The notes under the pieces: model-generated
The model's input: only the letters and a program-made list of their open reading frames with translations
What the model was told of the DNA's origin: nothing
Database searches by the model: none
Made by a program: the position numbers and the translations under genes
Source: Flavonifractor sp. An10
GTDB lineage: Bacteria > Bacillota > Clostridia > Oscillospirales > Oscillospiraceae
Direction of reading: 5' to 3'
Length of the DNA: 64,000 nucleotides
NCBI RefSeq assembly: GCF_002161215.1
Contig: NZ_NFMB01000003.1
Location: forward strand, 124,001 to 188,000
Shown: positions 1 through 64,000 of the stretch, one piece after another
Position numbering within the stretch: position 1 is the first letter of the stretch
Layout: each line of letters starts with the position of its first letter

Positions 1-1
1 C

Positions 2-70
2 CTGGAGCGCGTGTTCAGCCTCCTGCAGCGGGGCGCGGCGGCCAAGCCCGCCCCCTGCTGTGAGTCATAG
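2..70 (+). CDS. 3' end of an unidentified gene (partial)
   Basis: Frame 2 is open from the window edge to a TAG at 68-70 and encodes about 22 C-terminal residues (ending KPAPCCES). Nearly all its codons end in G or C, as in neighbouring genes, which favours this frame over the frame ending at the TGA of 61-63. It lies 26 bp upstream of the efflux adaptor gene, so it is probably the previous gene of the same operon. The product cannot be identified from this fragment. Confidence 0.5.
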   Translation: MERVFSLLQRGAAAKPAPCCES

Positions 71-96
71 CAAAGGAAAGAAAAGGAGAAACCACT

Positions 97-1761
97 ATGG
101 AAGCAACCCAAGTCAAGCCGGAGGGATCCGCGTCGGCTCCGTCGGCGCCGGAGAAGAAGATTCCCCAGTTCCAGGCACCCAGGAAGAAGCGCAAGTGGGT
201 CAAGCGGCTGATCATCATCCTGGTGATCGTGGCCCTGCTGGCCTTCCTGCTCTCCCGGTGCATGGGCGCGGGGCAGCAGGCCCTCAGCTCCGTCTATCTG
301 CCCTACACCGCCGAGATGCGGGACATGACGGTCTCGGTCTCCGGCACCGGCACCATCGAGCCCATCAGCGCCTACCGGGTGACCAGCCTGGTCAGCGGCG
401 AGATCCTGGAGGCCCCCTTTGAGGAGGGGCAGACCGTCCACAAGGGGGATGTGCTCTTCCGCATCGACGCCGGCAGCGTGGAGAACAACATCCAGCAGCT
501 CCAGCTCAACGTCCAGTCCGCCCAGCTGGCCCTGGACGATCTGCTGGAGACCCAGAGCGATAACCAGAAAAACCGGAATGTCACCGCCGAGGACGGCGGC
601 ATCATCACCGAGCTGTATGTGGATCAGGGTGACGCCGTGACGGTGGGCACCGTCATCGCCGACGTGCTGGATCGTGACCACATGAAGCTGGAGGTGCCCT
701 TCCACTCCGCCGACGCGGCCGGCTTCTACGCGGGCCAGCCCGCCGCCGTCATGGTGGACGGCACGGCGGAGCAGCTCACCGGCACGGTGGACTCCATCGC
801 CGCCACCGACAGCGTGGGCCCCGGCGGCACCCTGGTGCGGCAGGTGACCATCCGGGTGGATAACCCCGGCGTCCTCACCGACGCCAGCCGGGGCACCGCC
901 TCTGTGAACGGCCTGGCCTGCGCCTCGGGCAATACCTTTACATACGCCGCCTCCGGCCAGATCACCGCCGAGGCCGCCGGCGATCTGGATGTGCTCAGCA
1001 TCCGGGAGGGCGACCGGGTGGCCGACGGGCAGGTGATCGGCGTGATTTCGGAGTCCGACCTGGACAGCCAGATCGAGAACGCCCGCATCGCCCTGGAGAA
1101 TGCCCAGCTCTCCCTCCAGAACGCCCAGCGGCAGCTGGAGGACTACACCATCACCTCCACCATCGACGGTGAGGTGATCGAGAAGAACCTGGACGTGGGG
1201 GACAACATGGGCGGCATGACCGGCTCCGGCGCCTCCGCCTCCTACGCCGCGGTGATCTACGACCGCTCCCAGCTCACCTTCGACATGGACATCAGCGAGG
1301 AGGATATCAGCCAGATCCGGGTGGGCCAGAAGGTGGAGATCACCGCCAACGCCCTGGACGGCCAGAGCTTCACCGGCGTGGTGGACAAGATCAACATCAA
1401 CGGCACCACCACCAGCGGCAACACCACCTACCCGGTGACCGTGCTGGTGGACGGCTCCCCGGAGGAGCTCTACCCCGGCATGAACGTGTCCGCCCGGGTG
1501 ATCGTGGAGGAGGCGGGCAATGTGCTCACCCTGCCTGTGGAGGCGGTGGAGCGGGGGAACACCGTGCTGGTGGCCCTGCCCGGCTGCCTGGACGAGGACG
1601 GCAGCATCGCGGACATCACCGCCACCGAGAGCCGCCAGGTGACCCTGGGCCGCAACGACGACAACTACATCGAGATCCTGGACGGCCTGGAGGAGGGCGA
1701 CGTGGTGCTGGCCCTCAGCCCCCAGGGCTCCAGCCTGATGAGCGCAATGGGGATGGAGTAA
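97..1761 (+). CDS. HlyD/MacA-family efflux periplasmic adaptor-like protein
   Basis: A 554-residue membrane-fusion (adaptor) protein of a MacB-type ABC exporter. Residues about 35-52 (KRLIIILVIVALLAFLLS) form one N-terminal membrane anchor after a basic, proline-rich cytoplasmic tail. Outside the membrane, two lipoyl/barrel-sandwich halves are visible: one at about 95-125, with a helical QLQLNVQSAQLALDDLLE segment, and one around 320-370 with the second coiled-coil hairpin (QIENARIALENAQLSLQNAQ). Beta-barrel domains follow (EDISQIRVGQKVEITANALDG). It is longer than typical MacA (~370 aa) because of a duplicated-looking central section. The start follows AAGGAGAAACCACT. The ATPase starts 3 bp downstream. 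In a Gram-positive host it probably bridges the wall rather than a periplasm. The substrate cannot be inferred. Confidence 0.85.
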   Translation: MEATQVKPEGSASAPSAPEKKIPQFQAPRKKRKWVKRLIIILVIVALLAFLLSRCMGAGQQALSSVYLPYTAEMRDMTVSVSGTGTIEPISAYRVTSLVSGEILEAPFEEGQTVHKGDVLFRIDAGSVENNIQQLQLNVQSAQLALDDLLETQSDNQKNRNVTAEDGGIITELYVDQGDAVTVGTVIADVLDRDHMKLEVPFHSADAAGFYAGQPAAVMVDGTAEQLTGTVDSIAATDSVGPGGTLVRQVTIRVDNPGVLTDASRGTASVNGLACASGNTFTYAASGQITAEAAGDLDVLSIREGDRVADGQVIGVISESDLDSQIENARIALENAQLSLQNAQRQLEDYTITSTIDGEVIEKNLDVGDNMGGMTGSGASASYAAVIYDRSQLTFDMDISEEDISQIRVGQKVEITANALDGQSFTGVVDKININGTTTSGNTTYPVTVLVDGSPEELYPGMNVSARVIVEEAGNVLTLPVEAVERGNTVLVALPGCLDEDGSIADITATESRQVTLGRNDDNYIEILDGLEEGDVVLALSPQGSSLMSAMGME

Positions 1762-1764
1762 GCC

Positions 1765-2520
1765 ATGGAACACCTCATTGAACTCAGGGACGTCTACAAG
1801 ATCTACCAGATGGGGGACGAGGCGGTTCACGCCCTGGACGGCATCTCCCTGACGGTGGATCCCGGGGAGTTCGTGGCTATCGTGGGCCAGTCGGGCTCCG
1901 GCAAGTCCACCGCCATGAACATCATCGGCTGCCTGGACGTGCCCACCTCCGGCACCTATCACCTGGCCGGGGTGGACGTGTCCACCATGGACGACGACCA
2001 GCAGGCCGAGATCCGCAACAAGATGCTGGGCTTCATCTTCCAGCAGTACAACCTCATCCCCAAGCTCAACGTGCTGGAGAACGTGGAGCTGCCCCTGCTC
2101 TACGGCGGCGTGTCCGCCTCGGAGCGGCACCGGCGGGCCATGGAGGCCCTGGAGCGGGTGGGCCTGGCGGACAAGTGCAAGAACCTGCCCAGCCAGCTCT
2201 CCGGCGGCCAGCAGCAGCGGGTGTCCATCGCCCGGGCCCTGGCCGGGAAGCCATCGGTGATCCTGGCCGACGAGCCCACCGGCGCCCTGGACTCCCGCAC
2301 CGGGCGGGAGGTGCTGGGCTTCCTCCAGAAGCTCAACGCCGAGGGGGACACGGTGGTGCTCATCACCCACGACAACTCCATCGCCGTGAAGGCCAGGCGC
2401 ATCGTCCGCCTCCAGGACGGCAGGATCATCTACGACGGCGATGCCCACGACCCCCGGGCCGTGGTGCAGCCGGAGGACGAGGCGGCCGCCGGAGAGGCCA
2501 GGGAGGTGCTGAACGTATGA
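1765..2520 (+). CDS. ABC transporter ATP-binding protein (MacB/LolD type)
   Basis: A 251-residue ABC ATPase that powers the neighbouring FtsX-like permease. Visible motifs in order are Walker A GQSGSGKST (about residues 38-46), the Q-loop FIFQQYNLI (about 93), the signature LSGGQQQR (about 143), Walker B VILADEPTGALD (about 162-173) and the switch histidine in VVLITHD. The EPTGALDS and QYNLIPKLN wording is typical of the MacB/LolD subfamily. It follows the adaptor gene by 3 bp and overlaps the permease start by 4 bp (ATGA), so the three genes are co-transcribed and translationally coupled. Probable role: export of an antimicrobial, peptide or envelope lipid. Confidence 0.92.
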   Translation: MEHLIELRDVYKIYQMGDEAVHALDGISLTVDPGEFVAIVGQSGSGKSTAMNIIGCLDVPTSGTYHLAGVDVSTMDDDQQAEIRNKMLGFIFQQYNLIPKLNVLENVELPLLYGGVSASERHRRAMEALERVGLADKCKNLPSQLSGGQQQRVSIARALAGKPSVILADEPTGALDSRTGREVLGFLQKLNAEGDTVVLITHDNSIAVKARRIVRLQDGRIIYDGDAHDPRAVVQPEDEAAAGEAREVLNV

Positions 2521-3743
2521 ACGTGGGCCAATCCTTCCGCCTGGCCATCAAGAGCCTGCTGACCAGCAAGGCCCGGGCGCTGCTCACCATGCTGGGCATC
2601 ATCATCGGCGTGGCGGCGGTGATCGTCATCGTCTCCCTGGGCACCGGCATGCAGACCTATATGAACAGCCAGTTTGAGCAGGTTGGCGTCAACCTGATCC
2701 AGGTCATGGTGTATGAGCAGCCGGGCAACCGCAACGCCGACGCCGACGACTTCTATGAGCTGGCGGAGAAATATCCCCAGTACATCGACTCGGTGACCCC
2801 CGCCCTCACCATCAGCGGCATCGTCCGCCACGGTGCCGACGAGTATGAGCGCACCAGCGTCACCGGCGTCAGCGAGACCGTCTACAACCCGGAGACCAGC
2901 CAGACCGTCAACGGCGAGCAGCTGGAGGACGGCCGCTTCCTCAGCTATGTGGACGTGGAGCGGAACCAGCACGTGTGCGTGGTCGGCAGCTATCTCAACG
3001 AGGCCATGTTCGGCGGCAGGGGCGTGGGGCAGAGCCTCACCATCGGCGGCGTGCCCTTCACCGTCATCGGCACCATGAGGGAGACCGCCGACTCCACCGA
3101 GGGCAGCGGCGACGACTTCATCTACGTGCCCTACGGCCTGGCCCCCCAGCTCAACGGGGCGGCGGGCGGCTCCGGCATGAACGGCTATCTGGTGGCCAGC
3201 ACCAGCGAGGACACCTCCTCCGCCGCCAAGGGCGTCATTGAGAGCATGCTCTTCCGCATCTACGAGGACAGCAGCTGGTACCAGGTCATCACCATGGCCG
3301 AGATGATGAGCATGATGGACTCCATGCTGGGGGTGCTCATGACCATCCTGATCGTGATCGCGGCCATCTCCCTGGTGGTGGGCGGCATCGGCATCATGAA
3401 CATCATGCTGGTGTCCGTCACCGAGCGCACCCGGGAGATCGGCATCCGCAAGTCCCTGGGCGCCAAGGGCAGGGACATCCGGGGCCAGTTCATCATCGAG
3501 GCGGGCACCACCTCCGCCATCGGCGGGGTGATCGGCATCCTGCTGGGCATCCTGCTTGCCAACGTGTTCACCGCCGTGGTGGGGATGGTCATGCCCACCG
3601 CCGAGGGCTTCGCCGCCATCCCCAGCGCAGGAGGCATCCTGGTGTCCTTCGGCGTCAGCGTGGGCATCGGCGTGCTCTTCGGCTACCTGCCCGCCAACAA
3701 GGCGGCCAAGCTCAACCCCATCGACGCGCTCAGATACGACTGA
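2517..3743 (+). CDS. MacB/FtsX-like ABC transporter permease
   Basis: A 408-residue permease starting at the ATG that overlaps the ATPase stop codon. TM1 (TMLGIIIGVAAVIVIVSL, about residues 22-40) precedes a large extracytoplasmic MacB_PCD-like domain (about 45-280). A three-helix FtsX domain closes the protein: VLMTILIVIAAISLVVGGIGIMN, an IGGVIGILLGILLAN helix, and a last helix ending in the conserved PANKAAKLNPIDALRYD. The VTERTREIGIRKSLGA coupling loop before the last two helices is diagnostic of MacB-type permeases. A longer upstream reading frame exists but runs through the ATPase gene and lacks an SD, so the overlapping ATG is preferred. Confidence 0.92.
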   Translation: MNVGQSFRLAIKSLLTSKARALLTMLGIIIGVAAVIVIVSLGTGMQTYMNSQFEQVGVNLIQVMVYEQPGNRNADADDFYELAEKYPQYIDSVTPALTISGIVRHGADEYERTSVTGVSETVYNPETSQTVNGEQLEDGRFLSYVDVERNQHVCVVGSYLNEAMFGGRGVGQSLTIGGVPFTVIGTMRETADSTEGSGDDFIYVPYGLAPQLNGAAGGSGMNGYLVASTSEDTSSAAKGVIESMLFRIYEDSSWYQVITMAEMMSMMDSMLGVLMTILIVIAAISLVVGGIGIMNIMLVSVTERTREIGIRKSLGAKGRDIRGQFIIEAGTTSAIGGVIGILLGILLANVFTAVVGMVMPTAEGFAAIPSAGGILVSFGVSVGIGVLFGYLPANKAAKLNPIDALRYD

Positions 3744-3751
3744 GGCCCACC

Positions 3752-3900
3752 CTCAGCCTTCCCCCCACAGGGGGGAAGGTGCCCCAGTGCGTACACTGGG
3801 GCGGATGAGGGGGCGCTGGTGGATCCTCTCGCTCCGCACCCTCATCAGTCAGCCTGCGGCTGACAGCTTCCCCCTGGGAGGGGGAAGCCTTCCCTGCGGA
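3752..3900. repeat. REP-like palindromic intergenic repeat
   Basis: The gap after the permease gene holds nested palindromes: CCTTCCCCCC/GGGGGGAAGG near 3758-3780, CCCCAGTG/CACTGGGG near 3782-3802, and GCTTCCCCCT/AGGGGGAAGC near 3868-3888, with GTCAGCC TGCG GGCTGAC between them. The block around the CCTCATCAGTCAGCC motif resembles an intergenic repeat that I recall as abundant in Oscillospiraceae and Faecalibacterium genomes; that is recollection, not a search. The first palindrome, next to the permease stop, may also end the efflux transcript. Confidence 0.5.
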
Positions 3901-3911
3901 AAGGCACACCC

Positions 3912-3940
3912 TTGCCGAATCGGCGCGGATGGTATATGAT
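3912..3940 (+). promoter_or_regulatory. sigma-A promoter of the SLH-protein gene
   Basis: TTGCCG (3912-3917), a 17-bp spacer and TATGAT (3935-3940), placed about 60 bp upstream of the ATG at 3998. Confidence 0.5.
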
Positions 3941-3997
3941 CAGCTTATCCAGTATACCCGCTTCCACTTTCACGAGCATGAGAAGGAGAAAAGGAAG

Positions 3998-5878
3998 ATG
4001 AAACAACGACTGTTATCCGGCCTGCTGTGCGCGGTGCTGGTGCTGGGCCTGCTGCCCGGGCTGGCGCCGGCGGCCCAGGCCGCCGCTCCGGCGGAGGAGG
4101 ACGCCGCCCAGGTTCTGGCCGCCCTGGACATCATGGTGGGCGACGCCAGCGGCAGCCTCAACCTGGACGCCTCGGTCACCCGGGCGGAGTTCACCAAGAT
4201 GGCGGTGGCCGCCTCCACCAGCCGGGACGCCGTGGGCGACACCGTGGCGGTGAAGCCCTACCCCGACGTGCCCCAGACCCACTGGGCCGCGCCCTACATC
4301 AAGGCCGCCGTGGATCTGGGCCTGGTGCAGGGGGATCTCCACGGCAACTTCAACCCCGGCCGCACCATCACCCTGGCCGAGGGCGTCACCATCGTGCTGC
4401 GCCTGCTGGGCTATGAGGACGCCGACTTCACCGGCGTCTGGCCCTCCGGCCAGATGGCCCAGTACCGGGCCCTGGATCTGGACGAGGGGGTCACCGCCGG
4501 CCAGGACAGCGCCATGAAGCGCCGGGACGCCCTGTACCTGTTCTACAACCTGATGATCACCAAGAACAAGGAGGGCACCTACTACCTCAACGTGCTGGAG
4601 CCCACCCTGAACCTGGTGAACACCGCCGGGGAGCTGGATCGGGTGGCCCTGATCAACTCCGCCATGGAGGGCCCCGTGGTGGCCTCCTCCGGGTGGCAGT
4701 CCCAGGTGGGCTTTGACACCGCCTCCGCCACGGTCTACCGCAACGGCGGCGAGAGCACCCTGTCCGCCGTCCAGAACCAGGATGTGGTCTACTGGTCGGA
4801 GTCCATGCACACCATCTGGGCCTACTCCAACAAGGTCACCGGCATCTACGAGTCCGCCGCCCCGTCGGCCAGCAATCCCACCTCCGTCACCGTGGCGGGC
4901 AAGAGCTATGACATCGAGACCACCGAGGCGGCCTATCAGCTCTCCGACCTGGGCGGCTACCAGGTGGGGGACAGCGTGACCCTGCTGCTGGGCCGCAACG
5001 GCGGCGTGGCCGCCGTGGGCGAGGCGTCGCTGGCCCAGGATCTGGTCTACGGCGTGGTTCTCTCCGTGGAGAACACCACCTATGAGGACAGCGACGGCAA
5101 CAGCTACAACACCCGCACCGCCACCATCTTCGGCACCGACGGCAACACCTACCGCTACCCGGTGGAGAGCCGCAGCCTGGAGGCCGGCGCCCTGGTTCGG
5201 GTCACCAACTCCGAGGACGGCGTGGAGATCCGCGGCCTCAGCTCCACCAAGCTCACCGGCCGGGTGAGCTCCGACGGCAAGACCCTGGGCCGGTATACTC
5301 TGGCCTCCGATGTGCAGATCATCGACACCTATGAGACCTGCACGCCCATCCAGGTCTATCCCAGCCGCCTGGCCGGGGCCAACCTCACTGGCAGCACCAT
5401 CCGTTTCTACGCCCTCAACGCCCAGGGGGAGATCAGCCACATGATCCTGGAGGACGCCACCGGCGATCTCCACCAGTACGGCATCATCACCGGCGTCAGC
5501 GAGGTCTCCGCCGGCCTGGTCACCAACTCGGCCTACACCTACGACGTGGGCGGCGTGAAGCAGGTCTTCACCTCCGACACCACCATCTACAATCTGAAAT
5601 CCGACCCCTGCCAGGTGAAGATGGAGAGCGACACCACCGTGGAGCGCCTCTACAACCTGACCGAGGTGGAGGTGGACAGCATCAACGGCAACACCATCGT
5701 GGACGCCCAGAACCACAGCTACACCCTCTCCGACAGCGTGGCGGTCTATGTGTACGAGAACAACGAGTACCAGCTGACCAGCCTGGAGCGGGTCAGCGGC
5801 GGGGACTACCGGCTCACCGCCTGGTACGACAAGCCGGAGAACGAGGGCGGACGCATCCGCGTCATCCTGGCCCGCTGA
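3998..5878 (+). CDS. SLH-domain secreted surface protein
   Basis: A 626-residue exported protein. The ATG at 3998 is chosen because it follows AAGGAGAAAAGGAAG and opens a standard signal peptide (MKQRLL, then LLCAVLVLGLLPGLAPAAQA, with an A-A cleavage region near residue 28). Residues about 35-145 contain SLH repeats: one degenerate, then one clear, with YPDVPQTHWAAPYIKAAVDLG and the N-terminal TRAEFTKM landmarks. SLH modules bind pyruvylated secondary cell-wall polymers. The remaining ~480 residues are beta-rich and Thr/Ser/Asp-rich, with repeated SVTVAGKSYDIETT-like strands, and I do not recognise a catalytic domain. It is probably a wall-anchored structural or substrate-binding protein. 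Confidence 0.85.
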   Translation: MKQRLLSGLLCAVLVLGLLPGLAPAAQAAAPAEEDAAQVLAALDIMVGDASGSLNLDASVTRAEFTKMAVAASTSRDAVGDTVAVKPYPDVPQTHWAAPYIKAAVDLGLVQGDLHGNFNPGRTITLAEGVTIVLRLLGYEDADFTGVWPSGQMAQYRALDLDEGVTAGQDSAMKRRDALYLFYNLMITKNKEGTYYLNVLEPTLNLVNTAGELDRVALINSAMEGPVVASSGWQSQVGFDTASATVYRNGGESTLSAVQNQDVVYWSESMHTIWAYSNKVTGIYESAAPSASNPTSVTVAGKSYDIETTEAAYQLSDLGGYQVGDSVTLLLGRNGGVAAVGEASLAQDLVYGVVLSVENTTYEDSDGNSYNTRTATIFGTDGNTYRYPVESRSLEAGALVRVTNSEDGVEIRGLSSTKLTGRVSSDGKTLGRYTLASDVQIIDTYETCTPIQVYPSRLAGANLTGSTIRFYALNAQGEISHMILEDATGDLHQYGIITGVSEVSAGLVTNSAYTYDVGGVKQVFTSDTTIYNLKSDPCQVKMESDTTVERLYNLTEVEVDSINGNTIVDAQNHSYTLSDSVAVYVYENNEYQLTSLERVSGGDYRLTAWYDKPENEGGRIRVILAR

Positions 5879-5927
5879 TACCCTCCAAAATCGGAAAGTT
5901 CAGTCTGTCAAAAAACTTCCGCAAAGG

Positions 5928-6110
5928 AGAGCCTCGCAGAGTTCCTGCGGCCGCAGCCGCAGGAATCAAATGAAAATCCGTCATTTCCGGCGACATGCGC
6001 GTCGGAAATGACACCTCTCATGGCGGAAGGGGCGACTTTTTCGTAAGAAATCGAGTCCCTTCCGCCATGCAAGCCTTCTCAAAAAAGTGGCCTTCGGCCA
6101 CTTTTTTGAC
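5928..6110 (-). repeat. Copy A of a three-copy multi-hairpin element
   Basis: One of three related elements in the window (see 29583-29766 and 46084-46264); this copy is inverted. Reading from 5928 it has the conserved GCCTCGCAGAG tag, stem 1 (5944-5950 with 5957-5963), stem 2 (5980-5989 with 6003-6012) around a GACATGCGC loop, long stem 3 (6019-6031 with 6057-6069, CATGGCGGAAGGG) and a terminator-like stem 4 (6081-6092 with 6096-6107, six A then six T). The stems keep pairing although their bases differ among copies. Stem 4 lies just past the stop of the minus-strand gene at 6117 and could end its transcript. Confidence 0.75.
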
Positions 6111-6116
6111 TTCTGT

Positions 6117-6413
6117 TCAGAGCAGCAGGCCTCCCTGGCAGAGGATCGCCGCGCACCAGCACGCCGTGGCCCCCAGGGCCCCGGCGGCGGCATAGACGGG
6201 GCCGGGTATGCGCCGCCGCAGGCGGCCGGGGCCGGTATTTTTGCGGACATAGCCGTCGGCCACCCGCCGGGCCTCCTGGAGCACCTGCTCCGCCGTAACA
6301 CCCTGCCCGAAGGCGTCCTCCTTCAAAATAAAAATGGCCTGCTCGAAAAAGCGGGGATCCGGTTCCTTGACCACAATCACCTGCCGGGAGACACCCTTGA
6401 CCACCGGAAGCAC
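6117..6413 (-). CDS. Conserved small Clostridial protein with one C-terminal TM helix
   Basis: About 98 residues. The core KGVSRQVIVVKEPDPRFFEQAIFILKEDAF followed by GVTAEQVLQEARRVADGYVR matches, from memory, a small protein common in Clostridia that is sometimes labelled 'translation initiation factor 2' without evidence. A hydrophobic C-terminal helix (VYAAAGALGATACWCAAIL) suggests a membrane anchor. I place the start at GTG 6413, where AGGA lies 6 nt upstream and conservation begins; an ATG at 6488 would add 25 poorly conserved residues. The function is unknown. It is divergent from sleB and only loosely linked to the sporulation gene. Confidence 0.6.
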   Translation of the reverse strand: MLPVVKGVSRQVIVVKEPDPRFFEQAIFILKEDAFGQGVTAEQVLQEARRVADGYVRKNTGPGRLRRRIPGPVYAAAGALGATACWCAAILCQGGLLL

Positions 6414-6538
6414 ATCCTTTCCTGTTTTCTTCCAGTATAGCCCCCTTTTCACCGGCCCATTCCGCCGGTGGAAGGAATTGGCGCTCATATCCCGGCCCGG
6501 GCCGCCGTAGACTAGTCCAGTGAGAGGAGGCGGCGGGA

Positions 6539-7204
6539 TTGTCCCACAGACGGCGGCTGGCGTGGTCGCTGGCCCTTTTGTTCGCGGTCAACATCGCAGT
6601 CATCAGCCTGGCCCAGCAGGCCCAGGCGGCCACCTACCGGCAGGGCTCCACCGGCGAGCAGGTGCGCATCATCCAGACCAAGCTGAAAAACTGGGGCTAC
6701 TACGACGGCGCGGTGGACGGCATCTTCGGCTCGGGCACCGCCGAGGCGGTGCGGTATTTCCAGCGGAAGAACGGCCTCACCGCCGACGGCATCGCGGGCC
6801 CGGCCACCCTGAAGGCCCTGGGCATGTCCACGGGGGGCGGCGGCTCCGGCCAGGAGAGCACCGTGGAGCTGCTGGCCCGGGTGATCTCCGCCGAGGCCCG
6901 GGGGGAGCCCTACAGCGGCCAGGTGGCGGTGGGGGCGGTGATCCTCAACCGGGTGGAGCACCCCTCCTTCCCCAACACCGTGGCCGGGGTGGTGTACCAG
7001 CCCGGGGCCTTCACCTGCATGGTGGACGGGCAGATTGACCAGCCGGTGGCCGATTCGGCCTACCGGGCCGCCCGGGACGCCCTCAACGGCGCGGATCCCA
7101 GCGGCGGGGCCATCTACTACTTCAACCCCAGCACCGCCACCAGCGCGTGGATCTGGAGCCGGCCCCTGATCAAGGTCATCGGCAGCCACCGCTTCTGCGC
7201 CTGA
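6539..7204 (+). CDS. sleB: SleB-type spore cortex-lytic / cell wall hydrolase
   Basis: A 221-residue exported hydrolase that starts at TTG (GAGAGGAGG 8 nt upstream). It has a signal peptide (RRRLAWSLALLFAVNIAVISLAQQAQA), then a peptidoglycan-binding domain 1 (about 32-95: GSTGEQVRIIQTKLKNWGYYDGAVDGIFG) and a Hydrolase_2 catalytic domain (about 108-221: LLARVISAEARGEPYSGQVAVGAVILNRV, with the glutamate of SAEARGEP as the likely catalytic acid). This is the architecture of SleB, the lytic transglycosylase that degrades spore cortex at germination; YpeB, its usual partner, is not adjacent. Its presence is the best sign that the host sporulates. A vegetative SleB-like wall hydrolase cannot be excluded. 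Confidence 0.85.
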   Translation: MSHRRRLAWSLALLFAVNIAVISLAQQAQAATYRQGSTGEQVRIIQTKLKNWGYYDGAVDGIFGSGTAEAVRYFQRKNGLTADGIAGPATLKALGMSTGGGGSGQESTVELLARVISAEARGEPYSGQVAVGAVILNRVEHPSFPNTVAGVVYQPGAFTCMVDGQIDQPVADSAYRAARDALNGADPSGGAIYYFNPSTATSAWIWSRPLIKVIGSHRFCA

Positions 7205-7209
7205 CAGCC

Positions 7210-7252
7210 AAAAGGAGGAGACATGGCCGCGGCCATGCCTCCTCCTTTTTTG
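7210..7252. terminator. Rho-independent terminator between convergent genes
   Basis: A long perfect hairpin: AAAAGGAGGAG pairs with CTCCTCCTTTT and encloses the palindrome CATGGCCGCGGCCATG. T tracts on both strands let it serve sleB (+) and the histidine kinase gene (-). Confidence 0.85.
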
Positions 7253-7261
7253 CGGCTGCTT

Positions 7262-8047
7262 TCATTCCAGATCCTCAGGCAGGAAGGCCCGGTAGGGCAG
7301 CACACCGGACAGCTCCACCAGCACGTCGGAGAAGCCGCCGCTGCCGTCAAAGCCCATGGCGGGGGTTTTCAGCACCTCGCCCTTCTCCGGCGGCCGGAGG
7401 GGGAGAGAGACGACGGCGCGGGAGCCCCGCCCCTCCTGCTGCTGAACCACGATGGTGCCCCCGTGGGCCGCGGCGATGCGGCGGGCCACCCGCAGGCCCA
7501 GGCCCAGGCTCCCCGGCCGCTGGAGCAGGGTGTTCTCGTCGGTCTCCGGCGTAAAGCCCGCCCCGCTGTCCCACACGGTGATGACCGCCCGGCCGTCCCG
7601 CCGGGCCAGGCGCATCCCCGCCCGGCCGCCCTCTCCCGCCGCCCGGAGGGCATTGGAGATCAGGTTGAGCAGCATCCGGCGCAGCTGGGCGGCGTCCCCG
7701 TGGGTGAGCAGGCTGCCGTCCTCCTCCTCCCAGGTGAAGCCCACCCCGGCCAGCTCCGCCAGGGCGCTCACCTGCCGCCCCAGCTCCCGGCACATGCCGG
7801 CCAGATCCAGGGTGGTCTCCCGCAGGGGCGTATCCTCCTCGGGCAGCTCCAGGTACTCCAGGTTGCCCACCATGCGCATCATGCGGTACAGGCTCTGGTG
7901 CAGGATGGCCAGATAGGGGTCGTACTGCGCGCCCCCCTTTTCCTGCACCACCGGGGTGAGCAGCTGCACCGCCGCCGCCAGGTTGTTCATCTGCTGCCGG
8001 AGCTGCTCCGCCAGGAGCGGCCCCAGATCCTCCGTCTGAAATGCCAA
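7262..8047 (-). CDS. Orphan cytoplasmic sensor histidine kinase (HATPase_c)
   Basis: About 261 residues with no membrane segment. The N-terminal two-helix region (LLAEQLRQQMNNLAAAVQLL, later LAILHQSLYRMMRMVGNLEYL) looks like a degenerate DHp/HisKA domain; no canonical H-box E/D-P is seen, and the histidine of ILHQSL is a candidate. The ATP-binding domain has the N box (RMLLNLISNALRAA), G1 (VWDSGAGF) and G2 (GSLGLGLRVARRIAAAHGG). I choose TTG 8047, where AAGGAGG sits 8 nt upstream; ATG 8074 is possible but lacks an SD. No response regulator is adjacent, so the partner is elsewhere or the protein works by protein-protein contact. Confidence 0.75.
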   Translation of the reverse strand: MAFQTEDLGPLLAEQLRQQMNNLAAAVQLLTPVVQEKGGAQYDPYLAILHQSLYRMMRMVGNLEYLELPEEDTPLRETTLDLAGMCRELGRQVSALAELAGVGFTWEEEDGSLLTHGDAAQLRRMLLNLISNALRAAGEGGRAGMRLARRDGRAVITVWDSGAGFTPETDENTLLQRPGSLGLGLRVARRIAAAHGGTIVVQQQEGRGSRAVVSLPLRPPEKGEVLKTPAMGFDGSGGFSDVLVELSGVLPYRAFLPEDLE

Positions 8048-8113
8048 ACGGCTCCCCTCCTTCCGGTCATCCATAGCTTGTGCAGGCCGGCCCTAAATTC
8101 CTATGGTAAAGCC

Positions 8114-8142
8114 AGTATAACAAAATTTGGCTCGAGCCTCAA
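8114..8142 (-). promoter_or_regulatory. Promoter of the orphan kinase gene
   Basis: On the minus strand: TTGAGG (8142-8137), 17-bp spacer, TATACT (8119-8114). It lies about 70 bp upstream of the TTG start. Confidence 0.5.
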
Positions 8143-8236
8143 GCGAAAATGTCGAAATCTGTCGAAACCGCCGCGTTTACCGATACTCCCCCTGTAAATT
8201 TATATAGTTTCCCCAGTAAGATTTCGCATTTCCCCC

Positions 8237-8265
8237 TTTTCAACCGGCGCGGTTTCGTTTATAAT
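8237..8265 (+). promoter_or_regulatory. Promoter of the GAPDH gene
   Basis: TTTTCA (8237-8242), 17-bp spacer and a perfect TATAAT (8260-8265). The transcript would have a leader of about 50 nt before the SD AAAGGAG (8308-8314). Confidence 0.6.
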
Positions 8266-8278
8266 GTAGGCGCGCTGA

Positions 8279-9337
<1,059 letters not shown>

Positions 9338-9353
9338 TTTCCCAAAAACCGCA

Positions 9354-9390
9354 GCAAAAAAGAGGAGGCCGGCGGCCTCCTCTTTTTTGC
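9354..9390 (+). terminator. Terminator of gap
   Basis: GCAAAAAAGAGGAGGCC pairs with GGCCTCCTCTTTTTTGC around a 3-nt loop; it runs 17 bp after the stop codon and ends in a T6 run. Confidence 0.9.
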
Positions 9391-9412
9391 TGTGCAAACG
9401 CATAGCAAAATT

Positions 9413-9443
9413 GGCCATGTGCCGCTTTCAGCGGCACATGGCC
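9413..9443 (-). terminator. Probable terminator of udk
   Basis: GGCCATGTGCCGC pairs with GCGGCACATGGCC (5-nt loop). On the minus strand it is followed by AATTTT, about 40 bp after the udk stop codon. Confidence 0.6.
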
Positions 9444-9480
9444 ATGAAATCAAAAGCGCGCGGACGGGAAATGGTGCGCG

Positions 9481-10089
9481 TCAGTTCTGCTCAATGTGGC
9501 TCTTGACCCGCTGGATGATCATCTCCAGGGCCACGGCGTTCTTGCCCCCCTCGGGGACGATCAGGTCGGCGTAGCGCTTGGAGGGCTCCACAAACTGCTC
9601 ATGCATGGGCTTGACGGTGGTGAGGTACTGCTGCACCACCGAGTCCAGAGAGCGGCCCCGCTTCTTCACATCCCGCACGATACGCCGCAGGATGCGCACA
9701 TCCGCGTCGGTGTCCACGAAGATCTTGATGTCCATCAGCGACCGCAGGACGGGATCCACGAAAATCAGGATACCCTCCACCAGCACCACCTTGGCCGGGC
9801 GGACTTCCACCGTCTCGGCGGCCCGGTTGTGGACGGTGTAGTCGTAGGTGGGGCTGTGCACCGTCTCCCCCCGCTGGAGGGCCCGCAGATCCTCCACCAG
9901 CCGCTCCGTATCAAAGGCATCCGGGTGGTCGTAGTTGAGCTTGCACCGCTCCTCATAGGGCATCTCGTCGTGCTGCCGGTAATAGTTGTCGTGGTAGAGA
10001 ATGGACACGTCCTCCCCGAAGCGCTCCTTCAGGCGCAGGGTCAGGGTGGTCTTGCCCGAGCCGGTGCCCCCGGCGATGCCGATAACCAT
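9481..10089 (-). CDS. udk: Uridine kinase
   Basis: A 202-residue pyrimidine-salvage kinase that phosphorylates uridine/cytidine. Walker A GGTGSGKTT is near residues 7-15; the nucleoside-binding elements YHDNYYRQHDEMPYEER, NYDHPDAFDTE and SPTYDYTVHNR and the lid RRIVRDVKKRGRS follow in normal order and spacing. I use the ATG at 10089 (MVIGIAGGTGSG), which gives the usual N-terminus; an upstream in-frame extension of 29 residues covers the promoter and is rejected. It is probably monocistronic, transcribed away from selD. Confidence 0.95.
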   Translation of the reverse strand: MVIGIAGGTGSGKTTLTLRLKERFGEDVSILYHDNYYRQHDEMPYEERCKLNYDHPDAFDTERLVEDLRALQRGETVHSPTYDYTVHNRAAETVEVRPAKVVLVEGILIFVDPVLRSLMDIKIFVDTDADVRILRRIVRDVKKRGRSLDSVVQQYLTTVKPMHEQFVEPSKRYADLIVPEGGKNAVALEMIIQRVKSHIEQN

Positions 10090-10130
10090 GGTGTTCAATG
10101 TTTCCGCCCCCAGTTTCCCCAATTTTCTAC

Positions 10131-10159
10131 AGTATAGCACGCGGCGGCGGGAGGCACAA
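10131..10159 (-). promoter_or_regulatory. Promoter of udk
   Basis: On the minus strand: TTGTGC (10159-10154), 17-bp spacer, TATACT (10136-10131), about 40 bp upstream of the ATG. Confidence 0.55.
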
Positions 10160-10179
10160 CCCTCCCGCCGCCGCATTTG

Positions 10180-11223
10180 CTACGGTCTGACCACAATTTT
10201 TTTGTCCCCCGGCGGGCACACCCGGCCCACGGCTGCGGCGGTGACGCCAGCATCCGCCAGGCGGCGGAGCAGCTCGCCGGCCCTTTCCTCCGGGATGCTG
10301 AGCAGCAGGCCGCCGGAGGTCTGGGGATCGTAGAGGCAGTCCAGCACCGCCTGGGGCACGGCGCTGTCCGCCGCCGCGTCCGGCCCGGCAAAGTCCCGGT
10401 TGCGATAGGCCCCGGCGGGGATGATGCCGTCCCGGGCCAGCTCCAGGGCCTGGGGCAGAAGGGGCACTTTCCCGGCCCACACCTCCGCGGTGCGGCCCGA
10501 GCCCTCCGCCAGCTCCTTCAGGTGGCCCAGCAGGCCGAAGCCGGTGATGTCGGTGCAGGCATGGGGGCACAGGGGTGCGGCGGCCTGCGCGGCGGCCTTG
10601 TTGAGGGCCGCCATCTGCTCCACCAGGGCCCGATAGGCCTGTTCATCCAGCAGCTCCGCCTTGGCGGCGGTGGTGAGGATGCCGGTGCCCAGGGGCTTGG
10701 TGAGCACCAGGATATCCCCCTCCCGGGCGCCGGTGTTGGTGAGCACCCGGTTCGGGTGAACCAGTCCGGTGACGCACAGGCCGTACTTGGGCTCCGCGTC
10801 CTCAATGCTGTGGCCGCCGGCGATCACCGCGCCGGCCTCCGCCGCCTTGGCCGCGCCCCCCTCCAGAATGGCGCCCACCGCCTCCCGGGGCAGGCAGCCG
10901 GGGACGGCCAGCAGGTTCATGGCCAGCCTGGGCTCGCCCCCCATGGCGTACACGTCGGACAGGGCGTTGGCCGCGGCGATGCGGCCGAAGTCATAGGGAT
11001 CGTCCACCACCGGCGGGAAGAAGTCCACGGTCTGCACCAGGGCCAGCTCATCGCTGAGGCGGTAGACGGCGGCGTCGTCGCTCTCGTCAAAGCCCACCAG
11101 CAGGTTGGGGTCAGAGATCCGGGGCAGCCCGGACAACACGGATTTCAGGGCACCCGGCCCCAGCTTGGCCCCTCACCCGCCCGCCGTGGTCATGGCGGTC
11201 AGGCGCAGCTTCTCGTACGGCAT
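10180..11223 (-). CDS. selD: Selenophosphate synthase containing selenocysteine (in-frame UGA)
   Basis: SelD makes selenophosphate from selenide and ATP for selenocysteine and selenouridine synthesis. Conventional translation gives only a truncated frame from 11139, but the same frame continues upstream through one TGA (11175-11173) to an ATG at 11223 preceded by GAGAGGGGG. The resulting 347-residue protein begins MPYEKLRLTAMTTAGG-U-GAKLGPGALKSVL. The residue after GG is the catalytic Cys/Sec of SelD, so the TGA encodes Sec17. ATP-grasp-like glycine-rich motifs (GFDESDDAAVY, ANALSDVYAMGG, AGGHSIED, TDITGFGLLGH, PQTSGGLLLS) are intact. The host must therefore own selA, selB and tRNA-Sec, which lie outside this window. 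Confidence 0.93.
11173..11175 (-). other. selD: Selenocysteine UGA codon of selD
   Basis: TGA in frame at residue 17, between conserved TTAGG and GAKLGPG. A short GGCC...GGCC hairpin begins 2 nt downstream and might be part of a bacterial SECIS element; this was not folded. Confidence 0.85.
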
Positions 11224-11253
11224 ATCGTCACCCCCTCTCGCGGATTTGTCTCC

Positions 11254-11282
11254 AGTGTACCCCATTTCGCCCCAAAAGGCAA
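11254..11282 (-). promoter_or_regulatory. Promoter of selD
   Basis: On the minus strand: TTGCCT (11282-11277), 17-bp spacer, TACACT (11259-11254), about 30 bp upstream of the ATG at 11223. Confidence 0.45.
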
Positions 11283-11356
11283 CGGGGAAAGCGCACCCCC
11301 GTTTCCATCGGCGCATAGGCTGGAGCGGAAAAATTCAACTTCTGGAGGGGTCACGC

Positions 11357-11641
11357 ATGCAAACAGAACCGAAGGTGTGCTTTTACCTGGGGGCCAACTC
11401 CCCCGGCGGCTTCCATTCCCTGTACGACGAGCTGTTCCGCCCGGAGGAGGCCCGGAGCATCTACATTCTGAAGGGCGGCCCGGGCTGCGGCAAGTCCTCC
11501 CTCATGCGCCGGGTGGGGGCGGCCATGGAGGAGCACGGCCTGGACGTGGAGTACATCGTCTGCTCCGGCGACCCGGACTCCCTGGACGCGGTGGTGATCC
11601 CCGCCCTGAAAACCGCCCTGGTGGACGGCACTTCGCCCCAT
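11357..11641 (+). pseudogene. PRK06851-like ATPase, 5' part (interrupted gene)
   Basis: The first 95 codons of a P-loop ATPase (SD GGAGGGG). Walker A ILKGGPGCGKSSLMRRV is at about residues 36-52. The reading frame breaks at VDGTSPH, where an integrated element begins at the core CCCATG (11637-11642); the protein resumes at 21884 with VVEPKYPGLVEEYVNLG. Joining the two sides at the 6-bp core gives an uninterrupted frame of about 360 residues. The family is a Firmicute ATPase of unclear role, which I recognise only as PRK06851-like. The sequence past the core reads through into element DNA to a stop at 11773 and would make only a short non-native tail. Confidence 0.85.
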
Positions 11642-11642
11642 G
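11637..11642 (+). other. attL core of the integrated element
   Basis: CCCATG at the exact break in the ATPase gene; the same hexamer is at 21879-21884. Just inside the element TTAGGACACC (11654-11663) is inverted at the other end (21859-21868), as expected for paired recombinase arms. Confidence 0.75.
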
Positions 11643-11854
11643 GCACAGCACCATTAGGACACCCTGCGAAAAAAGTCAGTATTTGCAAGGGTTTGCAGGA
11701 TCGGCTTTTGGACGGCACCAGCACCGGGCGTGTTTACTTGGGACACTTTTATTGGACAAGCATTCAAAAATAGGCGTAGCTGCTCAAAAAAAATCAACCC
11801 GCTACTGATCGTAACGAGTTGATTTATCAGATTAAGCCTCTGCCATAGGCACGT

Positions 11855-11937
11855 TCCATCGGCGGCGGGATTCGAACTCACACAGTAATGCACGTAACGG
11901 ATTTTGAGTCCGCTGCGTCTAACATTTCCATATGGGG
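11855..11937 (-). pseudogene. Degenerate tRNA-Leu (CAA anticodon) relic
   Basis: On the minus strand there is a tRNA-like order: a partial D-arm (GGAAATGTTAGACGC), anticodon arm GCGGA-CTCAAAA-TCCGT with anticodon CAA, a long class-II variable arm, then T-arm with GTTCGAATCCCGCC and a 3' acceptor-like CGCCGAT. The 5' acceptor strand does not pair with it and no CCA is seen, so it is probably not functional. It lies about 85 bp upstream of the tyrosine integrase start, the usual place for an att-derived tRNA remnant. A tRNA scan would decide. Confidence 0.5.
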
Positions 11938-12022
11938 CAGCTTAAAAGTGAATATACACGGATTGTAAAGGGGAGTGCGCCTGGCCGTGCTCCCTTGACT
12001 TTATCTATTGGGAGGAGAAAAG

Positions 12023-13138
12023 ATGGTTGCAGGACACTTGCAGCAGAAAAAAGGCTATTGGTACATAGTACTCAATTTGCATGACGAAGCCGGGAAACGA
12101 AAGACGAAGTGGATCGCCACCCATCTCCCAGTACCGGGCAATCGAAAGCGGGCGGAGGAACTGCTGTTTCAGACCCGGCATCAATACGCAGATTCCAAGG
12201 GGGGAAGCGGGCTGCTGTTTGCAGACTATATGCTCCAGTGGCTGGGGACCATGAAAGCAAAAGTGTCCCCCACCACCTATACCAGCTATCGGAATCTGGT
12301 GGAAAACAGCATCTGTCCCTATTTTCGAGAGCGGCGCATCACACTGGCCGGGCTGCGCGCTTCAGATATACAGGGATACTACGACGATCTCCTGGCGTCC
12401 GGGGTATCGGGCAATACGATTCTCCACCATCACGCCAATATCCACAAGGCTCTGAAAGACGCGGTGCGGCTGGACCTGGTGGACCGGAATGTAGCCGAAA
12501 TCGTGGAGCGACCGAAGAAAACACCCTATATCCCGCGGTATTACTCACTGGAGGAGGCAAATGAACTGCTGCACAAGCTCCGGGGCCACTGGCTCTGGCT
12601 GCCCGTAATGCTGTGCCTGTTCTACGGCCTGCGCCGCAGCGAGGTGCTGGGGATTCAATGGCGGAGCGTTGATTTCTCCGTGGGTACCATCCAGATTCAG
12701 CATACCAGGGTCTATCAGGAGGTAGGTGGCCAACAGGTTTCCGTGGGGAGGGATACTATGAAGCAGAAAGCCAGCTGCCGCACACTTCCCATGCCGGAGG
12801 AGATCGCCGCCATTTTGCAGGAGGAAAAACGACACCGCTATGGGGAGGAAACTCCGCCGCCAGAGAACTACCTCTGCCTGAATCCGGAGGGAGAGCCCAT
12901 CGCATCCAACTACCTCAGTCAAAGCTTCAAAGAGTTTCTCCGGGATCACGGTCTGCGGGAGATCCGCCTGCATGACCTCCGGCACACCTGTGCCTCCCTC
13001 CTGATCCAGAAGCGGACGCCCCTGATTGAGGTGCAGCAATGGCTGGGACACAGTACGCTGTTCACAACGGCAGACCTGTATGCCCACCTGGAATATGAAA
13101 CAAAACTGGCCAGCGCACAGACGCTGAAAAAAATTTAA
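12023..13138 (+). CDS. Tyrosine-type site-specific integrase
   Basis: A 371-residue phage/ICE integrase. An N-terminal AP2-like arm-binding domain (about 1-55, QQKKGYWYIVLNLHDEAGKR) is followed by a SAM-like core-binding domain (about 65-150) and the catalytic domain (about 165-365). The active-site set is visible: Arg in GLRRSEVLGIQW, HxxR in LHDLRHTCASLL, His in WLGHSTLFTTADLYAHL and the closing Tyr in LYAHL. The ATG at 12023 follows GGGAGGAG. The gene lies next to the tRNA-Leu relic and not at an element border now, so it may be inactive in mobilising the present element. Its moderate G+C is unlike the flanking chromosome. Confidence 0.93.
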   Translation: MVAGHLQQKKGYWYIVLNLHDEAGKRKTKWIATHLPVPGNRKRAEELLFQTRHQYADSKGGSGLLFADYMLQWLGTMKAKVSPTTYTSYRNLVENSICPYFRERRITLAGLRASDIQGYYDDLLASGVSGNTILHHHANIHKALKDAVRLDLVDRNVAEIVERPKKTPYIPRYYSLEEANELLHKLRGHWLWLPVMLCLFYGLRRSEVLGIQWRSVDFSVGTIQIQHTRVYQEVGGQQVSVGRDTMKQKASCRTLPMPEEIAAILQEEKRHRYGEETPPPENYLCLNPEGEPIASNYLSQSFKEFLRDHGLREIRLHDLRHTCASLLIQKRTPLIEVQQWLGHSTLFTTADLYAHLEYETKLASAQTLKKI

Positions 13139-13153
13139 CTGGAGGAATATGCC

Positions 13154-13453
13154 ATGACGATTCATGGGATTTTGAAAAGCCTGTCGGCGGAGGATCTGGC
13201 ACTCACCAAACGGTATTACGAGAGCATCCAGCCCTTTGAAGTCCAGCCCAGCGATACCTATGAATTTGACGCGGAGTTCCCCGCCGAAGACGGGGAGCGC
13301 ATCATCGCGGAGATCACATTAGACGAAAACGCAGAGATAAAGGATCTGTACTGCACCTGCCGCGCCGGCGGTCTCTGCGTCCATCTGGCGGCGATGATGT
13401 ACGATATGGAGGAGCGTAAAACGGTCTTTTTCTCCGGGTGCATGCCGAGGTAA
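13154..13453 (+). CDS. Small SWIM zinc-finger-like protein
   Basis: 99 residues, starting 15 bp after the integrase gene with SD GGAGG. The only recognisable feature is CTCRAGGLCVHLAAMMYD near residues 75-93, a CxC...CxH SWIM zinc-finger pattern that usually binds DNA or protein. SWIM domains normally sit at the N-terminus of SNF2-type helicases; here the protein stops about 5 residues after the domain, so it may be a truncated remnant or a stand-alone mini-protein. It is probably co-transcribed with the integrase. Confidence 0.65.
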   Translation: MTIHGILKSLSAEDLALTKRYYESIQPFEVQPSDTYEFDAEFPAEDGERIIAEITLDENAEIKDLYCTCRAGGLCVHLAAMMYDMEERKTVFFSGCMPR

Positions 13454-13467
13454 AACAGGATAAGCAG

Positions 13468-13516
13468 AGTTAAGTCAAGGAAAATATTAAAACGACATAT
13501 TTTTCTTGACTTAACT
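13468..13516. repeat. 20-bp-arm near-perfect palindrome
   Basis: Arms 13468-13487 (AGTTAAGTCAAGGAAAATAT) and 13497-13516 pair almost perfectly across 9 nt. The right arm includes TTGACT, so it could be a terminator of the integrase unit, an operator or a recombination site ahead of the DUF4143 gene. Confidence 0.6.
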
Positions 13517-13554
13517 GCGAATTAAAGATATCCTGTACTCGTGAGGTGAGGAAT

Positions 13555-14847
13555 ATGAAGCGCAAGATCGAGGGACAGCTACTTGCCTGGAAACAAAAGA
13601 CTGCCGACCGCCTGCCGCTGATCGTCAACGGCGCCCGACAGGTGGGAAAAACCTATATTCTCCGCAGGTTTGGCGAGGAACAGTTTAGCAATGTGGTCTA
13701 TATCAATCTGGAGACGAATCTGACAGTGGCTTCCTATTTCGATGAGAATATCCAGCCTGAGCGCCTGTTGCGGTATCTGGAGGCCTCCACTGGCGAGCAC
13801 ATTATCCCCAGTGAAACGCTGATTATCTTCGATGAGATCCAGTCCTGTGAGCGGGCGCTGACGGCGCTGAAATACTTCTGCGAGGAAACGCCCGAATTTC
13901 ACATCGCCGCCGCAGGCAGCCTGCTGGGCGTAGCCATCAACCGGCAAAAATATTCCTTTCCGGTAGGCAAGGTGGAAACCATCACCCTCTATCCGCTGGA
14001 TTTTGAGGAGTATCTCTGGGCCAGGGGCAAGGAATTCCTCTGCAGGGAAATCCGGGCCGCCTATGACTCCATGGAGCCGTTGCCTGATGCCCTGCATCAG
14101 GAGGCTATCGAGCTGTATCGGGAGTATCTGCTCATCGGTGGTATGCCGGCTTGCATCAATGCTTTTTTGAAACGAAGGAGTTTTCTGGATGTGCCGCTGG
14201 TGCAAAGCGAGATCCTGGACAACTACATCGCGGACATGGCCAAATACGCCAGCAACGCCGACAGCGTGAAGATCCGCGCCTGCTACAACTCCATTCCGGC
14301 GCAGCTGGCCAAAGACAACAAGAAGTTCCAATACAAGGTGGTGCAGAAGGGCGGCAGCGCCACGCTGTTCGGGGCCTCTATCGAGTGGCTGAATCTGGCG
14401 GGCGTGGTGCTGAAATGCCAGCGCATCAATCAGGCCTTTGAACCCATTGCTGTCTACGCAGACCTCTCCGCCTTCAAACTTTACATGGGCGATGTGGGGC
14501 TGCTGACGATGAAATCCGGGATCTCTCAACAGACGGTGCTCTCCGGTGAAGGGAATACCTTTATGGGGGCGCTTACCGAGAACTATGTGGCCCAGCAACT
14601 GGCCGCCAAGGGGTATGATCTGTACTATTGGGAAAGCAGCAGTACCGCGGAGCTGGATTTTGTGCTGCAGAAGGGAAATCAGATCATTGGGGTTGAGGTT
14701 AAAAAAGGAGAGCATGTCCACTCCCGCAGCCTCAGCGTTTTTGTGAGCAACTATAAGCCTGCCTACTCCATCCGGCTGTCGTTGAAGAACTTTGGAGAGA
14801 AGGATGGGTTGAAAGCTGTTCCGCTGTATGCGGTGTTTTGTATATAA
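13555..14847 (+). CDS. AAA+ ATPase with DUF4143 domain
   Basis: A 430-residue protein of the common AAA_14 + DUF4143 family. Walker A is in VNGARQVGKTYILRRFG (about residues 21-37), Walker B in SETLIIFDEIQSCERALTALK (about 90-110), and sensor 1 in HIAAAGSLLG. A helical DUF4143 region follows, and the C-terminal part has a nuclease-like core, ENYVAQQLAAKGYDLYYWES then AELDFVLQKGNQIIGVEVKKG, resembling the PD-(D/E)xK motif (D...E-x-K). The start ATG 13555 follows GAGGTGAGGA. The family is very common in gut Firmicutes and archaea, often mobile, with unproven roles (toxin/antitoxin or defence have been proposed). It ends at a clear terminator. Confidence 0.88.
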   Translation: MKRKIEGQLLAWKQKTADRLPLIVNGARQVGKTYILRRFGEEQFSNVVYINLETNLTVASYFDENIQPERLLRYLEASTGEHIIPSETLIIFDEIQSCERALTALKYFCEETPEFHIAAAGSLLGVAINRQKYSFPVGKVETITLYPLDFEEYLWARGKEFLCREIRAAYDSMEPLPDALHQEAIELYREYLLIGGMPACINAFLKRRSFLDVPLVQSEILDNYIADMAKYASNADSVKIRACYNSIPAQLAKDNKKFQYKVVQKGGSATLFGASIEWLNLAGVVLKCQRINQAFEPIAVYADLSAFKLYMGDVGLLTMKSGISQQTVLSGEGNTFMGALTENYVAQQLAAKGYDLYYWESSSTAELDFVLQKGNQIIGVEVKKGEHVHSRSLSVFVSNYKPAYSIRLSLKNFGEKDGLKAVPLYAVFCI

Positions 14848-14860
14848 GAATGGAGAGACA

Positions 14861-14906
14861 TAGAAGGCGAGGCATCCTGAAAACAGGAAACCTCGCCTTC
14901 TATATT
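14861..14906 (+). terminator. Terminator of the DUF4143 gene
   Basis: TAGAAGGCGAGG pairs with CCTCGCCTTCTA, with an inner CCTG/CAGG pair; it is followed by a short T-rich tail. Confidence 0.7.
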
Positions 14907-14940
14907 TAAACTAAGCTCATAGGATTACTAGTCGAGTAAA

Positions 14941-14948
14941 AATTCCTA
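14941..14948. repeat. Left 8-bp target-site duplication of the IS
   Basis: AATTCCTA, repeated at 16295-16302 just outside the right end of the IS. Confidence 0.85.
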
Positions 14949-16294
14949 GGTCAGGTAGAATAAATTTCGCAAAAATAAAAAGAGACATGGTTTGCAGATC
15001 TCTGGTAGAATGAAGTCGCGACACACCATTCGAAAGGAGACAGCAAACCATGTCCGAGAAAATTGTACAGCTAAACGAAGAAGTTATCAAGGGGCAGCTC
15101 AAGGAACTTGTACGCGGAAGTGTAGAGGAAACCCTCAACGAGCTGCTGGAGGCTGAGGCAGAGAAATTGACTCAAGCAGCCCGGTACGAGCGTAATGAGC
15201 AGCGCCAGGGCTACCGCAGCGGCCACTACAACCGCAACCTCACCACCACTTCCGGGGATGTCACCCTCAAGGTGCCTAAGCTGAAAGGGATCTCCTTTGA
15301 AACGGCTATCATTGAGCGGTATCGCCGCCGGGAAAGCAGCGTGGAAGAGGCTCTCATTGAGATGTACCTGGCCGGCGTATCCGTCCGGCGCGTGGAGGAC
15401 ATCACCGAGGCCCTCTGGGGCAGCAAGGTCTCACCCTCCACCATCAGTGAGCTGAACAAGAAAGCGTATGTCCACATTGAGGATTGGCGGAACCGCCCTC
15501 TGCAGGGCGGACGCTATCCGTATGTCTATGTGGATGGGATCTACCTGCGCCGTAACTGGGGTGGAGAGTTTGAAAATGTGGCTATTCTGGTGGCGATTGC
15601 GGTCAATGAGGACGGATATCGTGAGGTTCTTGGCGCTGCCGAGGGTATGAAGGAGGACAAAGCCAGCTGGGTCAGTTTCTTCCAGTGGCTGCATAGCCGT
15701 GGCCTGGATGGCGTGAAGCTCATTGTTGGCGACAAGTGCCTTGGCATGCTGGAAGCTGTGGGAGAAGTGTTTCCTGAGGCCAAATACCAGCGTTGTACCG
15801 TCCACTTTTACCGTAATGTGTTCTCGGTCACACCTCGCTCTAAGGTGAAGCTGGTAGCCAAAATGCTCAAGGCGATCCATGCTCAGGAGAGCAAGAAAGC
15901 TGCCCGGGAAAAGGCCAAGGCCGTGGTGGAGGAACTGCGCTCCATGAAACTGAAAGAGGCCGCCCAGAAGGTGGAGAATGGCATTGAGGAAACGCTGACC
16001 TATTGCGATTTTCCCAGTGAGCACTGGACCCGTATCCGTACCAATAATGTGATTGAGAGGCTGAACCGAGAGATCCGCCGCCGTACCCGTGTGGTTGGCA
16101 GCTTCCCGGACGGCAACTCAGCTCTAATGCTGGTTTGTGCCCGGCTGCGCCATGTAGCCGGTACTCAGTGGGGCAACAAGAAGTACATGAACATGAAGCA
16201 CCTGGAGGCGACCTTGGAGGATGCCTCCATTGCTGGCTGACTTCATTTACGGCAGAGTCTGCGAACTAAAGTGCGAAAAATTCTTGACACGACC
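14949..16294 (+). mobile_element. IS256-family insertion sequence (1346 bp)
   Basis: The ends are imperfect terminal inverted repeats (left GGTCAGGTAGAATAAATTTCGCA; right end read inward GGTCGTGTCAAGAATTTTTCG), flanked by a perfect 8-bp duplication AATTCCTA. It holds one transposase gene. The intact duplication and open transposase frame suggest recent insertion between the DUF4143 gene and the low-GC gene pair. Confidence 0.92.
15050..16240 (+). CDS. IS256-family (mutator-type) transposase
   Basis: A 396-residue DDE transposase. The N-terminal GYRSGHYNRNLTT and VPKLKG, the catalytic first Asp in YVYVDGIYLRR, the central Asp in KLIVGDKCLGM, the CxxH element CTVHFYRN and the C-terminal Glu in TNNVIERLNREIRRRTRVVG are all present in the family order. 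The length is typical (about 390-410 aa). The ATG follows GAAAGGAG. The protein appears complete and potentially active. Confidence 0.95.
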   Translation: MSEKIVQLNEEVIKGQLKELVRGSVEETLNELLEAEAEKLTQAARYERNEQRQGYRSGHYNRNLTTTSGDVTLKVPKLKGISFETAIIERYRRRESSVEEALIEMYLAGVSVRRVEDITEALWGSKVSPSTISELNKKAYVHIEDWRNRPLQGGRYPYVYVDGIYLRRNWGGEFENVAILVAIAVNEDGYREVLGAAEGMKEDKASWVSFFQWLHSRGLDGVKLIVGDKCLGMLEAVGEVFPEAKYQRCTVHFYRNVFSVTPRSKVKLVAKMLKAIHAQESKKAAREKAKAVVEELRSMKLKEAAQKVENGIEETLTYCDFPSEHWTRIRTNNVIERLNREIRRRTRVVGSFPDGNSALMLVCARLRHVAGTQWGNKKYMNMKHLEATLEDASIAG

Positions 16295-16302
16295 AATTCC
16301 TA
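16295..16302. repeat. Right 8-bp target-site duplication of the IS
   Basis: AATTCCTA, identical to 14941-14948. Confidence 0.85.
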
Positions 16303-16411
16303 AGGTAGTGCATTCACCATTTGTATTTGGCTAAAACTTGAAAAAAATCGTTAAGACTATGTATTTCAACTCCTATGTGTACACCTCAGATATAGAGTCG
16401 TTTTTTCGGGG

Positions 16412-17344
16412 CTAATTCCGAAGATTCTTTTTTAAAATAATATCTCTCAATTGCGAAGCATTTATTTTGCCATCATGATACTCGGCAAGATGCTGATTAT
16501 AATTAATTCTAGGTAATGGTGTTATGATTCTCCCTACAAAGCCAAACTCTTGCCTTAAAGGCTCAAAACCATTATTCAGTTTCTGTAGCATATAATCTAA
16601 AAATCTATACTGCAACATATCAGCATATGCGGCTCTATATAGCAGATAACTTTCACTCAAATGTTGATTTGAGTAATTTCTACCATTCCAAAATATTTTC
16701 CGTGTACAATTTAGAAACTGAAACTCCAATTGCTTTTGATGTTCAGTAAAGTTATAAATTCCCTCGAGACTTTTATCAAGCGCTAAATTAGTAGTTCCGA
16801 GCGTGTCAAATCGAGAAAATTTATTAAGAAGTTGCCGAAAATACGTCTTCTTGAAACCCAAGTCTTTCAAGTAAAAGGGAACAACACTTTGATTATTCAC
16901 CTTAAACATAATTCGACTTTGTCCATCGGGAGTTTTTGCAAAAAATTTATATACTTTTTTTGCTTTGATACCTTTGGAAACGCAGATTGGAACAAGTCCT
17001 ATTCCCTGAAGGGTTCCTCTCGAGTCAATCCACTTTACAATTTCCAAATATGCCGTTCCATTCAATATCAAATGATACATGAGCGTGTCCAGTAATTTAT
17101 CAAAAGAATATCTGAAGAAAGAATAGTCATCAAATGTGAGAAGTTTTTTCAACAAATCATCGGCGGGACTTACATCATAGAATTCATCATGTTGCTCGAT
17201 TGGGGCAAGCTTAATCGAAAATGACCTACAAAAATCTTCTACAAACATATGTGAATGCATTCCACGTTTATATTTGTAATGATGGTGAAGATATGCTCTA
17301 GGTGTTTGTTGCGAGGAGGTAAGTTCATTGTGTATCTGTCTCAT
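16412..17344 (-). CDS. Unknown 310-residue protein of the low-GC cargo pair
   Basis: Not recognised. ATG 17344 is chosen (GGGAG upstream) and overlaps the upstream gene's end by 20 bp, so the two are translationally coupled. The protein is soluble-looking and rich in aromatic and basic residues, with a His-rich start (LHHHYKYKRGMHSHMF) and no obvious nucleotide-binding motif. Residues about 84-120 (LLDTLMYHLILNGTAYLEI...GLVPI) weakly resemble the GNAY-type segment of HK97-family phage portal proteins; this is pattern impression only. The A+T-rich codon use contrasts sharply with the chromosome and with the IS. As the downstream partner of a membrane protein on a mobile element, a defence or effector role is plausible but unproven. 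Confidence 0.7.
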   Translation of the reverse strand: MRQIHNELTSSQQTPRAYLHHHYKYKRGMHSHMFVEDFCRSFSIKLAPIEQHDEFYDVSPADDLLKKLLTFDDYSFFRYSFDKLLDTLMYHLILNGTAYLEIVKWIDSRGTLQGIGLVPICVSKGIKAKKVYKFFAKTPDGQSRIMFKVNNQSVVPFYLKDLGFKKTYFRQLLNKFSRFDTLGTTNLALDKSLEGIYNFTEHQKQLEFQFLNCTRKIFWNGRNYSNQHLSESYLLYRAAYADMLQYRFLDYMLQKLNNGFEPLRQEFGFVGRIITPLPRINYNQHLAEYHDGKINASQLRDIILKKNLRN

Positions 17345-19823
17345 GCAAATTCTTCTCCCATTTAGACCGACTTTCATATTGTTTCTCGGAAGGAACATAC
17401 TGATTAAGGCAAAGGATTAAATACAAATCCTCAACATTATCTGCAAATCCAAGATTTTCAAACGATGTTCCACAAAAAGCTTTTAATAAAGTACTTTCTG
17501 TTTTCGGGACTTTGATTCCCCAGTCTTTATATTCGTAATGACAAAGACCGCTCACTCGAATCGAATTAGTAATTCTTTGCACCCAGTTTGTCTGAATCAG
17601 GTCGCGGTTTCCAATTCCAAGCATATGGCCTTTTCTGTAAGATAGCATTTCAATTATTTTCGTTAGTATTTCTCTTTTCTTTTCATCTTTGCTTACAAAT
17701 TCACTTAACTCTGCATCGACTAGCTCCCTCCATTGTCTATTCTTAGAAAACTCACCCCACAATATTGCTAGTCCACTAATAATTGCATATTCTATAAGAG
17801 GCGCAGTAACAACATGGAATACGGCACTTTGCTTATGTAGTTCTTTAATTTTTACTACATCTGATCTCACGTATTCGTGGTATAGCAGAACTACTCCAAA
17901 GAATCCTGAATATGCAGATTTAAACGATTCGAAATCATCATCCTCAATTGCCACAACCAAATATTCACATAGCTGGTTGTAACAAAAACCCAAGGAATCA
18001 GGAAAATCCTCTCGATCCCTCCAATGAGCAAGTGTCGTCTCACCACAACATTTTACCAAATACGGAGGAAATCTTTTTTCTATTTCTTTTCTTCTGGTTA
18101 AAAATTGCTTCAAATGGCATTCGTCCCATACGACCGTTGGCTCAAAATGCAGTGCTTCAAGTTTTGGGAAAAAAGTGTTCAGGGTTATCAAAGCCATAGA
18201 TGCTTTTGAAGACAACTCAAACAAGCGTGAAAGCACTGTTGCTCCTTGCAGATAGCATTTATTTTCGGTCAAACGTTTTCCTACGGAGAAAACATTATTA
18301 TAAATTTTATCCATTGAGTCAACAACATCATTTAAGTCCTGATAAACCGTATATGCAACAGCTTGTTTTATGTACCAGTCAGGAGTTACCCGTTTTGATT
18401 CGATCCTGAGTTCTGCAAAAATGCAATTAAATAAATGCTCTACGAAATGATTGTTGTAGTATCTGTTGTTCGGTTTTAATTGCTCATAAGAACATGCTTC
18501 TGTTGCACAGTTTAACAAAGAGTCAATATTTAATTCTCTAAGATATTTATTTATTCCAATGATGATATTTATATATATTCCAATAAATACATCTGCAATT
18601 GCAGCGGCCAATATAACGTGATTTTTGTCATCACTTTTAGCACACGCAATACATGCAGGTAGAATTTTTCCTTGCAGATCAACAACACTTTTTGTCCAAA
18701 ACAATAGGCAGCCACTTTCCGTTGCTTGGCTCGATAACTGGGCGACAATATTTAGATATGAGTAAAGTGTATTAAGGTCATTCTCCGCACACAGCTTTTC
18801 AACACAAATATTGTTGATGCGAAGTAAATCTTGCTCAAACCACCATCTGTTTTTTATTCCGCTCATTGCCTGAAGTGATACTCCCGTATTTAGCGCCAGA
18901 CTGATTTCGGTATCTGTTGCAGTATGCCATTTTTTATACTGTGTCTCTGATCGGTACCAAAAAGAATCATAATAAATTTTTTCTTTAACGCCCCAATAAA
19001 CACTTATAAGCGCCAAATTGTTATTTATGAAAGAGAGCATAGCGGGGTTTTGGTTAATAGGGTTATCTTTGTTATATGCAGCAATGTCCTGTAGAATCTT
19101 AAATTGCTTTGTGCAAATTTTTTGATAGTGGTTTTGAAAATTGGGATCGTTTGAAAAGTGATTATTTACTGATATTTTTCGAATTGCAGAATATATTTCG
19201 GGATAAAGATTATCAGAAATGTTAAATGTATTGGATAGCTGATACATTCGGTTTCCAGTAATACTAAATGTGATGATCATCCGGATGGTTAAAAAGAGTA
19301 GAGCAATAATTGAGAAATAAGAAAAAGAAATTCCTATAAGGCACCCAAACAGAATAATGACACAAAAGATAATGTATCCTGTTATTTGCTTGATGCATCG
19401 GTTAGTTACCACATCTCTTTGGAATGCTGAAGATATTGTTGCTGGAGCATTTGTGTATTTAGATGAATACACCGAGGTCATATTTGAACAGTACAAACCA
19501 AGAATTACACCGGCAACACCTATACCACCGATTACGATATCAACTAGAATACTCTCTGACAATGCAGCTATTAATGGATATGTTTGAGTTTTTGCCAATA
19601 TCTCCATAGCAGACAACAACAACTTGTCACCAACGTATAATACGGCAACTAAGACGAGATTTATAGCAACCTGGACTAACAACGTTCGTATTACTATTCT
19701 TGAAAAAGAAGATAACCGTTCCGACGACTCTTTTCTCTCATTCAGTCTAAAAGCAGCTTTCTTAATTTGAAACTTTAAGTTCCTGCATTTTTGGCGAATA
19801 AGCCAATACCATTTAGAATTCAT
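17325..19823 (-). CDS. Unknown 832-residue membrane protein of the low-GC cargo pair
   Basis: Not recognised. ATG 19823 follows GGAGGCGTGTT. The N-terminus is basic, then about four membrane segments are seen at residues 44-65, 92-113, 148-168 and 169-187. The remaining ~640 residues look cytoplasmic, helical and repeat-free, with many aromatic and Cys residues and no Walker, nuclease, TIR or protease motif that I can see. It has its own promoter and is the first gene of a two-gene unit. The G+C content (about 35-40% by eye) marks it as foreign. The architecture (membrane sensor/pore plus large cytoplasmic domain) with a small partner suits abortive-infection or membrane-effector systems, but that is inference. 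Confidence 0.75.
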   Translation of the reverse strand: MNSKWYWLIRQKCRNLKFQIKKAAFRLNERKESSERLSSFSRIVIRTLLVQVAINLVLVAVLYVGDKLLLSAMEILAKTQTYPLIAALSESILVDIVIGGIGVAGVILGLYCSNMTSVYSSKYTNAPATISSAFQRDVVTNRCIKQITGYIIFCVIILFGCLIGISFSYFSIIALLFLTIRMIITFSITGNRMYQLSNTFNISDNLYPEIYSAIRKISVNNHFSNDPNFQNHYQKICTKQFKILQDIAAYNKDNPINQNPAMLSFINNNLALISVYWGVKEKIYYDSFWYRSETQYKKWHTATDTEISLALNTGVSLQAMSGIKNRWWFEQDLLRINNICVEKLCAENDLNTLYSYLNIVAQLSSQATESGCLLFWTKSVVDLQGKILPACIACAKSDDKNHVILAAAIADVFIGIYINIIIGINKYLRELNIDSLLNCATEACSYEQLKPNNRYYNNHFVEHLFNCIFAELRIESKRVTPDWYIKQAVAYTVYQDLNDVVDSMDKIYNNVFSVGKRLTENKCYLQGATVLSRLFELSSKASMALITLNTFFPKLEALHFEPTVVWDECHLKQFLTRRKEIEKRFPPYLVKCCGETTLAHWRDREDFPDSLGFCYNQLCEYLVVAIEDDDFESFKSAYSGFFGVVLLYHEYVRSDVVKIKELHKQSAVFHVVTAPLIEYAIISGLAILWGEFSKNRQWRELVDAELSEFVSKDEKKREILTKIIEMLSYRKGHMLGIGNRDLIQTNWVQRITNSIRVSGLCHYEYKDWGIKVPKTESTLLKAFCGTSFENLGFADNVEDLYLILCLNQYVPSEKQYESRSKWEKNLHETDTQ

Positions 19824-19854
19824 AACACGCCTCCGAACTACGGATTCTTACTTG

Positions 19855-19883
19855 AATATACCACATTTTAGTATTCCACACAA
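19855..19883 (-). promoter_or_regulatory. Promoter of the low-GC gene pair
   Basis: On the minus strand: TTGTGT (19883-19878), 17-bp spacer, TATATT (19860-19855), about 30 bp upstream of ATG 19823. Confidence 0.5.
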
Positions 19884-20045
19884 TGGAATGACCCAATTCG
19901 TTTCTTTAGCTGGAAATGCAATGAAGCCTATATGTATTAGTTCAACTTTGCCCAATTACTATATTTGGAAAGTAGATGTACATCTCGTATATCTACTTTT
20001 TCATATCTTACGCCATTAACTCATAGAGTTCCCTGGAGGTGTTTT

Positions 20046-20162
20046 ATGAACGATCCAATATTCATCTTAATCGAGCAGCGACAATCCAGCGACGAGTCCC
20101 CGATCAGCACCATCATCCAGCAGGCCATCACAGCCTGGCTTACAAAAGAACTCACCAAATGA
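20046..20162 (+). CDS. 38-residue ORF upstream of the serine recombinase
   Basis: ATG 20046 is preceded by a strong SD (GGAGGTGTTTT) and opens 38 codons, beginning MNDPIFILIEQRQSSDESPIS and ending in a helical ITAWLTKELTK. It ends in a hairpin whose first base is the last base of the stop codon. Small ORFs with good SDs often precede recombinase genes; this one could be a small regulator or directionality factor, but nothing in its sequence proves it. Confidence 0.5.
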   Translation: MNDPIFILIEQRQSSDESPISTIIQQAITAWLTKELTK

Positions 20163-20196
20163 TCCCTACGCTGCGTTTTGGCGGCGTAGGGATTTC
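20162..20196 (+). terminator. Hairpin after the 38-codon ORF
   Basis: ATCCCTACGC pairs with GCGTAGGGAT, followed by TTTC and a further A/T-rich tail; a moderate terminator or attenuator before the recombinase gene. Confidence 0.55.
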
Positions 20197-20273
20197 AAAT
20201 AATTTCTTGCCGTATCACTGCTCTCAGTGCTAAGATGGAAACGAGCAGTTACGCCTTTTAGGAGGTGTGACAT

Positions 20274-21827
20274 ATTCTTTGTGCGATCTATACACGACTG
20301 AGTAAGGAGGACGAAGACAAGCAGCAGAAGGAATCCGAGAGCATCCAGAACCAGAAGTCCCTGCTGATCCACTACGCCGTGGAGCGGGGGTGGGACATCT
20401 ACCATATCTATTGCGATGAGGATTACTCCGGGGCCGACAGTCTGCGGCCGGACTTCAACCGGATGATCCGAGCGGCCCAGGAGAAGAAGTTTCAAATCAT
20501 CCTCTGCAAGAGCCAGTCCCGGTTTACCCGAGACATGGAGCTAGTGGAGAAGTACATCCACGGCCTGTTTCCCCTCTGGGGAGTCCGATTCATCGCCGTG
20601 GCCGACAACGCCGACACGGAGATAAAGGGCAATAAAAAGGCCCGGCAGATCAATGGCCTCATCAATGAATGGTACCTGGAGGACCTGTCGGAAAACATCC
20701 GCATGGTCTTTGACATGAAGCGGCGGCAGGGGCAGTACATCGGCGGATTCCCCATCTACGGCTACCGGAAGGACCCGGACAACAAGGGGCATCTCCTGGT
20801 GGACCCGGAGGCGGCGGAGGTGGTGCGGCAAATCTTCCGCTGGTCCCTGGAGGGTCACGGCAAGCAGAGCATCGCCCACATGCTCAACGACCTGGGGGTG
20901 GTTAATCCTACCCGGTACAAGGCAGAGCGGGGCTGGGACAGCAACCACTTCTGCAAGCAGGATTTCGGACTCTGGAACAAAAATACCGTATGGCGGATCC
21001 TCCGCAATGAGATCTACACCGGCGTCATGGTGCAGGGGCGGACTAAAAAGGCCAGTTACAAATCCAAGGCTATCATCGTCATGCCCCGGGACCGCTGGTT
21101 CCGGGTGGAGGGCACCCACGAGGCCATCATCGACCGGGAGACCTTTGAGACCGTCCAGCGGAATCTGGACATCCGCTCTCGGGAAGACGGTACCGGCATG
21201 GTGCACCCTCTGGCGGGCCTTGTGAAGTGCATGGACTGCGGCGGCACCATGAGCAAGACCTCCAACGGGAAAAAGGGGAAAGCGCAGGTATATTATCTTC
21301 GCTGTAAGCTTTATGCCGACAGCGGGACAAAGAAGTTGTGTACCCGCCACTCCATTCGGCTGGACCGGCTGATAGAACTGGTTTCCCAACGCATCCGGGA
21401 CTACATCGGGGCGTACTACCATTTGGAGGAGCTGGAGCTCCCGCTGCCAAAGGACGACCACCGTGAGGCCCTGCTGCAGGAGCAGAAGACCCTGAGTGCC
21501 CAGTTGGAGAAGCGGAGCATGGCCCTGAAAAACCTGTACTTGGATAAGGTGTCCGGTGTGCTCAGTGAAGGACAGTTCGTGGAACTGAACCAGGATTTTC
21601 TGACGGAAAAAAGCCGCCTGGAGCGGCGGCTGGCCCAGATTGATCAGGAGTTCTCCGAGCAGGAGCAGCCCCGCAATCAGGAAGAGGTCATGGCCAAGGC
21701 CCGGGAGTTACTGGAACTTAAGGCCCTCCCCCGGGAGCTGGCGGTGATGCTGATCGAGAAAATCGAGATTGGTGAGCAGGACCCAGAAACAGGCCGGCAA
21801 GAGGTCAAAATACACTGGAAATTCTAA
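20274..21827 (+). CDS. Large serine recombinase (integrase), apparent AUU start
   Basis: A 517-residue serine integrase. The resolvase domain must begin upstream of any ATG: the frame reads ATT-CTT-TGT-GCG-ATC-TAT-ACA..., i.e. (M)LCAIYTRLSKEDEDKQ, with the catalytic Ser in YTRLS. GGAGGT lies 7 nt before the ATT at 20274, and an in-frame TGA directly upstream (20268-20270) forbids a longer start. A GTG start at 20379 would delete the active-site serine. Next come the recombinase domain (GFPIYGYRKDPDN...), a zinc ribbon (LVKCMDCGG...LRCKLYAD...C) and a C-terminal coiled coil. Its stop is 52 bp from attR, the usual place for the integrase of such an element. Confidence 0.88.
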   Translation: MLCAIYTRLSKEDEDKQQKESESIQNQKSLLIHYAVERGWDIYHIYCDEDYSGADSLRPDFNRMIRAAQEKKFQIILCKSQSRFTRDMELVEKYIHGLFPLWGVRFIAVADNADTEIKGNKKARQINGLINEWYLEDLSENIRMVFDMKRRQGQYIGGFPIYGYRKDPDNKGHLLVDPEAAEVVRQIFRWSLEGHGKQSIAHMLNDLGVVNPTRYKAERGWDSNHFCKQDFGLWNKNTVWRILRNEIYTGVMVQGRTKKASYKSKAIIVMPRDRWFRVEGTHEAIIDRETFETVQRNLDIRSREDGTGMVHPLAGLVKCMDCGGTMSKTSNGKKGKAQVYYLRCKLYADSGTKKLCTRHSIRLDRLIELVSQRIRDYIGAYYHLEELELPLPKDDHREALLQEQKTLSAQLEKRSMALKNLYLDKVSGVLSEGQFVELNQDFLTEKSRLERRLAQIDQEFSEQEQPRNQEEVMAKARELLELKALPRELAVMLIEKIEIGEQDPETGRQEVKIHWKF

Positions 21828-21878
21828 GAAATGTGGGGCTCACGCCGAAGCCCTGCGAGGTGTCCTAAAGGGACAATA

Positions 21879-21884
21879 CCCATG
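21879..21884 (+). other. attR core of the integrated element
   Basis: CCCATG, matching 11637-11642; the chromosomal ATPase frame resumes at 21884. The inner inverted arm is GGTGTCCTAA (21859-21868). Confidence 0.75.
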
Positions 21885-22681
21885 TGGTGGAGCCCAAATA
21901 CCCCGGCCTGGTGGAGGAGTATGTGAACCTGGGGGCGTGCTACGACCGGGAGGGCCTGCAGGGGGTGCGGGACGGGCTGATGGGCTGCATGAAGGGCTAC
22001 AAGGGCTGCTATCAGCGGGCCTACCGCTGCCTGACGGCGGCGGCCCAGATCGGGGAGGATGTGCGCGCCCTGCTGCTCACCCCGGCGGTGGAGGCCAAGA
22101 TGGCCAAGCGGGCCCGGGGCATCCTGTCCCGGGAGATCAAGAAGGGGGACGGGGATGCCGGCCGGGCGGTGCGCCGCTTCCTGGGGGCGGTGACCTGGAA
22201 GGGCGCCCTGTGCAATTTTGAGACGGTGGAGGCCCTGTGCAGGCGGGTCTACGAGCTGTCCGACCCCTACGGCATGGCCCATCCCATGCTGAGCCAGCTG
22301 GCCGCCGGGGCCCTGGCGGCGGGGCACGACGCGATCCTCTGCCCCTCCCCCCTGTATCCCGACCGGCTGGAGCATCTGCTGCTGCCCGGCCTCTCCCTGG
22401 CCTTTGTCACCGGCACCCCCGCCCTGCCCTGGCCCAAGCGCCCCTACCGCCGCATCCGGGTGGACGCCATGGCGGACGCGGAGCTGCTCCACCGAAGCCG
22501 GGCCCGGCTCAAGTTCTCCCGCAAGGTGTCCGCCGCCCTGGTGGACGAGGCGGTGGACTCCCTGGCCCAGGCCAAGGCCATGCACGACGAGCTGGAGAAG
22601 CTCTACAACCCCCACGTGGACTTCGGCCGGGTCTATGAGACGGCGGAGGAGATCATCTCCGCCCTGACCGCCCAGATGTAA
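21884..22681 (+). pseudogene. PRK06851-like ATPase, 3' part (interrupted gene)
   Basis: 265 codons that continue the gene cut at 11641. The first residues VVEPKYPGLVEEYVNLGACYD directly extend VDGTSPH. The segment has no SD or start of its own apart from a fortuitous GTG at the junction, so it is probably not translated while the element is present. Codon use and high G+C match the host chromosome. A terminator follows. Precise excision at CCCATG would restore a single gene from 11357 to 22681. Confidence 0.85.
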
Positions 22682-22686
22682 CAGCG

Positions 22687-22718
22687 GGCCGCCGCGAAAC
22701 TGCGGCGGCCCCTTTTTG
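22687..22718 (+). terminator. Terminator of the interrupted ATPase gene
   Basis: GGCCGCCGC pairs with GCGGCGGCC (6-nt loop), followed by CCTTTTT. Confidence 0.8.
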
Positions 22719-22724
22719 CCCCGG

Positions 22725-23612
22725 CTATGCCTCCCCCCACAGCTGGCGGGACACCTGCCGCAGCTCGGCCTCAAAGGCGCTGTCCTTCCGCCAGAGGAAG
22801 GTGAACTCGTGGGAGACGCGGCAGTCGGTGAGGGCCACCGGGTACAGCGTCCCTGCCGCCAGCTCCGCCTCCACCGCCCGGCGGTAGAGGAAGGTGATGC
22901 CGCAGCCCGCCTTTACCAGCTCCTTGATCACGTAGAGGTCGCTGATCTCCACCACCCGGCCGAAGTCCTCCACCCGGTGGTTGCGCTCCTCCAGCACCCG
23001 CTCCAGCACGTCCCGGGAGCCGGAGCCGGGGCTGCGCAGCAGCAGGGTCTCCCCGAACAGGGCGTCCAGGGGGCGGGCCGGGGCGCCGGCCAGGGGGCTG
23101 TCCGCTCCACAGACGCACAGGAACTCCTCCAGCGACCAGACAATGTAGTCGTACTCGCTCTTGCGGAAGTAGCCCTCCACCACCGCGAAGTCCAGCTCCC
23201 CAGCGTTGAGCTTTTGCAGCAGATTGCGGGTGTTGTCCACCGTCATGTGGAGCTCCACGTCCGGGTTGGCCTTCAGATAGGCCGCCAGCCGGGGCGGCAG
23301 CAGATACTCCCCCACCGTCAGGGTGGCCCCGAAGCGGAGGGCCCGCCTTCCCTGGCGGAGATCCGCCAGCTCCCGCTTCAGCTTCTCCTCGTCGTGGCGC
23401 ATGGTGAGGGCCGCCCGGCGGAGCAGCTCCCCCTCCGGCGTCAGGGTGAGGCGCTTGCTGCGGTAGTCCAGCAGCCTGACGCCATAGTAGGTCTGGAGGT
23501 GCTGGATGTGCTGGGTCACCGCCGGCTGGGTGATGTTCAGCTCCTCCGCCGCCCTGGTATAGCTGCCCAGGCGGCATACCGCCAGAAAGGTCTCCATCCG
23601 AAAGTCCTGCAT
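22725..23612 (-). CDS. LysR-family transcriptional regulator
   Basis: A 295-residue LysR regulator. The N-terminal winged helix (METFLAVCRLGSYTRAAEELNITQPAVTQHIQHLQ, about residues 6-40) and linker helix are followed by a periplasmic-binding-like effector domain (about 90-290: LRFGATLTVGEYLLPPRLAAYL, DFAVVEGYF, VKAGCGITFLYRRAVE). The FGATLTVGEY start is close to CysB/CbbR-like regulators that sense metabolites. No divergent partner gene lies next to it: the neighbouring region is an 840-bp non-coding stretch, so its target cannot be named. Confidence 0.92.
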   Translation of the reverse strand: MQDFRMETFLAVCRLGSYTRAAEELNITQPAVTQHIQHLQTYYGVRLLDYRSKRLTLTPEGELLRRAALTMRHDEEKLKRELADLRQGRRALRFGATLTVGEYLLPPRLAAYLKANPDVELHMTVDNTRNLLQKLNAGELDFAVVEGYFRKSEYDYIVWSLEEFLCVCGADSPLAGAPARPLDALFGETLLLRSPGSGSRDVLERVLEERNHRVEDFGRVVEISDLYVIKELVKAGCGITFLYRRAVEAELAAGTLYPVALTDCRVSHEFTFLWRKDSAFEAELRQVSRQLWGEA

Positions 23613-24330
23613 GCCCGCTTCCCCCTTTTCTTTTCAGTATACTCCATCCGGCCGCCGGGGGAAAGGGGGGAGTTTTTGCACCGGCCGGTGGAAATGCCAT
23701 ATACCAAATTTGCAGGATTATTTTCTGATGATGCATTTTGAAATTAGTTTCATGCCGTGGGATGTTCTGTGGGGCCCCCACCGAAGCCCAGCGGAGGGAA
23801 TGAGCTTTCGCGTTTACGCGGAAGAGAACGATCCGCAGCTTGGGCCGACGATGTAGGGGCGACCTGTGGTCGCCCGCTTGCCTGCGTATCCACCAACCCG
23901 TGGGGCGCGACGACCTCGGCGCGCCATCCGCCTGCCGGGATGCCCCCGGGGGCGGGCCTGCCCGGCCGGGGCACCGCTTTCTTTCCGAAAGAAAGCGGTG
24001 GGAAAGAAAGGGCCGGGGGTGTGCCCCCGGCGTCCCCCCAAACGGGGGCTCATGGCGGCGGTGGGCTGTACGGACAGGGCAAAAACCGGGCGTGCATTGC
24101 CGCCCGTTTTATGGGCAGTCACGTTTCAGGCGCTGTCGCACCTTGGGTAGCACGCATCGCGGTTACCCCGCAGGCCCTGGGAGCGTGTGCGCTGTACCGG
24201 GTGCGCCCGCCGGGCCGCCGCCGGTGCCATGCCTCTGAAAAAGCATGGCGGTTCCCGGGTGGTCGTTCGAATGCAATTTTGCACCTAACCTTAGCTAATC
24301 TTGCAAAATCAACAGGCGCGCAAGACCTGC
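23613..24330. repeat. Repeat-rich intergenic region between lysR and kamB
   Basis: No convincing gene. It holds several palindromes: GGGCGACC/GGTCGCCC (23857-23875), ACCGCTTTCTTT/AAAGAAAGCGGT (23973-23999), GCCGGGGG/CCCCCGGC (about 24011-24030), TGCCATGC/GCATGGCG (about 24227-24252) and ATTTTGCA/TGCAAAAT (about 24279-24307). The first is part of a TGTAGGGG-type repeat family seen elsewhere in this window. No known riboswitch motif was found here, and open frames are GC-rich shadows without SDs. Confidence 0.55.
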
Positions 24331-24332
24331 AT

Positions 24333-24366
24333 CGCCCGGGGTGTCCTTCCCCGGGCGGACTTTTTT
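24333..24366 (+). terminator. Strong terminator just upstream of the kamB promoter
   Basis: CGCCCGGGG pairs with CCCCGGGCG (loop TGTCCTT), followed by GAC and TTTTTT. It would insulate kamBC from any transcript started in the repeat-rich region, or end an unrecognised short RNA. Confidence 0.85.
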
Positions 24367-24373
24367 CTCCCCA

Positions 24374-24403
24374 TTGACAGAATCCCTGCACGGCTCTTAT
24401 AAT
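24374..24403 (+). promoter_or_regulatory. Consensus sigma-A promoter of kamB-kamC
   Basis: TTGACA (24374-24379), 18-bp spacer, TATAAT (24398-24403); both hexamers are perfect. Confidence 0.8.
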
Positions 24404-24449
24404 GGCGGTGTCAAAACAACCAGAAACAGCATGGAAGGGAGGCCATGTT

Positions 24450-25448
24450 TTGAAACATCTGTTAGCGCCGCTGGTGGGGGATGCCTCGCCGGTGACGGTG
24501 ATCGGCCTGTGCAAGAACGCCGGCAAGACCACCGCCATGCGCCGCCTGATGGCGGAGCTGGGGGAGGAGCGCCTGGGCCTGACCTCGGTGGGCCGGGACG
24601 GCGAGGGCACCGACCTGGTGACGGGCACGGAGAAGCCCGACCTGTATGTCAAGCGGGGAGATCTGTTCGCCACGGCCAAGGGGATGCTCTCCCTGTGCGA
24701 CGCCACCCTGGAGGTGGTGGATCTCACCGACGTGATGACTCCCCTGGGCCCGGTGGCGGTATTCCGCACCCTGTCCGACGGGTATGTCCAGCTGGCGGGG
24801 CCCTCGGCGGCCGGGCAGCTGCCCCCCCTGACGAAGCGGTTCCAGGAGCTGGGCGCCCAGCGGGTACTCATTGACGGGGCCGCCGGGCGCAAGTCCCTGG
24901 CCGGCGCCGGGGTGGAGGGGGTGGCCCTGCTGTGCACCGGCGCGTCCCTGGATCGGGACATGGAGCTGGTGGTGGCGGAGACCGTCCACACCTGCTGGCT
25001 CTTCGCCCGGAAGCGGCCGGAAAACCCGGCCCTGTGCGCCGCCCTGGACGGGCAGGATGCCCGCTTCGCCCTCTTTACCCCAGAGGGGGAGCCGGTGGAG
25101 CTGCCCCTGGACGAGACCGGCGGGCCCAAGTGGGCCAAGCTGCCCCGGAAGCCTCTGGTGGTGTGGGCCGGCGGCGGCATCATGGATCCCCTGCTGAAAA
25201 CCCTGGCCCGGCGGGGGGCCCCCACCACCCTGGTGGCGGCGGACGCCACCCATGTGCTGGCCGGCCGCTCCGCCCTGGAGCAGTTCCTGCGCTGCGGCGG
25301 GGAGATGCGGGTGCGCAAGGAGCTGACCATCGCCGCCGTGGCGGCCAACCCCTGGTCGGCCTACGGCTGGCACTTTGAGCCGGACAAGTTTATCGCCGCC
25401 CTCCGGGAGGTCATCGACCTGCCGGTGGTCAACGTGAAGGAGGACTGA
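24450..25448 (+). CDS. kamB: Lysine 5,6-aminomutase reactivase subunit KamB
   Basis: A 332-residue protein, starting at TTG 24450 with GGGAGG 6 nt upstream. A P-loop VIGLCKNAGKTTAMRRL lies at about residues 16-32, followed by a GTPase-like VGRDGEG and a second half with VVWAGGGIMDPLLK. Genes of this type occur next to a MutS-like partner in lysine/ornithine fermentation clusters, where the pair is named KamB/KamC (or ORF-S type) and is thought to reactivate the B12-dependent aminomutase by exchanging damaged cofactor. Assignment rests on the partner gene 3 bp downstream and on the kam genes that follow, more than on the sequence itself. Confidence 0.8.
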   Translation: MKHLLAPLVGDASPVTVIGLCKNAGKTTAMRRLMAELGEERLGLTSVGRDGEGTDLVTGTEKPDLYVKRGDLFATAKGMLSLCDATLEVVDLTDVMTPLGPVAVFRTLSDGYVQLAGPSAAGQLPPLTKRFQELGAQRVLIDGAAGRKSLAGAGVEGVALLCTGASLDRDMELVVAETVHTCWLFARKRPENPALCAALDGQDARFALFTPEGEPVELPLDETGGPKWAKLPRKPLVVWAGGGIMDPLLKTLARRGAPTTLVAADATHVLAGRSALEQFLRCGGEMRVRKELTIAAVAANPWSAYGWHFEPDKFIAALREVIDLPVVNVKED

Positions 25449-25451
25449 ACC

Positions 25452-26951
25452 ATGGAACTGACCCATGAACTGCGGGAGAACGCGGGCTTTCAGTGGGTGC
25501 TGGAGCGCCTGAGCCCCATGTCTCCCTTCGGCAAGCAGGCCGCCCGCAATCCCCGCTGGTACGGCCCCGGCGACGAGGCCGCCCTGGAGGAGGAGCTGGA
25601 CAACGTGGCCCTGGCCATGGAGCTGTGGGCCGCCGGCGGTACCAGGCCCCAGCCGGTGGACAGCTGCGGCTGCGAGGCCCCCCGGGTGAACCCCGCCGAA
25701 CTGAAGGACTCCGCCGCCGCCCTGCGGGGGGTGACCCGGTGCCTGCCCCTGTTCCACGACATCCGGGGCTCCTTCGACCGGGATCCCGGCGCGCCCTTCG
25801 ACCTGGTGGAGCTGTTCGAGCTCAAGCACTTCCTGGTCACCCTGGAGCAGGTAGTGCAGGCCTATGCCAAGATGCCCCCCATGTCCGGCATCGCCTTCCC
25901 CTCCCTGGCCGACGCCCTGGAGCTGATGGATCCCGAGGGCCGGCGCCTGCCCACCTTCTCCGTGGTCAACTCCTACCACAACGACCTGGCCCCTCTGCGG
26001 GCCGAGAAGGCCAAGCTGGAGAAGGCCATCCGCATGACCCAGGAGGACAAGCGGGGCCCTCTGCTGGAAAAGCGCCGGGTTCTGGCGGTGGAGGAGGATA
26101 AGATCGAGCTGGAGGTGCGGCAGATGCTCACCCGGAAGCTCATGGTCTGGAAGGACGCCTTCCTGGCCAACATGGAGGCCCTGGGCCACCTGGATCTGAT
26201 CGTGGCCAAGGCCAAGCTGGCCCTGCGCTACCACTGCGTTCGGCCCGCCCTCAGCACCGACAAGACCATCTCCCTGAAGGGGGTGAGCCACCCCCAGGTG
26301 GCGGAGGAGCAGGCGGAGCGGGGCGAGCAGTTCACCGCCCTGGAGCTGGAGCTGGGCCCCGGCTGCACCGTCATCACCGGCGCCAACATGGGCGGCAAGA
26401 CCGTGTCCCTGCGCTCCACGGTGCTGTCCCTGCTGCTCTGCCAGTGCGGCTTCTTCGTGTTCGCTCAGTCCGCCCGGCTGCCCCTGTTCGACCGGGTGGA
26501 GCTGATTCTGGCCGACAGCGGCCCCGGCGCCGGCGGCCTGTCCTCCTTCGGCAAGGAGGTTCACCTGCTGGATCAGCTGCTCCGCAAGACCAGGGATGAG
26601 TTCTTCTTTGTGGCCCTGGACGAGTTCGCCCGGGGCACCAACCCCCAGGAGGGCGCCGCCCTGGCCCGGGCCCTGGTGCGCTACCTGGGCACCCTGGACT
26701 GCGTGGCCCTCATGACCACCCACTACGACGGCGTGTCCGACGTGGCCGGGGCCCACTACCAGGTGGCCGGCCTGGTGCGGGAGATCGACGGCGACGAGGG
26801 GGACGACCCCCGCAAGCGCATCGCCCGGCGGATGGACTACCGCCTGCTGCCCGCCCCGCCGGGGGCCCCCTGCCCCCGGGACGCCCTGCGGGTTTGCCGG
26901 CTGCTTAAGCTGGACGACGCCCTCATGGAGCTGTTCCAGGCCGACCTGTAA
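25452..26951 (+). CDS. kamC: MutS-like ATPase KamC of the lysine 5,6-aminomutase reactivase
   Basis: A 499-residue MutS-family ATPase that lacks the mismatch-binding domains. Helical core/clamp-like segments (about 1-290, with the long helix KAKLEKAIRMTQEDKRGPLLEKRR) precede the ATPase: Walker A ITGANMGGKTVSLRSTVLS (about 313-331), the ILADSGPG loop, Walker B FFVALDEFARGTNPQEGAALAR and the D-loop/switch LMTTHYDGVSD. In fermentation clusters this protein couples ATP hydrolysis to reactivation of KamDE, a chaperone role rather than DNA repair. kamB-kamC form their own transcription unit, ending at the terminator at 26988. Confidence 0.85.
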   Translation: MELTHELRENAGFQWVLERLSPMSPFGKQAARNPRWYGPGDEAALEEELDNVALAMELWAAGGTRPQPVDSCGCEAPRVNPAELKDSAAALRGVTRCLPLFHDIRGSFDRDPGAPFDLVELFELKHFLVTLEQVVQAYAKMPPMSGIAFPSLADALELMDPEGRRLPTFSVVNSYHNDLAPLRAEKAKLEKAIRMTQEDKRGPLLEKRRVLAVEEDKIELEVRQMLTRKLMVWKDAFLANMEALGHLDLIVAKAKLALRYHCVRPALSTDKTISLKGVSHPQVAEEQAERGEQFTALELELGPGCTVITGANMGGKTVSLRSTVLSLLLCQCGFFVFAQSARLPLFDRVELILADSGPGAGGLSSFGKEVHLLDQLLRKTRDEFFFVALDEFARGTNPQEGAALARALVRYLGTLDCVALMTTHYDGVSDVAGAHYQVAGLVREIDGDEGDDPRKRIARRMDYRLLPAPPGAPCPRDALRVCRLLKLDDALMELFQADL

Positions 26952-26987
26952 CTGTTCCGGCGGTAAGTATCCCCGTAACTATTTTGA

Positions 26988-27030
26988 CCGGAAAGAGGGG
27001 GGAAATCTCCCTTCTTTCCGGCATTTTTTC
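26988..27030 (+). terminator. Terminator of kamC
   Basis: CCGGAAAGA pairs with TCTTTCCGG, with an inner GGG(A)/TCCC part; TTTTTT follows. Confidence 0.8.
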
Positions 27031-27056
27031 ACTTAAAAATTTTTTTGGAAAAATTG

Positions 27057-27085
27057 TTGACAAATTTAACTTGTGGGAGTATAGT
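27057..27085 (+). promoter_or_regulatory. Promoter of the lysine riboswitch / kce operon
   Basis: TTGACA (27057-27062), 17-bp spacer, TATAGT (27080-27085). The start site would be near 27092, about 18 nt before aptamer helix P1. Confidence 0.75.
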
Positions 27086-27109
27086 GTTCTTGTAAAAAAT
27101 AAATAATAC

Positions 27110-27285
27110 GCATGGATAGAGGCGCGGAGCGCAAGGTACCGGGACAATGACAAGGGCAGGCGAGCCCGATGTGTCCCGGGAATGTACGTTCCGCCGAAGG
27201 GGGACGTGAACCGCACAGCCCTCCCCCTGAGCCGCAGGCTCAGCGCTTGCGGATTGTCATGAGTAACATGAAGCGCTATTTGTGT
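27110..27285 (+). promoter_or_regulatory. Lysine riboswitch (L box) of the lysine-fermentation operon
   Basis: The aptamer shows the L-box landmarks in order: GATAGAGGCGC (27115-27125), CAAGGTAC, the core GCCGAAGG (27193-27200), the P4 arms GGGGG/CCCCC, and the 3' block TTGTCATGAGTAACATGAAGCGCTAT, equivalent to the UUGUCA...GGAGGGCUAU end of known lysine aptamers. P1 is 27110-27119 with 27276-27285. Unlike biosynthetic lysine switches, it controls lysine degradation (kce-kdd, possibly kamADE). A terminator follows directly and shares bases with P1. Confidence 0.9.
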
Positions 27286-27332
27286 CTGATCGGAGGCCGG
27301 AAGGTGTCCGCAGATGCAAGTAGTGTTTTTTT
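27280..27332 (+). terminator. Riboswitch-controlled terminator
   Basis: TTGTGTCTG (27280-27288) pairs with CAGATGCAA (27311-27319), and CGGA (27291-27294) with TCCG (27307-27310); T7 lies at 27326-27332. The first arm overlaps the 3' strand of P1 (27276-27285), so ligand-stabilised P1 should block this terminator. Confidence 0.8.
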
Positions 27333-27335
27333 GTG

Positions 27336-27348
27336 CATGAAGCGCTAT
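27336..27348 (+). repeat. Second copy of the riboswitch P1 3' strand
   Basis: CATGAAGCGCTAT, identical to 27267-27279 in the aptamer but placed beyond the terminator T tract. Confidence 0.7.
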
Positions 27349-27418
27349 CACGTTCCCTTGGGGTGGATGTTATTCTCTTGGCGGACGGGGTGGCGTTATT
27401 TTTACGAGGAGGCGTGTT

Positions 27419-28237
27419 ATGGAAAAGCTCATCATTACCGCGGCCATCTGCGGCGCAGAGGTCACCAAGGAAAACAACCCCGCGGTGCCCTACACCGTGG
27501 AGGAGATGGTTCGCGAGGCCAAGAGCGCGTTTGACGCGGGCGCGGCGGTCATCCACGTGCATGTCCGCTGGGACGACGGCACCCCCACCCAGGATCGCGA
27601 GCGGTTCCGGGTGATCCTGGACGCCATCAAGGAGGCCTGCCCCGGCGTGATCCTGATCCCCTCCACCGGCGGCGCCACCGGCATGACCCCCGAGGAGCGG
27701 CTCCAGCCCACCGAGCTCTTCCCCGAGATGGCCACCCTGGACTGCGGCACCTGCAACTTCGGCGACGATATCTTCGTCAACGACATGCCCACCATGCGGG
27801 CCTTCGGCAAGCGCATGATCGAGAACCACATCAAGCCCGAGTATGAGTGCTTCGAGATCGGCCACCTGGACACCATCCTCACCATGGCCAAGCGCGGCGA
27901 GGTTCCCGGCGGCCCCATGCAGTTCAACTTCGTGCTGGGCGTGTCCGGCTGCACCCCCGCCACCGCCGGCAACCTGGACTACTTAGTGCGGCAGCTGCCC
28001 GCCGGCTCCACCTGGACTGCCACCGGCATCGGCCGCAGCGCCTTCCCGCTGGCCGCCATCGCCATCGCCATGGGCGGCAACGTCCGGGTGGGCTTTGAGG
28101 ACAATATCTACCTGGGCAAGGGCCAGAAGGCCGCCTCCAACGGCGAGCTGGTGGCCAAGGTGGCCCGCATCGCCCACGAGCTGGGCCGTGAGATCGCCAC
28201 CCCCGAGGAGGCCCGCAAGATCCTGTCCCTGGCATAA
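27419..28237 (+). CDS. kce: 3-keto-5-aminohexanoate cleavage enzyme
   Basis: A 272-residue BKACE/DUF849 TIM-barrel enzyme. In lysine fermentation it condenses 3-keto-5-aminohexanoate with acetyl-CoA and splits it to acetoacetate and 3-aminobutyryl-CoA. Metal ligands are visible: His46 and His48 in AVIHVHVRWDDGT, with the glutamate of RVGFEDNIYL as the likely third ligand; the acidic Glu14 in ICGAEVTKENN is conserved. The length matches characterised Kce (about 275). SD GAGGAGG lies 6 nt upstream of the ATG. It is the first gene after the lysine riboswitch and is followed by kdd. Confidence 0.93.
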   Translation: MEKLIITAAICGAEVTKENNPAVPYTVEEMVREAKSAFDAGAAVIHVHVRWDDGTPTQDRERFRVILDAIKEACPGVILIPSTGGATGMTPEERLQPTELFPEMATLDCGTCNFGDDIFVNDMPTMRAFGKRMIENHIKPEYECFEIGHLDTILTMAKRGEVPGGPMQFNFVLGVSGCTPATAGNLDYLVRQLPAGSTWTATGIGRSAFPLAAIAIAMGGNVRVGFEDNIYLGKGQKAASNGELVAKVARIAHELGREIATPEEARKILSLA

Positions 28238-28327
28238 CCTAGTTGTTCCAATCTCCCCAACCATATATCGAAAAGACCCCAAATCTCCCCAACCGAACCA
28301 AAAAGAACGAAACAGGAGGAACTTGCT

Positions 28328-29371
28328 ATGCAGAAGAAAGGCAACAAGTACGGCACCCATCGCGTGATTGAGCCCAAGGGCCTGCTGACCCAGGCTGCCA
28401 AGAAGATCGACAACAACATGGACGAGATCTACTCCAACGAGATCCTGTGCGATGTGTCCGCGCTGAACATTGACTCCGCCTCCTTCACCCAGATCTACGA
28501 GGCCTGCGAGAAGGATCTGGCCCGTACCGAGCAGATGATTCTGGACATCGTGAACGAGCGCGGCAAGATGCAGAACCCCGTCACCGGCTCCGGCGGCATG
28601 TTCATCGGCACCGTCAAGGCCATCGGCGAGGATCTCCAGGGCAAGATCGACCTGAAGGTGGGCGACAAGATCGCCTCCCTGGTGTCCCTGTCCCTGACCC
28701 CCCTGAAGATCAACAAGATCAAGGCCATCCACCCCGAGATCGACCGCGTGGACGTGGACGCCCAGGCCATCCTGTTTGAGTCCGGCCTGTATGCCAAGCT
28801 GCCCGACGACATGAGCGAGGAGCTGGCCCTGGCCGCCCTGGACGTGGCCGGCGCTCCCGCCCAGACCGCCAAGCTGGTCAAGCCCGGCGACTCCGTGCTG
28901 ATCCTGGGCGGCGCCGGCAAGGGCGGCATGATGTGCTGCTACGAGGCCATGAAGCGCGTCGGCCCCACCGGCAACGTGGTGGCCCTGGTCATCTGCCAGG
29001 AGGACGCCGACCTGCTCAAGAGCATGAACCTGTGCCACCACGCCATCGTGGGCTCCGCCACCGAGCCTGTGGACGTGCTGGAGAAGTCCCTGGCCGCCAA
29101 CGGCGGTAAGGAGTACGACATCTCCATCCTGATCGTCAACGTGCCCGCCTGCGAGATGAGCGCCATCCTGCCCGTCCGCGACAACGGCACCGTGTACTGC
29201 TTCTCCATGGCCACCGACTTCGCCAAGGCGGCGCTGGGCGCCGAGGGCTGCGGCAAGGACGTCACCATGGTCATCGGCAACGGCTACACCAAGGATCACG
29301 CCGCCATCACCCTGGCCGAGCTCCGCGAGAATCCCCAGCTGAAGGAGTACTTCGAGAAGAAGTACCTGTAA
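28328..29371 (+). CDS. kdd: L-erythro-3,5-diaminohexanoate dehydrogenase
   Basis: A 347-residue NAD-dependent oxidative deaminase converting 3,5-diaminohexanoate to 3-keto-5-aminohexanoate plus ammonia. The nucleotide-binding glycine motif is VLILGGAGKGGMMCCYEAMKR (about residues 196-216), preceded by a GroES-like N-terminal part (GGMFIGTVKAIGEDL...DLKVGDKIASLVSLSLTP). Kdd is a family specific to lysine fermentation, so context and sequence agree. SD AGGAGG is 8 nt upstream. The last 52 bp of the gene recur perfectly 211 bp downstream. Confidence 0.93.
   Translation: MQKKGNKYGTHRVIEPKGLLTQAAKKIDNNMDEIYSNEILCDVSALNIDSASFTQIYEACEKDLARTEQMILDIVNERGKMQNPVTGSGGMFIGTVKAIGEDLQGKIDLKVGDKIASLVSLSLTPLKINKIKAIHPEIDRVDVDAQAILFESGLYAKLPDDMSEELALAALDVAGAPAQTAKLVKPGDSVLILGGAGKGGMMCCYEAMKRVGPTGNVVALVICQEDADLLKSMNLCHHAIVGSATEPVDVLEKSLAANGGKEYDISILIVNVPACEMSAILPVRDNGTVYCFSMATDFAKAALGAEGCGKDVTMVIGNGYTKDHAAITLAELRENPQLKEYFEKKYL
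29320..29371 (+). repeat. 52-bp direct repeat, copy 1 (3' end of kdd)
   Basis: The final 52 bp of kdd including the stop codon, identical to 29531-29582. Confidence 0.95.
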
Positions 29372-29530
29372 GGCAACTGCCCGACTTCCCCAGCTCGGCC
29401 CGCGCGTGAGCGCGCCGCGCCCTCTGGCGCGTCCAAGCGTTTTGCGAAGCAAAACCTTGCCGCAGGGGCAATTCACTTGCCCGAGGAAGTCATATCCGGG
29501 GCCCCCGCGCAATGGCACATTGCGTGGGGC
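29372..29530. other. 159-bp structured insert between duplicated kdd ends
   Basis: Non-coding. It contains hairpins such as GTTTTGC/GCAAAAC (about 29439-29456) and CCCCGCGCAATG/CATTGCGTGGGG (about 29504-29530), and an outer GACTTCC/GGAAGTC pair. No gene is seen. Confidence 0.6.
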
Positions 29531-29582
29531 GCTCCGCGAGAATCCCCAGCTGAAGGAGTACTTCGAGAAGAAGTACCTGTAA
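29531..29582 (+). repeat. 52-bp direct repeat, copy 2
   Basis: Perfect copy of the kdd 3' end (29320-29371). It runs directly into the first hairpin of multi-hairpin element copy C. Confidence 0.95.
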
Positions 29583-29766
29583 TCGAAAAAGCGGTGGAGC
29601 CGCTTTTTCGAGAGATTGCAGCCCGCCGCGCGCAAGTTTTGCCCGCTAAGGCGGACAAAACTCACACTTGCGGTCTGAGAAGTGTTTTTGACCACGCACA
29701 TGTCGCGGTCAAAAACGAAATCCTACTTGATTTGTGCCCTGCGGGCACAAACTCTGCGAGGCTTTT
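29583..29766 (+). repeat. Copy C of the three-copy multi-hairpin element
   Basis: Order: stem 4 (29583-29594 with 29600-29611, TCGAAAAAGCGG), stem 3 (29635-29646 with 29651-29662), stem 2 (29684-29693 with 29707-29716, loop containing CACATGTC), stem 1 (29731-29739 with 29743-29751, TTTGTGCCC) and the invariant tail AACTCTGCGAGGCTTTT at 29750-29766. The same order is found in copies A and B with different but still pairing stems. Here it lies inside the lysine operon, between kdd and kamA. Confidence 0.75.
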
Positions 29767-29937
29767 ATACGTACCATCCACAATCATTTCTTATGTGACA
29801 TTCCCGCAGCGGCGGCATCACCGCCGGGCGGCTGGGAATTCCTCCTCCCCAACCCTTCCCCGCCGTCCCCGCGGCCGGTTCCGTGTCTGTGGCTTCTAAT
29901 GTCTCCCCAAATCTGATTTAGAAAGGATGACCTTGTT

Positions 29938-31191
29938 ATGGTAGAGTCCCGCCGTAAGATCCTGTTCCCCAACGTGACCGATGAGGAGTGGAATGACTGG
30001 CACTGGCAGGTCAAGAACCGTATCGAGACTCTGGAAGATCTGAAGAAGTACATCGAGCTGACCCCCGAGGAAGAGGAAGGCGTCAAGGCCTGCCTGGGCA
30101 CCCTGCGCATGGCCATCACCCCCTACTACCTGTCCCTGATCCAGCCCGGTGATCCCCATGATCCCGTCCGTCTGCAGGCCATCCCCACCGCCAAGGAGCT
30201 GCATCAGGCCGACTCCGATCTGCTGGATCCCCTGCACGAGGATGAGGACTCCCCCGCTCCCGGTCTGACCCACCGCTATCCCGACCGCTGCCTGCTGCTG
30301 ATCACTGACCAGTGCTCCATGTACTGCCGTCACTGCACCCGCCGCCGCTTCGCCGGCCAGCACGACGCCGGCCTGCCCGTGGATCAGGTGGATCAGGCCA
30401 TCGAGTACATCCGCAACACTCCCCAGATCCGCGACGTGCTGCTGTCCGGCGGCGACGCCCTGCTGGTGAGCGACGAGCGCCTGGAGTACATCATCGCCAA
30501 GCTGCGTGAGATCCCCCACGTGGAGATCGTCCGCATCGGCTCCCGCACCCCCGTGGTGCTGCCTCAGCGCATCACTCCCGAGCTGTGCAACATGCTGAAG
30601 AAGTATCACCCCATCTGGCTGAACACCCACTTCAACCACCCCAACGAGATCACCCCCGAGTCCGCCAAGGCCTGCGCCATGCTGGCCGACGCCGGTATCC
30701 CGCTGGGCAACCAGAGCGTGCTGCTGGCCGGCATCAATGACTGCGTCTACACCATGAAGAAGCTGGTCAACGAGCTGGTTCGCATCCGCGTGCGTCCCTA
30801 CTACATCTATCAGTGCGACCTGTCCATGGGCCTGGAGCACTTCCGTACTCCCGTCAGCAAGGGCATCGAGATCATCGAGGCTCTGCGCGGCCACACCTCC
30901 GGCTTCTGCGTGCCCACCTTCGTGGTGGACGCCCCGGGCGGCGGCGGCAAGACCCCCGTTATGCCCCAGTACGTCATCTCCCAGACCCCGCACAAGGTCA
31001 TCCTGCGCAACTACGAGGGCGTTATCACCACCTACACCGAGCCCGAGCACTACACCGACTGCCAGTGCGACTACTGCACCGGCAAGAAGAAGAAGGAGCT
31101 CATGGGCGTGGCCGGCCTGGAGCGCGGTCAGGCGCTGTCCATGGAGCCCGCCAACCTGGAGCGTCATAAGCGCTCCCACCACGAGGAATAA
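29938..31191 (+). CDS. kamA: L-lysine 2,3-aminomutase
   Basis: A 417-residue radical-SAM, PLP-dependent enzyme making L-beta-lysine from L-lysine, the first step of lysine fermentation. The [4Fe-4S] cysteines are C126-x3-C130-x2-C133 (CSMYCRHCTRRRF), followed by the SAM-binding SGGDALL. The PLP lysine is in the glycine-rich APGGGGKTPVMPQYV near residue 335. A Cys pair near the end (CQCDYC) fits the zinc site of clostridial KamA. SD AGAAAGGATG precedes the ATG. It is separated from kdd by 566 bp of repeats, yet no clear promoter is seen there, so read-through from the riboswitch operon is likely. Confidence 0.96.
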   Translation: MVESRRKILFPNVTDEEWNDWHWQVKNRIETLEDLKKYIELTPEEEEGVKACLGTLRMAITPYYLSLIQPGDPHDPVRLQAIPTAKELHQADSDLLDPLHEDEDSPAPGLTHRYPDRCLLLITDQCSMYCRHCTRRRFAGQHDAGLPVDQVDQAIEYIRNTPQIRDVLLSGGDALLVSDERLEYIIAKLREIPHVEIVRIGSRTPVVLPQRITPELCNMLKKYHPIWLNTHFNHPNEITPESAKACAMLADAGIPLGNQSVLLAGINDCVYTMKKLVNELVRIRVRPYYIYQCDLSMGLEHFRTPVSKGIEIIEALRGHTSGFCVPTFVVDAPGGGGKTPVMPQYVISQTPHKVILRNYEGVITTYTEPEHYTDCQCDYCTGKKKKELMGVAGLERGQALSMEPANLERHKRSHHEE

Positions 31192-31283
31192 TCCGACCTC
31201 CTCTCTCATGAGCGGGCCGTCGCGTTGGCGGCGGTCCGCTCCCCCCTCTTTTTCACCTAACCTGAGAATGGAAGTGATATACG

Positions 31284-32849
31284 TTGGAATCTAAGCTCAA
31301 CCTTGATTTTAAGCTGGTGGAGCAGGCCCGTGCCCACGCCTCCCGCGTGGCCGATGACACCCAGCGCTTTATTGATGAGCGCACCACCTCCACCGTAGAG
31401 CGCACCATCTGCCGCCTGCTCGGCATCGACGGCGTGGACGCCCAGGACGTTCCCCTGCCCAACGTGGTAGTGGATCACCTGATGGACAAGAACGCCCTGT
31501 CCCAGGGCGCCGCCTTCTGGATCGGCAACGCCATGGTGGAGACCGGCAAGGATCCCCAGGCCATCGCCGAGGATGTGGCCGCCGACAAGCTGGATCTCAC
31601 CGCCCTGCCCACCCACGGCGAGGCCGAGATCCACGCCGCCCTGGCCCCCATCGTGGAGAAGAGCCTGAGCAAGATCGCCGCCCGCCGCAAGCGCCGCGAG
31701 GACTTCATCGCCGCCCACGGCGGTGAGAAGACCGGCCCCTGGATCTACCTGATCGTGGCCACCGGCAACATCTATGAGGACGTGGTGCAGGCCACCGCCG
31801 CCGCCCGACAGGGCGCCGACGTCATCGCCGTTATCCGCACCACCGGCCAGTCCCTGCTGGACTACGTGCCCTACGGCGCCACCACCGAGGGCTTCGGCGG
31901 CACCTACGCCACCCAGGAGAACTTCCGCCTGATGCGTGAGGCCATGGACAAGGTGGGCGAGGAGCTGGGCCGCTACATCCGCGTGTGCAACTACTGCTCC
32001 GGCCTGTGCATGCCCGAGATCGCCGCCATGGGCGCCTTCGAGGGCCTGGACGTGATGCTCAACGACGCCCTGTATGGCATCCTGTTCCGCGACATCAACA
32101 TGCAGCGCACCCTGATCGACCAGTCCTTCTCCCGCGCCATCAACGCCTATGCCGGCGTGGTCATCAACACCGGCGAGGACAACTACCTGACCACCGCCGA
32201 CGCGGTGGAGGAGGCCCACACCGTTACCGCCTCCCAGTTCCTCAACGAGGCCTTCGCCCTCCGCGCCGGCCTGCCCGAGGAGCAGATGGGTCTGGGCCAC
32301 GCCTTCGAGATCGACCCCGATGTGGAGAACGGCTTCCTGTACGAGCTGGCCCAGGCCGAGATGGCCCGGGAGATCTTCCCCAAGGCGCCCCTGAAGTACA
32401 TGCCTCCCACGAAGTTCATGACCGGCAACATCTTCCGCGGCCACGTACAGGACGCCCTGTTCAACATGGTCACCGCCCTCACCGGCCAGAAGATCCACCT
32501 GCTGGGCATGATGACCGAGGCCATTCACACCCCCTTCCTGTCCGACCGGTTCCTGGCCATCCAGAACGCCCAGTACATCTTCCGCACCATGCACGACCTG
32601 GGCAGCGAGATCACCTTCAAGGAAGGCGGCATCATGCAGACTCGTGCCAACGACGTGCTGAAGAAGGCCACCGACCTGCTGGGCCAGATCGAGCAGCTGG
32701 GCATCTTCGAGACCCTGGAGCGGGGCATCTTCGCCGACATCAAGCGTCCCCGTGACGGCGGCAAGGGCCTGGACGGCGTCGTGACCAAGGCGCCCGGGTA
32801 CTTCAACCCCTTCCTTGCGCCCATGATGAAAGGGGGTGCCGGCAAATGA
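31284..32849 (+). CDS. kamD: Lysine 5,6-aminomutase alpha subunit
   Basis: A 521-residue alpha subunit of the adenosylcobalamin- and PLP-dependent aminomutase that turns beta-lysine into 3,5-diaminohexanoate. It forms the TIM barrel that binds substrate and PLP phosphate; recognisable stretches are RTTGQSLLDYVPYGATTEGFGGT and ATGNIYEDVVQATAAARQGADV. The start is TTG 31284 (weak SD GGAAG, 10 nt upstream); no ATG gives a full N-terminus. It overlaps kamE by 4 bp, so the two subunits are translationally coupled. Confidence 0.95.
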   Translation: MESKLNLDFKLVEQARAHASRVADDTQRFIDERTTSTVERTICRLLGIDGVDAQDVPLPNVVVDHLMDKNALSQGAAFWIGNAMVETGKDPQAIAEDVAADKLDLTALPTHGEAEIHAALAPIVEKSLSKIAARRKRREDFIAAHGGEKTGPWIYLIVATGNIYEDVVQATAAARQGADVIAVIRTTGQSLLDYVPYGATTEGFGGTYATQENFRLMREAMDKVGEELGRYIRVCNYCSGLCMPEIAAMGAFEGLDVMLNDALYGILFRDINMQRTLIDQSFSRAINAYAGVVINTGEDNYLTTADAVEEAHTVTASQFLNEAFALRAGLPEEQMGLGHAFEIDPDVENGFLYELAQAEMAREIFPKAPLKYMPPTKFMTGNIFRGHVQDALFNMVTALTGQKIHLLGMMTEAIHTPFLSDRFLAIQNAQYIFRTMHDLGSEITFKEGGIMQTRANDVLKKATDLLGQIEQLGIFETLERGIFADIKRPRDGGKGLDGVVTKAPGYFNPFLAPMMKGGAGK

Positions 32850-33634
32850 GCTCCGGACTGTATCAAATTCGCGACAAGGATCTTGACACCACCCTGGACC
32901 TGACCCGCATCAAGCCCTACGGCGACACCATGAACGACGGCAAGGTTCAGACCTCCTTCACCCTGCCGGTGAAGGACGACGACCGCGGCGCGGCCGCTGC
33001 CGTGCTCATCGCCCAGAAGATGGGCCTGGCCGACCCCAACGTGGCCCTGCGCCAGAAGCTGGACGAGAACTTCACCTTCTATGTGGTCTACGGCTCTCTG
33101 ACCCACACCATCAACTACAATGAGATCGTGGTGCAGACCGTCACCGACGAGACCATGGACATGCACGAGAACGACGAGTACCTGAAGGAGCACCTGGGCC
33201 GCAAGATGGTGGTCGTGGGCGCCTCCACCGGTACCGACGCCCACACCGTGGGCATCGACGCCATCATGAACCGCAAGGGCTTCGCCGGCCACTACGGCCT
33301 GGAGCGCTACGAGATGGTGGAGGCCTACAACCTGGGTTCCCAGGTGCCCAACGAGGAGTTCCTCCGCAAGGCCGCCGAGGTCAACGCCGACGTGGTGCTG
33401 GTCTCCCAGACCGTCACCCAGAAGGACGTCCACATCAAGAACCTGACCGAGCTCATCGAGCTGGCCGAGGCCGAGGGCGTCCGCGACAAGTACATCTTCT
33501 GCTGCGGCGGCGCCCGCATCACCCACGCTCTGGCCAAGGAGCTGGGCTACGATGCCGGCTTCGGCGCGGGCACCTATGCCGACGACGTGGCCACCTTCTG
33601 CTCCAAGGAGCTGGTTCGCCGTCTGGGCAAGTAA
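32846..33634 (+). CDS. kamE: Lysine 5,6-aminomutase beta subunit
   Basis: A 262-residue beta subunit carrying the cobalamin-binding Rossmann domain. The D-x-H-x-x-G motif is D131-A-H133-T-V-G136, His133 being the lower axial cobalt ligand, and Lys144 (MNRKG) corresponds to the lysine that forms the PLP Schiff base in the open state of characterised enzymes; both positions agree with the published clostridial numbering as I recall it. The remaining C-terminal part (QVPNEEFLRKAAEVNADVVLVSQTVTQ) completes the B12 domain. ATG overlaps the kamD stop. A strong terminator follows. Confidence 0.96.
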   Translation: MSSGLYQIRDKDLDTTLDLTRIKPYGDTMNDGKVQTSFTLPVKDDDRGAAAAVLIAQKMGLADPNVALRQKLDENFTFYVVYGSLTHTINYNEIVVQTVTDETMDMHENDEYLKEHLGRKMVVVGASTGTDAHTVGIDAIMNRKGFAGHYGLERYEMVEAYNLGSQVPNEEFLRKAAEVNADVVLVSQTVTQKDVHIKNLTELIELAEAEGVRDKYIFCCGGARITHALAKELGYDAGFGAGTYADDVATFCSKELVRRLGK

Positions 33635-33671
33635 TTCTGCTTTCTTCCTCTCTCCTCTTTTTCTTTCAAGC

Positions 33672-33714
33672 GCGCAGGCGCCGGGCAAAAGCCCGGCGCC
33701 TGCGTGCTTCTGTT
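33672..33714 (+). terminator. Terminator of the kam operon
   Basis: CGCAGGCGCCGGGC pairs with GCCCGGCGCCTGCG around AAAA; a T-rich TGCTTCTGTTTCT tail follows. Confidence 0.8.
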
Positions 33715-33789
33715 TCTGACATTCGGCTGTCTTCCGTCTTTTCTATATTATATAAGGTAGGGGCACCATGCCTTTTCCTGAAAATCCGG

Positions 33790-33818
33790 TCGACAGTTCC
33801 CGCCTTCCGTGCTATAAT
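33790..33818 (+). promoter_or_regulatory. Promoter of the small stalk-domain protein gene
   Basis: TCGACA (33790-33795), 17-bp spacer, TATAAT (33813-33818). Confidence 0.65.
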
Positions 33819-33878
33819 GACCCTGTCCGGCGGAGGACGCCCCCAGCCCCATCTGCCGGCAGGAAAGGAGCTTCTATC

Positions 33879-34451
33879 ATGGGAAACAATCGAATGGGCA
33901 GGATTCTCTCCGGCGTGCTGTCTGCGGCCCTGGTGCTCTCCCTGGCCCCCGCCGCCCTGGCGGCAGAGCCCGAGGCCACCGCGGAGCCGGAGGCCACCAC
34001 CCCCAACTGGGGTGACGGCAACGTATACGTCACCGACCTGGACAAGAGCGGCACCGCCGCCTCCTTTGTGGGCACCGACGGCAGCCCCTACTTCCGGATC
34101 CGGGATCTGGCTTACATCTTCACCGGCTCTGAGCACCAGTTCAACGTGGACTGGGTCGACGGCCAGGTGGTGGTCACCACCGGCGCGGCCTATGACGGCG
34201 ATGTGCTGGAGGTGCCCGCGGACATCTCCGCCGCCGACCGGAATCAGGCCCCGGCGGACATCACCGTGTCTGTGGACGGCCAGGAGCAGACCGTGCCCGC
34301 CATCGCCGTGGACGGCCACTACTACCTGACCGTGGAGTCCTTCAACGCCCTGCTGGGCACCGACGCCACCGTGCAGGAGAAGCCCGCCCCGGCTGAGGAG
34401 TCCCCCGCTCCCCAGGAGAGCACCGCGCCTGAGGCGGAGAGCGCCGAGTAA
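33879..34451 (+). CDS. Secreted copper-amine-oxidase-N-like (stalk domain) protein
   Basis: 190 residues with a signal peptide (RILSGVLSAALVLSLAPAALAA, cut near residue 28; ATG 33879 follows AGGAAAGGAG). Residues about 45-155 form one stalk-like domain (SPYFRIRDLAYIFTGSEHQFNVDW, then DGHYYLTVESFNALLG), and the C-terminus is a low-complexity Pro/Glu/Ala tail. The domain is paralogous to the C-terminal part of the next gene. No enzyme motif is seen; such proteins are taken to be wall-associated binding modules in Firmicutes. Confidence 0.8.
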   Translation: MGNNRMGRILSGVLSAALVLSLAPAALAAEPEATAEPEATTPNWGDGNVYVTDLDKSGTAASFVGTDGSPYFRIRDLAYIFTGSEHQFNVDWVDGQVVVTTGAAYDGDVLEVPADISAADRNQAPADITVSVDGQEQTVPAIAVDGHYYLTVESFNALLGTDATVQEKPAPAEESPAPQESTAPEAESAE

Positions 34452-34497
34452 GGCCCTCTTCCCGCCATTCCGGTTTCATCGTGTACACAAAAGAGGA

Positions 34498-34528
34498 GCC
34501 CGGCGGCAGCTGCCGCCGGGCCCTTTTT
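34498..34528 (+). terminator. Terminator after the small stalk-domain gene
   Basis: GCCCGGCGGCAG pairs with CTGCCGCCGGGC, followed by CCTTTTT. Confidence 0.85.
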
Positions 34529-34606
34529 CTGTTGGGAGGCGGTTCGCCCTCCTTTCAAGCCGTGAAATCGCCAGGAGATAAATTTGTGCGTTTTTCACAA
34601 AAACTA

Positions 34607-34635
34607 TCGACAACAAAATGGCAGAATGGTATAAT
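34607..34635 (+). promoter_or_regulatory. Promoter of the secreted 5'-nucleotidase gene
   Basis: TCGACA (34607-34612), 17-bp spacer, TATAAT (34630-34635); the same -35 variant as in the preceding gene. Confidence 0.65.
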
Positions 34636-34696
34636 TCCTGTGTTGGGGGAGGCCGGACAAGTCTCCCCCCGGGAAAGATGGAAAGGAGCGCAAACC

Positions 34697-36829
34697 ATGA
34701 AGCAGAAACGACTCAGCAAACTCCTCTCTGCCGTGTTGTCCGCGGCACTGGTGCTCTCTCTGGCACCCGCCGCCCTGGCGGCGGAGGGGGAGACCCACAT
34801 CACCATCATCGGCACCTCGGATACCCACGGCAACGTCTGGGGGTACTCCTACGAGGACATGGCCGAGAGCACCGATGACGGCCTGGCCCGCATCTCCACC
34901 TATGTCAACCAGGTGCGTGCGGAGAACCCCAACACCATCCTGGTGGACACCGGCGACACCATCCAGGGCACCATCATGACCGACGATCTCTACTCCAAGG
35001 ACACCGCGAACCACCCGGTGCCCGCCGCCATGAACTACATGGGCTACGACGCCTGGACACTGGGCAACCACGAGTTCAACTTCGGCGTTGACACCCTGAA
35101 ATCCATCCTGGCTCAGGCCGAGATGCCGGTGCTGGCGGCCAACATCAAGAACGCCGACGGCAGCTATTTCACCGGCGCGGGCTACACCATTGTGGAGCGG
35201 GGCGGCGTCAAGGTGGCCGTCATCGGCGTGGACACCCCCAACATCCCCCGCTGGGACGGCACCAAGCAGGGCGTGGAGGAGCTGACCTTTGAGCCCCTGG
35301 CCGACGCGGTGAACGAGTGCATCGACGCCATCGGCGACAGCGCCGACGTCATCATGGTCTGTGCCCACGCCGGTCTGGAGGCCGAGTACTCCACCGACGG
35401 CTCCGACGCCGGCAAGACCATCCTGGAGCAGTGCCCCGAGGTGGACATCCTCCAGCTGGGCCACACCCACACCACTTATGTGAACAACGACACCATCCCC
35501 GTGGGCGAGACCGCCAACAACGCCGGCGAGGTGGTGCGCTATGACCTGACCCTGGACGCCAACAAGGAGATCACCTCCGCCACCGTGGAGACCGTCTCCA
35601 TGGAGGGCATCGAGCCCGACCAGGGCCTGCGCGACGTGGCCGCCGTCAAGGACGCCCAGGACAAGACCGTGTCCTTCATCCAGGACAACGTGCTGGGCCA
35701 TGCCGCCGCCGACTTCCAGCCCGCCAACGAGATCGCCGGCATCCCCGCCGGCCGCATCCAGGACACCGCCGTCATCGACCTGATCGGCACCGTCCAGCTG
35801 GAGAACTCCGGCGCCGACGTCACCGCCGTGGCCCTGTTCAAGGACACCAGCGATCTGAAGGCCGGTCCGCTGAACTACGGCAACATGTTCGACATCTACA
35901 AGTACCCCAACGTGCTCTACACCGTGGAGGTCACCGGCGCCGAGATGAAGGCCTACATGGAGTGGGCCGCCGAGTGCTGGAACCAGTGGCAGCCCGGGGA
36001 CATCAACATCTCCTTCAACCCCGACAAGGCCGGCTATCTCCACGACCACTTCATCGGCCTGAACTATGAGGTCAACCTGTCCAAGCCCGCCGGTCAGCGC
36101 ATTGAGAACGTGACCTTCCAGGGGCAGCCCCTCACCGACGACATGCCCCTCACCCTGTGCGTCAACGACTACCGCTACACCGGCCTGAAGAACGAGGGCA
36201 TCATCTCCGGCGAGAAGACGTGGGAGTCCTCCGCCTCCGTCCGCGACATGCTGGTGGCCTACCTGGCCGAGCACGACCCCCTGGAGCCCGTGGTGGACAA
36301 CAACTGGAAGATCACCGGCGTGGATCTCCAGCTGGACAACCCGGAGCGTGCCGCTTACATCGAGAAGGTCAACTCCGGCGAGCTGGCCACCCCCTACAAC
36401 AAGAGCATCAACCTCAACGAGGCCAACAACGTCATCGTCAACGGCCTGCTCTGCTCCGCCGACAGCGCGGTGAGCAGCGGCCTGGGAGACACCACCTTCT
36501 ACCGCCTGCGTGATCTGGCCGCCGCCTTCCAGGGCACCACGGCCGCCTTCAACGTGGAGTGGAACGGCGGCGTGGTCATCACCAAGGGCGGCGAGTACAC
36601 CGCCGAGCCCCTGCCCGCCCGTGCCGACGGAACCGCCATTGACTACGCCGACCTGACCGTCACCGTGGACGGCGCGCCGGTGGAGGTCTCCGCCCTGCTG
36701 ATCGGCGGGAACTACTATGTCTCCGCCGACGGCATCAACACCCTGCTGGGCATCAGCGCCGCCGAGGCCGACGGCGTGCTGACCCTCACCGCCGACGAGG
36801 CGGGCGCCGGCAGCGGCAGCGCCGGCTGA
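34697..36829 (+). CDS. Secreted UshA-type 5'-nucleotidase/phosphoesterase with C-terminal stalk domain
   Basis: A 710-residue exported enzyme (signal peptide LSKLLSAVLSAALVLSLAPAALAA; ATG 34697 with SD AAAGGAG). The calcineurin-like phosphoesterase domain has the dimetal signatures GTSDTHGN (about 38-45), VDTGDTIQGT, LGNHEFNFG and HAGLEAEYS...QLGHTHTTYV. The 5'-nucleotidase C domain (about 330-520, AGRIQDTAVIDLIGTVQLE, FDIYKYPNVLYTVEVTGAEMKAYME) follows. The last ~140 residues are a stalk-like domain related to that of the preceding protein (FYRLRDLAAAFQGTTAAFNVEW). It probably hydrolyses extracellular nucleotides or cyclic nucleotides for salvage. Confidence 0.9.
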   Translation: MKQKRLSKLLSAVLSAALVLSLAPAALAAEGETHITIIGTSDTHGNVWGYSYEDMAESTDDGLARISTYVNQVRAENPNTILVDTGDTIQGTIMTDDLYSKDTANHPVPAAMNYMGYDAWTLGNHEFNFGVDTLKSILAQAEMPVLAANIKNADGSYFTGAGYTIVERGGVKVAVIGVDTPNIPRWDGTKQGVEELTFEPLADAVNECIDAIGDSADVIMVCAHAGLEAEYSTDGSDAGKTILEQCPEVDILQLGHTHTTYVNNDTIPVGETANNAGEVVRYDLTLDANKEITSATVETVSMEGIEPDQGLRDVAAVKDAQDKTVSFIQDNVLGHAAADFQPANEIAGIPAGRIQDTAVIDLIGTVQLENSGADVTAVALFKDTSDLKAGPLNYGNMFDIYKYPNVLYTVEVTGAEMKAYMEWAAECWNQWQPGDINISFNPDKAGYLHDHFIGLNYEVNLSKPAGQRIENVTFQGQPLTDDMPLTLCVNDYRYTGLKNEGIISGEKTWESSASVRDMLVAYLAEHDPLEPVVDNNWKITGVDLQLDNPERAAYIEKVNSGELATPYNKSINLNEANNVIVNGLLCSADSAVSSGLGDTTFYRLRDLAAAFQGTTAAFNVEWNGGVVITKGGEYTAEPLPARADGTAIDYADLTVTVDGAPVEVSALLIGGNYYVSADGINTLLGISAAEADGVLTLTADEAGAGSGSAG

Positions 36830-36856
36830 GCCATCAGCCCTCAAGCCATCTGAACC

Positions 36857-36889
36857 GGGCGGCGGGAGTTTCCCGCCGCCCACTTTTTT
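36857..36889 (+). terminator. Terminator of the 5'-nucleotidase gene
   Basis: GGGCGGCGGGA pairs with TCCCGCCGCCC, followed by ACTTTTTT. Confidence 0.9.
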
Positions 36890-36960
36890 GCCGCCGGGTT
36901 GTCCCGGCGGCGGTTTTATGGTAAGATCATCAGCACAGACGAAGAAAGGAGGTGCCGCCC

Positions 36961-37857
36961 ATGTCTCTGCCCAAGCTGATTGTGGTGCTGGGCACCACCG
37001 CCTGCGGCAAGAGCGGCCTGGGGGTGGAGCTGGCCAGGAGGTTTGACGGGGAGATCGTCTCCGCCGACTCCCGGCAGGTGTACAAGGGCCTGGATCTGGG
37101 CACCGGCAAGGTGACCGAGGAGGAGATGGAGGGCGTCCCCCACCACATGCTGGACGTGGTGGAGCCCAATCAGCCCTACTCGGTGGCCGACTTCCAGGCC
37201 GGGGCCTACGCCGCCATCGACGATATCCTCGCCCGGGGCAGGCGCCCCTTCCTGGTGGGGGGCACCGGGCTGTATGTCCGGGCGGTGACCGAGGGCTTCA
37301 CCTTCACCGACGCCCGGCCCGACCCCGCCCTCCGGGCGGAGCTGGAGGGGAAAACCACGGAGGAGCTGTACGCCCTGCTGCGGGAGAAAACCGGCGTCAC
37401 CCTCACCGGCGGGGAGGAGAGCAACCGCCACCGCCTCATGCGCTCGGTGGAGAAGGCCCTGTCCGGCCGGTGGGAGAGCCCGCCGCCGCGGCCCCGGTAT
37501 GACTGCCTGCTGCTTGGGGTGACCTTCCCCCGGGAGGCGGTGTGCCGCCGCATTGACGCCCGCCTCCAGGCCCGCATCGACGCCGGGATGCTCGACGAGG
37601 TGGCAGACCTCCGGGCCAATGGGGCCACCGACGAGTTCCTGGAGGGGCTGGGGCTGGAGTACCGCTACATCCTGCGCTACCTCACCGGGCAGATCACCAC
37701 CCTGGACGGCCTGAAGGACGAGCTGGGCCGGGCCATCAAGCGCTTTGCCAAGCGGCAGATGGTGTGGTTCAAAAAGGACAGGGACGTGCTGTGGCTGGAT
37801 ATGGAGGGTGACTTTCTCACCCAGGCCGTCCGGGCCGTGGAGGGCTTTCTGGCCTGA
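36961..37857 (+). CDS. miaA: tRNA dimethylallyltransferase
   Basis: A 298-residue enzyme that isopentenylates A37 of tRNAs reading UNN codons. P-loop VVLGTTACGKSGLGVELA (about residues 8-25), DSRQVYKGLDLGTGKV, PHHMLDVVEP, VGGTGLYVRAVTEGF and the C-terminal GLEYRYILRYLTGQI...QMVWFKKDRDVLW are all characteristic. ATG 36961 is preferred (AAAGGAGGTG 7 nt upstream) over the GTG at 36952, which lies inside the SD. In many Firmicutes hfq is next; here an HD-domain gene follows instead. Confidence 0.95.
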   Translation: MSLPKLIVVLGTTACGKSGLGVELARRFDGEIVSADSRQVYKGLDLGTGKVTEEEMEGVPHHMLDVVEPNQPYSVADFQAGAYAAIDDILARGRRPFLVGGTGLYVRAVTEGFTFTDARPDPALRAELEGKTTEELYALLREKTGVTLTGGEESNRHRLMRSVEKALSGRWESPPPRPRYDCLLLGVTFPREAVCRRIDARLQARIDAGMLDEVADLRANGATDEFLEGLGLEYRYILRYLTGQITTLDGLKDELGRAIKRFAKRQMVWFKKDRDVLWLDMEGDFLTQAVRAVEGFLA

Positions 37858-37979
37858 GTCCTTCCCCTTTTCTTAAAAAAACTTTACCAAATCCTAAACT
37901 TCTCTCCATGGACTCTTTCGTCCCGGGCGGTATACTGGTAGACAGAAACCGGAACGCCCGGGGGAAGGAGTCCATTGCC

Positions 37980-38498
37980 ATGCGGAAGCATCCAAACGAG
38001 AGGGAATACTGGGACTGCGTGTCCGAGCTGCTGGCCGACGGCGCCGTGCAGGCCATGCGCCTGCTGCCCCAGCACCGGGCCGGGGTGAGCTGCTTCGACC
38101 ACAGTGTGCTGGTCAGCCGCATCAGCTGGCGCATCTGCCGCGCCCTGGGGCTGGATGAGCGGGCGGCGGCCCGGGGCGGCCTGCTCCACGACCTCTACCT
38201 CTACAACTGGCGGGAGAAGTCCACCCACCCCGGCGTCCGCCACGGCACCGAGCATCCCGCCATCGCCCTGGCCAACGCCCGGGCCCGCTTCCCCCTGACG
38301 TGGAAGGAGGCGGACATCATCGCCACACACATGTTCCCCTACACGCCCACCAAATTCTATCACTGTCTGGAGTCGGCGGTGGTGAGCACGGTGGACAAGC
38401 TGTGCGCCGCCGCTGAGGTGCTGGGTCTGGTGCGGCCCTGGGCGGAGCGCGTCCCCCTGCCCGCCGCGCCGGAGGCCCGTCAGGGCTGCACGCCGTGA
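37980..38498 (+). CDS. HD-domain phosphohydrolase-like protein
   Basis: 172 residues; ATG 37980 after GGGGAAGGAG. The HD metal site is visible as H in CFDHSVLVSRISWRI (about 40), HD in GGLLHDLYLYN (about 67-68), H in VRHGTEHPAIAL, and a later ATHMFPYTPTK...STVDKLC. These match HDIG/'HD domain-containing' hydrolases acting on nucleotides or phosphate esters; the substrate is unknown. It starts 122 bp after miaA, with a TATACT near 37931 that may be its own -10 box. Confidence 0.8.
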   Translation: MRKHPNEREYWDCVSELLADGAVQAMRLLPQHRAGVSCFDHSVLVSRISWRICRALGLDERAAARGGLLHDLYLYNWREKSTHPGVRHGTEHPAIALANARARFPLTWKEADIIATHMFPYTPTKFYHCLESAVVSTVDKLCAAAEVLGLVRPWAERVPLPAAPEARQGCTP

Positions 38499-38544
38499 AA
38501 AAAGGCCCCGCGCACCCGCTTCTGTGCGGGCGCGCGGGGCCTTT
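38498..38544 (-). terminator. Terminator of the YczE-like gene
   Basis: AAAGGCCCCGCGC (38501-38513) pairs with GCGCGGGGCCTTT (38532-38544); on the minus strand it ends in T6. It also lies just after the HD gene on the plus strand. Confidence 0.8.
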
Positions 38545-38552
38545 CCGCCCCT

Positions 38553-39236
38553 TTACGCGGCCTGTCCCTCTGAGGCGCCGGAGCCGTCCCGGTGCTCCAA
38601 AACGTGCTGTATGCCTCCATTGAGGCGGCTGTGGAACGTCCGGGCGATCATCCCCACCAGGAGGGCGGAGAGAATGGTGCCCTCCCGCACGCCGGCCAGC
38701 CGGTGGTAGAGCAGCAGGCCGAGCACCGCCGCCGTCACCGCCATGGTCACGTCCACCGCCACCTTGGTCTTGCCGAAGTCGGTGTGCCAGGTGGTGGAGA
38801 TGGCGCTGACGGTACACTCGCCGGGGAGCATCACTACCCCGGCGGCCATCTCCATAAAAACGCCGAAGCCCAGCACCAGGCAGCCCAGGAGCAGGGACAG
38901 CACCTGGAGGGGGTAGCCCTGGGGACTGTAGGCGGTGAGCATGGACATGGTCAGGTCGATGAAGCAGGAGAAGCCCAGGGTCACGGGGATCTCCAGCCAG
39001 AAATGCCGGGGAAACCGCCGGCGGAGGATCCCCAGCTGGAGCGCCACCAGCAGCAGGTTGAACACCAGGGTAAACATGCCCAGGGTGGGCGCAAAGCCGA
39101 TGTCCAGCACGTAGGGGATGCTGGTAATCGGGGACGTGCCCAGTCTGGCCTTGGTGATCAGGCTGACTCCCAGGGCGTTGACGAACAGCCCCGCGGTGAA
39201 AAAGAGATACCGGCGTATCAGCTCTCCTCTGTTCAT
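38553..39236 (-). CDS. YczE/YyaS/YitT-family membrane protein (copy 1)
   Basis: 227 residues, about six membrane segments (LIRRYLFFTAGLFVNALGVSLIT, LGMFTLVFNLLLVALQLGIL, VTLGFSCFIDLTMSMLTA, VLSLLLGCLVLGFGVFMEMAAGVVMLPGE...). KARLGTSPITSIPYVL near the first helix and the AGVREGTILSALLVG motif are family hallmarks. GTG/ATG choice: the ATG at 39236 with GGGAGG upstream overlaps the marR stop by 4 bp. The function of the family is unclear (exporter-like). It is controlled by the marR gene in front of it and has a close paralogue at 50566. Confidence 0.85.
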   Translation of the reverse strand: MNRGELIRRYLFFTAGLFVNALGVSLITKARLGTSPITSIPYVLDIGFAPTLGMFTLVFNLLLVALQLGILRRRFPRHFWLEIPVTLGFSCFIDLTMSMLTAYSPQGYPLQVLSLLLGCLVLGFGVFMEMAAGVVMLPGECTVSAISTTWHTDFGKTKVAVDVTMAVTAAVLGLLLYHRLAGVREGTILSALLVGMIARTFHSRLNGGIQHVLEHRDGSGASEGQAA

Positions 39237-39667
39237 TGCAGCGCCTCCCTGTTCTCCGCCAGATGCTCGCACACATGGCGCAGGCCCCGCAGCAGGGCCG
39301 CGCCCTCGGCCTCGTCCAGGCCGGAGAGCATCTCCCGGTCGCACGCCTCCAGCACCCGCAGCACCTCCCGCTGCTTCTCCCAGCCGAAGTCCGTCAGGTA
39401 GACGTGGAGGGCGCGGCGGTCGCCCCCCTCGGCCCGGCGCTCCACCAGGCCCTTCTCCTCCATCCGGCCCAGCAGGCCGGTGAGGGTGGCCGGGTCGATC
39501 TGGCACCCCAGGGCGATGTTTTTCTGCACGCTGCCGTTATGAAGGCCCAGGTAGTTGAGCACCTTGGGCTGCCCCGCCGTCAGGCCGGAGCCGGCCAGCC
39601 GGGCCAGGATCCTGCGCTGGAACATGCCCTGGGCGGCCAGCAGCAGGTAGTGAAAGCTGGTATCCAT
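39233..39667 (-). CDS. MarR-family transcriptional regulator (copy 1)
   Basis: A 144-residue winged-helix regulator. The DNA-binding core is LTAGQPKVLNYLGLHNGSVQKNIALGCQIDPATLTGLLGRMEEKGLVER (about residues 28-78), followed by the wing GGDRRALHVYLTDFG and C-terminal dimerisation helices. It is the first gene of a two-gene unit with the YczE-like gene. Two palindromic sites (39687-39715) lie between its promoter and start codon, so it probably represses itself. Its closest relative in this window is the regulator at 51241. Confidence 0.92.
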   Translation of the reverse strand: MDTSFHYLLLAAQGMFQRRILARLAGSGLTAGQPKVLNYLGLHNGSVQKNIALGCQIDPATLTGLLGRMEEKGLVERRAEGGDRRALHVYLTDFGWEKQREVLRVLEACDREMLSGLDEAEGAALLRGLRHVCEHLAENREALQ

Positions 39668-39686
39668 CCTCTGTCCTCCTCAGACT

Positions 39687-39715
39687 ATTTGTATCCAAAT
39701 GATTTGTATGCAAAT
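39687..39715. promoter_or_regulatory. Tandem MarR operator candidate
   Basis: ATTTGTATCCAAAT (39687-39700) and ATTTGTATGCAAAT (39702-39715), each with ATTTG-N4-CAAAT dyad symmetry, spaced 15 bp apart just downstream of the -10 box. Confidence 0.75.
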
Positions 39716-39744
39716 AATATAGCAGGAAATCCCCCGCCTGTCAA
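39716..39744 (-). promoter_or_regulatory. Promoter of marR copy 1
   Basis: On the minus strand: TTGACA (39744-39739), 17-bp spacer, TATATT (39721-39716). Confidence 0.75.
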
Positions 39745-39769
39745 TTGTCCGGATCCGCCAAAAATGTGG

Positions 39770-39798
39770 TTGACTTTTCCCCTGTGGGCCCGTATACT
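39770..39798 (+). promoter_or_regulatory. Promoter of the glycine riboswitch / gcv operon
   Basis: TTGACT (39770-39775), 17-bp spacer, TATACT (39793-39798). Confidence 0.7.
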
Positions 39799-39842
39799 GA
39801 TGAGTGTAAAATATGGCATCAACTTCATACCGCCGGATGATG

Positions 39843-39988
39843 GGGCCGAGAGAGGGCGGGAAACCGCCGCCGAAGGGGCAAGCGCAGGGATCTCTCAGGC
39901 AGAAGGATCGGCCCCGGACGGGACTCTGGAAAGCGGACGGCAGTCCGCGCCGACGGGGGCAAAACTCTCAGGCAACCCAACAGAGGCG
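39843..39988 (+). promoter_or_regulatory. Tandem glycine riboswitch
   Basis: Two gcvT-type aptamers in series. Aptamer 1 has GAGAGAGGGCGG, GCCGAAGGGGCAA and ATCTCTCAGGCA; aptamer 2 has GACTCTGGAAAGCGG, CGCCGACGGGGGCAA and ACTCTCAGGCAA, with GCAGAAGGATCGG as linker. Glycine binding normally turns such leaders on. They sit directly before the glycine cleavage operon, with a terminator between. Confidence 0.95.
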
Positions 39989-40015
39989 CATGGCAGAATT
40001 GCCATGCGCTTTTTT
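39986..40015 (+). terminator. Glycine-riboswitch expression-platform terminator
   Basis: GCGCATGGCA pairs with TGCCATGCGC (loop GAAT), followed by TTTTTT, ending 30 bp before gcvT. Confidence 0.9.
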
Positions 40016-40045
40016 GCTGTCCAAAATCAGAAGGAGGGAATGGAA

Positions 40046-41116
40046 ATGGAAGGACGCAAGACCCCCCTCTACGACCGCCACACGGCGGCGGGAGGGAAGA
40101 TCGTCCCCTTCGCCGGGTGGCTGCTGCCGGTGCAGTACAGCGGCGTGATCGCCGAGCACAGGGCGGTGCGCTCCGCCTGCGGGCTGTTCGACGTGAGCCA
40201 CATGGGGGAGCTGGTGCTGCGGGGCGCCGACGCCCTGGTCAACGTGAACAACCTGATGACCAACGACTTCTCCGGCATGGCGGACGGCCAGGCCCGGTAC
40301 TCCCCCATGTGCTACGAGGACGGGGGCGTGGTGGACGATCTGATCGTCTACAGGTGCTCGGACACGGCCTATCTGATCGTGGTCAACGCCGCCAACAGGG
40401 ACAAGGACGCCGGCTGGATCCGCGCCCATCTGACCGGCGACTGCGCCATGGAGGACATCTCCGACCAGGTGGCCCAGCTGGCCCTCCAGGGGCCGGAGGC
40501 AGAGTCCATCCTCCGCACCCTGACGGGGGACATCCCGGAGAAGAACTACACCGCCGTGCTCCGCGGCACGGTGGATGGGCGGCCCTGCCTGGTGTCCCGC
40601 ACCGGGTACACCGGGGAGGACGGGTTTGAGCTCTACTGCGCCCCCGGCGACGCCCCCGCCCTGTGGGACGCCCTGATCGCCGCCGGGGCCGTGCCCTGCG
40701 GCCTGGGGGCCCGGGACACCCTGCGGCTGGAGGCCGCCATGCCCCTCTACGGACACGAGCTGTCCCCGGAGATCAACCCCTACGAGGCGGGCCTGGGCAT
40801 CTTCGTTAAGCTGGACAAGGACGGCTTCATCGGCAAGGCGGCCCTGGAGCAGGCCCGGCCGGTACGCCGCCGCCGGGTGGGCCTGAAGATGACCGGCCGG
40901 GGCATCGCCCGGGAGGAGTGCCCGGTGTACGACGGGGAGCGGCAGATCGGCGTGGTCACCTCGGGCACCCACTGTCCCTGGCTGGGCTGTGCCGTGGCCA
41001 TGGCCCTGGTGGACGCCGATTACAAGGAGCCGGGCACCGCCCTCCAGGTGGACGTGCGGGGCCGCCGGGTGGAGGCCGAGGTGGTCAAGACCCCGTTCTA
41101 CAAGAGGAATGGATAA
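40046..41116 (+). CDS. gcvT: Glycine cleavage system T protein (aminomethyltransferase)
   Basis: A 356-residue tetrahydrofolate-dependent T protein, which takes the methylene group from the aminomethyl-lipoyl H protein and releases ammonia. The N-terminal LYDRHTAAGGKIVPFAGWLLPVQY, GLFDVSHMGEL, SRTGYTGEDGFELY and LGARDTLRLEAAMPLYGHEL stretches are diagnostic. The ATG at 40046 gives a good SD spacing (AAGGAGGG); an ATG 6 bp earlier is too close. First gene of gcvT-H-PA-PB-lpdA. Confidence 0.95.
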   Translation: MEGRKTPLYDRHTAAGGKIVPFAGWLLPVQYSGVIAEHRAVRSACGLFDVSHMGELVLRGADALVNVNNLMTNDFSGMADGQARYSPMCYEDGGVVDDLIVYRCSDTAYLIVVNAANRDKDAGWIRAHLTGDCAMEDISDQVAQLALQGPEAESILRTLTGDIPEKNYTAVLRGTVDGRPCLVSRTGYTGEDGFELYCAPGDAPALWDALIAAGAVPCGLGARDTLRLEAAMPLYGHELSPEINPYEAGLGIFVKLDKDGFIGKAALEQARPVRRRRVGLKMTGRGIAREECPVYDGERQIGVVTSGTHCPWLGCAVAMALVDADYKEPGTALQVDVRGRRVEAEVVKTPFYKRNG

Positions 41117-41257
41117 TTGACAATGGATAATTGATAATTCAGCAGAGCCTTCCCCTCTGCATATTTCCGGTTCTCTGGCAGATCCAAGGCCGGCGGATCT
41201 TCCGCTGTATGCCCCGTACCCCATAATTTTCAATTCTCAATTCTCAATTTTCAAAAA
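41112..41257. repeat. A/T-rich inverted-repeat cassette between gcvT and gcvH
   Basis: Left block: GATAATTGACAATGGATAATTG; right block: AATTTTCAATTCTCAATTCTCAATT, roughly inverted. It resembles ATTGACAATTG-type intergenic repeats that occur widely in Firmicutes. It separates gcvT and gcvH by 165 bp without an evident terminator. Confidence 0.55.
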
Positions 41258-41281
41258 AATCAATGGCTGGAGGTTATCACT

Positions 41282-41662
41282 ATGAACATCCCTGATGAGC
41301 TGCGCTACACCAAGTCCCACGAGTGGCTGAAGGAGGAGGACGGGATCTATACCGTGGGCCTCACCGACTTCGCCCAGCACGCCCTGGGCGACATCGTCTT
41401 TGTCAACCTGCCCCAGGAGGGGGATCCGCTGACCGCCGGAGAGGCCCTGGGCGACGTGGAGTCGGTGAAGGCCGTGTCCGACGTGATCTCCCCTGTGTCC
41501 GGCGTGGTAAAGGCGGTCAACGAGGAGCTGCTGGACAATCCCGCCCTGGTAAACGAGGATCCCTACGGGGCCTGGCTGGTTCAGGTGGAGGAGGTTTCCG
41601 ACGAGGAGGAGCTGCTGGACGCGGCGGCCTACGAGGCCCACTGCGCCGGGGAGGAGGGCTGA
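41282..41662 (+). CDS. gcvH: Glycine cleavage system H protein
   Basis: A 126-residue lipoyl carrier protein that shuttles the aminomethyl group between P, T and L proteins. The lipoylated lysine is Lys63 in [20 protein letters not shown]; the YTKSHEWLK start and the [11 protein letters not shown]-terminal part are standard. SD TGGAGG is 9 nt upstream of the ATG. It sits 1 bp before gcvPA. Confidence 0.96.
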
Positions 41663-41663
41663 C

Positions 41664-42971
41664 ATGGGAGGCTATCTGCCCGCCGCTGAGGCGGAGCGGG
41701 CCGCCCAGTACGCCGCCCTGGGCCTGGACGGCCCGACGGGGCTGTACCGGGACGTGCCCGATTCCGTATATCTGAAGGAGCCCCTGCACATGCCGGAGCC
41801 CAAGTCGGAGCTGGAGGTGCGCCGCATCCTGGAGGGTCTGGCGGAGCAGAACGTCCGCTTCCGCACCATCCTCCGGGGGGCCGGGGCCTACGACCACTAC
41901 ATCCCCGCCGCCGTCAGCCGGATCGCCGCCAAGGAGGCCTTTGTCACCGCCTACACCCCCTATCAGGCGGAGATCAGCCAGGGGGTGCTCCAGTCCATCT
42001 TCGAATTCCAGACCATGATCTGTGAGCTCACCGGCCTGGACGCGGCCAACGCCTCGGTGTACGACGGGGCCTCCGCCGCGGCGGAGGCGGTGGCTATGTG
42101 CAAAGAGCGCAAGCGCACCCGCGCCGTGATCGCCGCCGCTGCCCACCCGGACGTGATCGCCACCATTCAGACCTACTGCTTCGGCTCCGGCACAGAGGTG
42201 GTGCTGGCCCCGGTGAAGGACGGCGTCACCGATCTCACCGGGCTGCTGGACGACGCCACCGCCTGCGTCTACATCCAGCACCCCAACTTCTTCGGCCAGC
42301 TGGAGGATCTCCGGGGCTTTGCCGAGGCGGCCCACGCCGCCGGGGCCAAGCTGATCGCCGGGGTCAACCCCGCCACCCTGGGCGTGCTGGAGTCCCCCGG
42401 CGCCTGCGGGGCGGACATCGCCGTGGGGGAGGGCCAGCCCCTGGGCCTGCCCCTGGCCTGGGGCGGCCCCTACCTGGGCTTTATGGCCGCCGCTCAGCCC
42501 CTCATGCGCAGGCTGCCCGGCCGCATCGTGGGGGAGACCACCGACTCCAGGGGGGAGCGGGCCTTCGTCCTCACCATGCAGGCCAGAGAGCAGCACATCC
42601 GCCGGGAGAAGGCCTCCTCCAACGTGTGCTCCAACGAGGCCCTGTGCGCCCTCACCGCCTCCATCTACCTGTCCCTCATGGGCCGGTCGGGTCTGCGGCA
42701 GGTGGGGGAGCAGAGCCATGCCAAGGCCCACTATCTGGCGGAGGAGCTGTGTCAGATTCCCGGCGTGTCCCTGCGCTACCCCGGCCCCTTCTTCCACGAG
42801 TTTGTCACCGACCTGCCCCAGCCCCGGAAGGTGCTCTCCGCCCTGGAGGAGCAGGGCATCCTGGGCGGCTGGGTGCTGGGGGACGGCCTGCTGTGGTGCG
42901 CCACCGAAAAGCAGACGAAAGAGCAGCTGGACGAGGCCGTTTCCATTGTGAAGGAGGTGCTGGGCAAATGA
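41664..42971 (+). CDS. gcvPA: Glycine dehydrogenase (decarboxylating) subunit 1
   Basis: A 435-residue N-terminal half of the split P protein (type found in Firmicutes and archaea); it pairs with GcvPB to form the PLP-dependent glycine decarboxylase. Recognisable stretches: FRTILRGAGAYDHYIPAAVSRIAAKEAFVTAYTPYQAE, YDGASAAAEAVAMC and AFVLTMQAREQHIRREKASSNVCSN. It does not carry the PLP lysine. ATG follows the gcvH stop by 1 bp; the stop overlaps gcvPB by 4 bp. Confidence 0.95.
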   Translation: MGGYLPAAEAERAAQYAALGLDGPTGLYRDVPDSVYLKEPLHMPEPKSELEVRRILEGLAEQNVRFRTILRGAGAYDHYIPAAVSRIAAKEAFVTAYTPYQAEISQGVLQSIFEFQTMICELTGLDAANASVYDGASAAAEAVAMCKERKRTRAVIAAAAHPDVIATIQTYCFGSGTEVVLAPVKDGVTDLTGLLDDATACVYIQHPNFFGQLEDLRGFAEAAHAAGAKLIAGVNPATLGVLESPGACGADIAVGEGQPLGLPLAWGGPYLGFMAAAQPLMRRLPGRIVGETTDSRGERAFVLTMQAREQHIRREKASSNVCSNEALCALTASIYLSLMGRSGLRQVGEQSHAKAHYLAEELCQIPGVSLRYPGPFFHEFVTDLPQPRKVLSALEEQGILGGWVLGDGLLWCATEKQTKEQLDEAVSIVKEVLGK

Positions 42972-44389
42972 AGCTGATTTTTGAACGCAGCCGCCCCGGC
43001 CGGGGCAATGACATCCTGCCCCCGCTGGACGTGCCCGCCGCCCCCCTGCCGGAGGAATACCGGCGGAAGGCTCCTCCCCGGCTGCCCGAGATCGGGGAGA
43101 GCGACCTGTCCCGCCACTACCAGGCCCTGTCCCGCCGGGCCTTCGGCGTGTGCGACGGGTTCTACCCCCTGGGCTCCTGCACCATGAAGTACAACCCCAA
43201 GCTGGGGGAGGAGATGGCGTCCCTGCCCGGCTTCACCGGCATCCACCCCCTCCAGCCCATCCAGACCATCCTAGGCTGCCAGAAGGTGATCACCCAGGCG
43301 GAGTATCTTCTGTGCGAGGTCACCGGCATGGACGCCATGACCTTCCAGCCCGCCGCCGGCGCCCACGGGGAGTTCACCGGACTGCTGCTCATCAAGGCCT
43401 ACCACCACAGCCGGGGGGACACGGGCCGCACCGTGATCCTGGTGCCCGACTCCGCCCACGGCACCAACCCGGCCTCCGCCGCCATGGCTGGCTTCACCGT
43501 GAAGAACATCCCCTCCACGCCGGAGGGCCTGGTGGATCTGGAGGCCCTCAAAGCCGCCTGCGGCCCGGACACGGCGGGGCTCATGCTCACCAACCCCAAC
43601 ACCGTGGGCCTGTTCGAGCGGGACATCCTGGACATCACCGCCATCGTCCACGAGGCGGGTGGCCTGGTGTACTACGACGGGGCCAACCTGAACGCCATCA
43701 TGGGGGTGGCCCGGCCCGGCGACATGGGCTTTGACGTGTGCCACCTGAACCTGCACAAGACCTTCGCCACCCCCCACGGCGGCGGCGGCCCGGGCAGCGG
43801 CCCGGTGGGCGTCAAGGAGTTCCTGATCCCCTTCCTCCCCGGCTCCGCCCTGGGCGGCTACGGCGGGGAGCAGTCCATCGGCCAGGTAAGGGCCTTCCAC
43901 GCCAACTTCCTGGTGGTGGTGCGGGCCCTGGCCTACCTGCTGCGGCTGGGCAACGCCGGCATCGCGGAGGCCGCCCACACGGCGGTGCTCAACGCCAACT
44001 ACCTGAAACAGAAGCTGGAGGAGGCGGGCTACACCGCCGCCTTCCCCGGCCTGTGCATGCACGAGTTCGTCCTCACTCTGGAGGGGCTGAAGAAGGAGAC
44101 CGGCGTGTCCGCCCTGGACGCGGCCAAGGCCATGCTGGACGCGGGGATCCACCCGCCCACCATGTACTTCCCCCTGATCGTCCACGAGGCGCTGATGTTC
44201 GAGCCCACCGAGACCGAGACCCCCGACACCCTGGACGAGGCGGCGGCGGTGCTGGCGGAGATCCTCCGCCGGGCAAAGGAGAACCCGGAGGCCCTCCACG
44301 CCGCCCCGGTGACCACGGTGATCGGCCGGCCCGACGAGACCGCCGCCGCCCGCCGCCCGGTGGTGCGGTATGCCTTCCCGGAGGGCTGA
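42968..44389 (+). CDS. gcvPB: Glycine dehydrogenase (decarboxylating) subunit 2
   Basis: A 473-residue C-terminal half of the split P protein with the PLP site: the Schiff-base lysine is in HLNLHKTFATPHGGGGPGSGPVGV. The FYPLGSCTMKYNPKLGEEMA start, FQPAAGAHGEFTGLLLIKAYH and AHGTNPASAAMAGF are conserved. The ATG overlaps the gcvPA stop; the TGA is followed 3 bp later by lpdA. Length is slightly below the usual ~485 residues. Confidence 0.95.
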   Translation: MKLIFERSRPGRGNDILPPLDVPAAPLPEEYRRKAPPRLPEIGESDLSRHYQALSRRAFGVCDGFYPLGSCTMKYNPKLGEEMASLPGFTGIHPLQPIQTILGCQKVITQAEYLLCEVTGMDAMTFQPAAGAHGEFTGLLLIKAYHHSRGDTGRTVILVPDSAHGTNPASAAMAGFTVKNIPSTPEGLVDLEALKAACGPDTAGLMLTNPNTVGLFERDILDITAIVHEAGGLVYYDGANLNAIMGVARPGDMGFDVCHLNLHKTFATPHGGGGPGSGPVGVKEFLIPFLPGSALGGYGGEQSIGQVRAFHANFLVVVRALAYLLRLGNAGIAEAAHTAVLNANYLKQKLEEAGYTAAFPGLCMHEFVLTLEGLKKETGVSALDAAKAMLDAGIHPPTMYFPLIVHEALMFEPTETETPDTLDEAAAVLAEILRRAKENPEALHAAPVTTVIGRPDETAAARRPVVRYAFPEG

Positions 44390-44392
44390 GCC

Positions 44393-45697
44393 ATGTGGGA
44401 TCTGATTGTCATCGGCGGGGGGCCCGGCGGCTGCGCCGCCGCCCTCCGGGCCGCCAAAGGCGGCCTGTCCGTGGCCCTGTTCGAGCCCCGGGAGGTGGGG
44501 GGCACTTGCCTGAACCGGGGGTGCGTGCCCACCAAGGCCCTGCTCCACGGCGCCGGGCCGGGGTGCGACTGGCCCGCCCTGGCGGAGGAGACGGCGCGGG
44601 TGGTGTCCACCCTCCGCGCCGGCCAGGAGAAACAGCTCCAGGCCGCCAGGGTGCAGGTGATCCCCCACCGGGCGGTTGTCACCGGCCCCCACACCGTGGA
44701 GGCGGGCGGGGAGACCTATGAGGCCCGGAATATCCTGATCGCCGCCGGCTCCGTCCCCGCCCGGCCCCCATCCCCGGGCTGGACACCCCGGCGTGGTCAC
44801 CAGCGACGAGCTCTTAGCCGACATCCGCCCCGGAACCGCCTGGTGATCATCGGCGGCGGGGTGATCGGGGTGGAACTGGCCGCCGTTTGGGCCGCCGCAG
44901 GGTGCCAGATCACCATCGTGGAGGCCCTGGATCGGCTGGTGGCCAATCTGGATCGGGAGCTGTCCCAGGGCCTGGCCATGGAACTGAAAAAATCCGGCGT
45001 GGAGGTGTTCACCGGGGCCTCCGTGTCCCGCATCGAGCCCGGCCCGGCGGTGGTGTTCACCCACAAGGGGGCGGAGCACACCGTCTCCGCCGACACGGTG
45101 CTGGCGGCCACGGGCCGGCGGCCCGCCACCGAGGGCCTCTTTGCCGACGGGGCCGCGCCGGAGCTGGAGCGGGGCTTTGTCAGGGTGGACGGGAGCTTCC
45201 GCACCTCCATCCCCTCGATTTACGCCATCGGGGACGCCATCGGCGGGGCCATGCTGGCCCACAAGGCGGAGGCCGAGGGGATAGCCGTGGCCGACCTGCT
45301 GCTGGGCCGCGCCCCCGTCCGGGGGACGGCCCCCATCCCCTCCTGCGTCTACACCAGCCCGGAGCTGGCCCAGGTGGGCCTCACCGCCGACCAGGCCAAG
45401 GCCGGGGGCGTGCCGGTGGTCACCGGCAAGTGCGTGCTGGGGGGCAATGCCCGCACCCTCATCGAGGGGGGCAAGCGGGGCTTTGTGAAGCTGGTGTTCC
45501 ACAAGGAGACCCGCGCCCTGCTGGGGGCCTGCCTGTACTGCTGCCGGGCCACGGATCTGATCTCCGAGCTCACCCTGGCGGTGTCCCTTGGCCTGACAGC
45601 GGAGCAGCTGCTCCGCCCGGTGCGGCCCCACCCCACCTTTGCCGAGGCCGTCAGCCAGGCGGCGGAGGCCGGGCTGGAGGCCCTGGAGCGGGGCTGA
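44393..45697 (+). CDS. lpdA: Dihydrolipoyl dehydrogenase (L protein), with compensated frameshift segment
   Basis: A 434-residue flavoprotein that reoxidises the lipoyl H protein. FAD motif LIVIGGGPGGCAAALRAAKGG (4-24), redox disulfide GGTCLNRGCVPTKALL (CxxxxC), second glycine motif LVIIGGGVIGVELAAV and the C-terminal RPHPTFAEA with the catalytic His are intact. Two oddities: the stretch SPGWTPRRGHQRRALSRHPPR (about 44767-44830) replaces an expected IPGLDTPGVVTSDELLADIRPG, which is readable in the other frames and needs three one-base insertions; and about 15-20 residues normally following ALLH are missing. It may be a real but divergent protein or a sequence-error artefact. Confidence 0.85.
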   Translation: MWDLIVIGGGPGGCAAALRAAKGGLSVALFEPREVGGTCLNRGCVPTKALLHGAGPGCDWPALAEETARVVSTLRAGQEKQLQAARVQVIPHRAVVTGPHTVEAGGETYEARNILIAAGSVPARPPSPGWTPRRGHQRRALSRHPPRNRLVIIGGGVIGVELAAVWAAAGCQITIVEALDRLVANLDRELSQGLAMELKKSGVEVFTGASVSRIEPGPAVVFTHKGAEHTVSADTVLAATGRRPATEGLFADGAAPELERGFVRVDGSFRTSIPSIYAIGDAIGGAMLAHKAEAEGIAVADLLLGRAPVRGTAPIPSCVYTSPELAQVGLTADQAKAGGVPVVTGKCVLGGNARTLIEGGKRGFVKLVFHKETRALLGACLYCCRATDLISELTLAVSLGLTAEQLLRPVRPHPTFAEAVSQAAEAGLEALERG

Positions 45698-45809
45698 GCC
45701 CCGCCCCTGTCCCCTTCTGTCGAAACTTGCGCCATTTCCATACTTTACAAATGCTGGAAAATACCATAAAATGGTGTCAAGAAGAACAACAGGAGGGACA
45801 GCACACAAG

Positions 45810-46082
45810 ATGAGGGAATTATTGGTGGAGCCCGACCGCCCGGCGGCCGGCGGAGAACTGGAAAACGGCCTGCGCTATTACGTCCTGGTGGACGAGCTGG
45901 AGCTGGGTCAGGGCATGCTCTGTGAGAGCTACGGTGTCAAGGTGACCGCCCCGGACGGGGAGGAGGCGTCGGTGCGCAACATCACCGTCCGGCCGGAGCG
46001 CATCGACCGCCTGCTGGAGCTGCTCCAGCGCAACCAGGTGCCGCCGGTGGCCCTGCGGGATGTGATCGACGACTGGCTATGA
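45810..46082 (+). CDS. Small DUF6514-like protein
   Basis: 90 residues; ATG 45810 after AGGAGGG. The pattern ENGLRYYVLVDELELGQGMLCESYGVKV ... NITVRPERIDRLLELLQRNQVPPVALRDVIDDWL matches my memory of a small Clostridial protein family (DUF6514) with no known function. A TACTTT/ACCATAA-rich AT stretch upstream (45740-45775) may hold its promoter. It is followed directly by copy B of the multi-hairpin element. Confidence 0.7.
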   Translation: MRELLVEPDRPAAGGELENGLRYYVLVDELELGQGMLCESYGVKVTAPDGEEASVRNITVRPERIDRLLELLQRNQVPPVALRDVIDDWL

Positions 46083-46083
46083 T

Positions 46084-46264
46084 CCCGGAAAAGGCCTCCG
46101 GCCTTTTCCGGGAGGGGCCTGCATGGTGGAAGGGCCTCGTTTTCTCCGAAAAAGTCGGCCCTTCCGCCATGAGAGGTGTCCGTTCTGAGGCGCATGTCCT
46201 CAGAACGGACAAATTTTTATTTGCTTCGCGCGGCTGTCGCCGCGCGAACTCTGCGAGGCTTTTC
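46084..46264 (+). repeat. Copy B of the three-copy multi-hairpin element
   Basis: The best-formed copy. Stem 4 CCCGGAAAAGGCC/GGCCTTTTCCGGG (46084-46112), stem 3 CATGGTGGAAGGGCC/GGCCCTTCCGCCATG (46122-46136 with 46157-46171), stem 2 GTCCGTTCTGAGG/CCTCAGAACGGAC (46178-46190 with 46198-46210) around loop CGCATGT, stem 1 TTCGCGCGG/CCGCGCGAA (46225-46233 with 46240-46248), then AACTCTGCGAGGCTTTT. Confidence 0.8.
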
Positions 46265-46276
46265 CGGGGGCTTTCC

Positions 46277-46317
46277 GGGGCGGAGCGGCGGGAAAACCCG
46301 CCGCTCCGCCCCGTTTT
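46277..46317 (+). terminator. Strong terminator upstream of the NSS transporter gene
   Basis: GGGCGGAGCGGCGGG pairs with CCCGCCGCTCCGCCC around AAAA; CGTTTTC follows. It ends any transcript through element copy B. Confidence 0.8.
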
Positions 46318-46319
46318 CG

Positions 46320-46348
46320 TTGACAGTGTCTTGAAAATGGTCTATGAT
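46320..46348 (+). promoter_or_regulatory. Promoter of the NSS transporter gene
   Basis: TTGACA (46320-46325), 17-bp spacer, TATGAT (46343-46348). Confidence 0.7.
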
Positions 46349-46394
46349 GTTGCGTGGGTCGCTTCCGCGGCCTGTACAAGGAGGTACAAGAGAC

Positions 46395-47780
46395 GTGAAA
46401 GAGAGAGAAACCTTTGCATCCCGGCTGGGCTTTGTGCTCATCTCCGCCGGGTGCGCCATCGGCCTGGGCAACGTCTGGCGCTTCCCCTATATCGTGGGTC
46501 AGTACGGCGGCGCGGCCTTTGTGCTCATCTACATCGTGTTCCTGCTGATCATGGGGCTGCCCATCATGTCCATGGAGTTCGCCGTGGGCCGGGCCAGCCG
46601 GAAGAGCATCACCATGTCCTTCCAGCAGCTGGAGCCCAGGGGCACCAAGTGGCACTGGTACGGCTGGTTCGGCATGGCGGGCAACTACCTGCTGATGATG
46701 TTCTACACCACCATCTCCGGCTGGCTGCTGCTCTACTTCTTCAAGCTGGCCTCCGGCCAGTTTGAGGGCATGGACACCACCCAGGTCAGCGAGGCCTTTA
46801 CCACCATGCAGACCCAGGACGTGGGCATTCAGCTGCTGTTCATGGTGATCGTGGTGGTGCTGGGCATGCTGGTGTGCAGCCGCGGCCTGAAAAACGGCGT
46901 GGAGAAGGCCAACAAGGCCATGATGCTCTGCCTGCTGGCCCTGCTGGTGGTGCTGGCCGTCCGGGCCCTCACCCTGCCCGGCGCGGTGGAGGGCCTGAAG
47001 TTCTATCTGGTGCCCAACTTCCACAACCTGATGTACGACGCCAACGGGAAATTCCGCCTCTTCGAGGCCATCTACGCCGCCATGGGCCAGTCCTTCTTCA
47101 CCCTGAGCCTGGGCATCGGCGCCATGGCCATCTTCGGCAGCTACATCGGCAAGGAGCGCCGGCTCTTCGGCGAGTGCATCAACATCGGCGTGCTGGACAC
47201 CTTCGTGGCCTTCACCTCCGGTCTGATCATCTTCCCCTCCGCCTTCGCCTTCGGGGTGAATCCGGATCAGGGGCCCAACCTGATCTTCGTCACCCTGCCC
47301 AACGTGTTCAACTCCATGCCCGGCGGCCGGCTGTGGGGCGCCCTGTTCTTCGTGTTCCTGTTCTTCGCCGCCCTGTCCACCGTCACCGCCGTGTTTGAGA
47401 ACATCCTGGCCTGCTGGATGGACAAATGGGGCATCTCCCGGGGCAAGGCCGTGGCGGCCAACCTGGTGCTGATCCTGCTGCTCAGCCTGCCCTGCCTGCT
47501 GGGCAACAACCTGTGGAGCGCCGTCCGCCCCTTCGGCATGAACTTCATGGATCTGGAGGATTTCCTGGTGAGCAACAACCTGCTGCCCATCGGCTCTGTG
47601 ATCTATCTGCTGTTCTGCTGCTCCAAGTGGGGCTGGGGCTTCGACAACTTCCTGGCCGAGGTGGACACCGGCAAGGGCGTCCGCTTCCCCGCCCGGTTTC
47701 GGGTGTACTTCAAGTACATCCTGCCCTTTGTGGTGCTCATCATCCTCTTTATGGGCTATCTGGACAAGTTCAGCGGCTGA
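46395..47780 (+). CDS. Sodium-dependent transporter, NSS/SNF family
   Basis: A 461-residue LeuT-fold Na+ symporter, probably for an amino acid. TM1 carries the canonical unwound SAGCAIGLGNVWRFPYIVGQYGGAAFVLIYIV (about residues 14-45), and TM6 has IYAAMGQSFFTLSLGIGAMAIFGSYIG, typical of MhsT-like transporters. About 11 TM helices are seen, one fewer than eukaryotic NSS, as in the bacterial subfamily. GTG 46395 is preferred (AAGGAGGT 9 nt upstream, start VKERETFASRLG). The substrate cannot be read; amino acid uptake fits the amino-acid-fermenting gene content. Confidence 0.93.
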   Translation: MKERETFASRLGFVLISAGCAIGLGNVWRFPYIVGQYGGAAFVLIYIVFLLIMGLPIMSMEFAVGRASRKSITMSFQQLEPRGTKWHWYGWFGMAGNYLLMMFYTTISGWLLLYFFKLASGQFEGMDTTQVSEAFTTMQTQDVGIQLLFMVIVVVLGMLVCSRGLKNGVEKANKAMMLCLLALLVVLAVRALTLPGAVEGLKFYLVPNFHNLMYDANGKFRLFEAIYAAMGQSFFTLSLGIGAMAIFGSYIGKERRLFGECINIGVLDTFVAFTSGLIIFPSAFAFGVNPDQGPNLIFVTLPNVFNSMPGGRLWGALFFVFLFFAALSTVTAVFENILACWMDKWGISRGKAVAANLVLILLLSLPCLLGNNLWSAVRPFGMNFMDLEDFLVSNNLLPIGSVIYLLFCCSKWGWGFDNFLAEVDTGKGVRFPARFRVYFKYILPFVVLIILFMGYLDKFSG

Positions 47781-47798
47781 CGCTTTCCCGCAGCATGA

Positions 47799-47833
47799 AA
47801 TTCCCCCGGAACCGGTTGGGTTCCGGGGGAATT
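47799..47833. terminator. Hairpin between convergent genes
   Basis: AATTCCCCCGGAAC pairs with GTTCCGGGGGAATT (7-nt loop) between the NSS gene and the minus-strand gene at 47837; short T runs on both sides. Confidence 0.7.
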
Positions 47834-47836
47834 GGT

Positions 47837-48364
47837 TTATATGCCGCAGGCGCGGAGCTCCTCCGGCAGCAGGCTGCGCAGCCCCACCCGGTAGGCCGGG
47901 TGATAGGCCGCCCGGTAGGCCGCCGAGTGGGACACCGGCGGGCAGCCCGCCGCCCGGTAGCCCCGCAGATACTCCGCCAGCGCCGCCGGGGAGAAGGGGA
48001 GCAGACCGGCCTCCGCCGCCCGGATCAGCTCCTCCAGGGCCGCCTCCAGCCCCTTCCTGGTGCCGGGACAGGCCGCCGCCGAGCGGACAAACCAGCCGTT
48101 GAGAGCCTCCAGGCCCACCCCCCAGGCGTCCAGCCGGGACAGGTGCACCCGCACCACGCCGTTCCCCAGCGCCTCATACAGGGGGCCGGCGGTCTGGGGC
48201 ACGGCGGCGTACTCCTCCGCCAGCCGCTCCAGGCTCTGGGCCGGGTCGGTGATCAGGTGTCCGCCGCCCAGCACGCTCTGATAGACCAGCTTGACGGCGT
48301 CACACGGCTCCATGCGGGGATGCCGCGCGCCGTGTGCCGACAGGAGCGTCCACAGCGGCTCCAT
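47837..48364 (-). CDS. Conserved hypothetical protein
   Basis: 175 residues without a recognised domain. The N-terminal part MEPCDAVKLVYQSVLGGGHLITDPAQSLERLAEEY and the central LYEALGNGVVRVHLSRLDA look like a small Firmicute family of unknown function that I have seen only as hypothetical. ATG 48364 has a purine-rich SD (GGGGAGGGG) but overlaps the upstream S-component gene by 65 bp; an internal ATG at 48313 would shorten the overlap to 14 bp but lacks an SD. The overlap suggests co-transcription with the ECF gene. Confidence 0.6.
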   Translation of the reverse strand: MEPLWTLLSAHGARHPRMEPCDAVKLVYQSVLGGGHLITDPAQSLERLAEEYAAVPQTAGPLYEALGNGVVRVHLSRLDAWGVGLEALNGWFVRSAAACPGTRKGLEAALEELIRAAEAGLLPFSPAALAEYLRGYRAAGCPPVSHSAAYRAAYHPAYRVGLRSLLPEELRACGI

Positions 48365-48905
48365 TGAGCACCACCCCTCCCCTCTGCAGCGCCATCACCA
48401 GGATGGGGATGAGCACGATATGGCAGATGATGCCGGGAATGGCAGAGGTCACCGCCCCGGCCCAGAAGGCGGACAGGGGGAAGGTGGTGCTCTGCAGCCC
48501 GGCGAGCACGAACTGGACGCAGCCCCACACCACACGGCCCAGCACCATGGCGCCGATCAGGGACACGTAGATGTAAGCCGGGCGCTTGGGCAGAAGGCGG
48601 TAGAGCAGTCCGGAGAAGGCGCCGTAGGCGGCCAGCTCAAAGGCCATGGCGATGGCGGTGAGGATGGGGGGCATGCCGAACAGCAGGTGGCGCAGCAGCG
48701 GGGCGATGAATCCCACCGCCAGCCCCCAGGGCCAGCCGCAGACAAAGCCGCACAGCAGCACGGGGATGTGCATGGGGCTCAGGGCGGAGCCGATCTGGGG
48801 GATCTGCCCGGTGAGAAAGGGCAGCAGCAGGGCCAGGGCCAGGAACAGGGCGGAGTAGACCAGCCGGCGGAGCCGGTTGGCGTAGGCGCGGGAGACGGTT
48901 TTCAT
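48300..48905 (-). CDS. ECF transporter S component (vitamin-binding)
   Basis: 201 residues with six membrane helices (LVYSALFLALALLLPFLTGQIPQIG, HIPVLLCGFVCGWPWGLAVGFIAPLLRHLLFG, ILTAIAMAFELAAYGAFSGLLYRLL, IYVSLIGAMVLGRVVWGCVQFVLAG, ...). The ALSPMHIPVLLCGFVCG and PPILTAIAMAFELAAYGA patterns are typical of group II ECF S components, which bind a vitamin and share an energy-coupling module encoded elsewhere. Which vitamin is unknown. Upstream is a promoter and a ~150-nt leader ending in an intrinsic terminator, which suggests metabolite control. Confidence 0.85.
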   Translation of the reverse strand: MKTVSRAYANRLRRLVYSALFLALALLLPFLTGQIPQIGSALSPMHIPVLLCGFVCGWPWGLAVGFIAPLLRHLLFGMPPILTAIAMAFELAAYGAFSGLLYRLLPKRPAYIYVSLIGAMVLGRVVWGCVQFVLAGLQSTTFPLSAFWAGAVTSAIPGIICHIVLIPILVMALQRGGVVLNGAAVDAPVGTRRAASPHGAV

Positions 48906-48909
48906 GGTG

Positions 48910-49014
48910 TCATACCTTCTCAGAACACAAAAAAGGTACCGTTTTCCTTGGGAAAACGATACCTTCCTGGTATTCCTTCATGCAGTCTTCATAGATGTCA
49001 CAGTACCGGGACAT
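48910..49014 (-). CDS. Possible 34-codon leader ORF of the ECF S-component gene
   Basis: ATG 49014 opens MSRYCDIYEDCMKEYQEGIV..., running through the leader terminator and ending in TGA 4 nt before the S-component ATG. No SD is seen, so translation is uncertain. It might be coincidental, or a leader peptide coupled to the downstream gene. Confidence 0.3.
   Translation of the reverse strand: MSRYCDIYEDCMKEYQEGIVFPRKTVPFLCSEKV
48928..48965 (-). terminator. Attenuator terminator in the ECF leader
   Basis: On the minus strand AAGGTATCGTTTTCC pairs with GGAAAACGGTACCTT (one mismatch; loop CAA), followed by TTTTG. It ends about 25 nt before the start codon. Confidence 0.8.
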
Positions 49015-49064
49015 GCTGCGCGGGCTCTGGCCCGCCCACCGGCTTCCTGCCGGAATTCTGGTTT

Positions 49065-49093
49065 ATTATACTATTCCCCCGGCGGGCTGTCAA
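49065..49093 (-). promoter_or_regulatory. Consensus promoter of the ECF leader
   Basis: On the minus strand: TTGACA (49093-49088), 17-bp spacer, TATAAT (49070-49065); both hexamers perfect. About 150 nt of leader follow, with hairpins CCGGC/GCCGG, GCGGGC/GCCCGC and ATGTC/GACAT before the terminator. Confidence 0.85.
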
Positions 49094-49506
49094 GCCAATT
49101 CCTTCAGCACCCGGCCCAGCTCGTCCACGGCGCTGTCCAGCAGGCGGCCCACCGGCATGTCCGCCACCCCGGCCACCAGGTTGTCGCACTGGTTCAGGGG
49201 GATGAGAATCCGCCTGGCCCTGGCCTGGGCCACCGCCACCGCCATGGCCGGGGAGATCTCCCCCATCAAGGCGTCGGCGATCACGATGCCCAGCGGCCCC
49301 AGGATCACGTCCGCCCGGCGGCAGGCCACCAGCAGGGCGTTCTCCCCCGTGGCCCCCTGGGCCGCGCCCCCCTTGAGCATGGCGGAGGTGGCCAGGCTGT
49401 TGGTGCCGATGGCGGTGAGCTCCACCTCCGGGTAGCGGGACAGGATGGCCTTGATGAGCTGCTGCCCGATGCGTCCGCCCTGGCCGTCAATGACTAATAC
49501 TTCCAT
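49090..49506 (-). CDS. DUF3842 family protein
   Basis: 138 residues. The pattern VLVIDGQGGRIGQQLIKAIL (2-21), a Rossmann-like beginning, then GTNSLATSAMLKGGAAQGATGENA and DVILGPLGIVIADALMGEISPAMA match the DUF3842 family of Clostridia, whose function is unknown. The NAD-like glycine motif suggests a nucleotide-binding fold. ATG 49506 lies in GGACGCACGATCATGG context; upstream in-frame codons cross the divergent promoter region and are rejected. The stop is only 4 bp from the ECF promoter -35 box. Confidence 0.8.
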   Translation of the reverse strand: MEVLVIDGQGGRIGQQLIKAILSRYPEVELTAIGTNSLATSAMLKGGAAQGATGENALLVACRRADVILGPLGIVIADALMGEISPAMAVAVAQARARRILIPLNQCDNLVAGVADMPVGRLLDSAVDELGRVLKELA

Positions 49507-49649
49507 GATCGTGCGTCCTCTCTCTGTTTCGTCGTTTCCTCTATTATACCGGCGCGCGGGGCGGCCTGCAAGAAAAATTATTTTCTTTTGGCAGTTTTTG
49601 TGGTTTAATGATAGATAAAAGAGATTTTGTTCCATCGGGAGGGATCGGC

Positions 49650-50579
49650 TTGCTTGACAGCTTTCTGACGGTCACCGGACAGGTGGCCACCTTGTTTCTG
49701 ATGATGGGTGTGGGCTTTGTGCTGGGGCGGCTGGGCCGTCTCACCGGGGCCGCCCTGGATCAGCTGTCCTTCCTGCTCCTCTACGTGGTCTGCCCCTGCA
49801 TCATGATTGACAGCTTTCTGGTGGAGCCCACTCCCGCCCTGGTGCGGGAGGTGCTGCTGGGCGGGGGGATTGCGGTGGGCCTCTACGCCCTGACCGTGGC
49901 CTTTTCCCTGCTCTTCTTCCGGCGGCAGCCCCCCGATGCCCGGGACAGCCTCCGCTTCGGCGTGGTCTACGGCAACAACGGCTTTATGGGCCTGCCCCTG
50001 GTGGAGTCCGTGCTGGGCTCCGGGGCGCTGATCTACGGAGCGCTCTCCCTGGCGGCGTTCAGCCTGACCAGCTGGACGCTGGGCGTGCTGCTCATGGGCG
50101 GCCGGAGGGCCTTCTCCCTGAAAAACGCGGTGCTCAACCCCGGGGTGCTGGGCCTGGCGGTGAGCCTGGTGCTCTTCCTCACCGGGCTGCGCTTCCCCTC
50201 CCCCATCGCCGGCGCCATCTCCTTTCTGGGGGATTTGAACACCCCGCTGGCCATGGTGGTCATCGGCGCCCAGCTGGCCGCCTCCGACCTGCCCGCCGCC
50301 TTCCGGCAGCCTGTGCTCTACCTGGCCTCCCTCCTCCGCCTGGTGGTGGTGCCGCTGCTCACCGCCCTGCTGCTCCTGCCTCTGGGGCTGTCGCCGGGGC
50401 TCTACTGCGCCCTGGTGCTCCTGTCCGCCGTGCCCACGGCGGGCACCACCAGCCTCTTTGCCCAGCGCTTCGGCCGGGACACCGCCCCGGCGGTGCAGTT
50501 CATCACCCTGTCCACCCTGCTGTCCATTGCCACGCTGCCCCTGTTTGCCGTCCTGGCCCAGGCCCTCAGCGGTCTCTGA
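49650..50579 (+). CDS. AEC (auxin efflux carrier) family transporter
   Basis: A 309-residue membrane protein starting at TTG 49650 (GGGAGGG upstream). Ten or so helices in two inverted five-TM halves, with a central YGNNGFMGLPLVESVLG motif typical of AEC/PIN-like carriers (YxNxGFMGxPL) and the second half TFPLA-like GDLNTPLAMVVIGAQLA. Members export or import organic acids such as malate; the substrate is unknown here. The gene converges on the second YczE-like gene, overlapping it by 14 bp. Confidence 0.9.
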   Translation: MLDSFLTVTGQVATLFLMMGVGFVLGRLGRLTGAALDQLSFLLLYVVCPCIMIDSFLVEPTPALVREVLLGGGIAVGLYALTVAFSLLFFRRQPPDARDSLRFGVVYGNNGFMGLPLVESVLGSGALIYGALSLAAFSLTSWTLGVLLMGGRRAFSLKNAVLNPGVLGLAVSLVLFLTGLRFPSPIAGAISFLGDLNTPLAMVVIGAQLAASDLPAAFRQPVLYLASLLRLVVVPLLTALLLLPLGLSPGLYCALVLLSAVPTAGTTSLFAQRFGRDTAPAVQFITLSTLLSIATLPLFAVLAQALSGL

Positions 50580-51237
50580 GCCCGGAGAGCAGCCGGCGGT
50601 TCACCGGCTCCAGCACCCGGTTCATCCGCCGGGCCGCCTGGCCCACCAGCAGGGCGGCGGCCACGGTGCCCTCCCGCACACCGGCGATGTGCCCCAGGAA
50701 GAGCAGGGAGAGGACGCAGGCGGTGAGCACCAGGGTCACGTCAAAGATCACCTTCATGGTGCCGAACTTCACCGGCGCCGCCTGGCAAACCGCCAGCACC
50801 ACCCCCTCGCCGGCCAGGGTGACCACGCCGGCGGTGACCTCCCCGCTGACGCCCACCCCCACCAGGGCGATGCCCGCCAGGCAGAGCAGCCACTGCTGCC
50901 AGTAGGCCGCGGGCTGGAGGAAGCCCACCGCCCACACGGCCAGGTCGGTGAGATAGCCGAACACGATAGCCACCGGCAGCTGGAGCAGCTGCACCGGGTC
51001 ATACCGCCGCCGGAGGATCAGGATCTGGATGAGGATGAACACACAGTGCATGGCGATGGTGGCGGTGCCCACGGTCAGGGGGGTGAACCGGCTGACGGCA
51101 TAGGGCACGCTGGAGATCGGGGAGGTGCCCAGATTGGCCTGGATGGAGCAGGCCACCCCCAGGGCCATGACAAACAGGCTGACCACCAGGAACAGCCAGC
51201 GGCGGAGCAGCTCCGCCGCGCTTTTTTTCGTCCGCAC
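50566..51237 (-). CDS. YczE/YyaS/YitT-family membrane protein (copy 2)
   Basis: 223 residues, starting at GTG 51237 (GGGAGGTG upstream). Same fold and motifs as the protein at 38553: VMALGVACSIQANLGTSPISSVPYAVSR, EVTAGVVTLAGEGV, AGVREGTVAAALLVGQAARRMNRVLEPV. The two paralogues differ clearly in sequence but keep the same partner, a MarR regulator upstream. The C-terminal end overlaps the AEC gene on the other strand. Confidence 0.85.
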   Translation of the reverse strand: MRTKKSAAELLRRWLFLVVSLFVMALGVACSIQANLGTSPISSVPYAVSRFTPLTVGTATIAMHCVFILIQILILRRRYDPVQLLQLPVAIVFGYLTDLAVWAVGFLQPAAYWQQWLLCLAGIALVGVGVSGEVTAGVVTLAGEGVVLAVCQAAPVKFGTMKVIFDVTLVLTACVLSLLFLGHIAGVREGTVAAALLVGQAARRMNRVLEPVNRRLLSGLRDR

Positions 51238-51240
51238 GGC

Positions 51241-51660
51241 TCACACCTCCCGTCCGGCGGAGCGGCAGAACCGCTCCAGGGCGGCCCGCAGGGCCTCCAC
51301 CTCGCCCGGGGACATGGCCCGGGTGGCCTCCTCCTCGGCGGCGGCAAACACCCCGTCCAGGGCCGCCGCGGCCTCCCTCCCCCGCTCCGTCAGGGAGACG
51401 TAGAGGGAGCGGCGGTTGCCCGGCCGCTGGCGGCGGGTGATCAGCCCGGCGGCCTCCATCCGGGTCAAAATGCTCCCCACCGTGGCCGGCTCGATCTCAC
51501 AGTAGGCCGCGATGGTCTTCTGATCCCGCTCGCCGAAGCGGTTCAGGTAGTCCAGCACCTTGGGCTGGCCGGAGGTCAGGCCCAGCTCCCCCACCCCGGC
51601 CACGATCTTCCGGTTCAGGGTGGTGTGGGCCTTCATCAGTAAGTAGTGCAGGGATTCCAT
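51241..51660 (-). CDS. MarR-family transcriptional regulator (copy 2)
   Basis: 139 residues, ATG 51660. LTSGQPKVLDYLNRFGERDQKTIAAYCEIEPATVGSILTRMEAAGLITR (about 28-76) is the winged helix and RRQRPGNRRSLYVSLTERG the wing. It shares LT(S/A)GQPKVL(D/N)YL and PAT(V/L)(G/T) with the copy at 39233. Its stop is 3 bp before the GTG of the YczE-like gene. A dyad ATAAG-N4-CTTAT next to its -10 box is the likely autoregulatory site. Confidence 0.92.
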   Translation of the reverse strand: MESLHYLLMKAHTTLNRKIVAGVGELGLTSGQPKVLDYLNRFGERDQKTIAAYCEIEPATVGSILTRMEAAGLITRRQRPGNRRSLYVSLTERGREAAAALDGVFAAAEEEATRAMSPGEVEALRAALERFCRSAGREV

Positions 51661-51691
51661 GGGATGTCCTCCATCAATAAGATTTCTAATT

Positions 51692-51705
51692 ATAAGTATT
51701 CTTAT
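51692..51705. promoter_or_regulatory. Operator candidate of MarR copy 2
   Basis: ATAAG-TATT-CTTAT dyad overlapping the -10 box by 2 bp; sequence distinct from the ATTTG-N4-CAAAT site of copy 1. Confidence 0.6.
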
Positions 51706-51732
51706 TATATGAGGCTTTTCCTGCCCTGTCAA
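51704..51732 (-). promoter_or_regulatory. Consensus promoter of marR copy 2
   Basis: On the minus strand: TTGACA (51732-51727), 17-bp spacer, TATAAT (51709-51704). Confidence 0.8.
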
Positions 51733-51739
51733 GCCCGGT

Positions 51740-51778
51740 AAAAGGCGCCGGCCGCCCTGTGGGCGGCCGGCGCCTTTT
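51740..51778 (-). terminator. Terminator of the rubrerythrin gene
   Basis: AAAAGGCGCCGGCCGCCC pairs with GGGCGGCCGGCGCCTTTT around TGT; T4 on both strands, 20 bp after the stop codon. Confidence 0.85.
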
Positions 51779-51797
51779 GTCCGGACGGCTTAACGGC

Positions 51798-52391
51798 TTA
51801 CTGGAAGGGGGCCATCTCCAGGCGGATGAAGAACCCCTGTGGGTGCCTGCACACGGGGCAGAGGGCGGGAGCCATGGTGGCGTCCACCACCTGGCCGCAG
51901 TTGAGGCACATCCACTTCACCTCCACGTCGGAGACAAAGAGCCTGTCCTGCTCCATCAGCTCGGCAAACCGGCCGAAGCGGTCGCCGTGGGTCTTTTCGA
52001 TGCCGGCAATCATGGAGAAGGTGTGGGCAATTTCCGGGAAGCCCTCCTCCTGGGCGGTTCTGGCGAAGCCGGCGTAGTCGTGGCTGTACTCCTGGTACTC
52101 GTTGTGCCGGGCCGAGCGCAGGTGATCCAGGATGTCGGGGAACAGCTCCACAGGGTAGGTGCCGTCCACCTGGAGCGACTGGCCGGACACCTGCTCCAGC
52201 AGGTTGTAGAACACCTTGGCGTGGGCCCTCTCCTGGCCGGCGGTGAAGGTAAACACGCTCTCCAGCACGTAGAGGTTCTTCTTCCGGGCCAGCCCGGCGG
52301 CAAAGGTGTAGCGGTTGCGGGCCTGGCTCTCGCCGGCGAAGGCCCGCATCAGGTTGAGCCTGGTCTGGCTCTGGTCAAAGGCAACGGACAT
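51798..52391 (-). CDS. rbr: Rubrerythrin
   Basis: A 197-residue di-iron peroxidase that protects anaerobes from H2O2. The ferritin-like domain has both ExxH metal motifs (NLMRAFAGESQARNRYTFAAG; AGQERAHAKVF; ...RHNEYQEYSHDYAGFARTAQEEGFPEIAHTF; GIEKTHGDRF), and the C-terminal rubredoxin domain carries CLNCGQ...CPVCRHP. ATG 52391 follows AGGAGGG. Length and domain order are standard. Confidence 0.95.
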   Translation of the reverse strand: MSVAFDQSQTRLNLMRAFAGESQARNRYTFAAGLARKKNLYVLESVFTFTAGQERAHAKVFYNLLEQVSGQSLQVDGTYPVELFPDILDHLRSARHNEYQEYSHDYAGFARTAQEEGFPEIAHTFSMIAGIEKTHGDRFGRFAELMEQDRLFVSDVEVKWMCLNCGQVVDATMAPALCPVCRHPQGFFIRLEMAPFQ

Positions 52392-52506
52392 GGGGATCCC
52401 TCCTGTTGATATGGATAGCCAAAGCATACCCATCCGGGAGGCCTTTCATACCCGTATCGCATCGGAACGGGATCCTGCCGTGCCCAATGGGGCGCGCCCC
52501 CCTGTA

Positions 52507-53766
52507 TCAGAAGATGATCCGGAGGGTAAACCAGCCGTCCCGGTACTCAAACCGGCACAGGGCCCCGTGCTTCTGGCAGAAGGCGCGGATCGACCGGCTT
52601 CCCAGTCCGTGGCCCGTCTTTTCGGAGCGGGGCAGCCCCTCCCCGTCAAAGTCCACCGGCCCGGCGCAGGGGTTGGCTACCTCCAGCATGAGCCCGGGCC
52701 GGCTGATGGCCTTGCAGCGGAGCACCCGCTCCCCCTCCGGCAGGGCCTGGCAGGCGTGGATGGCGTTCTCCAGGGCGTTGGCAAAGACCATCGCCAGCTC
52801 CGCCTCGTCCACCGGCAGCGTCTCGTCCAGGGTAAGCTCCGCCTCCACCCGGATTCCCTGCCGCCCGGCCTGGCCGAAGCAGGTGGAAAAGACCGCGTCC
52901 AGCACCGGCGGGCGACACCAGCGGACGGGCCGGCTCTCCTCCAGACGGGCCTGGGCCGCGCCGATGAGGTTCAGCGCCTCCCCTGTCCGCCCCTGCCGCA
53001 CCAGCTCCGCCGCCGTGTGCAGCCGGTGCCGCAGATCGTGGCGCTCCAGGCGCACCACCTCCTCCGCCTCCCGCACGGCGTCCATCCGGCTCCGCAGCCC
53101 CGCTATCTGGAGGGCGGCCAGCTCCGCGCTGTGCCGGGCCTCTGTCTCCCGCTGGATGCTGGAGAACAGGAACAGCACCACCGAGAAGAACCCGACGATC
53201 AGCAGGGAGATGGCCGATTTGAACATTGTGGCCCACATGGTCTCCCCCGCGTAGCCGGGAACCAGGTAGATGACAATGGCATAATACGCGGCCAGAACCA
53301 GGCAGATGAGCCCCCACCCCCGGCGGAGCTGGCGGAAGATCCGGAGATACAGCGGCCGGAGGAAGTACCGGACATACGGCACCAGCAGCGCCGTCAGGAC
53401 GGCATAGGTCAGCAGGAGGGCCCCGCTCCGCCTTCCCGACAGGAGAAACACCAGGGCCGACACGTGCTGCAGCAGCATGGCGAGCATCACCGTGGAGAGC
53501 AGCTGGAACACCAGGTGCCACCCCCGGTTCCGGCTGACAAAGGCCATCGTCAGCGCGATGGGGACGTGGTTGAGGGGGGCGTAGAGCCGCACCAGCCAGT
53601 CAAAGCCCAGCAGCCGGTCAATCCAGAAGTCCATAACCATCAGCAGAAGGGTGACGCCGTAGACAATGGCGCAGGTCTTCCCGAGGGAGAACCGCCGCTC
53701 CAGCAGCAGGAGGAACAGCGTGGCGCCCAGGGCCGTATAGTACAGCATGACCCAGATATTTGTCAT
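52507..53766 (-). CDS. Membrane sensor histidine kinase, GHKL/AgrC-LytS type
   Basis: 419 residues. About six or seven N-terminal membrane helices (residues 5-215: VMLYYTALGATLFLLLL, CAIVYGVTLLLMVMDFW, VLFLFSSIQ near the end), a short coiled coil, then the phospho-acceptor ERHDLRHRLHTAAELV (His near 265), N box VFANALENAIHACQAL and G box GHGLGSRSIRAFCQKHG of a HATPase_c domain. This resembles quorum-peptide sensors (AgrC-like) more than sugar-type kinases. It overlaps the response regulator gene by 4 bp. No obvious pheromone gene is visible next to it. Confidence 0.88.
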   Translation of the reverse strand: MTNIWVMLYYTALGATLFLLLLERRFSLGKTCAIVYGVTLLLMVMDFWIDRLLGFDWLVRLYAPLNHVPIALTMAFVSRNRGWHLVFQLLSTVMLAMLLQHVSALVFLLSGRRSGALLLTYAVLTALLVPYVRYFLRPLYLRIFRQLRRGWGLICLVLAAYYAIVIYLVPGYAGETMWATMFKSAISLLIVGFFSVVLFLFSSIQRETEARHSAELAALQIAGLRSRMDAVREAEEVVRLERHDLRHRLHTAAELVRQGRTGEALNLIGAAQARLEESRPVRWCRPPVLDAVFSTCFGQAGRQGIRVEAELTLDETLPVDEAELAMVFANALENAIHACQALPEGERVLRCKAISRPGLMLEVANPCAGPVDFDGEGLPRSEKTGHGLGSRSIRAFCQKHGALCRFEYRDGWFTLRIIF

Positions 53767-54500
53767 AGCCCCCGCCCCTCCAGCCAGAACCGGCCCCAGG
53801 CCTCCTTGAAGGCCGCCGCAGCGGCCCGCGGCAGGAAGATCCGGCTCCCGTCGTCCAGCAGGGCGGTGCGCCCCTCCACCCCAGCCACGTGCTGGAGATT
53901 GAGCACAAAGCTGGCCCCGCACAGGTGGAAGCGGGGGTCGGCCAGCAGAGGCTCCGCCTTCTCCCGGAAGGAACCCCGGAGGGTGAGGGAGTCCACCACG
54001 CCGTCGGTACAGCAGTAGCGCATGACCCGGCCCACCCGTTCCACATAGCGGATGCGCTCCAGGGGTACGCGCCGGGCCCCGCCGCGGGTGGGCACCACCA
54101 CGGCCTCCTCCCGGCGCTTCCGGAGCTTGTCCACCGCCTGATCCAGCACCCGGAAGAGCCGCTTCTGCTCCACCGGCTTGAGCAGGTAGAAAAAGGCCCT
54201 CACGTCATAGCTGTCCACGGCGTACCCGTCGGAGGCGGTCAGGTAGATGATCTCCCCGTCCTCCCCCAGCTCCCGCAGGCGCAGGCCGGTCTCAATGCCG
54301 TCGGGCGGCGGCATGATCACGTCCAGAAGGCAGAGCTCAAAGCCGTCCCCCGCCTCCGCCGCCGCCAGCAGGGCCCGGCCGCTGTCAAACCGGGCCACCG
54401 TGCCCGTCAGCTCCGGCCGCGCCGCCAGATAGGCCTCCGCCAGCCGGGCCATCCGCTCCAGCTGCTCCGGTTCATCATCGCATACCGAGATGCGCAGCAT
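53763..54500 (-). CDS. LytTR-family response regulator
   Basis: 245 residues. The receiver domain (about 1-120) has ISVCDDEPEQLERM, the phospho-accepting Asp near 58 in LCLLDVIMPPPDGIE, and the K in FYLLKPVEQKRLF. The C-terminal LytTR DNA-binding domain (about 140-245) includes RIRYVERVGRVMRYCCTDG and LHLCGASFVLNLQHVAGVEG. It forms an operon with the histidine kinase downstream (overlap ATGA). LytTR regulators bind paired direct repeats; none was identified with confidence. Confidence 0.92.
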   Translation of the reverse strand: MLRISVCDDEPEQLERMARLAEAYLAARPELTGTVARFDSGRALLAAAEAGDGFELCLLDVIMPPPDGIETGLRLRELGEDGEIIYLTASDGYAVDSYDVRAFFYLLKPVEQKRLFRVLDQAVDKLRKRREEAVVVPTRGGARRVPLERIRYVERVGRVMRYCCTDGVVDSLTLRGSFREKAEPLLADPRFHLCGASFVLNLQHVAGVEGRTALLDDGSRIFLPRAAAAAFKEAWGRFWLEGRGL

Positions 54501-54548
54501 CGGCAGTCTCCCTCCCTTCCGGTTCTCCGGGCCGCCGGCCCGTCCTTG

Positions 54549-55619
54549 CTATTTGAGCTGCACCTTCACATAGGCGGAGGTGGTGGCGTCCAGCACCGCC
54601 ATGTAGCCGCAGCGGAAGTCCATCCAGTCCCCCACGTGAACCTGCCCGGCGCAGTCCTCCACGTCCACGATCAGGTGGTCGGAGCTGGCGCCGATCATCT
54701 CCGCCCCCGGCAGGGTGGGGGTGAGGGCGGCCCAGGCCACGTCCTGCTTGCCGGCGGCGCAGATGGCCCGCAGGCGCACCCCCCGGTCGGGGTATTCGGG
54801 GATGTCCCCCTTGCCGTCCCGCCCCCGCTCGCCGATGGGCACCGAGGGCTTGCGGCGCAGCTCCACCACCTGGGCCTTGAAGTGGAAGGCGTCCTGGTGA
54901 TAGCCCTCCAGGAAGCGGTTGCCGGTGGTGTCCTCCCCGTAGAGAATGGCCTCCCCCACCCGCAGGTGGTTGATCTCGCGGGGCAGCAGGCCGTCCTCCA
55001 GCAGCTTGAGGGTGCAGGTGGCCCCGCCGGACAGGGTGGTGATGTGGAAGCCGTATTTGCTGTTGAGGTAGTCCCGCAGCTCCACCAGGATCTTCGTGTT
55101 CTCTACCGAGGGCAGCACGCTGCCGTAGCAGCCCACGTTGGTGCCCAGGCCCACCAGCTCCACGCCGGGGCAGGCCAGGATCTGGGGGGCGATCTCGTCC
55201 AGCTGCTCCATCCCGAACACCCCCTCCCGCAGGTCGCCCACATCGATCATCAGGATGATGGGGTGGATCTTCCCCGCCCGGAGGGCGGCGTCGGACACGG
55301 CGCGGATCACCTCGATCTGGCTCTGGAGGCTGCAGTCCGCCCAGCGCACCACGTCCTCCGCCTCGTCCATGGCGGGTATGCGGATAAGCAGGTAGTGCAG
55401 GCCGGGTATGGCGGTCTTGGCGGCGGCGATGTTTTTCAGCCGGCTGTCGGCAAAGCGGGTGATCCCGCCGGCCAGGGCCGCCCGGATCACCTCCGGCCGG
55501 GCGGAGAAGCCCTTGGTGGCAAAGGCCAGCTCCACCCCCCGGCCGGCACAGAAGTCGTGGAGCTTTCGGGCGTTTTCCGTGATTTTTCGGGTGTCAATCT
55601 CTAAAATGGGCGCATACAT
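54549..55619 (-). CDS. orr: Alanine/ornithine racemase-family PLP enzyme
   Basis: 356 residues, fold-type III PLP barrel of the alanine/ornithine racemase family. The PLP lysine is in FATKGFSARPEVI (about residues 33-45); other conserved stretches are FADSRLKNIAA, LIDVGDLREGVF, GTNVGCYG and TLSGGATCTLKL. Ornithine racemases of amino-acid-fermenting Clostridia belong here, which fits the gene's surroundings, but alanine or other racemisation is possible. ATG 55619; its promoter shares its -35 region with that of the divergent gntR operon. Confidence 0.8.
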   Translation of the reverse strand: MYAPILEIDTRKITENARKLHDFCAGRGVELAFATKGFSARPEVIRAALAGGITRFADSRLKNIAAAKTAIPGLHYLLIRIPAMDEAEDVVRWADCSLQSQIEVIRAVSDAALRAGKIHPIILMIDVGDLREGVFGMEQLDEIAPQILACPGVELVGLGTNVGCYGSVLPSVENTKILVELRDYLNSKYGFHITTLSGGATCTLKLLEDGLLPREINHLRVGEAILYGEDTTGNRFLEGYHQDAFHFKAQVVELRRKPSVPIGERGRDGKGDIPEYPDRGVRLRAICAAGKQDVAWAALTPTLPGAEMIGASSDHLIVDVEDCAGQVHVGDWMDFRCGYMAVLDATTSAYVKVQLK

Positions 55620-55651
55620 GGGTGTCTCAGCCCCTTTCTTATTCTGTCTCC

Positions 55652-55680
55652 AGTTTACCCCGTATTTTCCCTCTTGACAA
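55652..55680 (-). promoter_or_regulatory. Promoter of the racemase gene
   Basis: On the minus strand: TTGTCA (55680-55675), 17-bp spacer, TAAACT (55657-55652). Its -35 box overlaps the -35 box of the divergent gntR promoter. Confidence 0.6.
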
Positions 55681-55702
55681 GAGGGTATGTATGTGTCATA
55701 CT
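55674..55702 (+). promoter_or_regulatory. Promoter of the gntR-ABC operon
   Basis: TTGACA (55674-55679), 17-bp spacer, CATACT (55697-55702). Confidence 0.6.
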
Positions 55703-55723
55703 GTGTATGCTGGATATATACAG
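55701..55723. promoter_or_regulatory. GntR operator candidate
   Basis: CTGTGTAT and ATATACAG are near-perfect inverted arms across GCTGGAT, overlapping the -10/+1 area of the gntR promoter: consistent with autoregulation. Confidence 0.5.
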
Positions 55724-55742
55724 TAGAACAAGAAGGTGCACC

Positions 55743-56123
55743 ATGGACATTATCATCAGCAATTCCGGCGGCGTGCCGATCTATGACCAGATCACCCGGC
55801 AGATGAAGGGCCTCATCCTCCGGGGGGAGCTGAAGGAGGGCGAGGCCCTGCCCTCCATGCGGCTGCTGGCCAAGGAGCTGCGCATCTCCGTCATCACCAC
55901 CAAGCGGGCCTATGAGGAGCTGGAGCGGGAGGGCTTCATCAACACCGTGCCGGGCAAGGGGTGCTTTGTGGCGCCCCAGAACCCGGAGCTGGCGCGGGAG
56001 GACGCCCTCCGCCGGGCGGAGGAGCATCTCTCCCAGGCGGTGGACATCGCCAAGACCGCCGGCCTCACCCTCTCCGAGCTCACCGAGACCCTCAACCTAT
56101 TATATGGAGACGAAACGGTATGA
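55743..56123 (+). CDS. GntR-family (YtrA-type) regulator
   Basis: 126 residues. The winged helix is PIYDQITRQMKGLILRGELKEGEALPSMRLLAKELRISVITTKRAYEELEREGFI (about 12-68), then GKGCFVAPQ and a short helical tail without a sensor domain, typical of YtrA-type GntR proteins that control ABC exporter operons. It overlaps the downstream ATPase gene by 4 bp and is the first gene of a four-gene operon. Confidence 0.92.
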   Translation: MDIIISNSGGVPIYDQITRQMKGLILRGELKEGEALPSMRLLAKELRISVITTKRAYEELEREGFINTVPGKGCFVAPQNPELAREDALRRAEEHLSQAVDIAKTAGLTLSELTETLNLLYGDETV

Positions 56124-56980
56124 AAAACGCATTGGAAGTGTCCCATCTCACCAAGGATTACGGCTCCTTCAAGCTGGACGACGTGTCCTTCACCGTGCCC
56201 GGCGGCACCATCATGGGCCTGATCGGGGAGAACGGCGCGGGCAAGTCCACCACCATCAAGTGCATTCTCAACCTGATCCGCCGGGACGGCGGGGAGATCC
56301 AGGTGCTGGGGCTGGACAATCTGAGGGATGAACAGGCCGTCAAGGCCCAGGTGGGGGTGGTGCTGGACGAGACCACCTTCCACGACGGCCTCACCGCCCC
56401 CCAGGTGGGCAAGATTCTCGCAAAGCTCTACCCCAACTGGGACATGGCCCTCTACCAGCGCTACCTGGACAAATTCGGCCTTGCCGGCAAGAAGCCGGTC
56501 AAGACCTTCTCCAAGGGCATGAAGATGAAGCTGTCCCTGGCGGCGGCCTTCGCCGCCCGCCCCAAGCTGCTGATCCTGGACGAGGCCACCTCCGGCCTGG
56601 ATCCGGTGGTGCGGGACGAGATTCTGGACGAGTTTTTGGACTTCATCCAGGACGAGGAGCACGCCATCCTCCTGTCCAGCCACATCACCAGCGATCTGGA
56701 GAAGGTGGCGGACTACGTGACCTACCTGCACAGGGGGAAGGTGGCGGTGTCCGGGGCCAAGGACGAGCTGCTGGACACCTACGGCCGCCTGGTGTGCGCC
56801 CGCTCCGACCTGGAGCAGGTGGATCCCGCCCTGCTGGTGGGCGTCCGCACCGGACAGTTCGGCTGCGAGGCCCTGGTAAGGGATAAGCACGCCTTTACCC
56901 GCTTCTACCCCGGCCTCACCGTGGATCCGGTGACCCTGGAGGACATCATGGTCTTTACCGTAAAGGGGGATGCCAAATGA
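56120..56980 (+). CDS. ABC transporter ATP-binding protein (YtrB-like)
   Basis: 286 residues. Walker A GLIGENGAGKSTTIKCI (about 34-50), Q-loop VGVVLDETTF, signature TFSKGMKMKLSLAAAF (a degenerate LSGGQ, common in YtrB-type exporters), Walker B LLILDEATSGLDPVVR and switch histidine in LLSSHITSD. It pairs with the two small ABC-2 permeases downstream. Such GntR-linked systems respond to cell-wall antibiotics or bacteriocins in Firmicutes. Confidence 0.93.
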   Translation: MKNALEVSHLTKDYGSFKLDDVSFTVPGGTIMGLIGENGAGKSTTIKCILNLIRRDGGEIQVLGLDNLRDEQAVKAQVGVVLDETTFHDGLTAPQVGKILAKLYPNWDMALYQRYLDKFGLAGKKPVKTFSKGMKMKLSLAAAFAARPKLLILDEATSGLDPVVRDEILDEFLDFIQDEEHAILLSSHITSDLEKVADYVTYLHRGKVAVSGAKDELLDTYGRLVCARSDLEQVDPALLVGVRTGQFGCEALVRDKHAFTRFYPGLTVDPVTLEDIMVFTVKGDAK

Positions 56981-57624
56981 CCGGCCTGATCTACAAGGAC
57001 TTCCTGGCCCTGAAGGGCCATCTCAGCACCTATGTGGTGTTCTTCGTCATCTACGGCGGCCTGTGCATCGCGGGGGTGTTCTCCCCCTCGGTGCTGGCCG
57101 GCATGGTGGTGCTCATCTCCATCATCACCCCCATGACCACCGTCACCTCCGACGACATCAGCCGCTGGAACCGCTTCGCGGTGGCCTCCCCCGCCTGCCG
57201 CCGGGGGGTGGTGGCGGGCAAGTACCTGTTCACCCTGCTGATGGTGCTGCTGAGCGCCGTGCTGGTGGCCGTCCTGCTGGTTGTCCTGGCCCTGGCCGGC
57301 GGCCTGGGGGACGGCTCCCTGGCCGAGTACCTGCTGGCCACCCTGGCCTGCGGCGGCATCGCCCTGCTCATGAACGCGGTGGTGCTCCCCCTGCTGCTGA
57401 AGTTCGGGGCGGAGAAGGCTCGGATGGTTTCCATGGCCCTGTTCCTGGTGGTCTTTGGCGGTACCGCTCTGGCGGGCCTGGCTGTAGACAGCGGCTTTGC
57501 CTTCCCCGCTCCCCCGGCGTGGGTGGTCGCCGCCATCCCCGGCCTGCTGGCCATCCTGTCCGTGGGCGGCTTCGTCCTCTCCTACTTCATCGCCCAGGCC
57601 GTCTACGCCAAAAAGGAGTTCTGA
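56977..57624 (+). CDS. ABC-2 type permease subunit 1
   Basis: 215 residues with six predicted membrane helices (HLSTYVVFFVIYGGLCIAGVF, LAGMVVLISIITPMTTV, YLFTLLMVLLSAVLVAVLLVVLALAGG, ...). The SDDISRWNRFAVASPACRRGVVAGKYLF loop, with a conserved W-F-ASP-R pattern, resembles ABC-2 permeases of GntR/YtrB-type operons. ATG overlaps the ATPase stop by 4 bp. It is about the same size as, and clearly related to, the following permease, so the exporter is likely a heterodimer. Confidence 0.88.
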   Translation: MTGLIYKDFLALKGHLSTYVVFFVIYGGLCIAGVFSPSVLAGMVVLISIITPMTTVTSDDISRWNRFAVASPACRRGVVAGKYLFTLLMVLLSAVLVAVLLVVLALAGGLGDGSLAEYLLATLACGGIALLMNAVVLPLLLKFGAEKARMVSMALFLVVFGGTALAGLAVDSGFAFPAPPAWVVAAIPGLLAILSVGGFVLSYFIAQAVYAKKEF

Positions 57625-57625
57625 T

Positions 57626-58273
57626 ATGTGGGGACTGGCATACAAGGATCTGCTGCTGATGCGGCGGTCGCTGTGGTACTACGCCTTTCTGCTGGTGATC
57701 TTCACGGTCTTTGTGCTCACCGGCTCCCTGGACGCCTACATCCTGTCCGGCATGGCCATGCTCTTTTCCTATATGGTGCCCCTCAGCTCCTTCAGTCTGG
57801 ACGAGGCCGCCCGGTGGGGGGAGTTCGCCGCCGCCACCCCGGCCTGCCTTCGGGGAATCGTGGACGGAAAGTACCTGTGCTCCCTGCTGACAGCGGCCGG
57901 GGGCGGCGGCGCCGCGGCCCTGCTGATCTGCCTGTGCGCCGCCCTGGGGCGGCTGGGCGACCCCCTGGGGGAGGTGCTCCTGTCCTGCCTGTTCTGCACC
58001 GGGCTGGCCCTGGCGATGGAGGCGGTTCTGCTGCCCATCCTCCTCCGCTTCGGCTCCAAAACGGGCGGCTATGCCCTGCTGGCGGTCACCCTCCCGGTGT
58101 TCGGCGGCATGCTGGTTCTGTGGCTGCTGGAGCGCAAGGGCCTGCTGGCCCTGCCCGACCTGACCCCCGGCTCGGCCGCCGCCCTGGCCTGGGGGGCCGC
58201 CGCCCTGTGCGCGCTGGCCTACGCCGCCTCCTGGCTCATCGCCCGGCGGATTTACAGCACAAAAGAGCTGTAG
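57626..58273 (+). CDS. ABC-2 type permease subunit 2
   Basis: 215 residues, six membrane helices. It shares the start (M-GL-YKD-L-) and the DEAARWGEFAAATPACLRGIVDGKYLCSLLTA loop with permease 1, so the two arose by duplication. It begins 1 bp after the preceding stop and is the last gene of the operon. A TGTAGGGG-type repeat overlaps its end. Confidence 0.88.
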   Translation: MWGLAYKDLLLMRRSLWYYAFLLVIFTVFVLTGSLDAYILSGMAMLFSYMVPLSSFSLDEAARWGEFAAATPACLRGIVDGKYLCSLLTAAGGGGAAALLICLCAALGRLGDPLGEVLLSCLFCTGLALAMEAVLLPILLRFGSKTGGYALLAVTLPVFGGMLVLWLLERKGLLALPDLTPGSAAALAWGAAALCALAYAASWLIARRIYSTKEL

Positions 58274-58293
58274 GGGCGGATATCATCCGCCCG
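58269..58293 (+). repeat. TGTAGGGG-type REP-like repeat
   Basis: TGTAGGGGCGGAT-ATC-ATCCGCCCG; GGGCGGAT pairs with ATCCGCCC. Related copies: 23853-23876, 59967-59990 (-) and 61268-61292 (-). Confidence 0.6.
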
Positions 58294-58298
58294 TTCCC

Positions 58299-58330
58299 AA
58301 AAAGCCCCCGGAGGCTTTCCCTCCGGGGGC
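58299..58330 (-). terminator. Terminator of the anti-sigma gene
   Basis: GCCCCCGGAG (58304-58313) pairs with CTCCGGGGGC (58321-58330); on the minus strand a TTTTT run follows, 10 bp after the stop. Confidence 0.75.
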
Positions 58331-58339
58331 GCTCTGCGT

Positions 58340-59350
58340 TTACTGGGGCAGCTCGATGATCCAGTTGAGATCCTCATACCAGTGGTGATCCGGATCCCCC
58401 AAGGTGTTCCGCGCGACGGACACGCCGTCGATGCGCACCGCCGCCACCGGCTCGTCCATGTGTTCCGGCTTGATAGCCTCGAACAGCTCGGTGCCGTCCA
58501 GATTGAACGTGCCGGACATGTTGCTGCAGGGATAGTTTATCCCGGACTCCCCGATGAAGGTGATGTCAAAGGGCCAGCCATGCCACTCCAGGCTGTCGAA
58601 ATACGCGGACAGGGATGAACCGTCCTCCGCCACCAGGATGGTAATATCCCCCTCGGGCAGCGTCCAGGTCTGGCTCACCACAGGCGGCGTTTCCGCCAGC
58701 ACCAGGCTGATGGGGATCTCCCAGCCCTCCGCCATGCCTACTCTGCCTCCTATACGCAGGACGCAGCCTTCGGCGGGCGGCTCGGTCATCCGGCAGGAGA
58801 CCACGGTAAGTCCCGTCGTCCGGAAGCCCTGCTCCCTGCGGTATCCGTAATAGCTGGTCTCCAAGGCGTCCAGCGTACTGTTAAGGACGATTCCGTGGTA
58901 CTCATCGAACAGCACCTCTTCCCCGGCGGTCAGGGTCAGGCGGTGGCCCAGAGACCGCTCACCCGGCCGCTGGGTCACATACCAGGGCATCTGCCCCAGG
59001 CTGAGGGGGGTGCCCACCTGGATCTCCAATTTCAGCGTTCCGCCCTGGAGGGTACCGTCTATCTGGTAAGTCCAATCCCCCTCCGTCCAGGTGACGGGCT
59101 CCTCCAGCACCCAGAGGGTGTCCCCGTCCTCCGTGGTGGCGCCGATGCCCGCGAAATAGCGGTAGACCTCCTGTACTCCCGCGGCCAGGGCCTGGTAATT
59201 CACCAGCCCCAGCACCAGGCCCACGCAGGCCGCCAGGGCGGCCAGCCGTTTCAGGGGCACCCGGCCCCGCCGGGGAGGCGTCACCGCCTCCTCTGTCAGC
59301 TCCAGCAGGCCCTCCGCCCCCAGCGCCTCGTCCCAGTTGTAATGCGTCAT
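58340..59350 (-). CDS. Putative membrane anti-sigma factor (DUF4179-like)
   Basis: 336 residues. A short cytoplasmic N-terminus (TEEAVTPPRRGRVPLKRL) is followed by one TM helix (LAALAACVGLVLGLVNYQALAAG, about residues 33-55) and a ~280-residue extracytoplasmic beta-rich domain. This is the layout of anti-sigma factors with a DUF4179-type sensor. It overlaps the sigma-factor gene by 4 bp (ATGA), the strongest argument for the role. Domain recognition is by memory only. A stress or envelope signal is the probable input. Confidence 0.75.
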   Translation of the reverse strand: MTHYNWDEALGAEGLLELTEEAVTPPRRGRVPLKRLAALAACVGLVLGLVNYQALAAGVQEVYRYFAGIGATTEDGDTLWVLEEPVTWTEGDWTYQIDGTLQGGTLKLEIQVGTPLSLGQMPWYVTQRPGERSLGHRLTLTAGEEVLFDEYHGIVLNSTLDALETSYYGYRREQGFRTTGLTVVSCRMTEPPAEGCVLRIGGRVGMAEGWEIPISLVLAETPPVVSQTWTLPEGDITILVAEDGSSLSAYFDSLEWHGWPFDITFIGESGINYPCSNMSGTFNLDGTELFEAIKPEHMDEPVAAVRIDGVSVARNTLGDPDHHWYEDLNWIIELPQ

Positions 59351-59883
59351 GCGTCTCCCTCCTGTTCCCACAGGCCCAGGCCCTGCCGGGCCAGCAGCCT
59401 TTTCAGCTTCCTCCGCAGGCGGCTCACCCGGGCGTCCACCCCGTTGGGGGACAGGCCCAGCACCCCGCCGAGCTCCGCCGAGGGCAACCCGTACACAAAC
59501 CGCAGGGTGAACAGCCGCCGCTCCTCCCGGCTCAGCTCCCCCAGGGCCCGGCGCAGGCCGTCTCGCACCGCCGCCCCCTCCGCCTCGTCTCCCGCCGTCA
59601 GGTGGACGTGATCCTCCAGGGGCTCCTCCGCCCGGGACGCCAGGGCCCGGCGGCGGTCTCTGGCCCGGCTGCGCAGGAGCAGGCACAGCCAGGTCTTTTC
59701 GCTGCCCCGCTCCGGATCCCACTTCTCCCGGCCCTCCACAAAGGCCCACACCGCGTCCTGGACGCACTCCTCCGCGTCCTCGGGCCGGCCGGGGAGCTGG
59801 GCCGCCGCCACCGCCGTGAGCAGCTTGCCGTACTGCCGGAAGATCCGCTCCGCCTCCCGGTTTTGATCCAGAATGTCCTCCAT
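59347..59883 (-). CDS. ECF-type RNA polymerase sigma factor
   Basis: 178 residues. Sigma region 2 (about 10-75): AERIFRQYGKLLTAVAAAQLPGRPEDAEECVQDAVWAFVEGREKWDPERGSEKTWL; region 4 (about 115-170): LSREERRLFTLRFVYGLPSAELGGVLGLSPNGVDARVSRLRRKLKRLL. No regions 1 or 3, so it is an ECF sigma. ATG 59883 follows GGGCGAAGGG; a longer frame to 60000 extends into the repeat and terminator area. Its partner is the adjacent membrane protein. Confidence 0.92.
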   Translation of the reverse strand: MEDILDQNREAERIFRQYGKLLTAVAAAQLPGRPEDAEECVQDAVWAFVEGREKWDPERGSEKTWLCLLLRSRARDRRRALASRAEEPLEDHVHLTAGDEAEGAAVRDGLRRALGELSREERRLFTLRFVYGLPSAELGGVLGLSPNGVDARVSRLRRKLKRLLARQGLGLWEQEGDA

Positions 59884-59966
59884 CCCTTCGCCCCCTTTCA
59901 CCCTACAGTACGGCCGGAAACGCAAAAACCTGACGCGCCGGGACAAATCTTTTCCCGGCGGACGGC

Positions 59967-59990
59967 GGCGGGGGCAAGCCCCCCCTACAA
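59967..59990 (-). repeat. TGTAGGGG-type REP-like repeat
   Basis: On the minus strand TTGTAGGGGGGGCTTGCCCCCGCC: GGGGGC/GCCCCC dyad after TTGTAGG. Confidence 0.55.
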
Positions 59991-59997
59991 TGCCTTG

Positions 59998-60033
59998 CAA
60001 AAAACGCGGAGGAACCGGGGTTCCTCCGCGTTT
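59998..60033 (-). terminator. Terminator of the serC-serA operon
   Basis: On the minus strand AAACGCGGAGGAA pairs with TTCCTCCGCGTTT around CCCGG; it ends in TTTTTT. Confidence 0.85.
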
Positions 60034-60046
60034 GGTCTGTCCTTTT

Positions 60047-61216
60047 TTAATGGTTGAGCAGGCGCACCCGCAGCACGCCGTCCAGGGCGCGGATCTCGCT
60101 TGCCACGGCGTCGCTGACCCGGCTGCCCACGTCCACCACGGTGTAGGCGTAGTCCTTCTTGGACTTGTTGGTCATGTTCTCCACATTGACCCCGTCCTTG
60201 GACAGCACGCCGGTGATGCTGGCGATAGCGCCGGGCACGTTGCGGTGGATGATGCACAGGCGGCACTCGCCGCTCCACGGCTGCACCAGGGTGGGCAGGT
60301 TCACCGAGTTGGTGATGTTGCCGTTCTCCAGGTAGTCCCTGAGCTGCTGGGCCGCCATGACGGCGCAGTTCTCCTCGCTCTCGGGGGTGGAGGCCCCCAG
60401 GTGGGGGATGGCCACCACGTTCTTGCCCTGGAGGATCTTGTTGTTGGGGAAGTCGGTGACGTAGCAGGCCACCTTGCCGGACTCCAGCGCCGCCAGCATG
60501 TCGTCGTCGTTCACCAGGCCGCCCCGGGCCAGGTTGAGGATGCGCACGCCGCCCTTCATCATGTGGAAGGCGTCCTCGTTGAGCATGCCGCGGGTCTCGG
60601 CGGTCTGGGGCACGTGGAGGGTGATGTAGTCGCAGTTTTTATAGATGGTCTCCAGATCCATGGCCCGGTGAACCAGCCGGGACAGGGCCAGCGCCCCGTC
60701 CACCGACAGGAAGGGGTCGTAGCCGAACACGGTCATGCCCAGCTTGGTGGCGATGTTGGCCACCTGCACGCCGATGGCGCCCAGGCCGATGACGCCCAGC
60801 ATCTTGCCGGAGATCTCGGGGCCCACGAACTGGCTCTTGCCCTTCTCCACCACCTTCTCCACGTCGGCGCCTCCGCCGGCCTGGGCCCGCACCCAGTCGG
60901 CGCCCTCGGTGATCTTCCGGGAGGAGAGGAGCAGGGCGCACACCGCCAGCTCTTTCACCGCGTTGGCGTTGGCGCCGGGGGTGTTGAACACCACGATGCC
61001 CGCCTCGGAGCAGCGGTCGATGGGGATGTTGTTGGTGCCCGCGCCCGCCCGGGCCACGGCCCGCAGGGCGTCGGGGAACTGATAGTCGTGCATGTCGGCG
61101 GAGCGAACCAGGATGCCGTCCTCGTTCTCCACGTCTCCGCTGATGGTAAAGCGGGTCTGATCCAGCACGGACAGCCCGGCGGGGGAAATTTTATTCAGCG
61201 TCTTAATTCGATACAT
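60047..61216 (-). CDS. serA: D-3-phosphoglycerate dehydrogenase
   Basis: 389 residues, first committed step of serine synthesis (3-phosphoglycerate to phosphohydroxypyruvate). NAD motif GVIGLGAIGVQVANIATKLGMTVFGYDPF (about 137-165), catalytic Arg/Glu/His in LNLARGGLV, ...EENCAV and IPHLGASTPESEENC; a C-terminal ACT domain (about 315-389, LCIIHRNVPGAIASITGVLSKDGVNVENMTNKSKKDYAYTVVDVG) gives serine feedback. I use ATG 61216 (MYRIKTLNKISPAGL); ATG 61225 is nearly as good. It follows serC with a REP-like repeat between. Confidence 0.94.
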   Translation of the reverse strand: MYRIKTLNKISPAGLSVLDQTRFTISGDVENEDGILVRSADMHDYQFPDALRAVARAGAGTNNIPIDRCSEAGIVVFNTPGANANAVKELAVCALLLSSRKITEGADWVRAQAGGGADVEKVVEKGKSQFVGPEISGKMLGVIGLGAIGVQVANIATKLGMTVFGYDPFLSVDGALALSRLVHRAMDLETIYKNCDYITLHVPQTAETRGMLNEDAFHMMKGGVRILNLARGGLVNDDDMLAALESGKVACYVTDFPNNKILQGKNVVAIPHLGASTPESEENCAVMAAQQLRDYLENGNITNSVNLPTLVQPWSGECRLCIIHRNVPGAIASITGVLSKDGVNVENMTNKSKKDYAYTVVDVGSRVSDAVASEIRALDGVLRVRLLNH

Positions 61217-61267
61217 CGTCCTCATGACCTCCCTAGTCATTGTCCGGCTATTCCGGCGGAAAGGGCC

Positions 61268-61292
61268 GGGCGGATAATATCCGCCCCTACAA
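61268..61292 (-). repeat. TGTAGGGG-type REP-like repeat between serC and serA
   Basis: On the minus strand TTGTAGGGGCGGATATTATCCGCCC: GGGCGGATA/TATCCGCCC dyad. Confidence 0.65.
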
Positions 61293-61293
61293 T

Positions 61294-62379
61294 TTAATTG
61301 TTCTTATCAAACGCCTTGATGAAGTCGCACAGCTTTTCCACACCCTCGGTGGGCATGGCATTGTAGATGGACGCCCGCATGCCGCCCACGGAGCGGTGGC
61401 CCTTCAGGTTGGTGAAGCCGGCCTCCACGCTCTCCTTGACGAACTTGGCGTCCAGCTCGTCGTTTCCGGTGCGGAACACCACGTTCATGTCGGAGCGGGA
61501 GCCGGGCTCCACGGCACAGGTGAAGAGCCGGGAGCTGTCGATCACGTCGTAGAGCATCTGGGCCTTGGCGTGCTTGATGGCCTCCATGCCCGGGATGCCG
61601 CCCTTGGACTCCAGCCAGTCCAGCACCAGGCCCAGCATGTAGATGCACCAGCAGGGCGGGGTGTTGTACATGGAGTCCTTGTCGATCATGGTCTTGTAGT
61701 TCATCATCAGGGGGGTGTAGGGCAGCTCATGGCCGGCCAGCTCCTTCCTGATGATCACCACGGTCAGGCCGGCGGGGGCCATGTTCTTCTGGGCGCCGGC
61801 GAAGATGATGCCGTACTTGCTCACGTCCACCGGGCGGGAGAGGATGTCGGAGGACATGTCGCACACGATGGGCACGCCGTTCGTCTCGGGGACGTAGGGC
61901 CACTCGGTGCCATAGATGGTGTTGTTGGCGCAGTAGTAGAAGTAGCTGGCCTCGGGATCCAGCTTCAGCTGATCCTGCTGGGGGATGTAGGTGTGGTTCC
62001 TGTCGGCGGAGGAGGCGGCCAGGTTGATCTGGCCGTATTTCTGGGCCTCCTTATAGGCGATGTTGGAGAAGTTGCCGGTGACGGCGTAGTCGGCCTTGCC
62101 GGTCTTGCCGATGAGGTTCAGGGGCGCCATGGAGAACTGGGTGGAGGCGCCGCCCTGGAGGAAGAGGATCTCATACTCCTCGGGCACATTCATCAGCCTG
62201 CGCAGCTTGGCCTTGGTGTCCTCGAAGATCTTGACGAACACCTTAGATCGGTGGCTCATCTCCATGACGGACATACCGGAACCCTGGTAGTTGGTGATCT
62301 CGGCACCGGCCCGCTCCAGCACCTCCAGCGGAAGCATGGAAGGGCCTGCGGAAAAGTTGTACACGCGCTCGTTTCCCAT
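61294..62379 (-). CDS. serC: Phosphoserine aminotransferase
   Basis: 361 residues, PLP transaminase converting phosphohydroxypyruvate to phosphoserine. RVYNFSAGPSMLPLEVLERA start, FLQGGASTQFSMAPLNLI, the PLP lysine in IIFAGAQKNMAPAGLTVVII (about 195-214) and VGGMRASIYNAMPTEGVEKL near the end are diagnostic. ATG 62379 (MGNERVYNF) is used; an upstream extension lacks the conserved start. serC-serA form the serine biosynthesis operon, without a serB-like phosphatase in view. Confidence 0.96.
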   Translation of the reverse strand: MGNERVYNFSAGPSMLPLEVLERAGAEITNYQGSGMSVMEMSHRSKVFVKIFEDTKAKLRRLMNVPEEYEILFLQGGASTQFSMAPLNLIGKTGKADYAVTGNFSNIAYKEAQKYGQINLAASSADRNHTYIPQQDQLKLDPEASYFYYCANNTIYGTEWPYVPETNGVPIVCDMSSDILSRPVDVSKYGIIFAGAQKNMAPAGLTVVIIRKELAGHELPYTPLMMNYKTMIDKDSMYNTPPCWCIYMLGLVLDWLESKGGIPGMEAIKHAKAQMLYDVIDSSRLFTCAVEPGSRSDMNVVFRTGNDELDAKFVKESVEAGFTNLKGHRSVGGMRASIYNAMPTEGVEKLCDFIKAFDKNN

Positions 62380-62447
62380 GATAGACGGCCTCCTTGTCGA
62401 TCTATGAATTTGTTCCAACGGAGTAGTTCTTTACTCTGTTAAAGAGT

Positions 62448-62476
62448 ATTATATCGGCCCGGCGGGCCGGTGTCAA
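62448..62476 (-). promoter_or_regulatory. Consensus promoter of serC
   Basis: On the minus strand: TTGACA (62476-62471), 17-bp spacer, TATAAT (62453-62448). An ACTCT/AGAGT hairpin lies just downstream in the leader. Confidence 0.85.
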
Positions 62477-62542
62477 CTGCGCGGATTGCCTAAAACCGAC
62501 GCGTTCAATGCTAAAACTTTGTGAATATTTCAACGAACCCCT

Positions 62543-62571
62543 TTGCAAGTCCCAGCGTTTTGTGGTACAAT
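62543..62571 (+). promoter_or_regulatory. Promoter of the DRTGG-ATPase-hydrogenase operon
   Basis: TTGCAA (62543-62548), 17-bp spacer, TACAAT (62566-62571). Confidence 0.65.
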
Positions 62572-62620
62572 ACGTCTGAACCCTTAGTTTAGTTTTCCCA
62601 ACGGGGAGGAGGATGGGCCC

Positions 62621-62977
62621 ATGAGGCTTTCCGACATCAAGACCATTCTGCGCGCCGAGGTGCTGTGCGGCGCGGAGCATCTGGATCGTGAGGTTTTTTC
62701 CGCCTGCGGCAGCGACTTTATGAGCGATGTCCTGGCCTTTGTCAAAAACCAGGCGCTGCTGCTCACCGGCCTGGTGAATCCCCAGGTGGTGCGCACCGCC
62801 GACATGGTGGAGATGAAGTGCATTGTGTTCGTCCGCGGCAAGGTGCCCGGCCCGGATATCCTGGCCCTGGCAGAGGAGCGGGACATCGTGGTGATGACCT
62901 GCCCCAAGCGCATGTATGAGGCGTGCGGACTATTATATTCCAATGGATTGCGAGGGAACTGTGATGGAGACAATTAG
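62621..62977 (+). CDS. DRTGG-domain protein
   Basis: 118 residues; ATG 62621 after GGGAGGAGG. One DRTGG-like alpha/beta domain (LSDIKTILRAEVLCGAEHLDREVFSACGSDFMSDVLAFV, then LLTGLVNPQVVRTADMVEMKCIVFVRGKVPGPDILALAEERDIVVMTC). Stand-alone DRTGG proteins occur beside RsbW-like ATPases and Fe-S hydrogenase-like proteins in anaerobes, presumably as signalling or redox-control components. It overlaps the next gene by 14 bp. Confidence 0.85.
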   Translation: MRLSDIKTILRAEVLCGAEHLDREVFSACGSDFMSDVLAFVKNQALLLTGLVNPQVVRTADMVEMKCIVFVRGKVPGPDILALAEERDIVVMTCPKRMYEACGLLYSNGLRGNCDGDN

Positions 62978-63386
62978 ACTGGTTTATCCCGTGGAGGGCG
63001 GCGATCTGATTGAAGCCGGCGAGGCCTCCAGCAAGATGAAGCTGACCCTGAAAAAGCTGGGCCTGCCCCAGGATGTGATCCGCCGCGCGTCCATCTGCAT
63101 GTATGAGGGCGAGATCAACATGGTCATCCACGCCGACGGCGGACAGGCCGAGGTGGAGGTGGATGCCGACCAGATTGTCATCCGCATGGAGGACACAGGC
63201 CCCGGCATTCCCGACGTGGAGCAGGCCATGCAGGAGGGCTTCTCCACCGCCGGCCAGACCGCGCGGGAGCTGGGCTTCGGCGCCGGCATGGGCCTGCCCA
63301 ACATGAAGCGCTACTCCGATGAGATGACCATCGACACCGAGGTGGGCAAGGGCACCACCGTCACGGTCAAGATCAACATCGCCTGA
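62964..63386 (+). CDS. RsbW/anti-sigma-type ATP-binding protein
   Basis: 140 residues, a GHKL (HATPase_c_2) domain: N-box region VIRRASICMYEGEINMVIHADGG (about 43-65), G1 IRMEDTGPGIPDVEQAM (about 76-92), G2 FGAGMGLPNMKRYSDEM (about 112-128), closing TTVTVKINIA. No HisKA part, so it is a serine kinase or switch-like protein rather than a two-component kinase. ATG 62964 lies inside the end of the DRTGG gene, showing translational coupling. Its partner is probably the Fe-S protein encoded next. Confidence 0.85.
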   Translation: METIRLVYPVEGGDLIEAGEASSKMKLTLKKLGLPQDVIRRASICMYEGEINMVIHADGGQAEVEVDADQIVIRMEDTGPGIPDVEQAMQEGFSTAGQTARELGFGAGMGLPNMKRYSDEMTIDTEVGKGTTVTVKINIA

Positions 63387-63421
63387 ACCATGGGCCTGAC
63401 AAAGTGAGGTGAGTGGGCTCC

Positions 63422-64000
63422 ATGGCCATGAGACATTCCGTGGTTCTGGACGTGAAGCGCTGCCGGGGCTGCACCACCTGCATCAAGTGCTGCCCCACCG
63501 AGGCCATCCGGGTGCGGGGACGGCGGGCCACCATCCTGCCCGACCGCTGCATCGACTGCGGCAGCTGCATCCGCATCTGCCCCCACAAGGCCATCAAATC
63601 CGTGGGGGACAGCCTGGATATTCTCAATAACTACCAGTACTGCGTGGCTCTGCCGGAGCCCGCCCTGTACGGGCAGTTCCACCACCTGGACAGCGTGGAC
63701 ATCGTGCTCAGCGCCCTGCTGAAAATCGGCTTCCACAAGGTCTATGAGGTGGCCAAGGCCGCCGAGCTGATCTCCGACTACGAGCGGCAGACCATTACCA
63801 GCGGCGTCTCCAAGGCCACCCCCCAGATCTCCTCCTCCTGCCCCACGGTGCTGCGCCTCATCCGGATGCGCTTTCCCAAGCTCATCGGCCACGTGGCCAA
63901 CACCATCCTGCCCATGGAGCTGGCCGCCATCCTGGCCCGGCGGGAGGCGGAGCAGGAGACCGGCCTGCCGCCGGAGAAAATCGGCGTGTTTGCCATCGTG
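63422..64000 (+). CDS. [FeFe]-hydrogenase-like Fe-S protein (N-terminal part, runs off the window)
   Basis: Open from ATG 63422 (GTGAGGTGAG upstream) to the window edge, 193 codons so far. Two 4Fe-4S ferredoxin motifs, CRGCTTCIKCC and CIDCGSCIRICP (about residues 14-60), precede an Fe-hydrogenase large-subunit-like domain whose first part has PALYGQF, LKIGFHKVYEVAKAAELIS and SSSCPTVLRLIRMRFPKLIGHV. With the DRTGG and RsbW-like genes this fits the putative sensory (group C/D-like) hydrogenase modules of Clostridia. The H-cluster cysteines lie partly past the edge, so true hydrogenase status cannot be checked. Confidence 0.88.
   Translation, partial: MAMRHSVVLDVKRCRGCTTCIKCCPTEAIRVRGRRATILPDRCIDCGSCIRICPHKAIKSVGDSLDILNNYQYCVALPEPALYGQFHHLDSVDIVLSALLKIGFHKVYEVAKAAELISDYERQTITSGVSKATPQISSSCPTVLRLIRMRFPKLIGHVANTILPMELAAILARREAEQETGLPPEKIGVFAIV

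What the first reader, a model, noticed from the sequence alone, without database searches (positions are those of the whole stretch)
27110..27332. Lysine riboswitch wired as an ON switch for lysine fermentation
A clear L-box aptamer precedes kce-kdd (and the downstream kamADE). The P1 helix is 27110-27119 with 27276-27285, and the terminator's 5' arm is 27280-27288. The shared bases 27280-27285 mean that lysine-stabilised P1 and the terminator exclude each other, so lysine should relieve termination. Classic lysine riboswitches repress biosynthesis or uptake. Catabolic, activating lysine switches have, as far as I recall, only been suggested by comparative work, not characterised in detail.
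Basis: partly seen in the sequence, partly recalled or inferred. Interest (0 to 1): 0.9.

Follow-up and report, generated by a model that had tools for sequence, protein, structure and literature searches.

The report
Lysine ON-switch with two stop signals
In front of the lysine-fermentation genes of a gut bacterium lies an RNA lysine sensor that should turn the genes on when lysine is present; the piece that closes the sensor is repeated further on, so one sensor may control two stop signals in a row.

Summary
The terminator's 5' arm is longer than stated (27273-27288) and takes in all ten bases of the P1 3' strand, so P1 and terminator exclude each other: an ON arrangement. Of 80 kce loci from named genomes, 77 have a lysine aptamer upstream; 72 of 77 pass a strict test for the same arrangement (shuffles 45 of 1540). 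The genome's other lysine aptamer, before a substrate-binding protein gene, looks wired as an OFF switch. Activating catabolic lysine riboswitches are already in print (PMC5584792). 35 of 77 leaders have such a copy; its P5-like part pairs with the leader's own P5 5' strand in 32 of 35. One aptamer may thus close twice and control two terminators in series. That lysine relieves the second terminator is inferred; equilibrium folding speaks against it in 30 of 36.

The parts
26988..27021 (+). terminator-like hairpin after kamC; separates the leader from the upstream genes
   Evidence: 15 pairs, T-rich tail
27057..27085 (+). sigma-70-like promoter TTGACA-17-TATAGT
   Evidence: 11 of 12 consensus matches; 1 found against a mean of 0.4 in shuffles
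27109..27286 (+). lysine riboswitch aptamer (RF00168)
   Evidence: 66.6 bits, E 2.5e-17
27110..27119 (+). P1 5' strand
27258..27261 (+). P5 5' strand (CATG)
27267..27279 (+). copy 1 of the 3' closing module: P5 3' strand, J5/1, first bases of the P1 3' strand
27276..27285 (+). P1 3' strand
27273..27332 (+). terminator T1: stem 27273-27288/27311-27326, U-run 27326-27332; its 5' arm contains the whole P1 3' strand
27320..27326 (+). part of the T1 3' arm that can pair with copy 2 (27342-27348) when P1 holds copy 1: possible relay antiterminator
27336..27348 (+). copy 2 of the 3' closing module (CATGAAGCGCTAT)
   Evidence: invariant in 15 Flavonifractor-type rows
27341..27403 (+). terminator T2: stem 27341-27355/27383-27397 with one mismatch, tail TTATTTTT (27396-27403); its 5' arm is copy 2
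27406..27412 (+). Shine-Dalgarno-like GAGGAGG
   Evidence: sequence
27419..28237 (+). kce
   Evidence: NF052387, 413 bits over cut-off 382
28328..29371 (+). kdd
   Evidence: NF052381, 273 bits over cut-off 200
29938..31191 (+). kamA, lysine 2,3-aminomutase
   Evidence: TIGR03820
31284..32849 (+). kamD, lysine 5,6-aminomutase alpha
   Evidence: NF052384
32846..33634 (+). kamE, lysine 5,6-aminomutase beta
   Evidence: NF052385

Best explanation
A lysine riboswitch that turns on the lysine-fermentation operon by antitermination, with two decision points served by one aptamer. First decision: the lysine-bound aptamer holds the P1 3' strand (copy 1) and terminator T1 cannot form; without lysine T1 forms and transcription stops. 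Second decision: a polymerase that passes T1 transcribes a second copy of the closing module. With T1 folded away inside P5, copy 2 can pair with the same P1 (and in most leaders P5) 5' strands and re-close the aptamer, which competes with terminator T2, whose 5' arm is copy 2. If instead P1 still holds copy 1, the freed T1 3' arm can pair with copy 2 and hinder T2 (relay). Two terminators in series relieved by the same ligand would give low leak and a steeper response. Shown by computation: aptamer, P1/T1 exclusion, copy 2, T2, conserved pairing potential of copy 2. Inferred: lysine binding, termination, and that lysine relieves T2. My estimates: ON logic at T1 about 0.9; lysine-controlled second stage about 0.55.
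For: Aptamer. ON topology: 72 of 77 strict, shuffles 45 of 1540; 77 of 77 loose, shuffles 91 of 770. Of 21 parsed comparison L-boxes 2 pass the strict test, one of them (L016) itself a kal-kce leader. Copy 2 in 35 of 77 leaders and 0 of 21 comparison L-boxes; T2 strict in 32 of 35, shuffles 10 of 700. In the 21-row alignment T1's covariation score is reached by 1 of 500 shuffles and T2's by 0 of 500, with 23 cells changed on both sides. Copy 2's P5-like tetramer pairs 4 of 4 with the leader's own P5 5' strand in 32 of 35, at most 3 of 35 at slides from -14 to +2; between lineages pairs change on both sides (A-U to G-C in 7, G-C to C-G in 8 of 36). In 15 Flavonifractor-type rows the CATGA of copy 2, outside the T2 stem, is invariant, while 0 of 16 T2-loop columns are. 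Before T2 completes, the P1 pairs with copy 2 exceed a mean probability of 0.5 at some length in 28 of 36 leaders, and P5 pairs with copy 2 as well in 22 of 36. With P1 held on copy 1, the relay exceeds 0.5 in 34 of 36. In vivo: lysine-pathway proteins about 10-fold up on lysine in Intestinimonas AF211 (PMC4697335, passages); three Intestinimonas records here (L075, L081, L092) carry copy 2.
Against: At full length, with P1 held on copy 1, equilibrium folding still prefers T2 in 30 of 36 leaders, so relief of T2 would have to be kinetic or ligand-driven. In the window the re-closed form dominates only in RNAs ending at 27352-27356 and is 0.06 or less from 27360 on. P1 with copy 2 is shorter than with copy 1 in the window and most leaders (5 against 10 pairs in the window; only 4 in the L107-type leaders and L139). 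Within the 21-row alignment the pairs of copy 2 with P1 and P5 hardly vary and show no covariation; the two-sided changes come from few lineages. T1's count of pairs changed on both sides is no better than shuffles (272 of 500 as high), and related rows inflate such scores. Copy 2 misses full P5 pairing in L083, L090, L096, and in L112, L130, L133 the fold closes P1 but not P5 with copy 2. AF211's own leader was not examined, and its induction could have another cause.
Confidence: 0.6

Rival explanations
1. Plain one-stage ON lysine riboswitch; T2 is a constitutive or backup attenuator that arose by tandem duplication of the expression platform, and copy 2 is conserved only as its 5' arm.
For: Tandem duplication is plain in L133 (51 nt at 92%). 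T2 wins at equilibrium in 30 of 36 even with P1 held. 42 of 77 related leaders lack copy 2 by the test used (two of these, L087 and L091, have a degenerate copy seen by eye).
Against: The P5-like part lies outside the T2 stem in the Flavonifractor group and is invariant there; it matches the own P5 5' strand across CATG, CGTC and CATC lineages. A lysine-blind second terminator would blunt the switch (inference).
Confidence: 0.3
2. Relay only: when P1 holds copy 1 the freed T1 3' arm pairs with copy 2 and blocks T2; copy 2 does not close the aptamer.
For: Relay pairing over 0.5 in 34 of 36 before T2 completes. A separate leader, L058, has a P1-excluding hairpin without a U-run and a later terminator; with P1 held its best fold (-80.0 against -80.8 free) has an antiterminator in place of the terminator. 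In four Oscillibacter-type leaders (L077, L082-L084) T1 keeps its stem but its U-run is broken.
Against: It does not need the P5-like CATG of copy 2. The related leader L062 keeps its terminator with P1 held. Relay loses to T2 at full length in 30 of 36.
Confidence: 0.35
3. OFF switch: lysine promotes termination, as in biosynthesis leaders.
For: B. subtilis and E. coli lysine riboswitches act as OFF switches (PMC11477304 passages).
Against: T1's 5' arm contains the whole P1 3' strand, so P1 and T1 cannot coexist. The genome's other L-box shows the OFF wiring for contrast.
Confidence: 0.04

Closest known systems
Lysine riboswitches upstream of kal/kce (C. sticklandii, F. nucleatum, Thermoanaerobacter), PMC5584792
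   Same: Same aptamer family, same pathway, stated to be positively regulated (passages read)
   Different: The passages seen describe no expression platform, repeated closing strand or second terminator
Lysine OFF riboswitches of B. subtilis and E. coli (PMC11477304 passages; lysC details recalled)
   Same: Same aptamer family
   Different: OFF: lysine lowers expression
Glycine riboswitch ON switch before the gcv genes (PMC11477304 passages)
   Same: Amino-acid riboswitch activating breakdown of its ligand
   Different: Different aptamer
c-di-GMP riboswitch Bc1 (PMC11218506, abstract and passages)
   Same: One aptamer followed by two intrinsic terminators
   Different: The passages seen mention no repeated aptamer strand, and it did not respond to c-di-GMP in vitro
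Tandem 'pseudo-cooperative' riboswitches incl. 14 double lysine riboswitches (PMC9481103, passages)
   Same: Terminator-based, repeated sensing of one ligand
   Different: Those have two complete aptamers; here one aptamer with two 3' closing strands. I saw no one-aptamer, two-platform class in the passages and the flattened Table 1
'Partially double' T-boxes (Vitreschak 2008, recalled only; the search gave nothing on it)
   Same: Duplicated terminator part after one sensor, as I recall
   Different: tRNA sensor

Membership tests
Lysine riboswitch (RF00168) | covariance-model score over the curated cut-off | tested here: met
   66.6 bits against 30, full model
Lysine riboswitch (RF00168) | five-helix aptamer closed by P1 | tested here: met
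   MFE of 27108-27288 shows P1 and four further helices
Lysine riboswitch (RF00168) | binds L-lysine selectively | not testable with these tools
   no binding assay
Transcriptional ON riboswitch (antitermination) | ligand-stabilised helix excludes the terminator | tested here: met
   P1 3' strand 27276-27285 lies inside T1 5' arm 27273-27288; three-way change
Transcriptional ON riboswitch (antitermination) | more read-through with ligand | not testable with these tools
   needs a transcription assay
Tandem (doublet) riboswitch | two complete aptamers | tested here: not met
   one RF00168 hit in the leader; only the 3' module is repeated
One aptamer with two closing strands (proposed here) | copy 2 can pair with the P1 and P5 5' strands | tested here: met
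   P5: 32 of 35 fully; P1: at least 4 pairs in 36 of 36; favoured before T2 for P1 in 28 and for both in 22 of 36
One aptamer with two closing strands (proposed here) | T2 is relieved by lysine | tested here: inconclusive
   relay before T2 in 34 of 36 with P1 held, but T2 preferred at full length in 30 of 36

The most novel reading that the evidence does not exclude
A riboswitch architecture in which a single aptamer has two alternative 3' closing strands, each the 5' arm of its own terminator, so that one sensor takes two lysine decisions in sequence; it arose more than once by tandem duplication of the expression platform together with the aptamer's 3' end.
Probability: 0.5. Interest if true: 0.78.

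Novelty: new variant of a known kind. Interest (0 to 1): 0.62.

Why it matters
It gives a concrete, tractable example (Flavonifractor plautii ATCC 29863 carries one, L076) of an amino-acid riboswitch that should activate breakdown of its ligand, in relatives of a gut bacterium known to make butyrate from lysine (PMC4697335). If the second stage is lysine-controlled, it shows how a riboswitch can gain steepness and tightness without a second aptamer, by repeating only the strand that closes the first one.

Tried and rejected
Whole-window Rfam scan at gathering threshold listed no lysine hit; the small-region scan and own-genome search did.

The loose terminator test also accepts 91 of 770 shuffles, so a strict stem test was added: T1 misses L126, L128, L131, L132, L141; T2 misses L096, L136, L139. 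In the loose test T2 is missing in L077 and L136. The P5 pairing script was off by one base and its pair counts are void; one search replaces it. The tail counts are not used, because the stem routine ran on into the U-run. The stage energy gaps (4.6-21.4 kcal/mol at T1, 0.0-22.0 at T2) overlap in range but rest on unliganded energies and decide nothing.

Exact-pattern searches for double copies: in 400 family genomes 18 matched, namely all 10 same-genus genomes of the sample (own included), one further leader (G276) and 7 that look like coding DNA by eye; the reversed-pattern control gave 4 matches in 3 genomes. In 375 order genomes a second pattern gave one match, coding by its look. The patterns are narrow and give no census.

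The kce tree needs 7 changes of the copy-2 label, at least 6 forced by well-supported branches, but gains and losses are not told apart and kce may have moved between genomes; I use it only as a hint of recurrence.

Papers: Rodionov 2003 is not held. The identity of reference 44 in PMC5584792 was not seen. Searches in which I saw no account of a repeated aptamer closing strand; they cover one open-access library, and of their lists I opened only PMC5584792, PMC9337991, PMC11477304, PMC9481103, PMC11218506 and PMC4697335, by passages.

Full report
WHAT WAS CLAIMED AND WHAT IS THERE. The finding claims a lysine riboswitch at 27110-27332 wired as an ON switch before lysine-fermentation genes. RF00168 matches 27109-27286 over its full length at 66.6 bits (E 2.5e-17); the same site appears in the search of the whole genome, which has one more lysine aptamer on another contig. 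The leader has its own promoter-like site (27057-27085), behind a terminator-like hairpin at 26988-27021. NCBIfam names the genes that follow as kce, kdd, lysine 2,3-aminomutase and both subunits of lysine 5,6-aminomutase, and the gene before the hairpin as the KamC reactivase. The gap kdd-kamA (29372-29937) holds no promoter-like site and one terminator-like site on the + strand, no more than shuffles give, so whether kamADE is read from this leader is open.

ON LOGIC. P1 is 27110-27119 with 27276-27285. Terminator T1 pairs 27273-27288 with 27311-27326, has an inner stem, and ends in seven U (27326-27332). The T1 5' arm contains the whole P1 3' strand. In equilibrium folding along the transcript, P1 is 0.94-0.99 for RNAs ending at 27288-27316, 0.40 at 27320 and 0.00 from 27324, where T1 is 1.00. 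Lysine would have to hold P1 through that step (inference). In an alignment of 21 leaders (window, 14 further Flavonifractor-type and 6 Oscillibacter-type rows) T1 is paired in 90.6% of cells; its covariation score is reached by 1 of 500 shuffles, but its number of pairs changed on both sides by 272 of 500. P1 is paired in 100%. The base of alignment column 185 pairs with column 9 in P1 (A-U 18, G-U 1, G-C 2) and with column 226 in T1 (U-A 14, U-G 5, C-G 2), a three-way change expected of mutually exclusive helices.

BREADTH. 77 of 80 have a lysine aptamer in the held upstream DNA: 65 by a motif script (L125's end was set by hand) and 12 by RF00168. The three without are L066 (a second kce of F. 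plautii), L103 (only 402 bases upstream held) and L145 (Porphyromonas). RF00168 was run on 20 of the 65 motif hits and confirmed 20 of 20. A strict stem test finds T1 with the aptamer's 3' strand as 5' arm in 72 of 77 (shuffles 45 of 1540); the loose test in 77 of 77 (shuffles 91 of 770). As comparison, 31 L-box loci were taken (30 best and L001); 21 could be parsed and 10 were dropped because the motif script failed on them. 2 of 21 pass, L008 and L016; L016 is a kal-kce leader itself. The own genome's other L-box (L001) precedes a gene that reads like a substrate-binding protein; in the fold its P1 3' strand pairs with the 5' arm of a separate terminator, the OFF arrangement. Of 12 kce loci from elsewhere in the class (1.5 kb held on each side), 3 have RF00168 hits (L058, L060, L062); L060, cut at the locus end, has the direct ON stem, L058 a P1-excluding hairpin followed by a separate terminator.

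The 13 bases CATGAAGCGCTAT at 27267-27279 recur exactly at 27336-27348, after T1's U-run. They belong to the aptamer's 3' closing module: P5 3' strand, J5/1, P1 3' strand. Copy 2 is the 5' arm of a second terminator-like stem, T2 (27341-27397, tail TTATTTTT), which ends just before the ribosome site. In the genus search (20 genomes, 19 with a match, 21 matches) the 18 kce loci with this leader in view all carry copy 2 by eye; the other three are a kce without it (L037), a 43% relative (L053) and a cut contig (L050). Among the 77 leaders, 35 carry copy 2 at one mismatch or less, two more (L087, L091) a degenerate one seen by eye, and 0 of 21 comparison L-boxes do. T2 passes the strict test in 32 of 35 (shuffles 10 of 700). 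In the 21-row alignment T2 is paired in 92.8% of cells, has 23 cells changed on both sides and a covariation score that 0 of 500 shuffles reach. Related rows inflate such scores.

IS COPY 2 MORE THAN A TERMINATOR ARM? Three lines say so. First, its P5-like tetramer pairs fully with the P5 5' strand of its own leader in 32 of 35; slid by -14 to +2 bases the count is at most 3. Between lineages the pairs change on both sides: position 2 A-U in 29 and G-C in 7, position 4 G-C or G-U in 25 and C-G in 8 of 36 (3 unpaired). Within the 21-row alignment these pairs hardly vary and so say nothing. Second, in 15 Flavonifractor-type rows the CATGA of copy 2, which is outside the T2 stem, is invariant, whereas 0 of 16 T2-loop columns and 4 of 17 T2 3'-arm columns are. 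Third, in RNAs that end after copy 2 but before the T2 3' arm, P1 pairs with copy 2 at a mean probability over 0.5 at some length in 28 of 36 leaders, with P5 also on copy 2 in 22 of them (structures, T1 looped out inside P5). The exceptions: L083, L090, L096, L112, L130, L133 close P1 but not P5 with copy 2, and in 8 leaders P1 does not reach 0.5. In the window this form lasts only from 27352 to 27356 (0.83-0.86).

HOW IT MAY WORK. Without lysine, T1 forms; polymerases that slip past meet T2. With lysine at T1, P1 holds copy 1, the T1 3' arm is free, and it can pair with copy 2 (over 0.5 in 34 of 36 before T2 completes), hindering T2. If lysine binds only after T1, copy 2 can re-close the aptamer and compete with T2. 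Against this: with P1 held on copy 1, equilibrium at full length still favours T2 in 30 of 36. So relief of T2 needs kinetics or the binding energy of lysine, neither of which is modelled here. The relay-like design in L058 does hold at full length; that in L062 does not.

ORIGIN. In L133 the two copies extend over 51 nt at 92% identity, from the P5 loop to the end of T1, while in the window only the 13-nt module is alike. This points to separate tandem duplications (inference). The kce tree agrees with recurrence but cannot tell gain from loss.

PHYSIOLOGY AND PRIOR WORK. Intestinimonas AF211 raises its lysine-pathway proteins about tenfold on lysine compared with glucose plus acetate, except 3-aminobutyryl-CoA ammonia-lyase, which was not detected (PMC4697335, passages). 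Its own leader was not examined; three Intestinimonas records here carry copy 2 (L075, L081, L092). PMC5584792 (passages) already reports lysine riboswitches before kal/kce and calls them activating, so the catabolic ON switch is not a new idea. One aptamer with two terminators has been described for a c-di-GMP riboswitch that did not respond to its ligand in vitro (PMC11218506, passages). I saw no account of a repeated aptamer closing strand in the searches listed under Tried and rejected, which cover one open-access library.

VERDICT. Observation confirmed; ON interpretation supported; a new variant of a known kind because of the repeated closing module and second terminator. The second stage is the part worth an experiment.

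Noticed in passing
window 39837-39987: Two glycine riboswitch aptamers in tandem (60.2 and 36 bits) inside the 5' part of a long frame that reads like gcvT (by eye): another amino-acid switch in the same window.
   Followed up: no
window 24402-26951: KamC reactivase and the gene before it lie upstream of the riboswitch, behind a terminator-like hairpin, so they seem to be outside its control.
   Followed up: partly
L063 1179-1390 and L064 3101-3306: Cobalamin riboswitches beside kce in two loci without a lysine riboswitch hit in the held DNA; lysine 5,6-aminomutase needs B12 (recalled).
   Followed up: no
L066 and L037: A kce gene without a lysine riboswitch in the held upstream DNA, in F. plautii (L066; L076 is the one with it) and in a same-genus genome (L037; L052 is the one with it).
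   Followed up: no
L139, downstream of copy 2: The T2 loop seems to contain a long inverted repeat (by eye), which may be a small inserted element.
   Followed up: no
L077, L082-L084: In Oscillibacter-type leaders T1 keeps its stem but its U-run is broken, so T2 may be the main terminator there.
   Followed up: partly
window 20379-21827: Reading frame that looks like a large serine recombinase (by eye from the translation, not searched).
   Followed up: no
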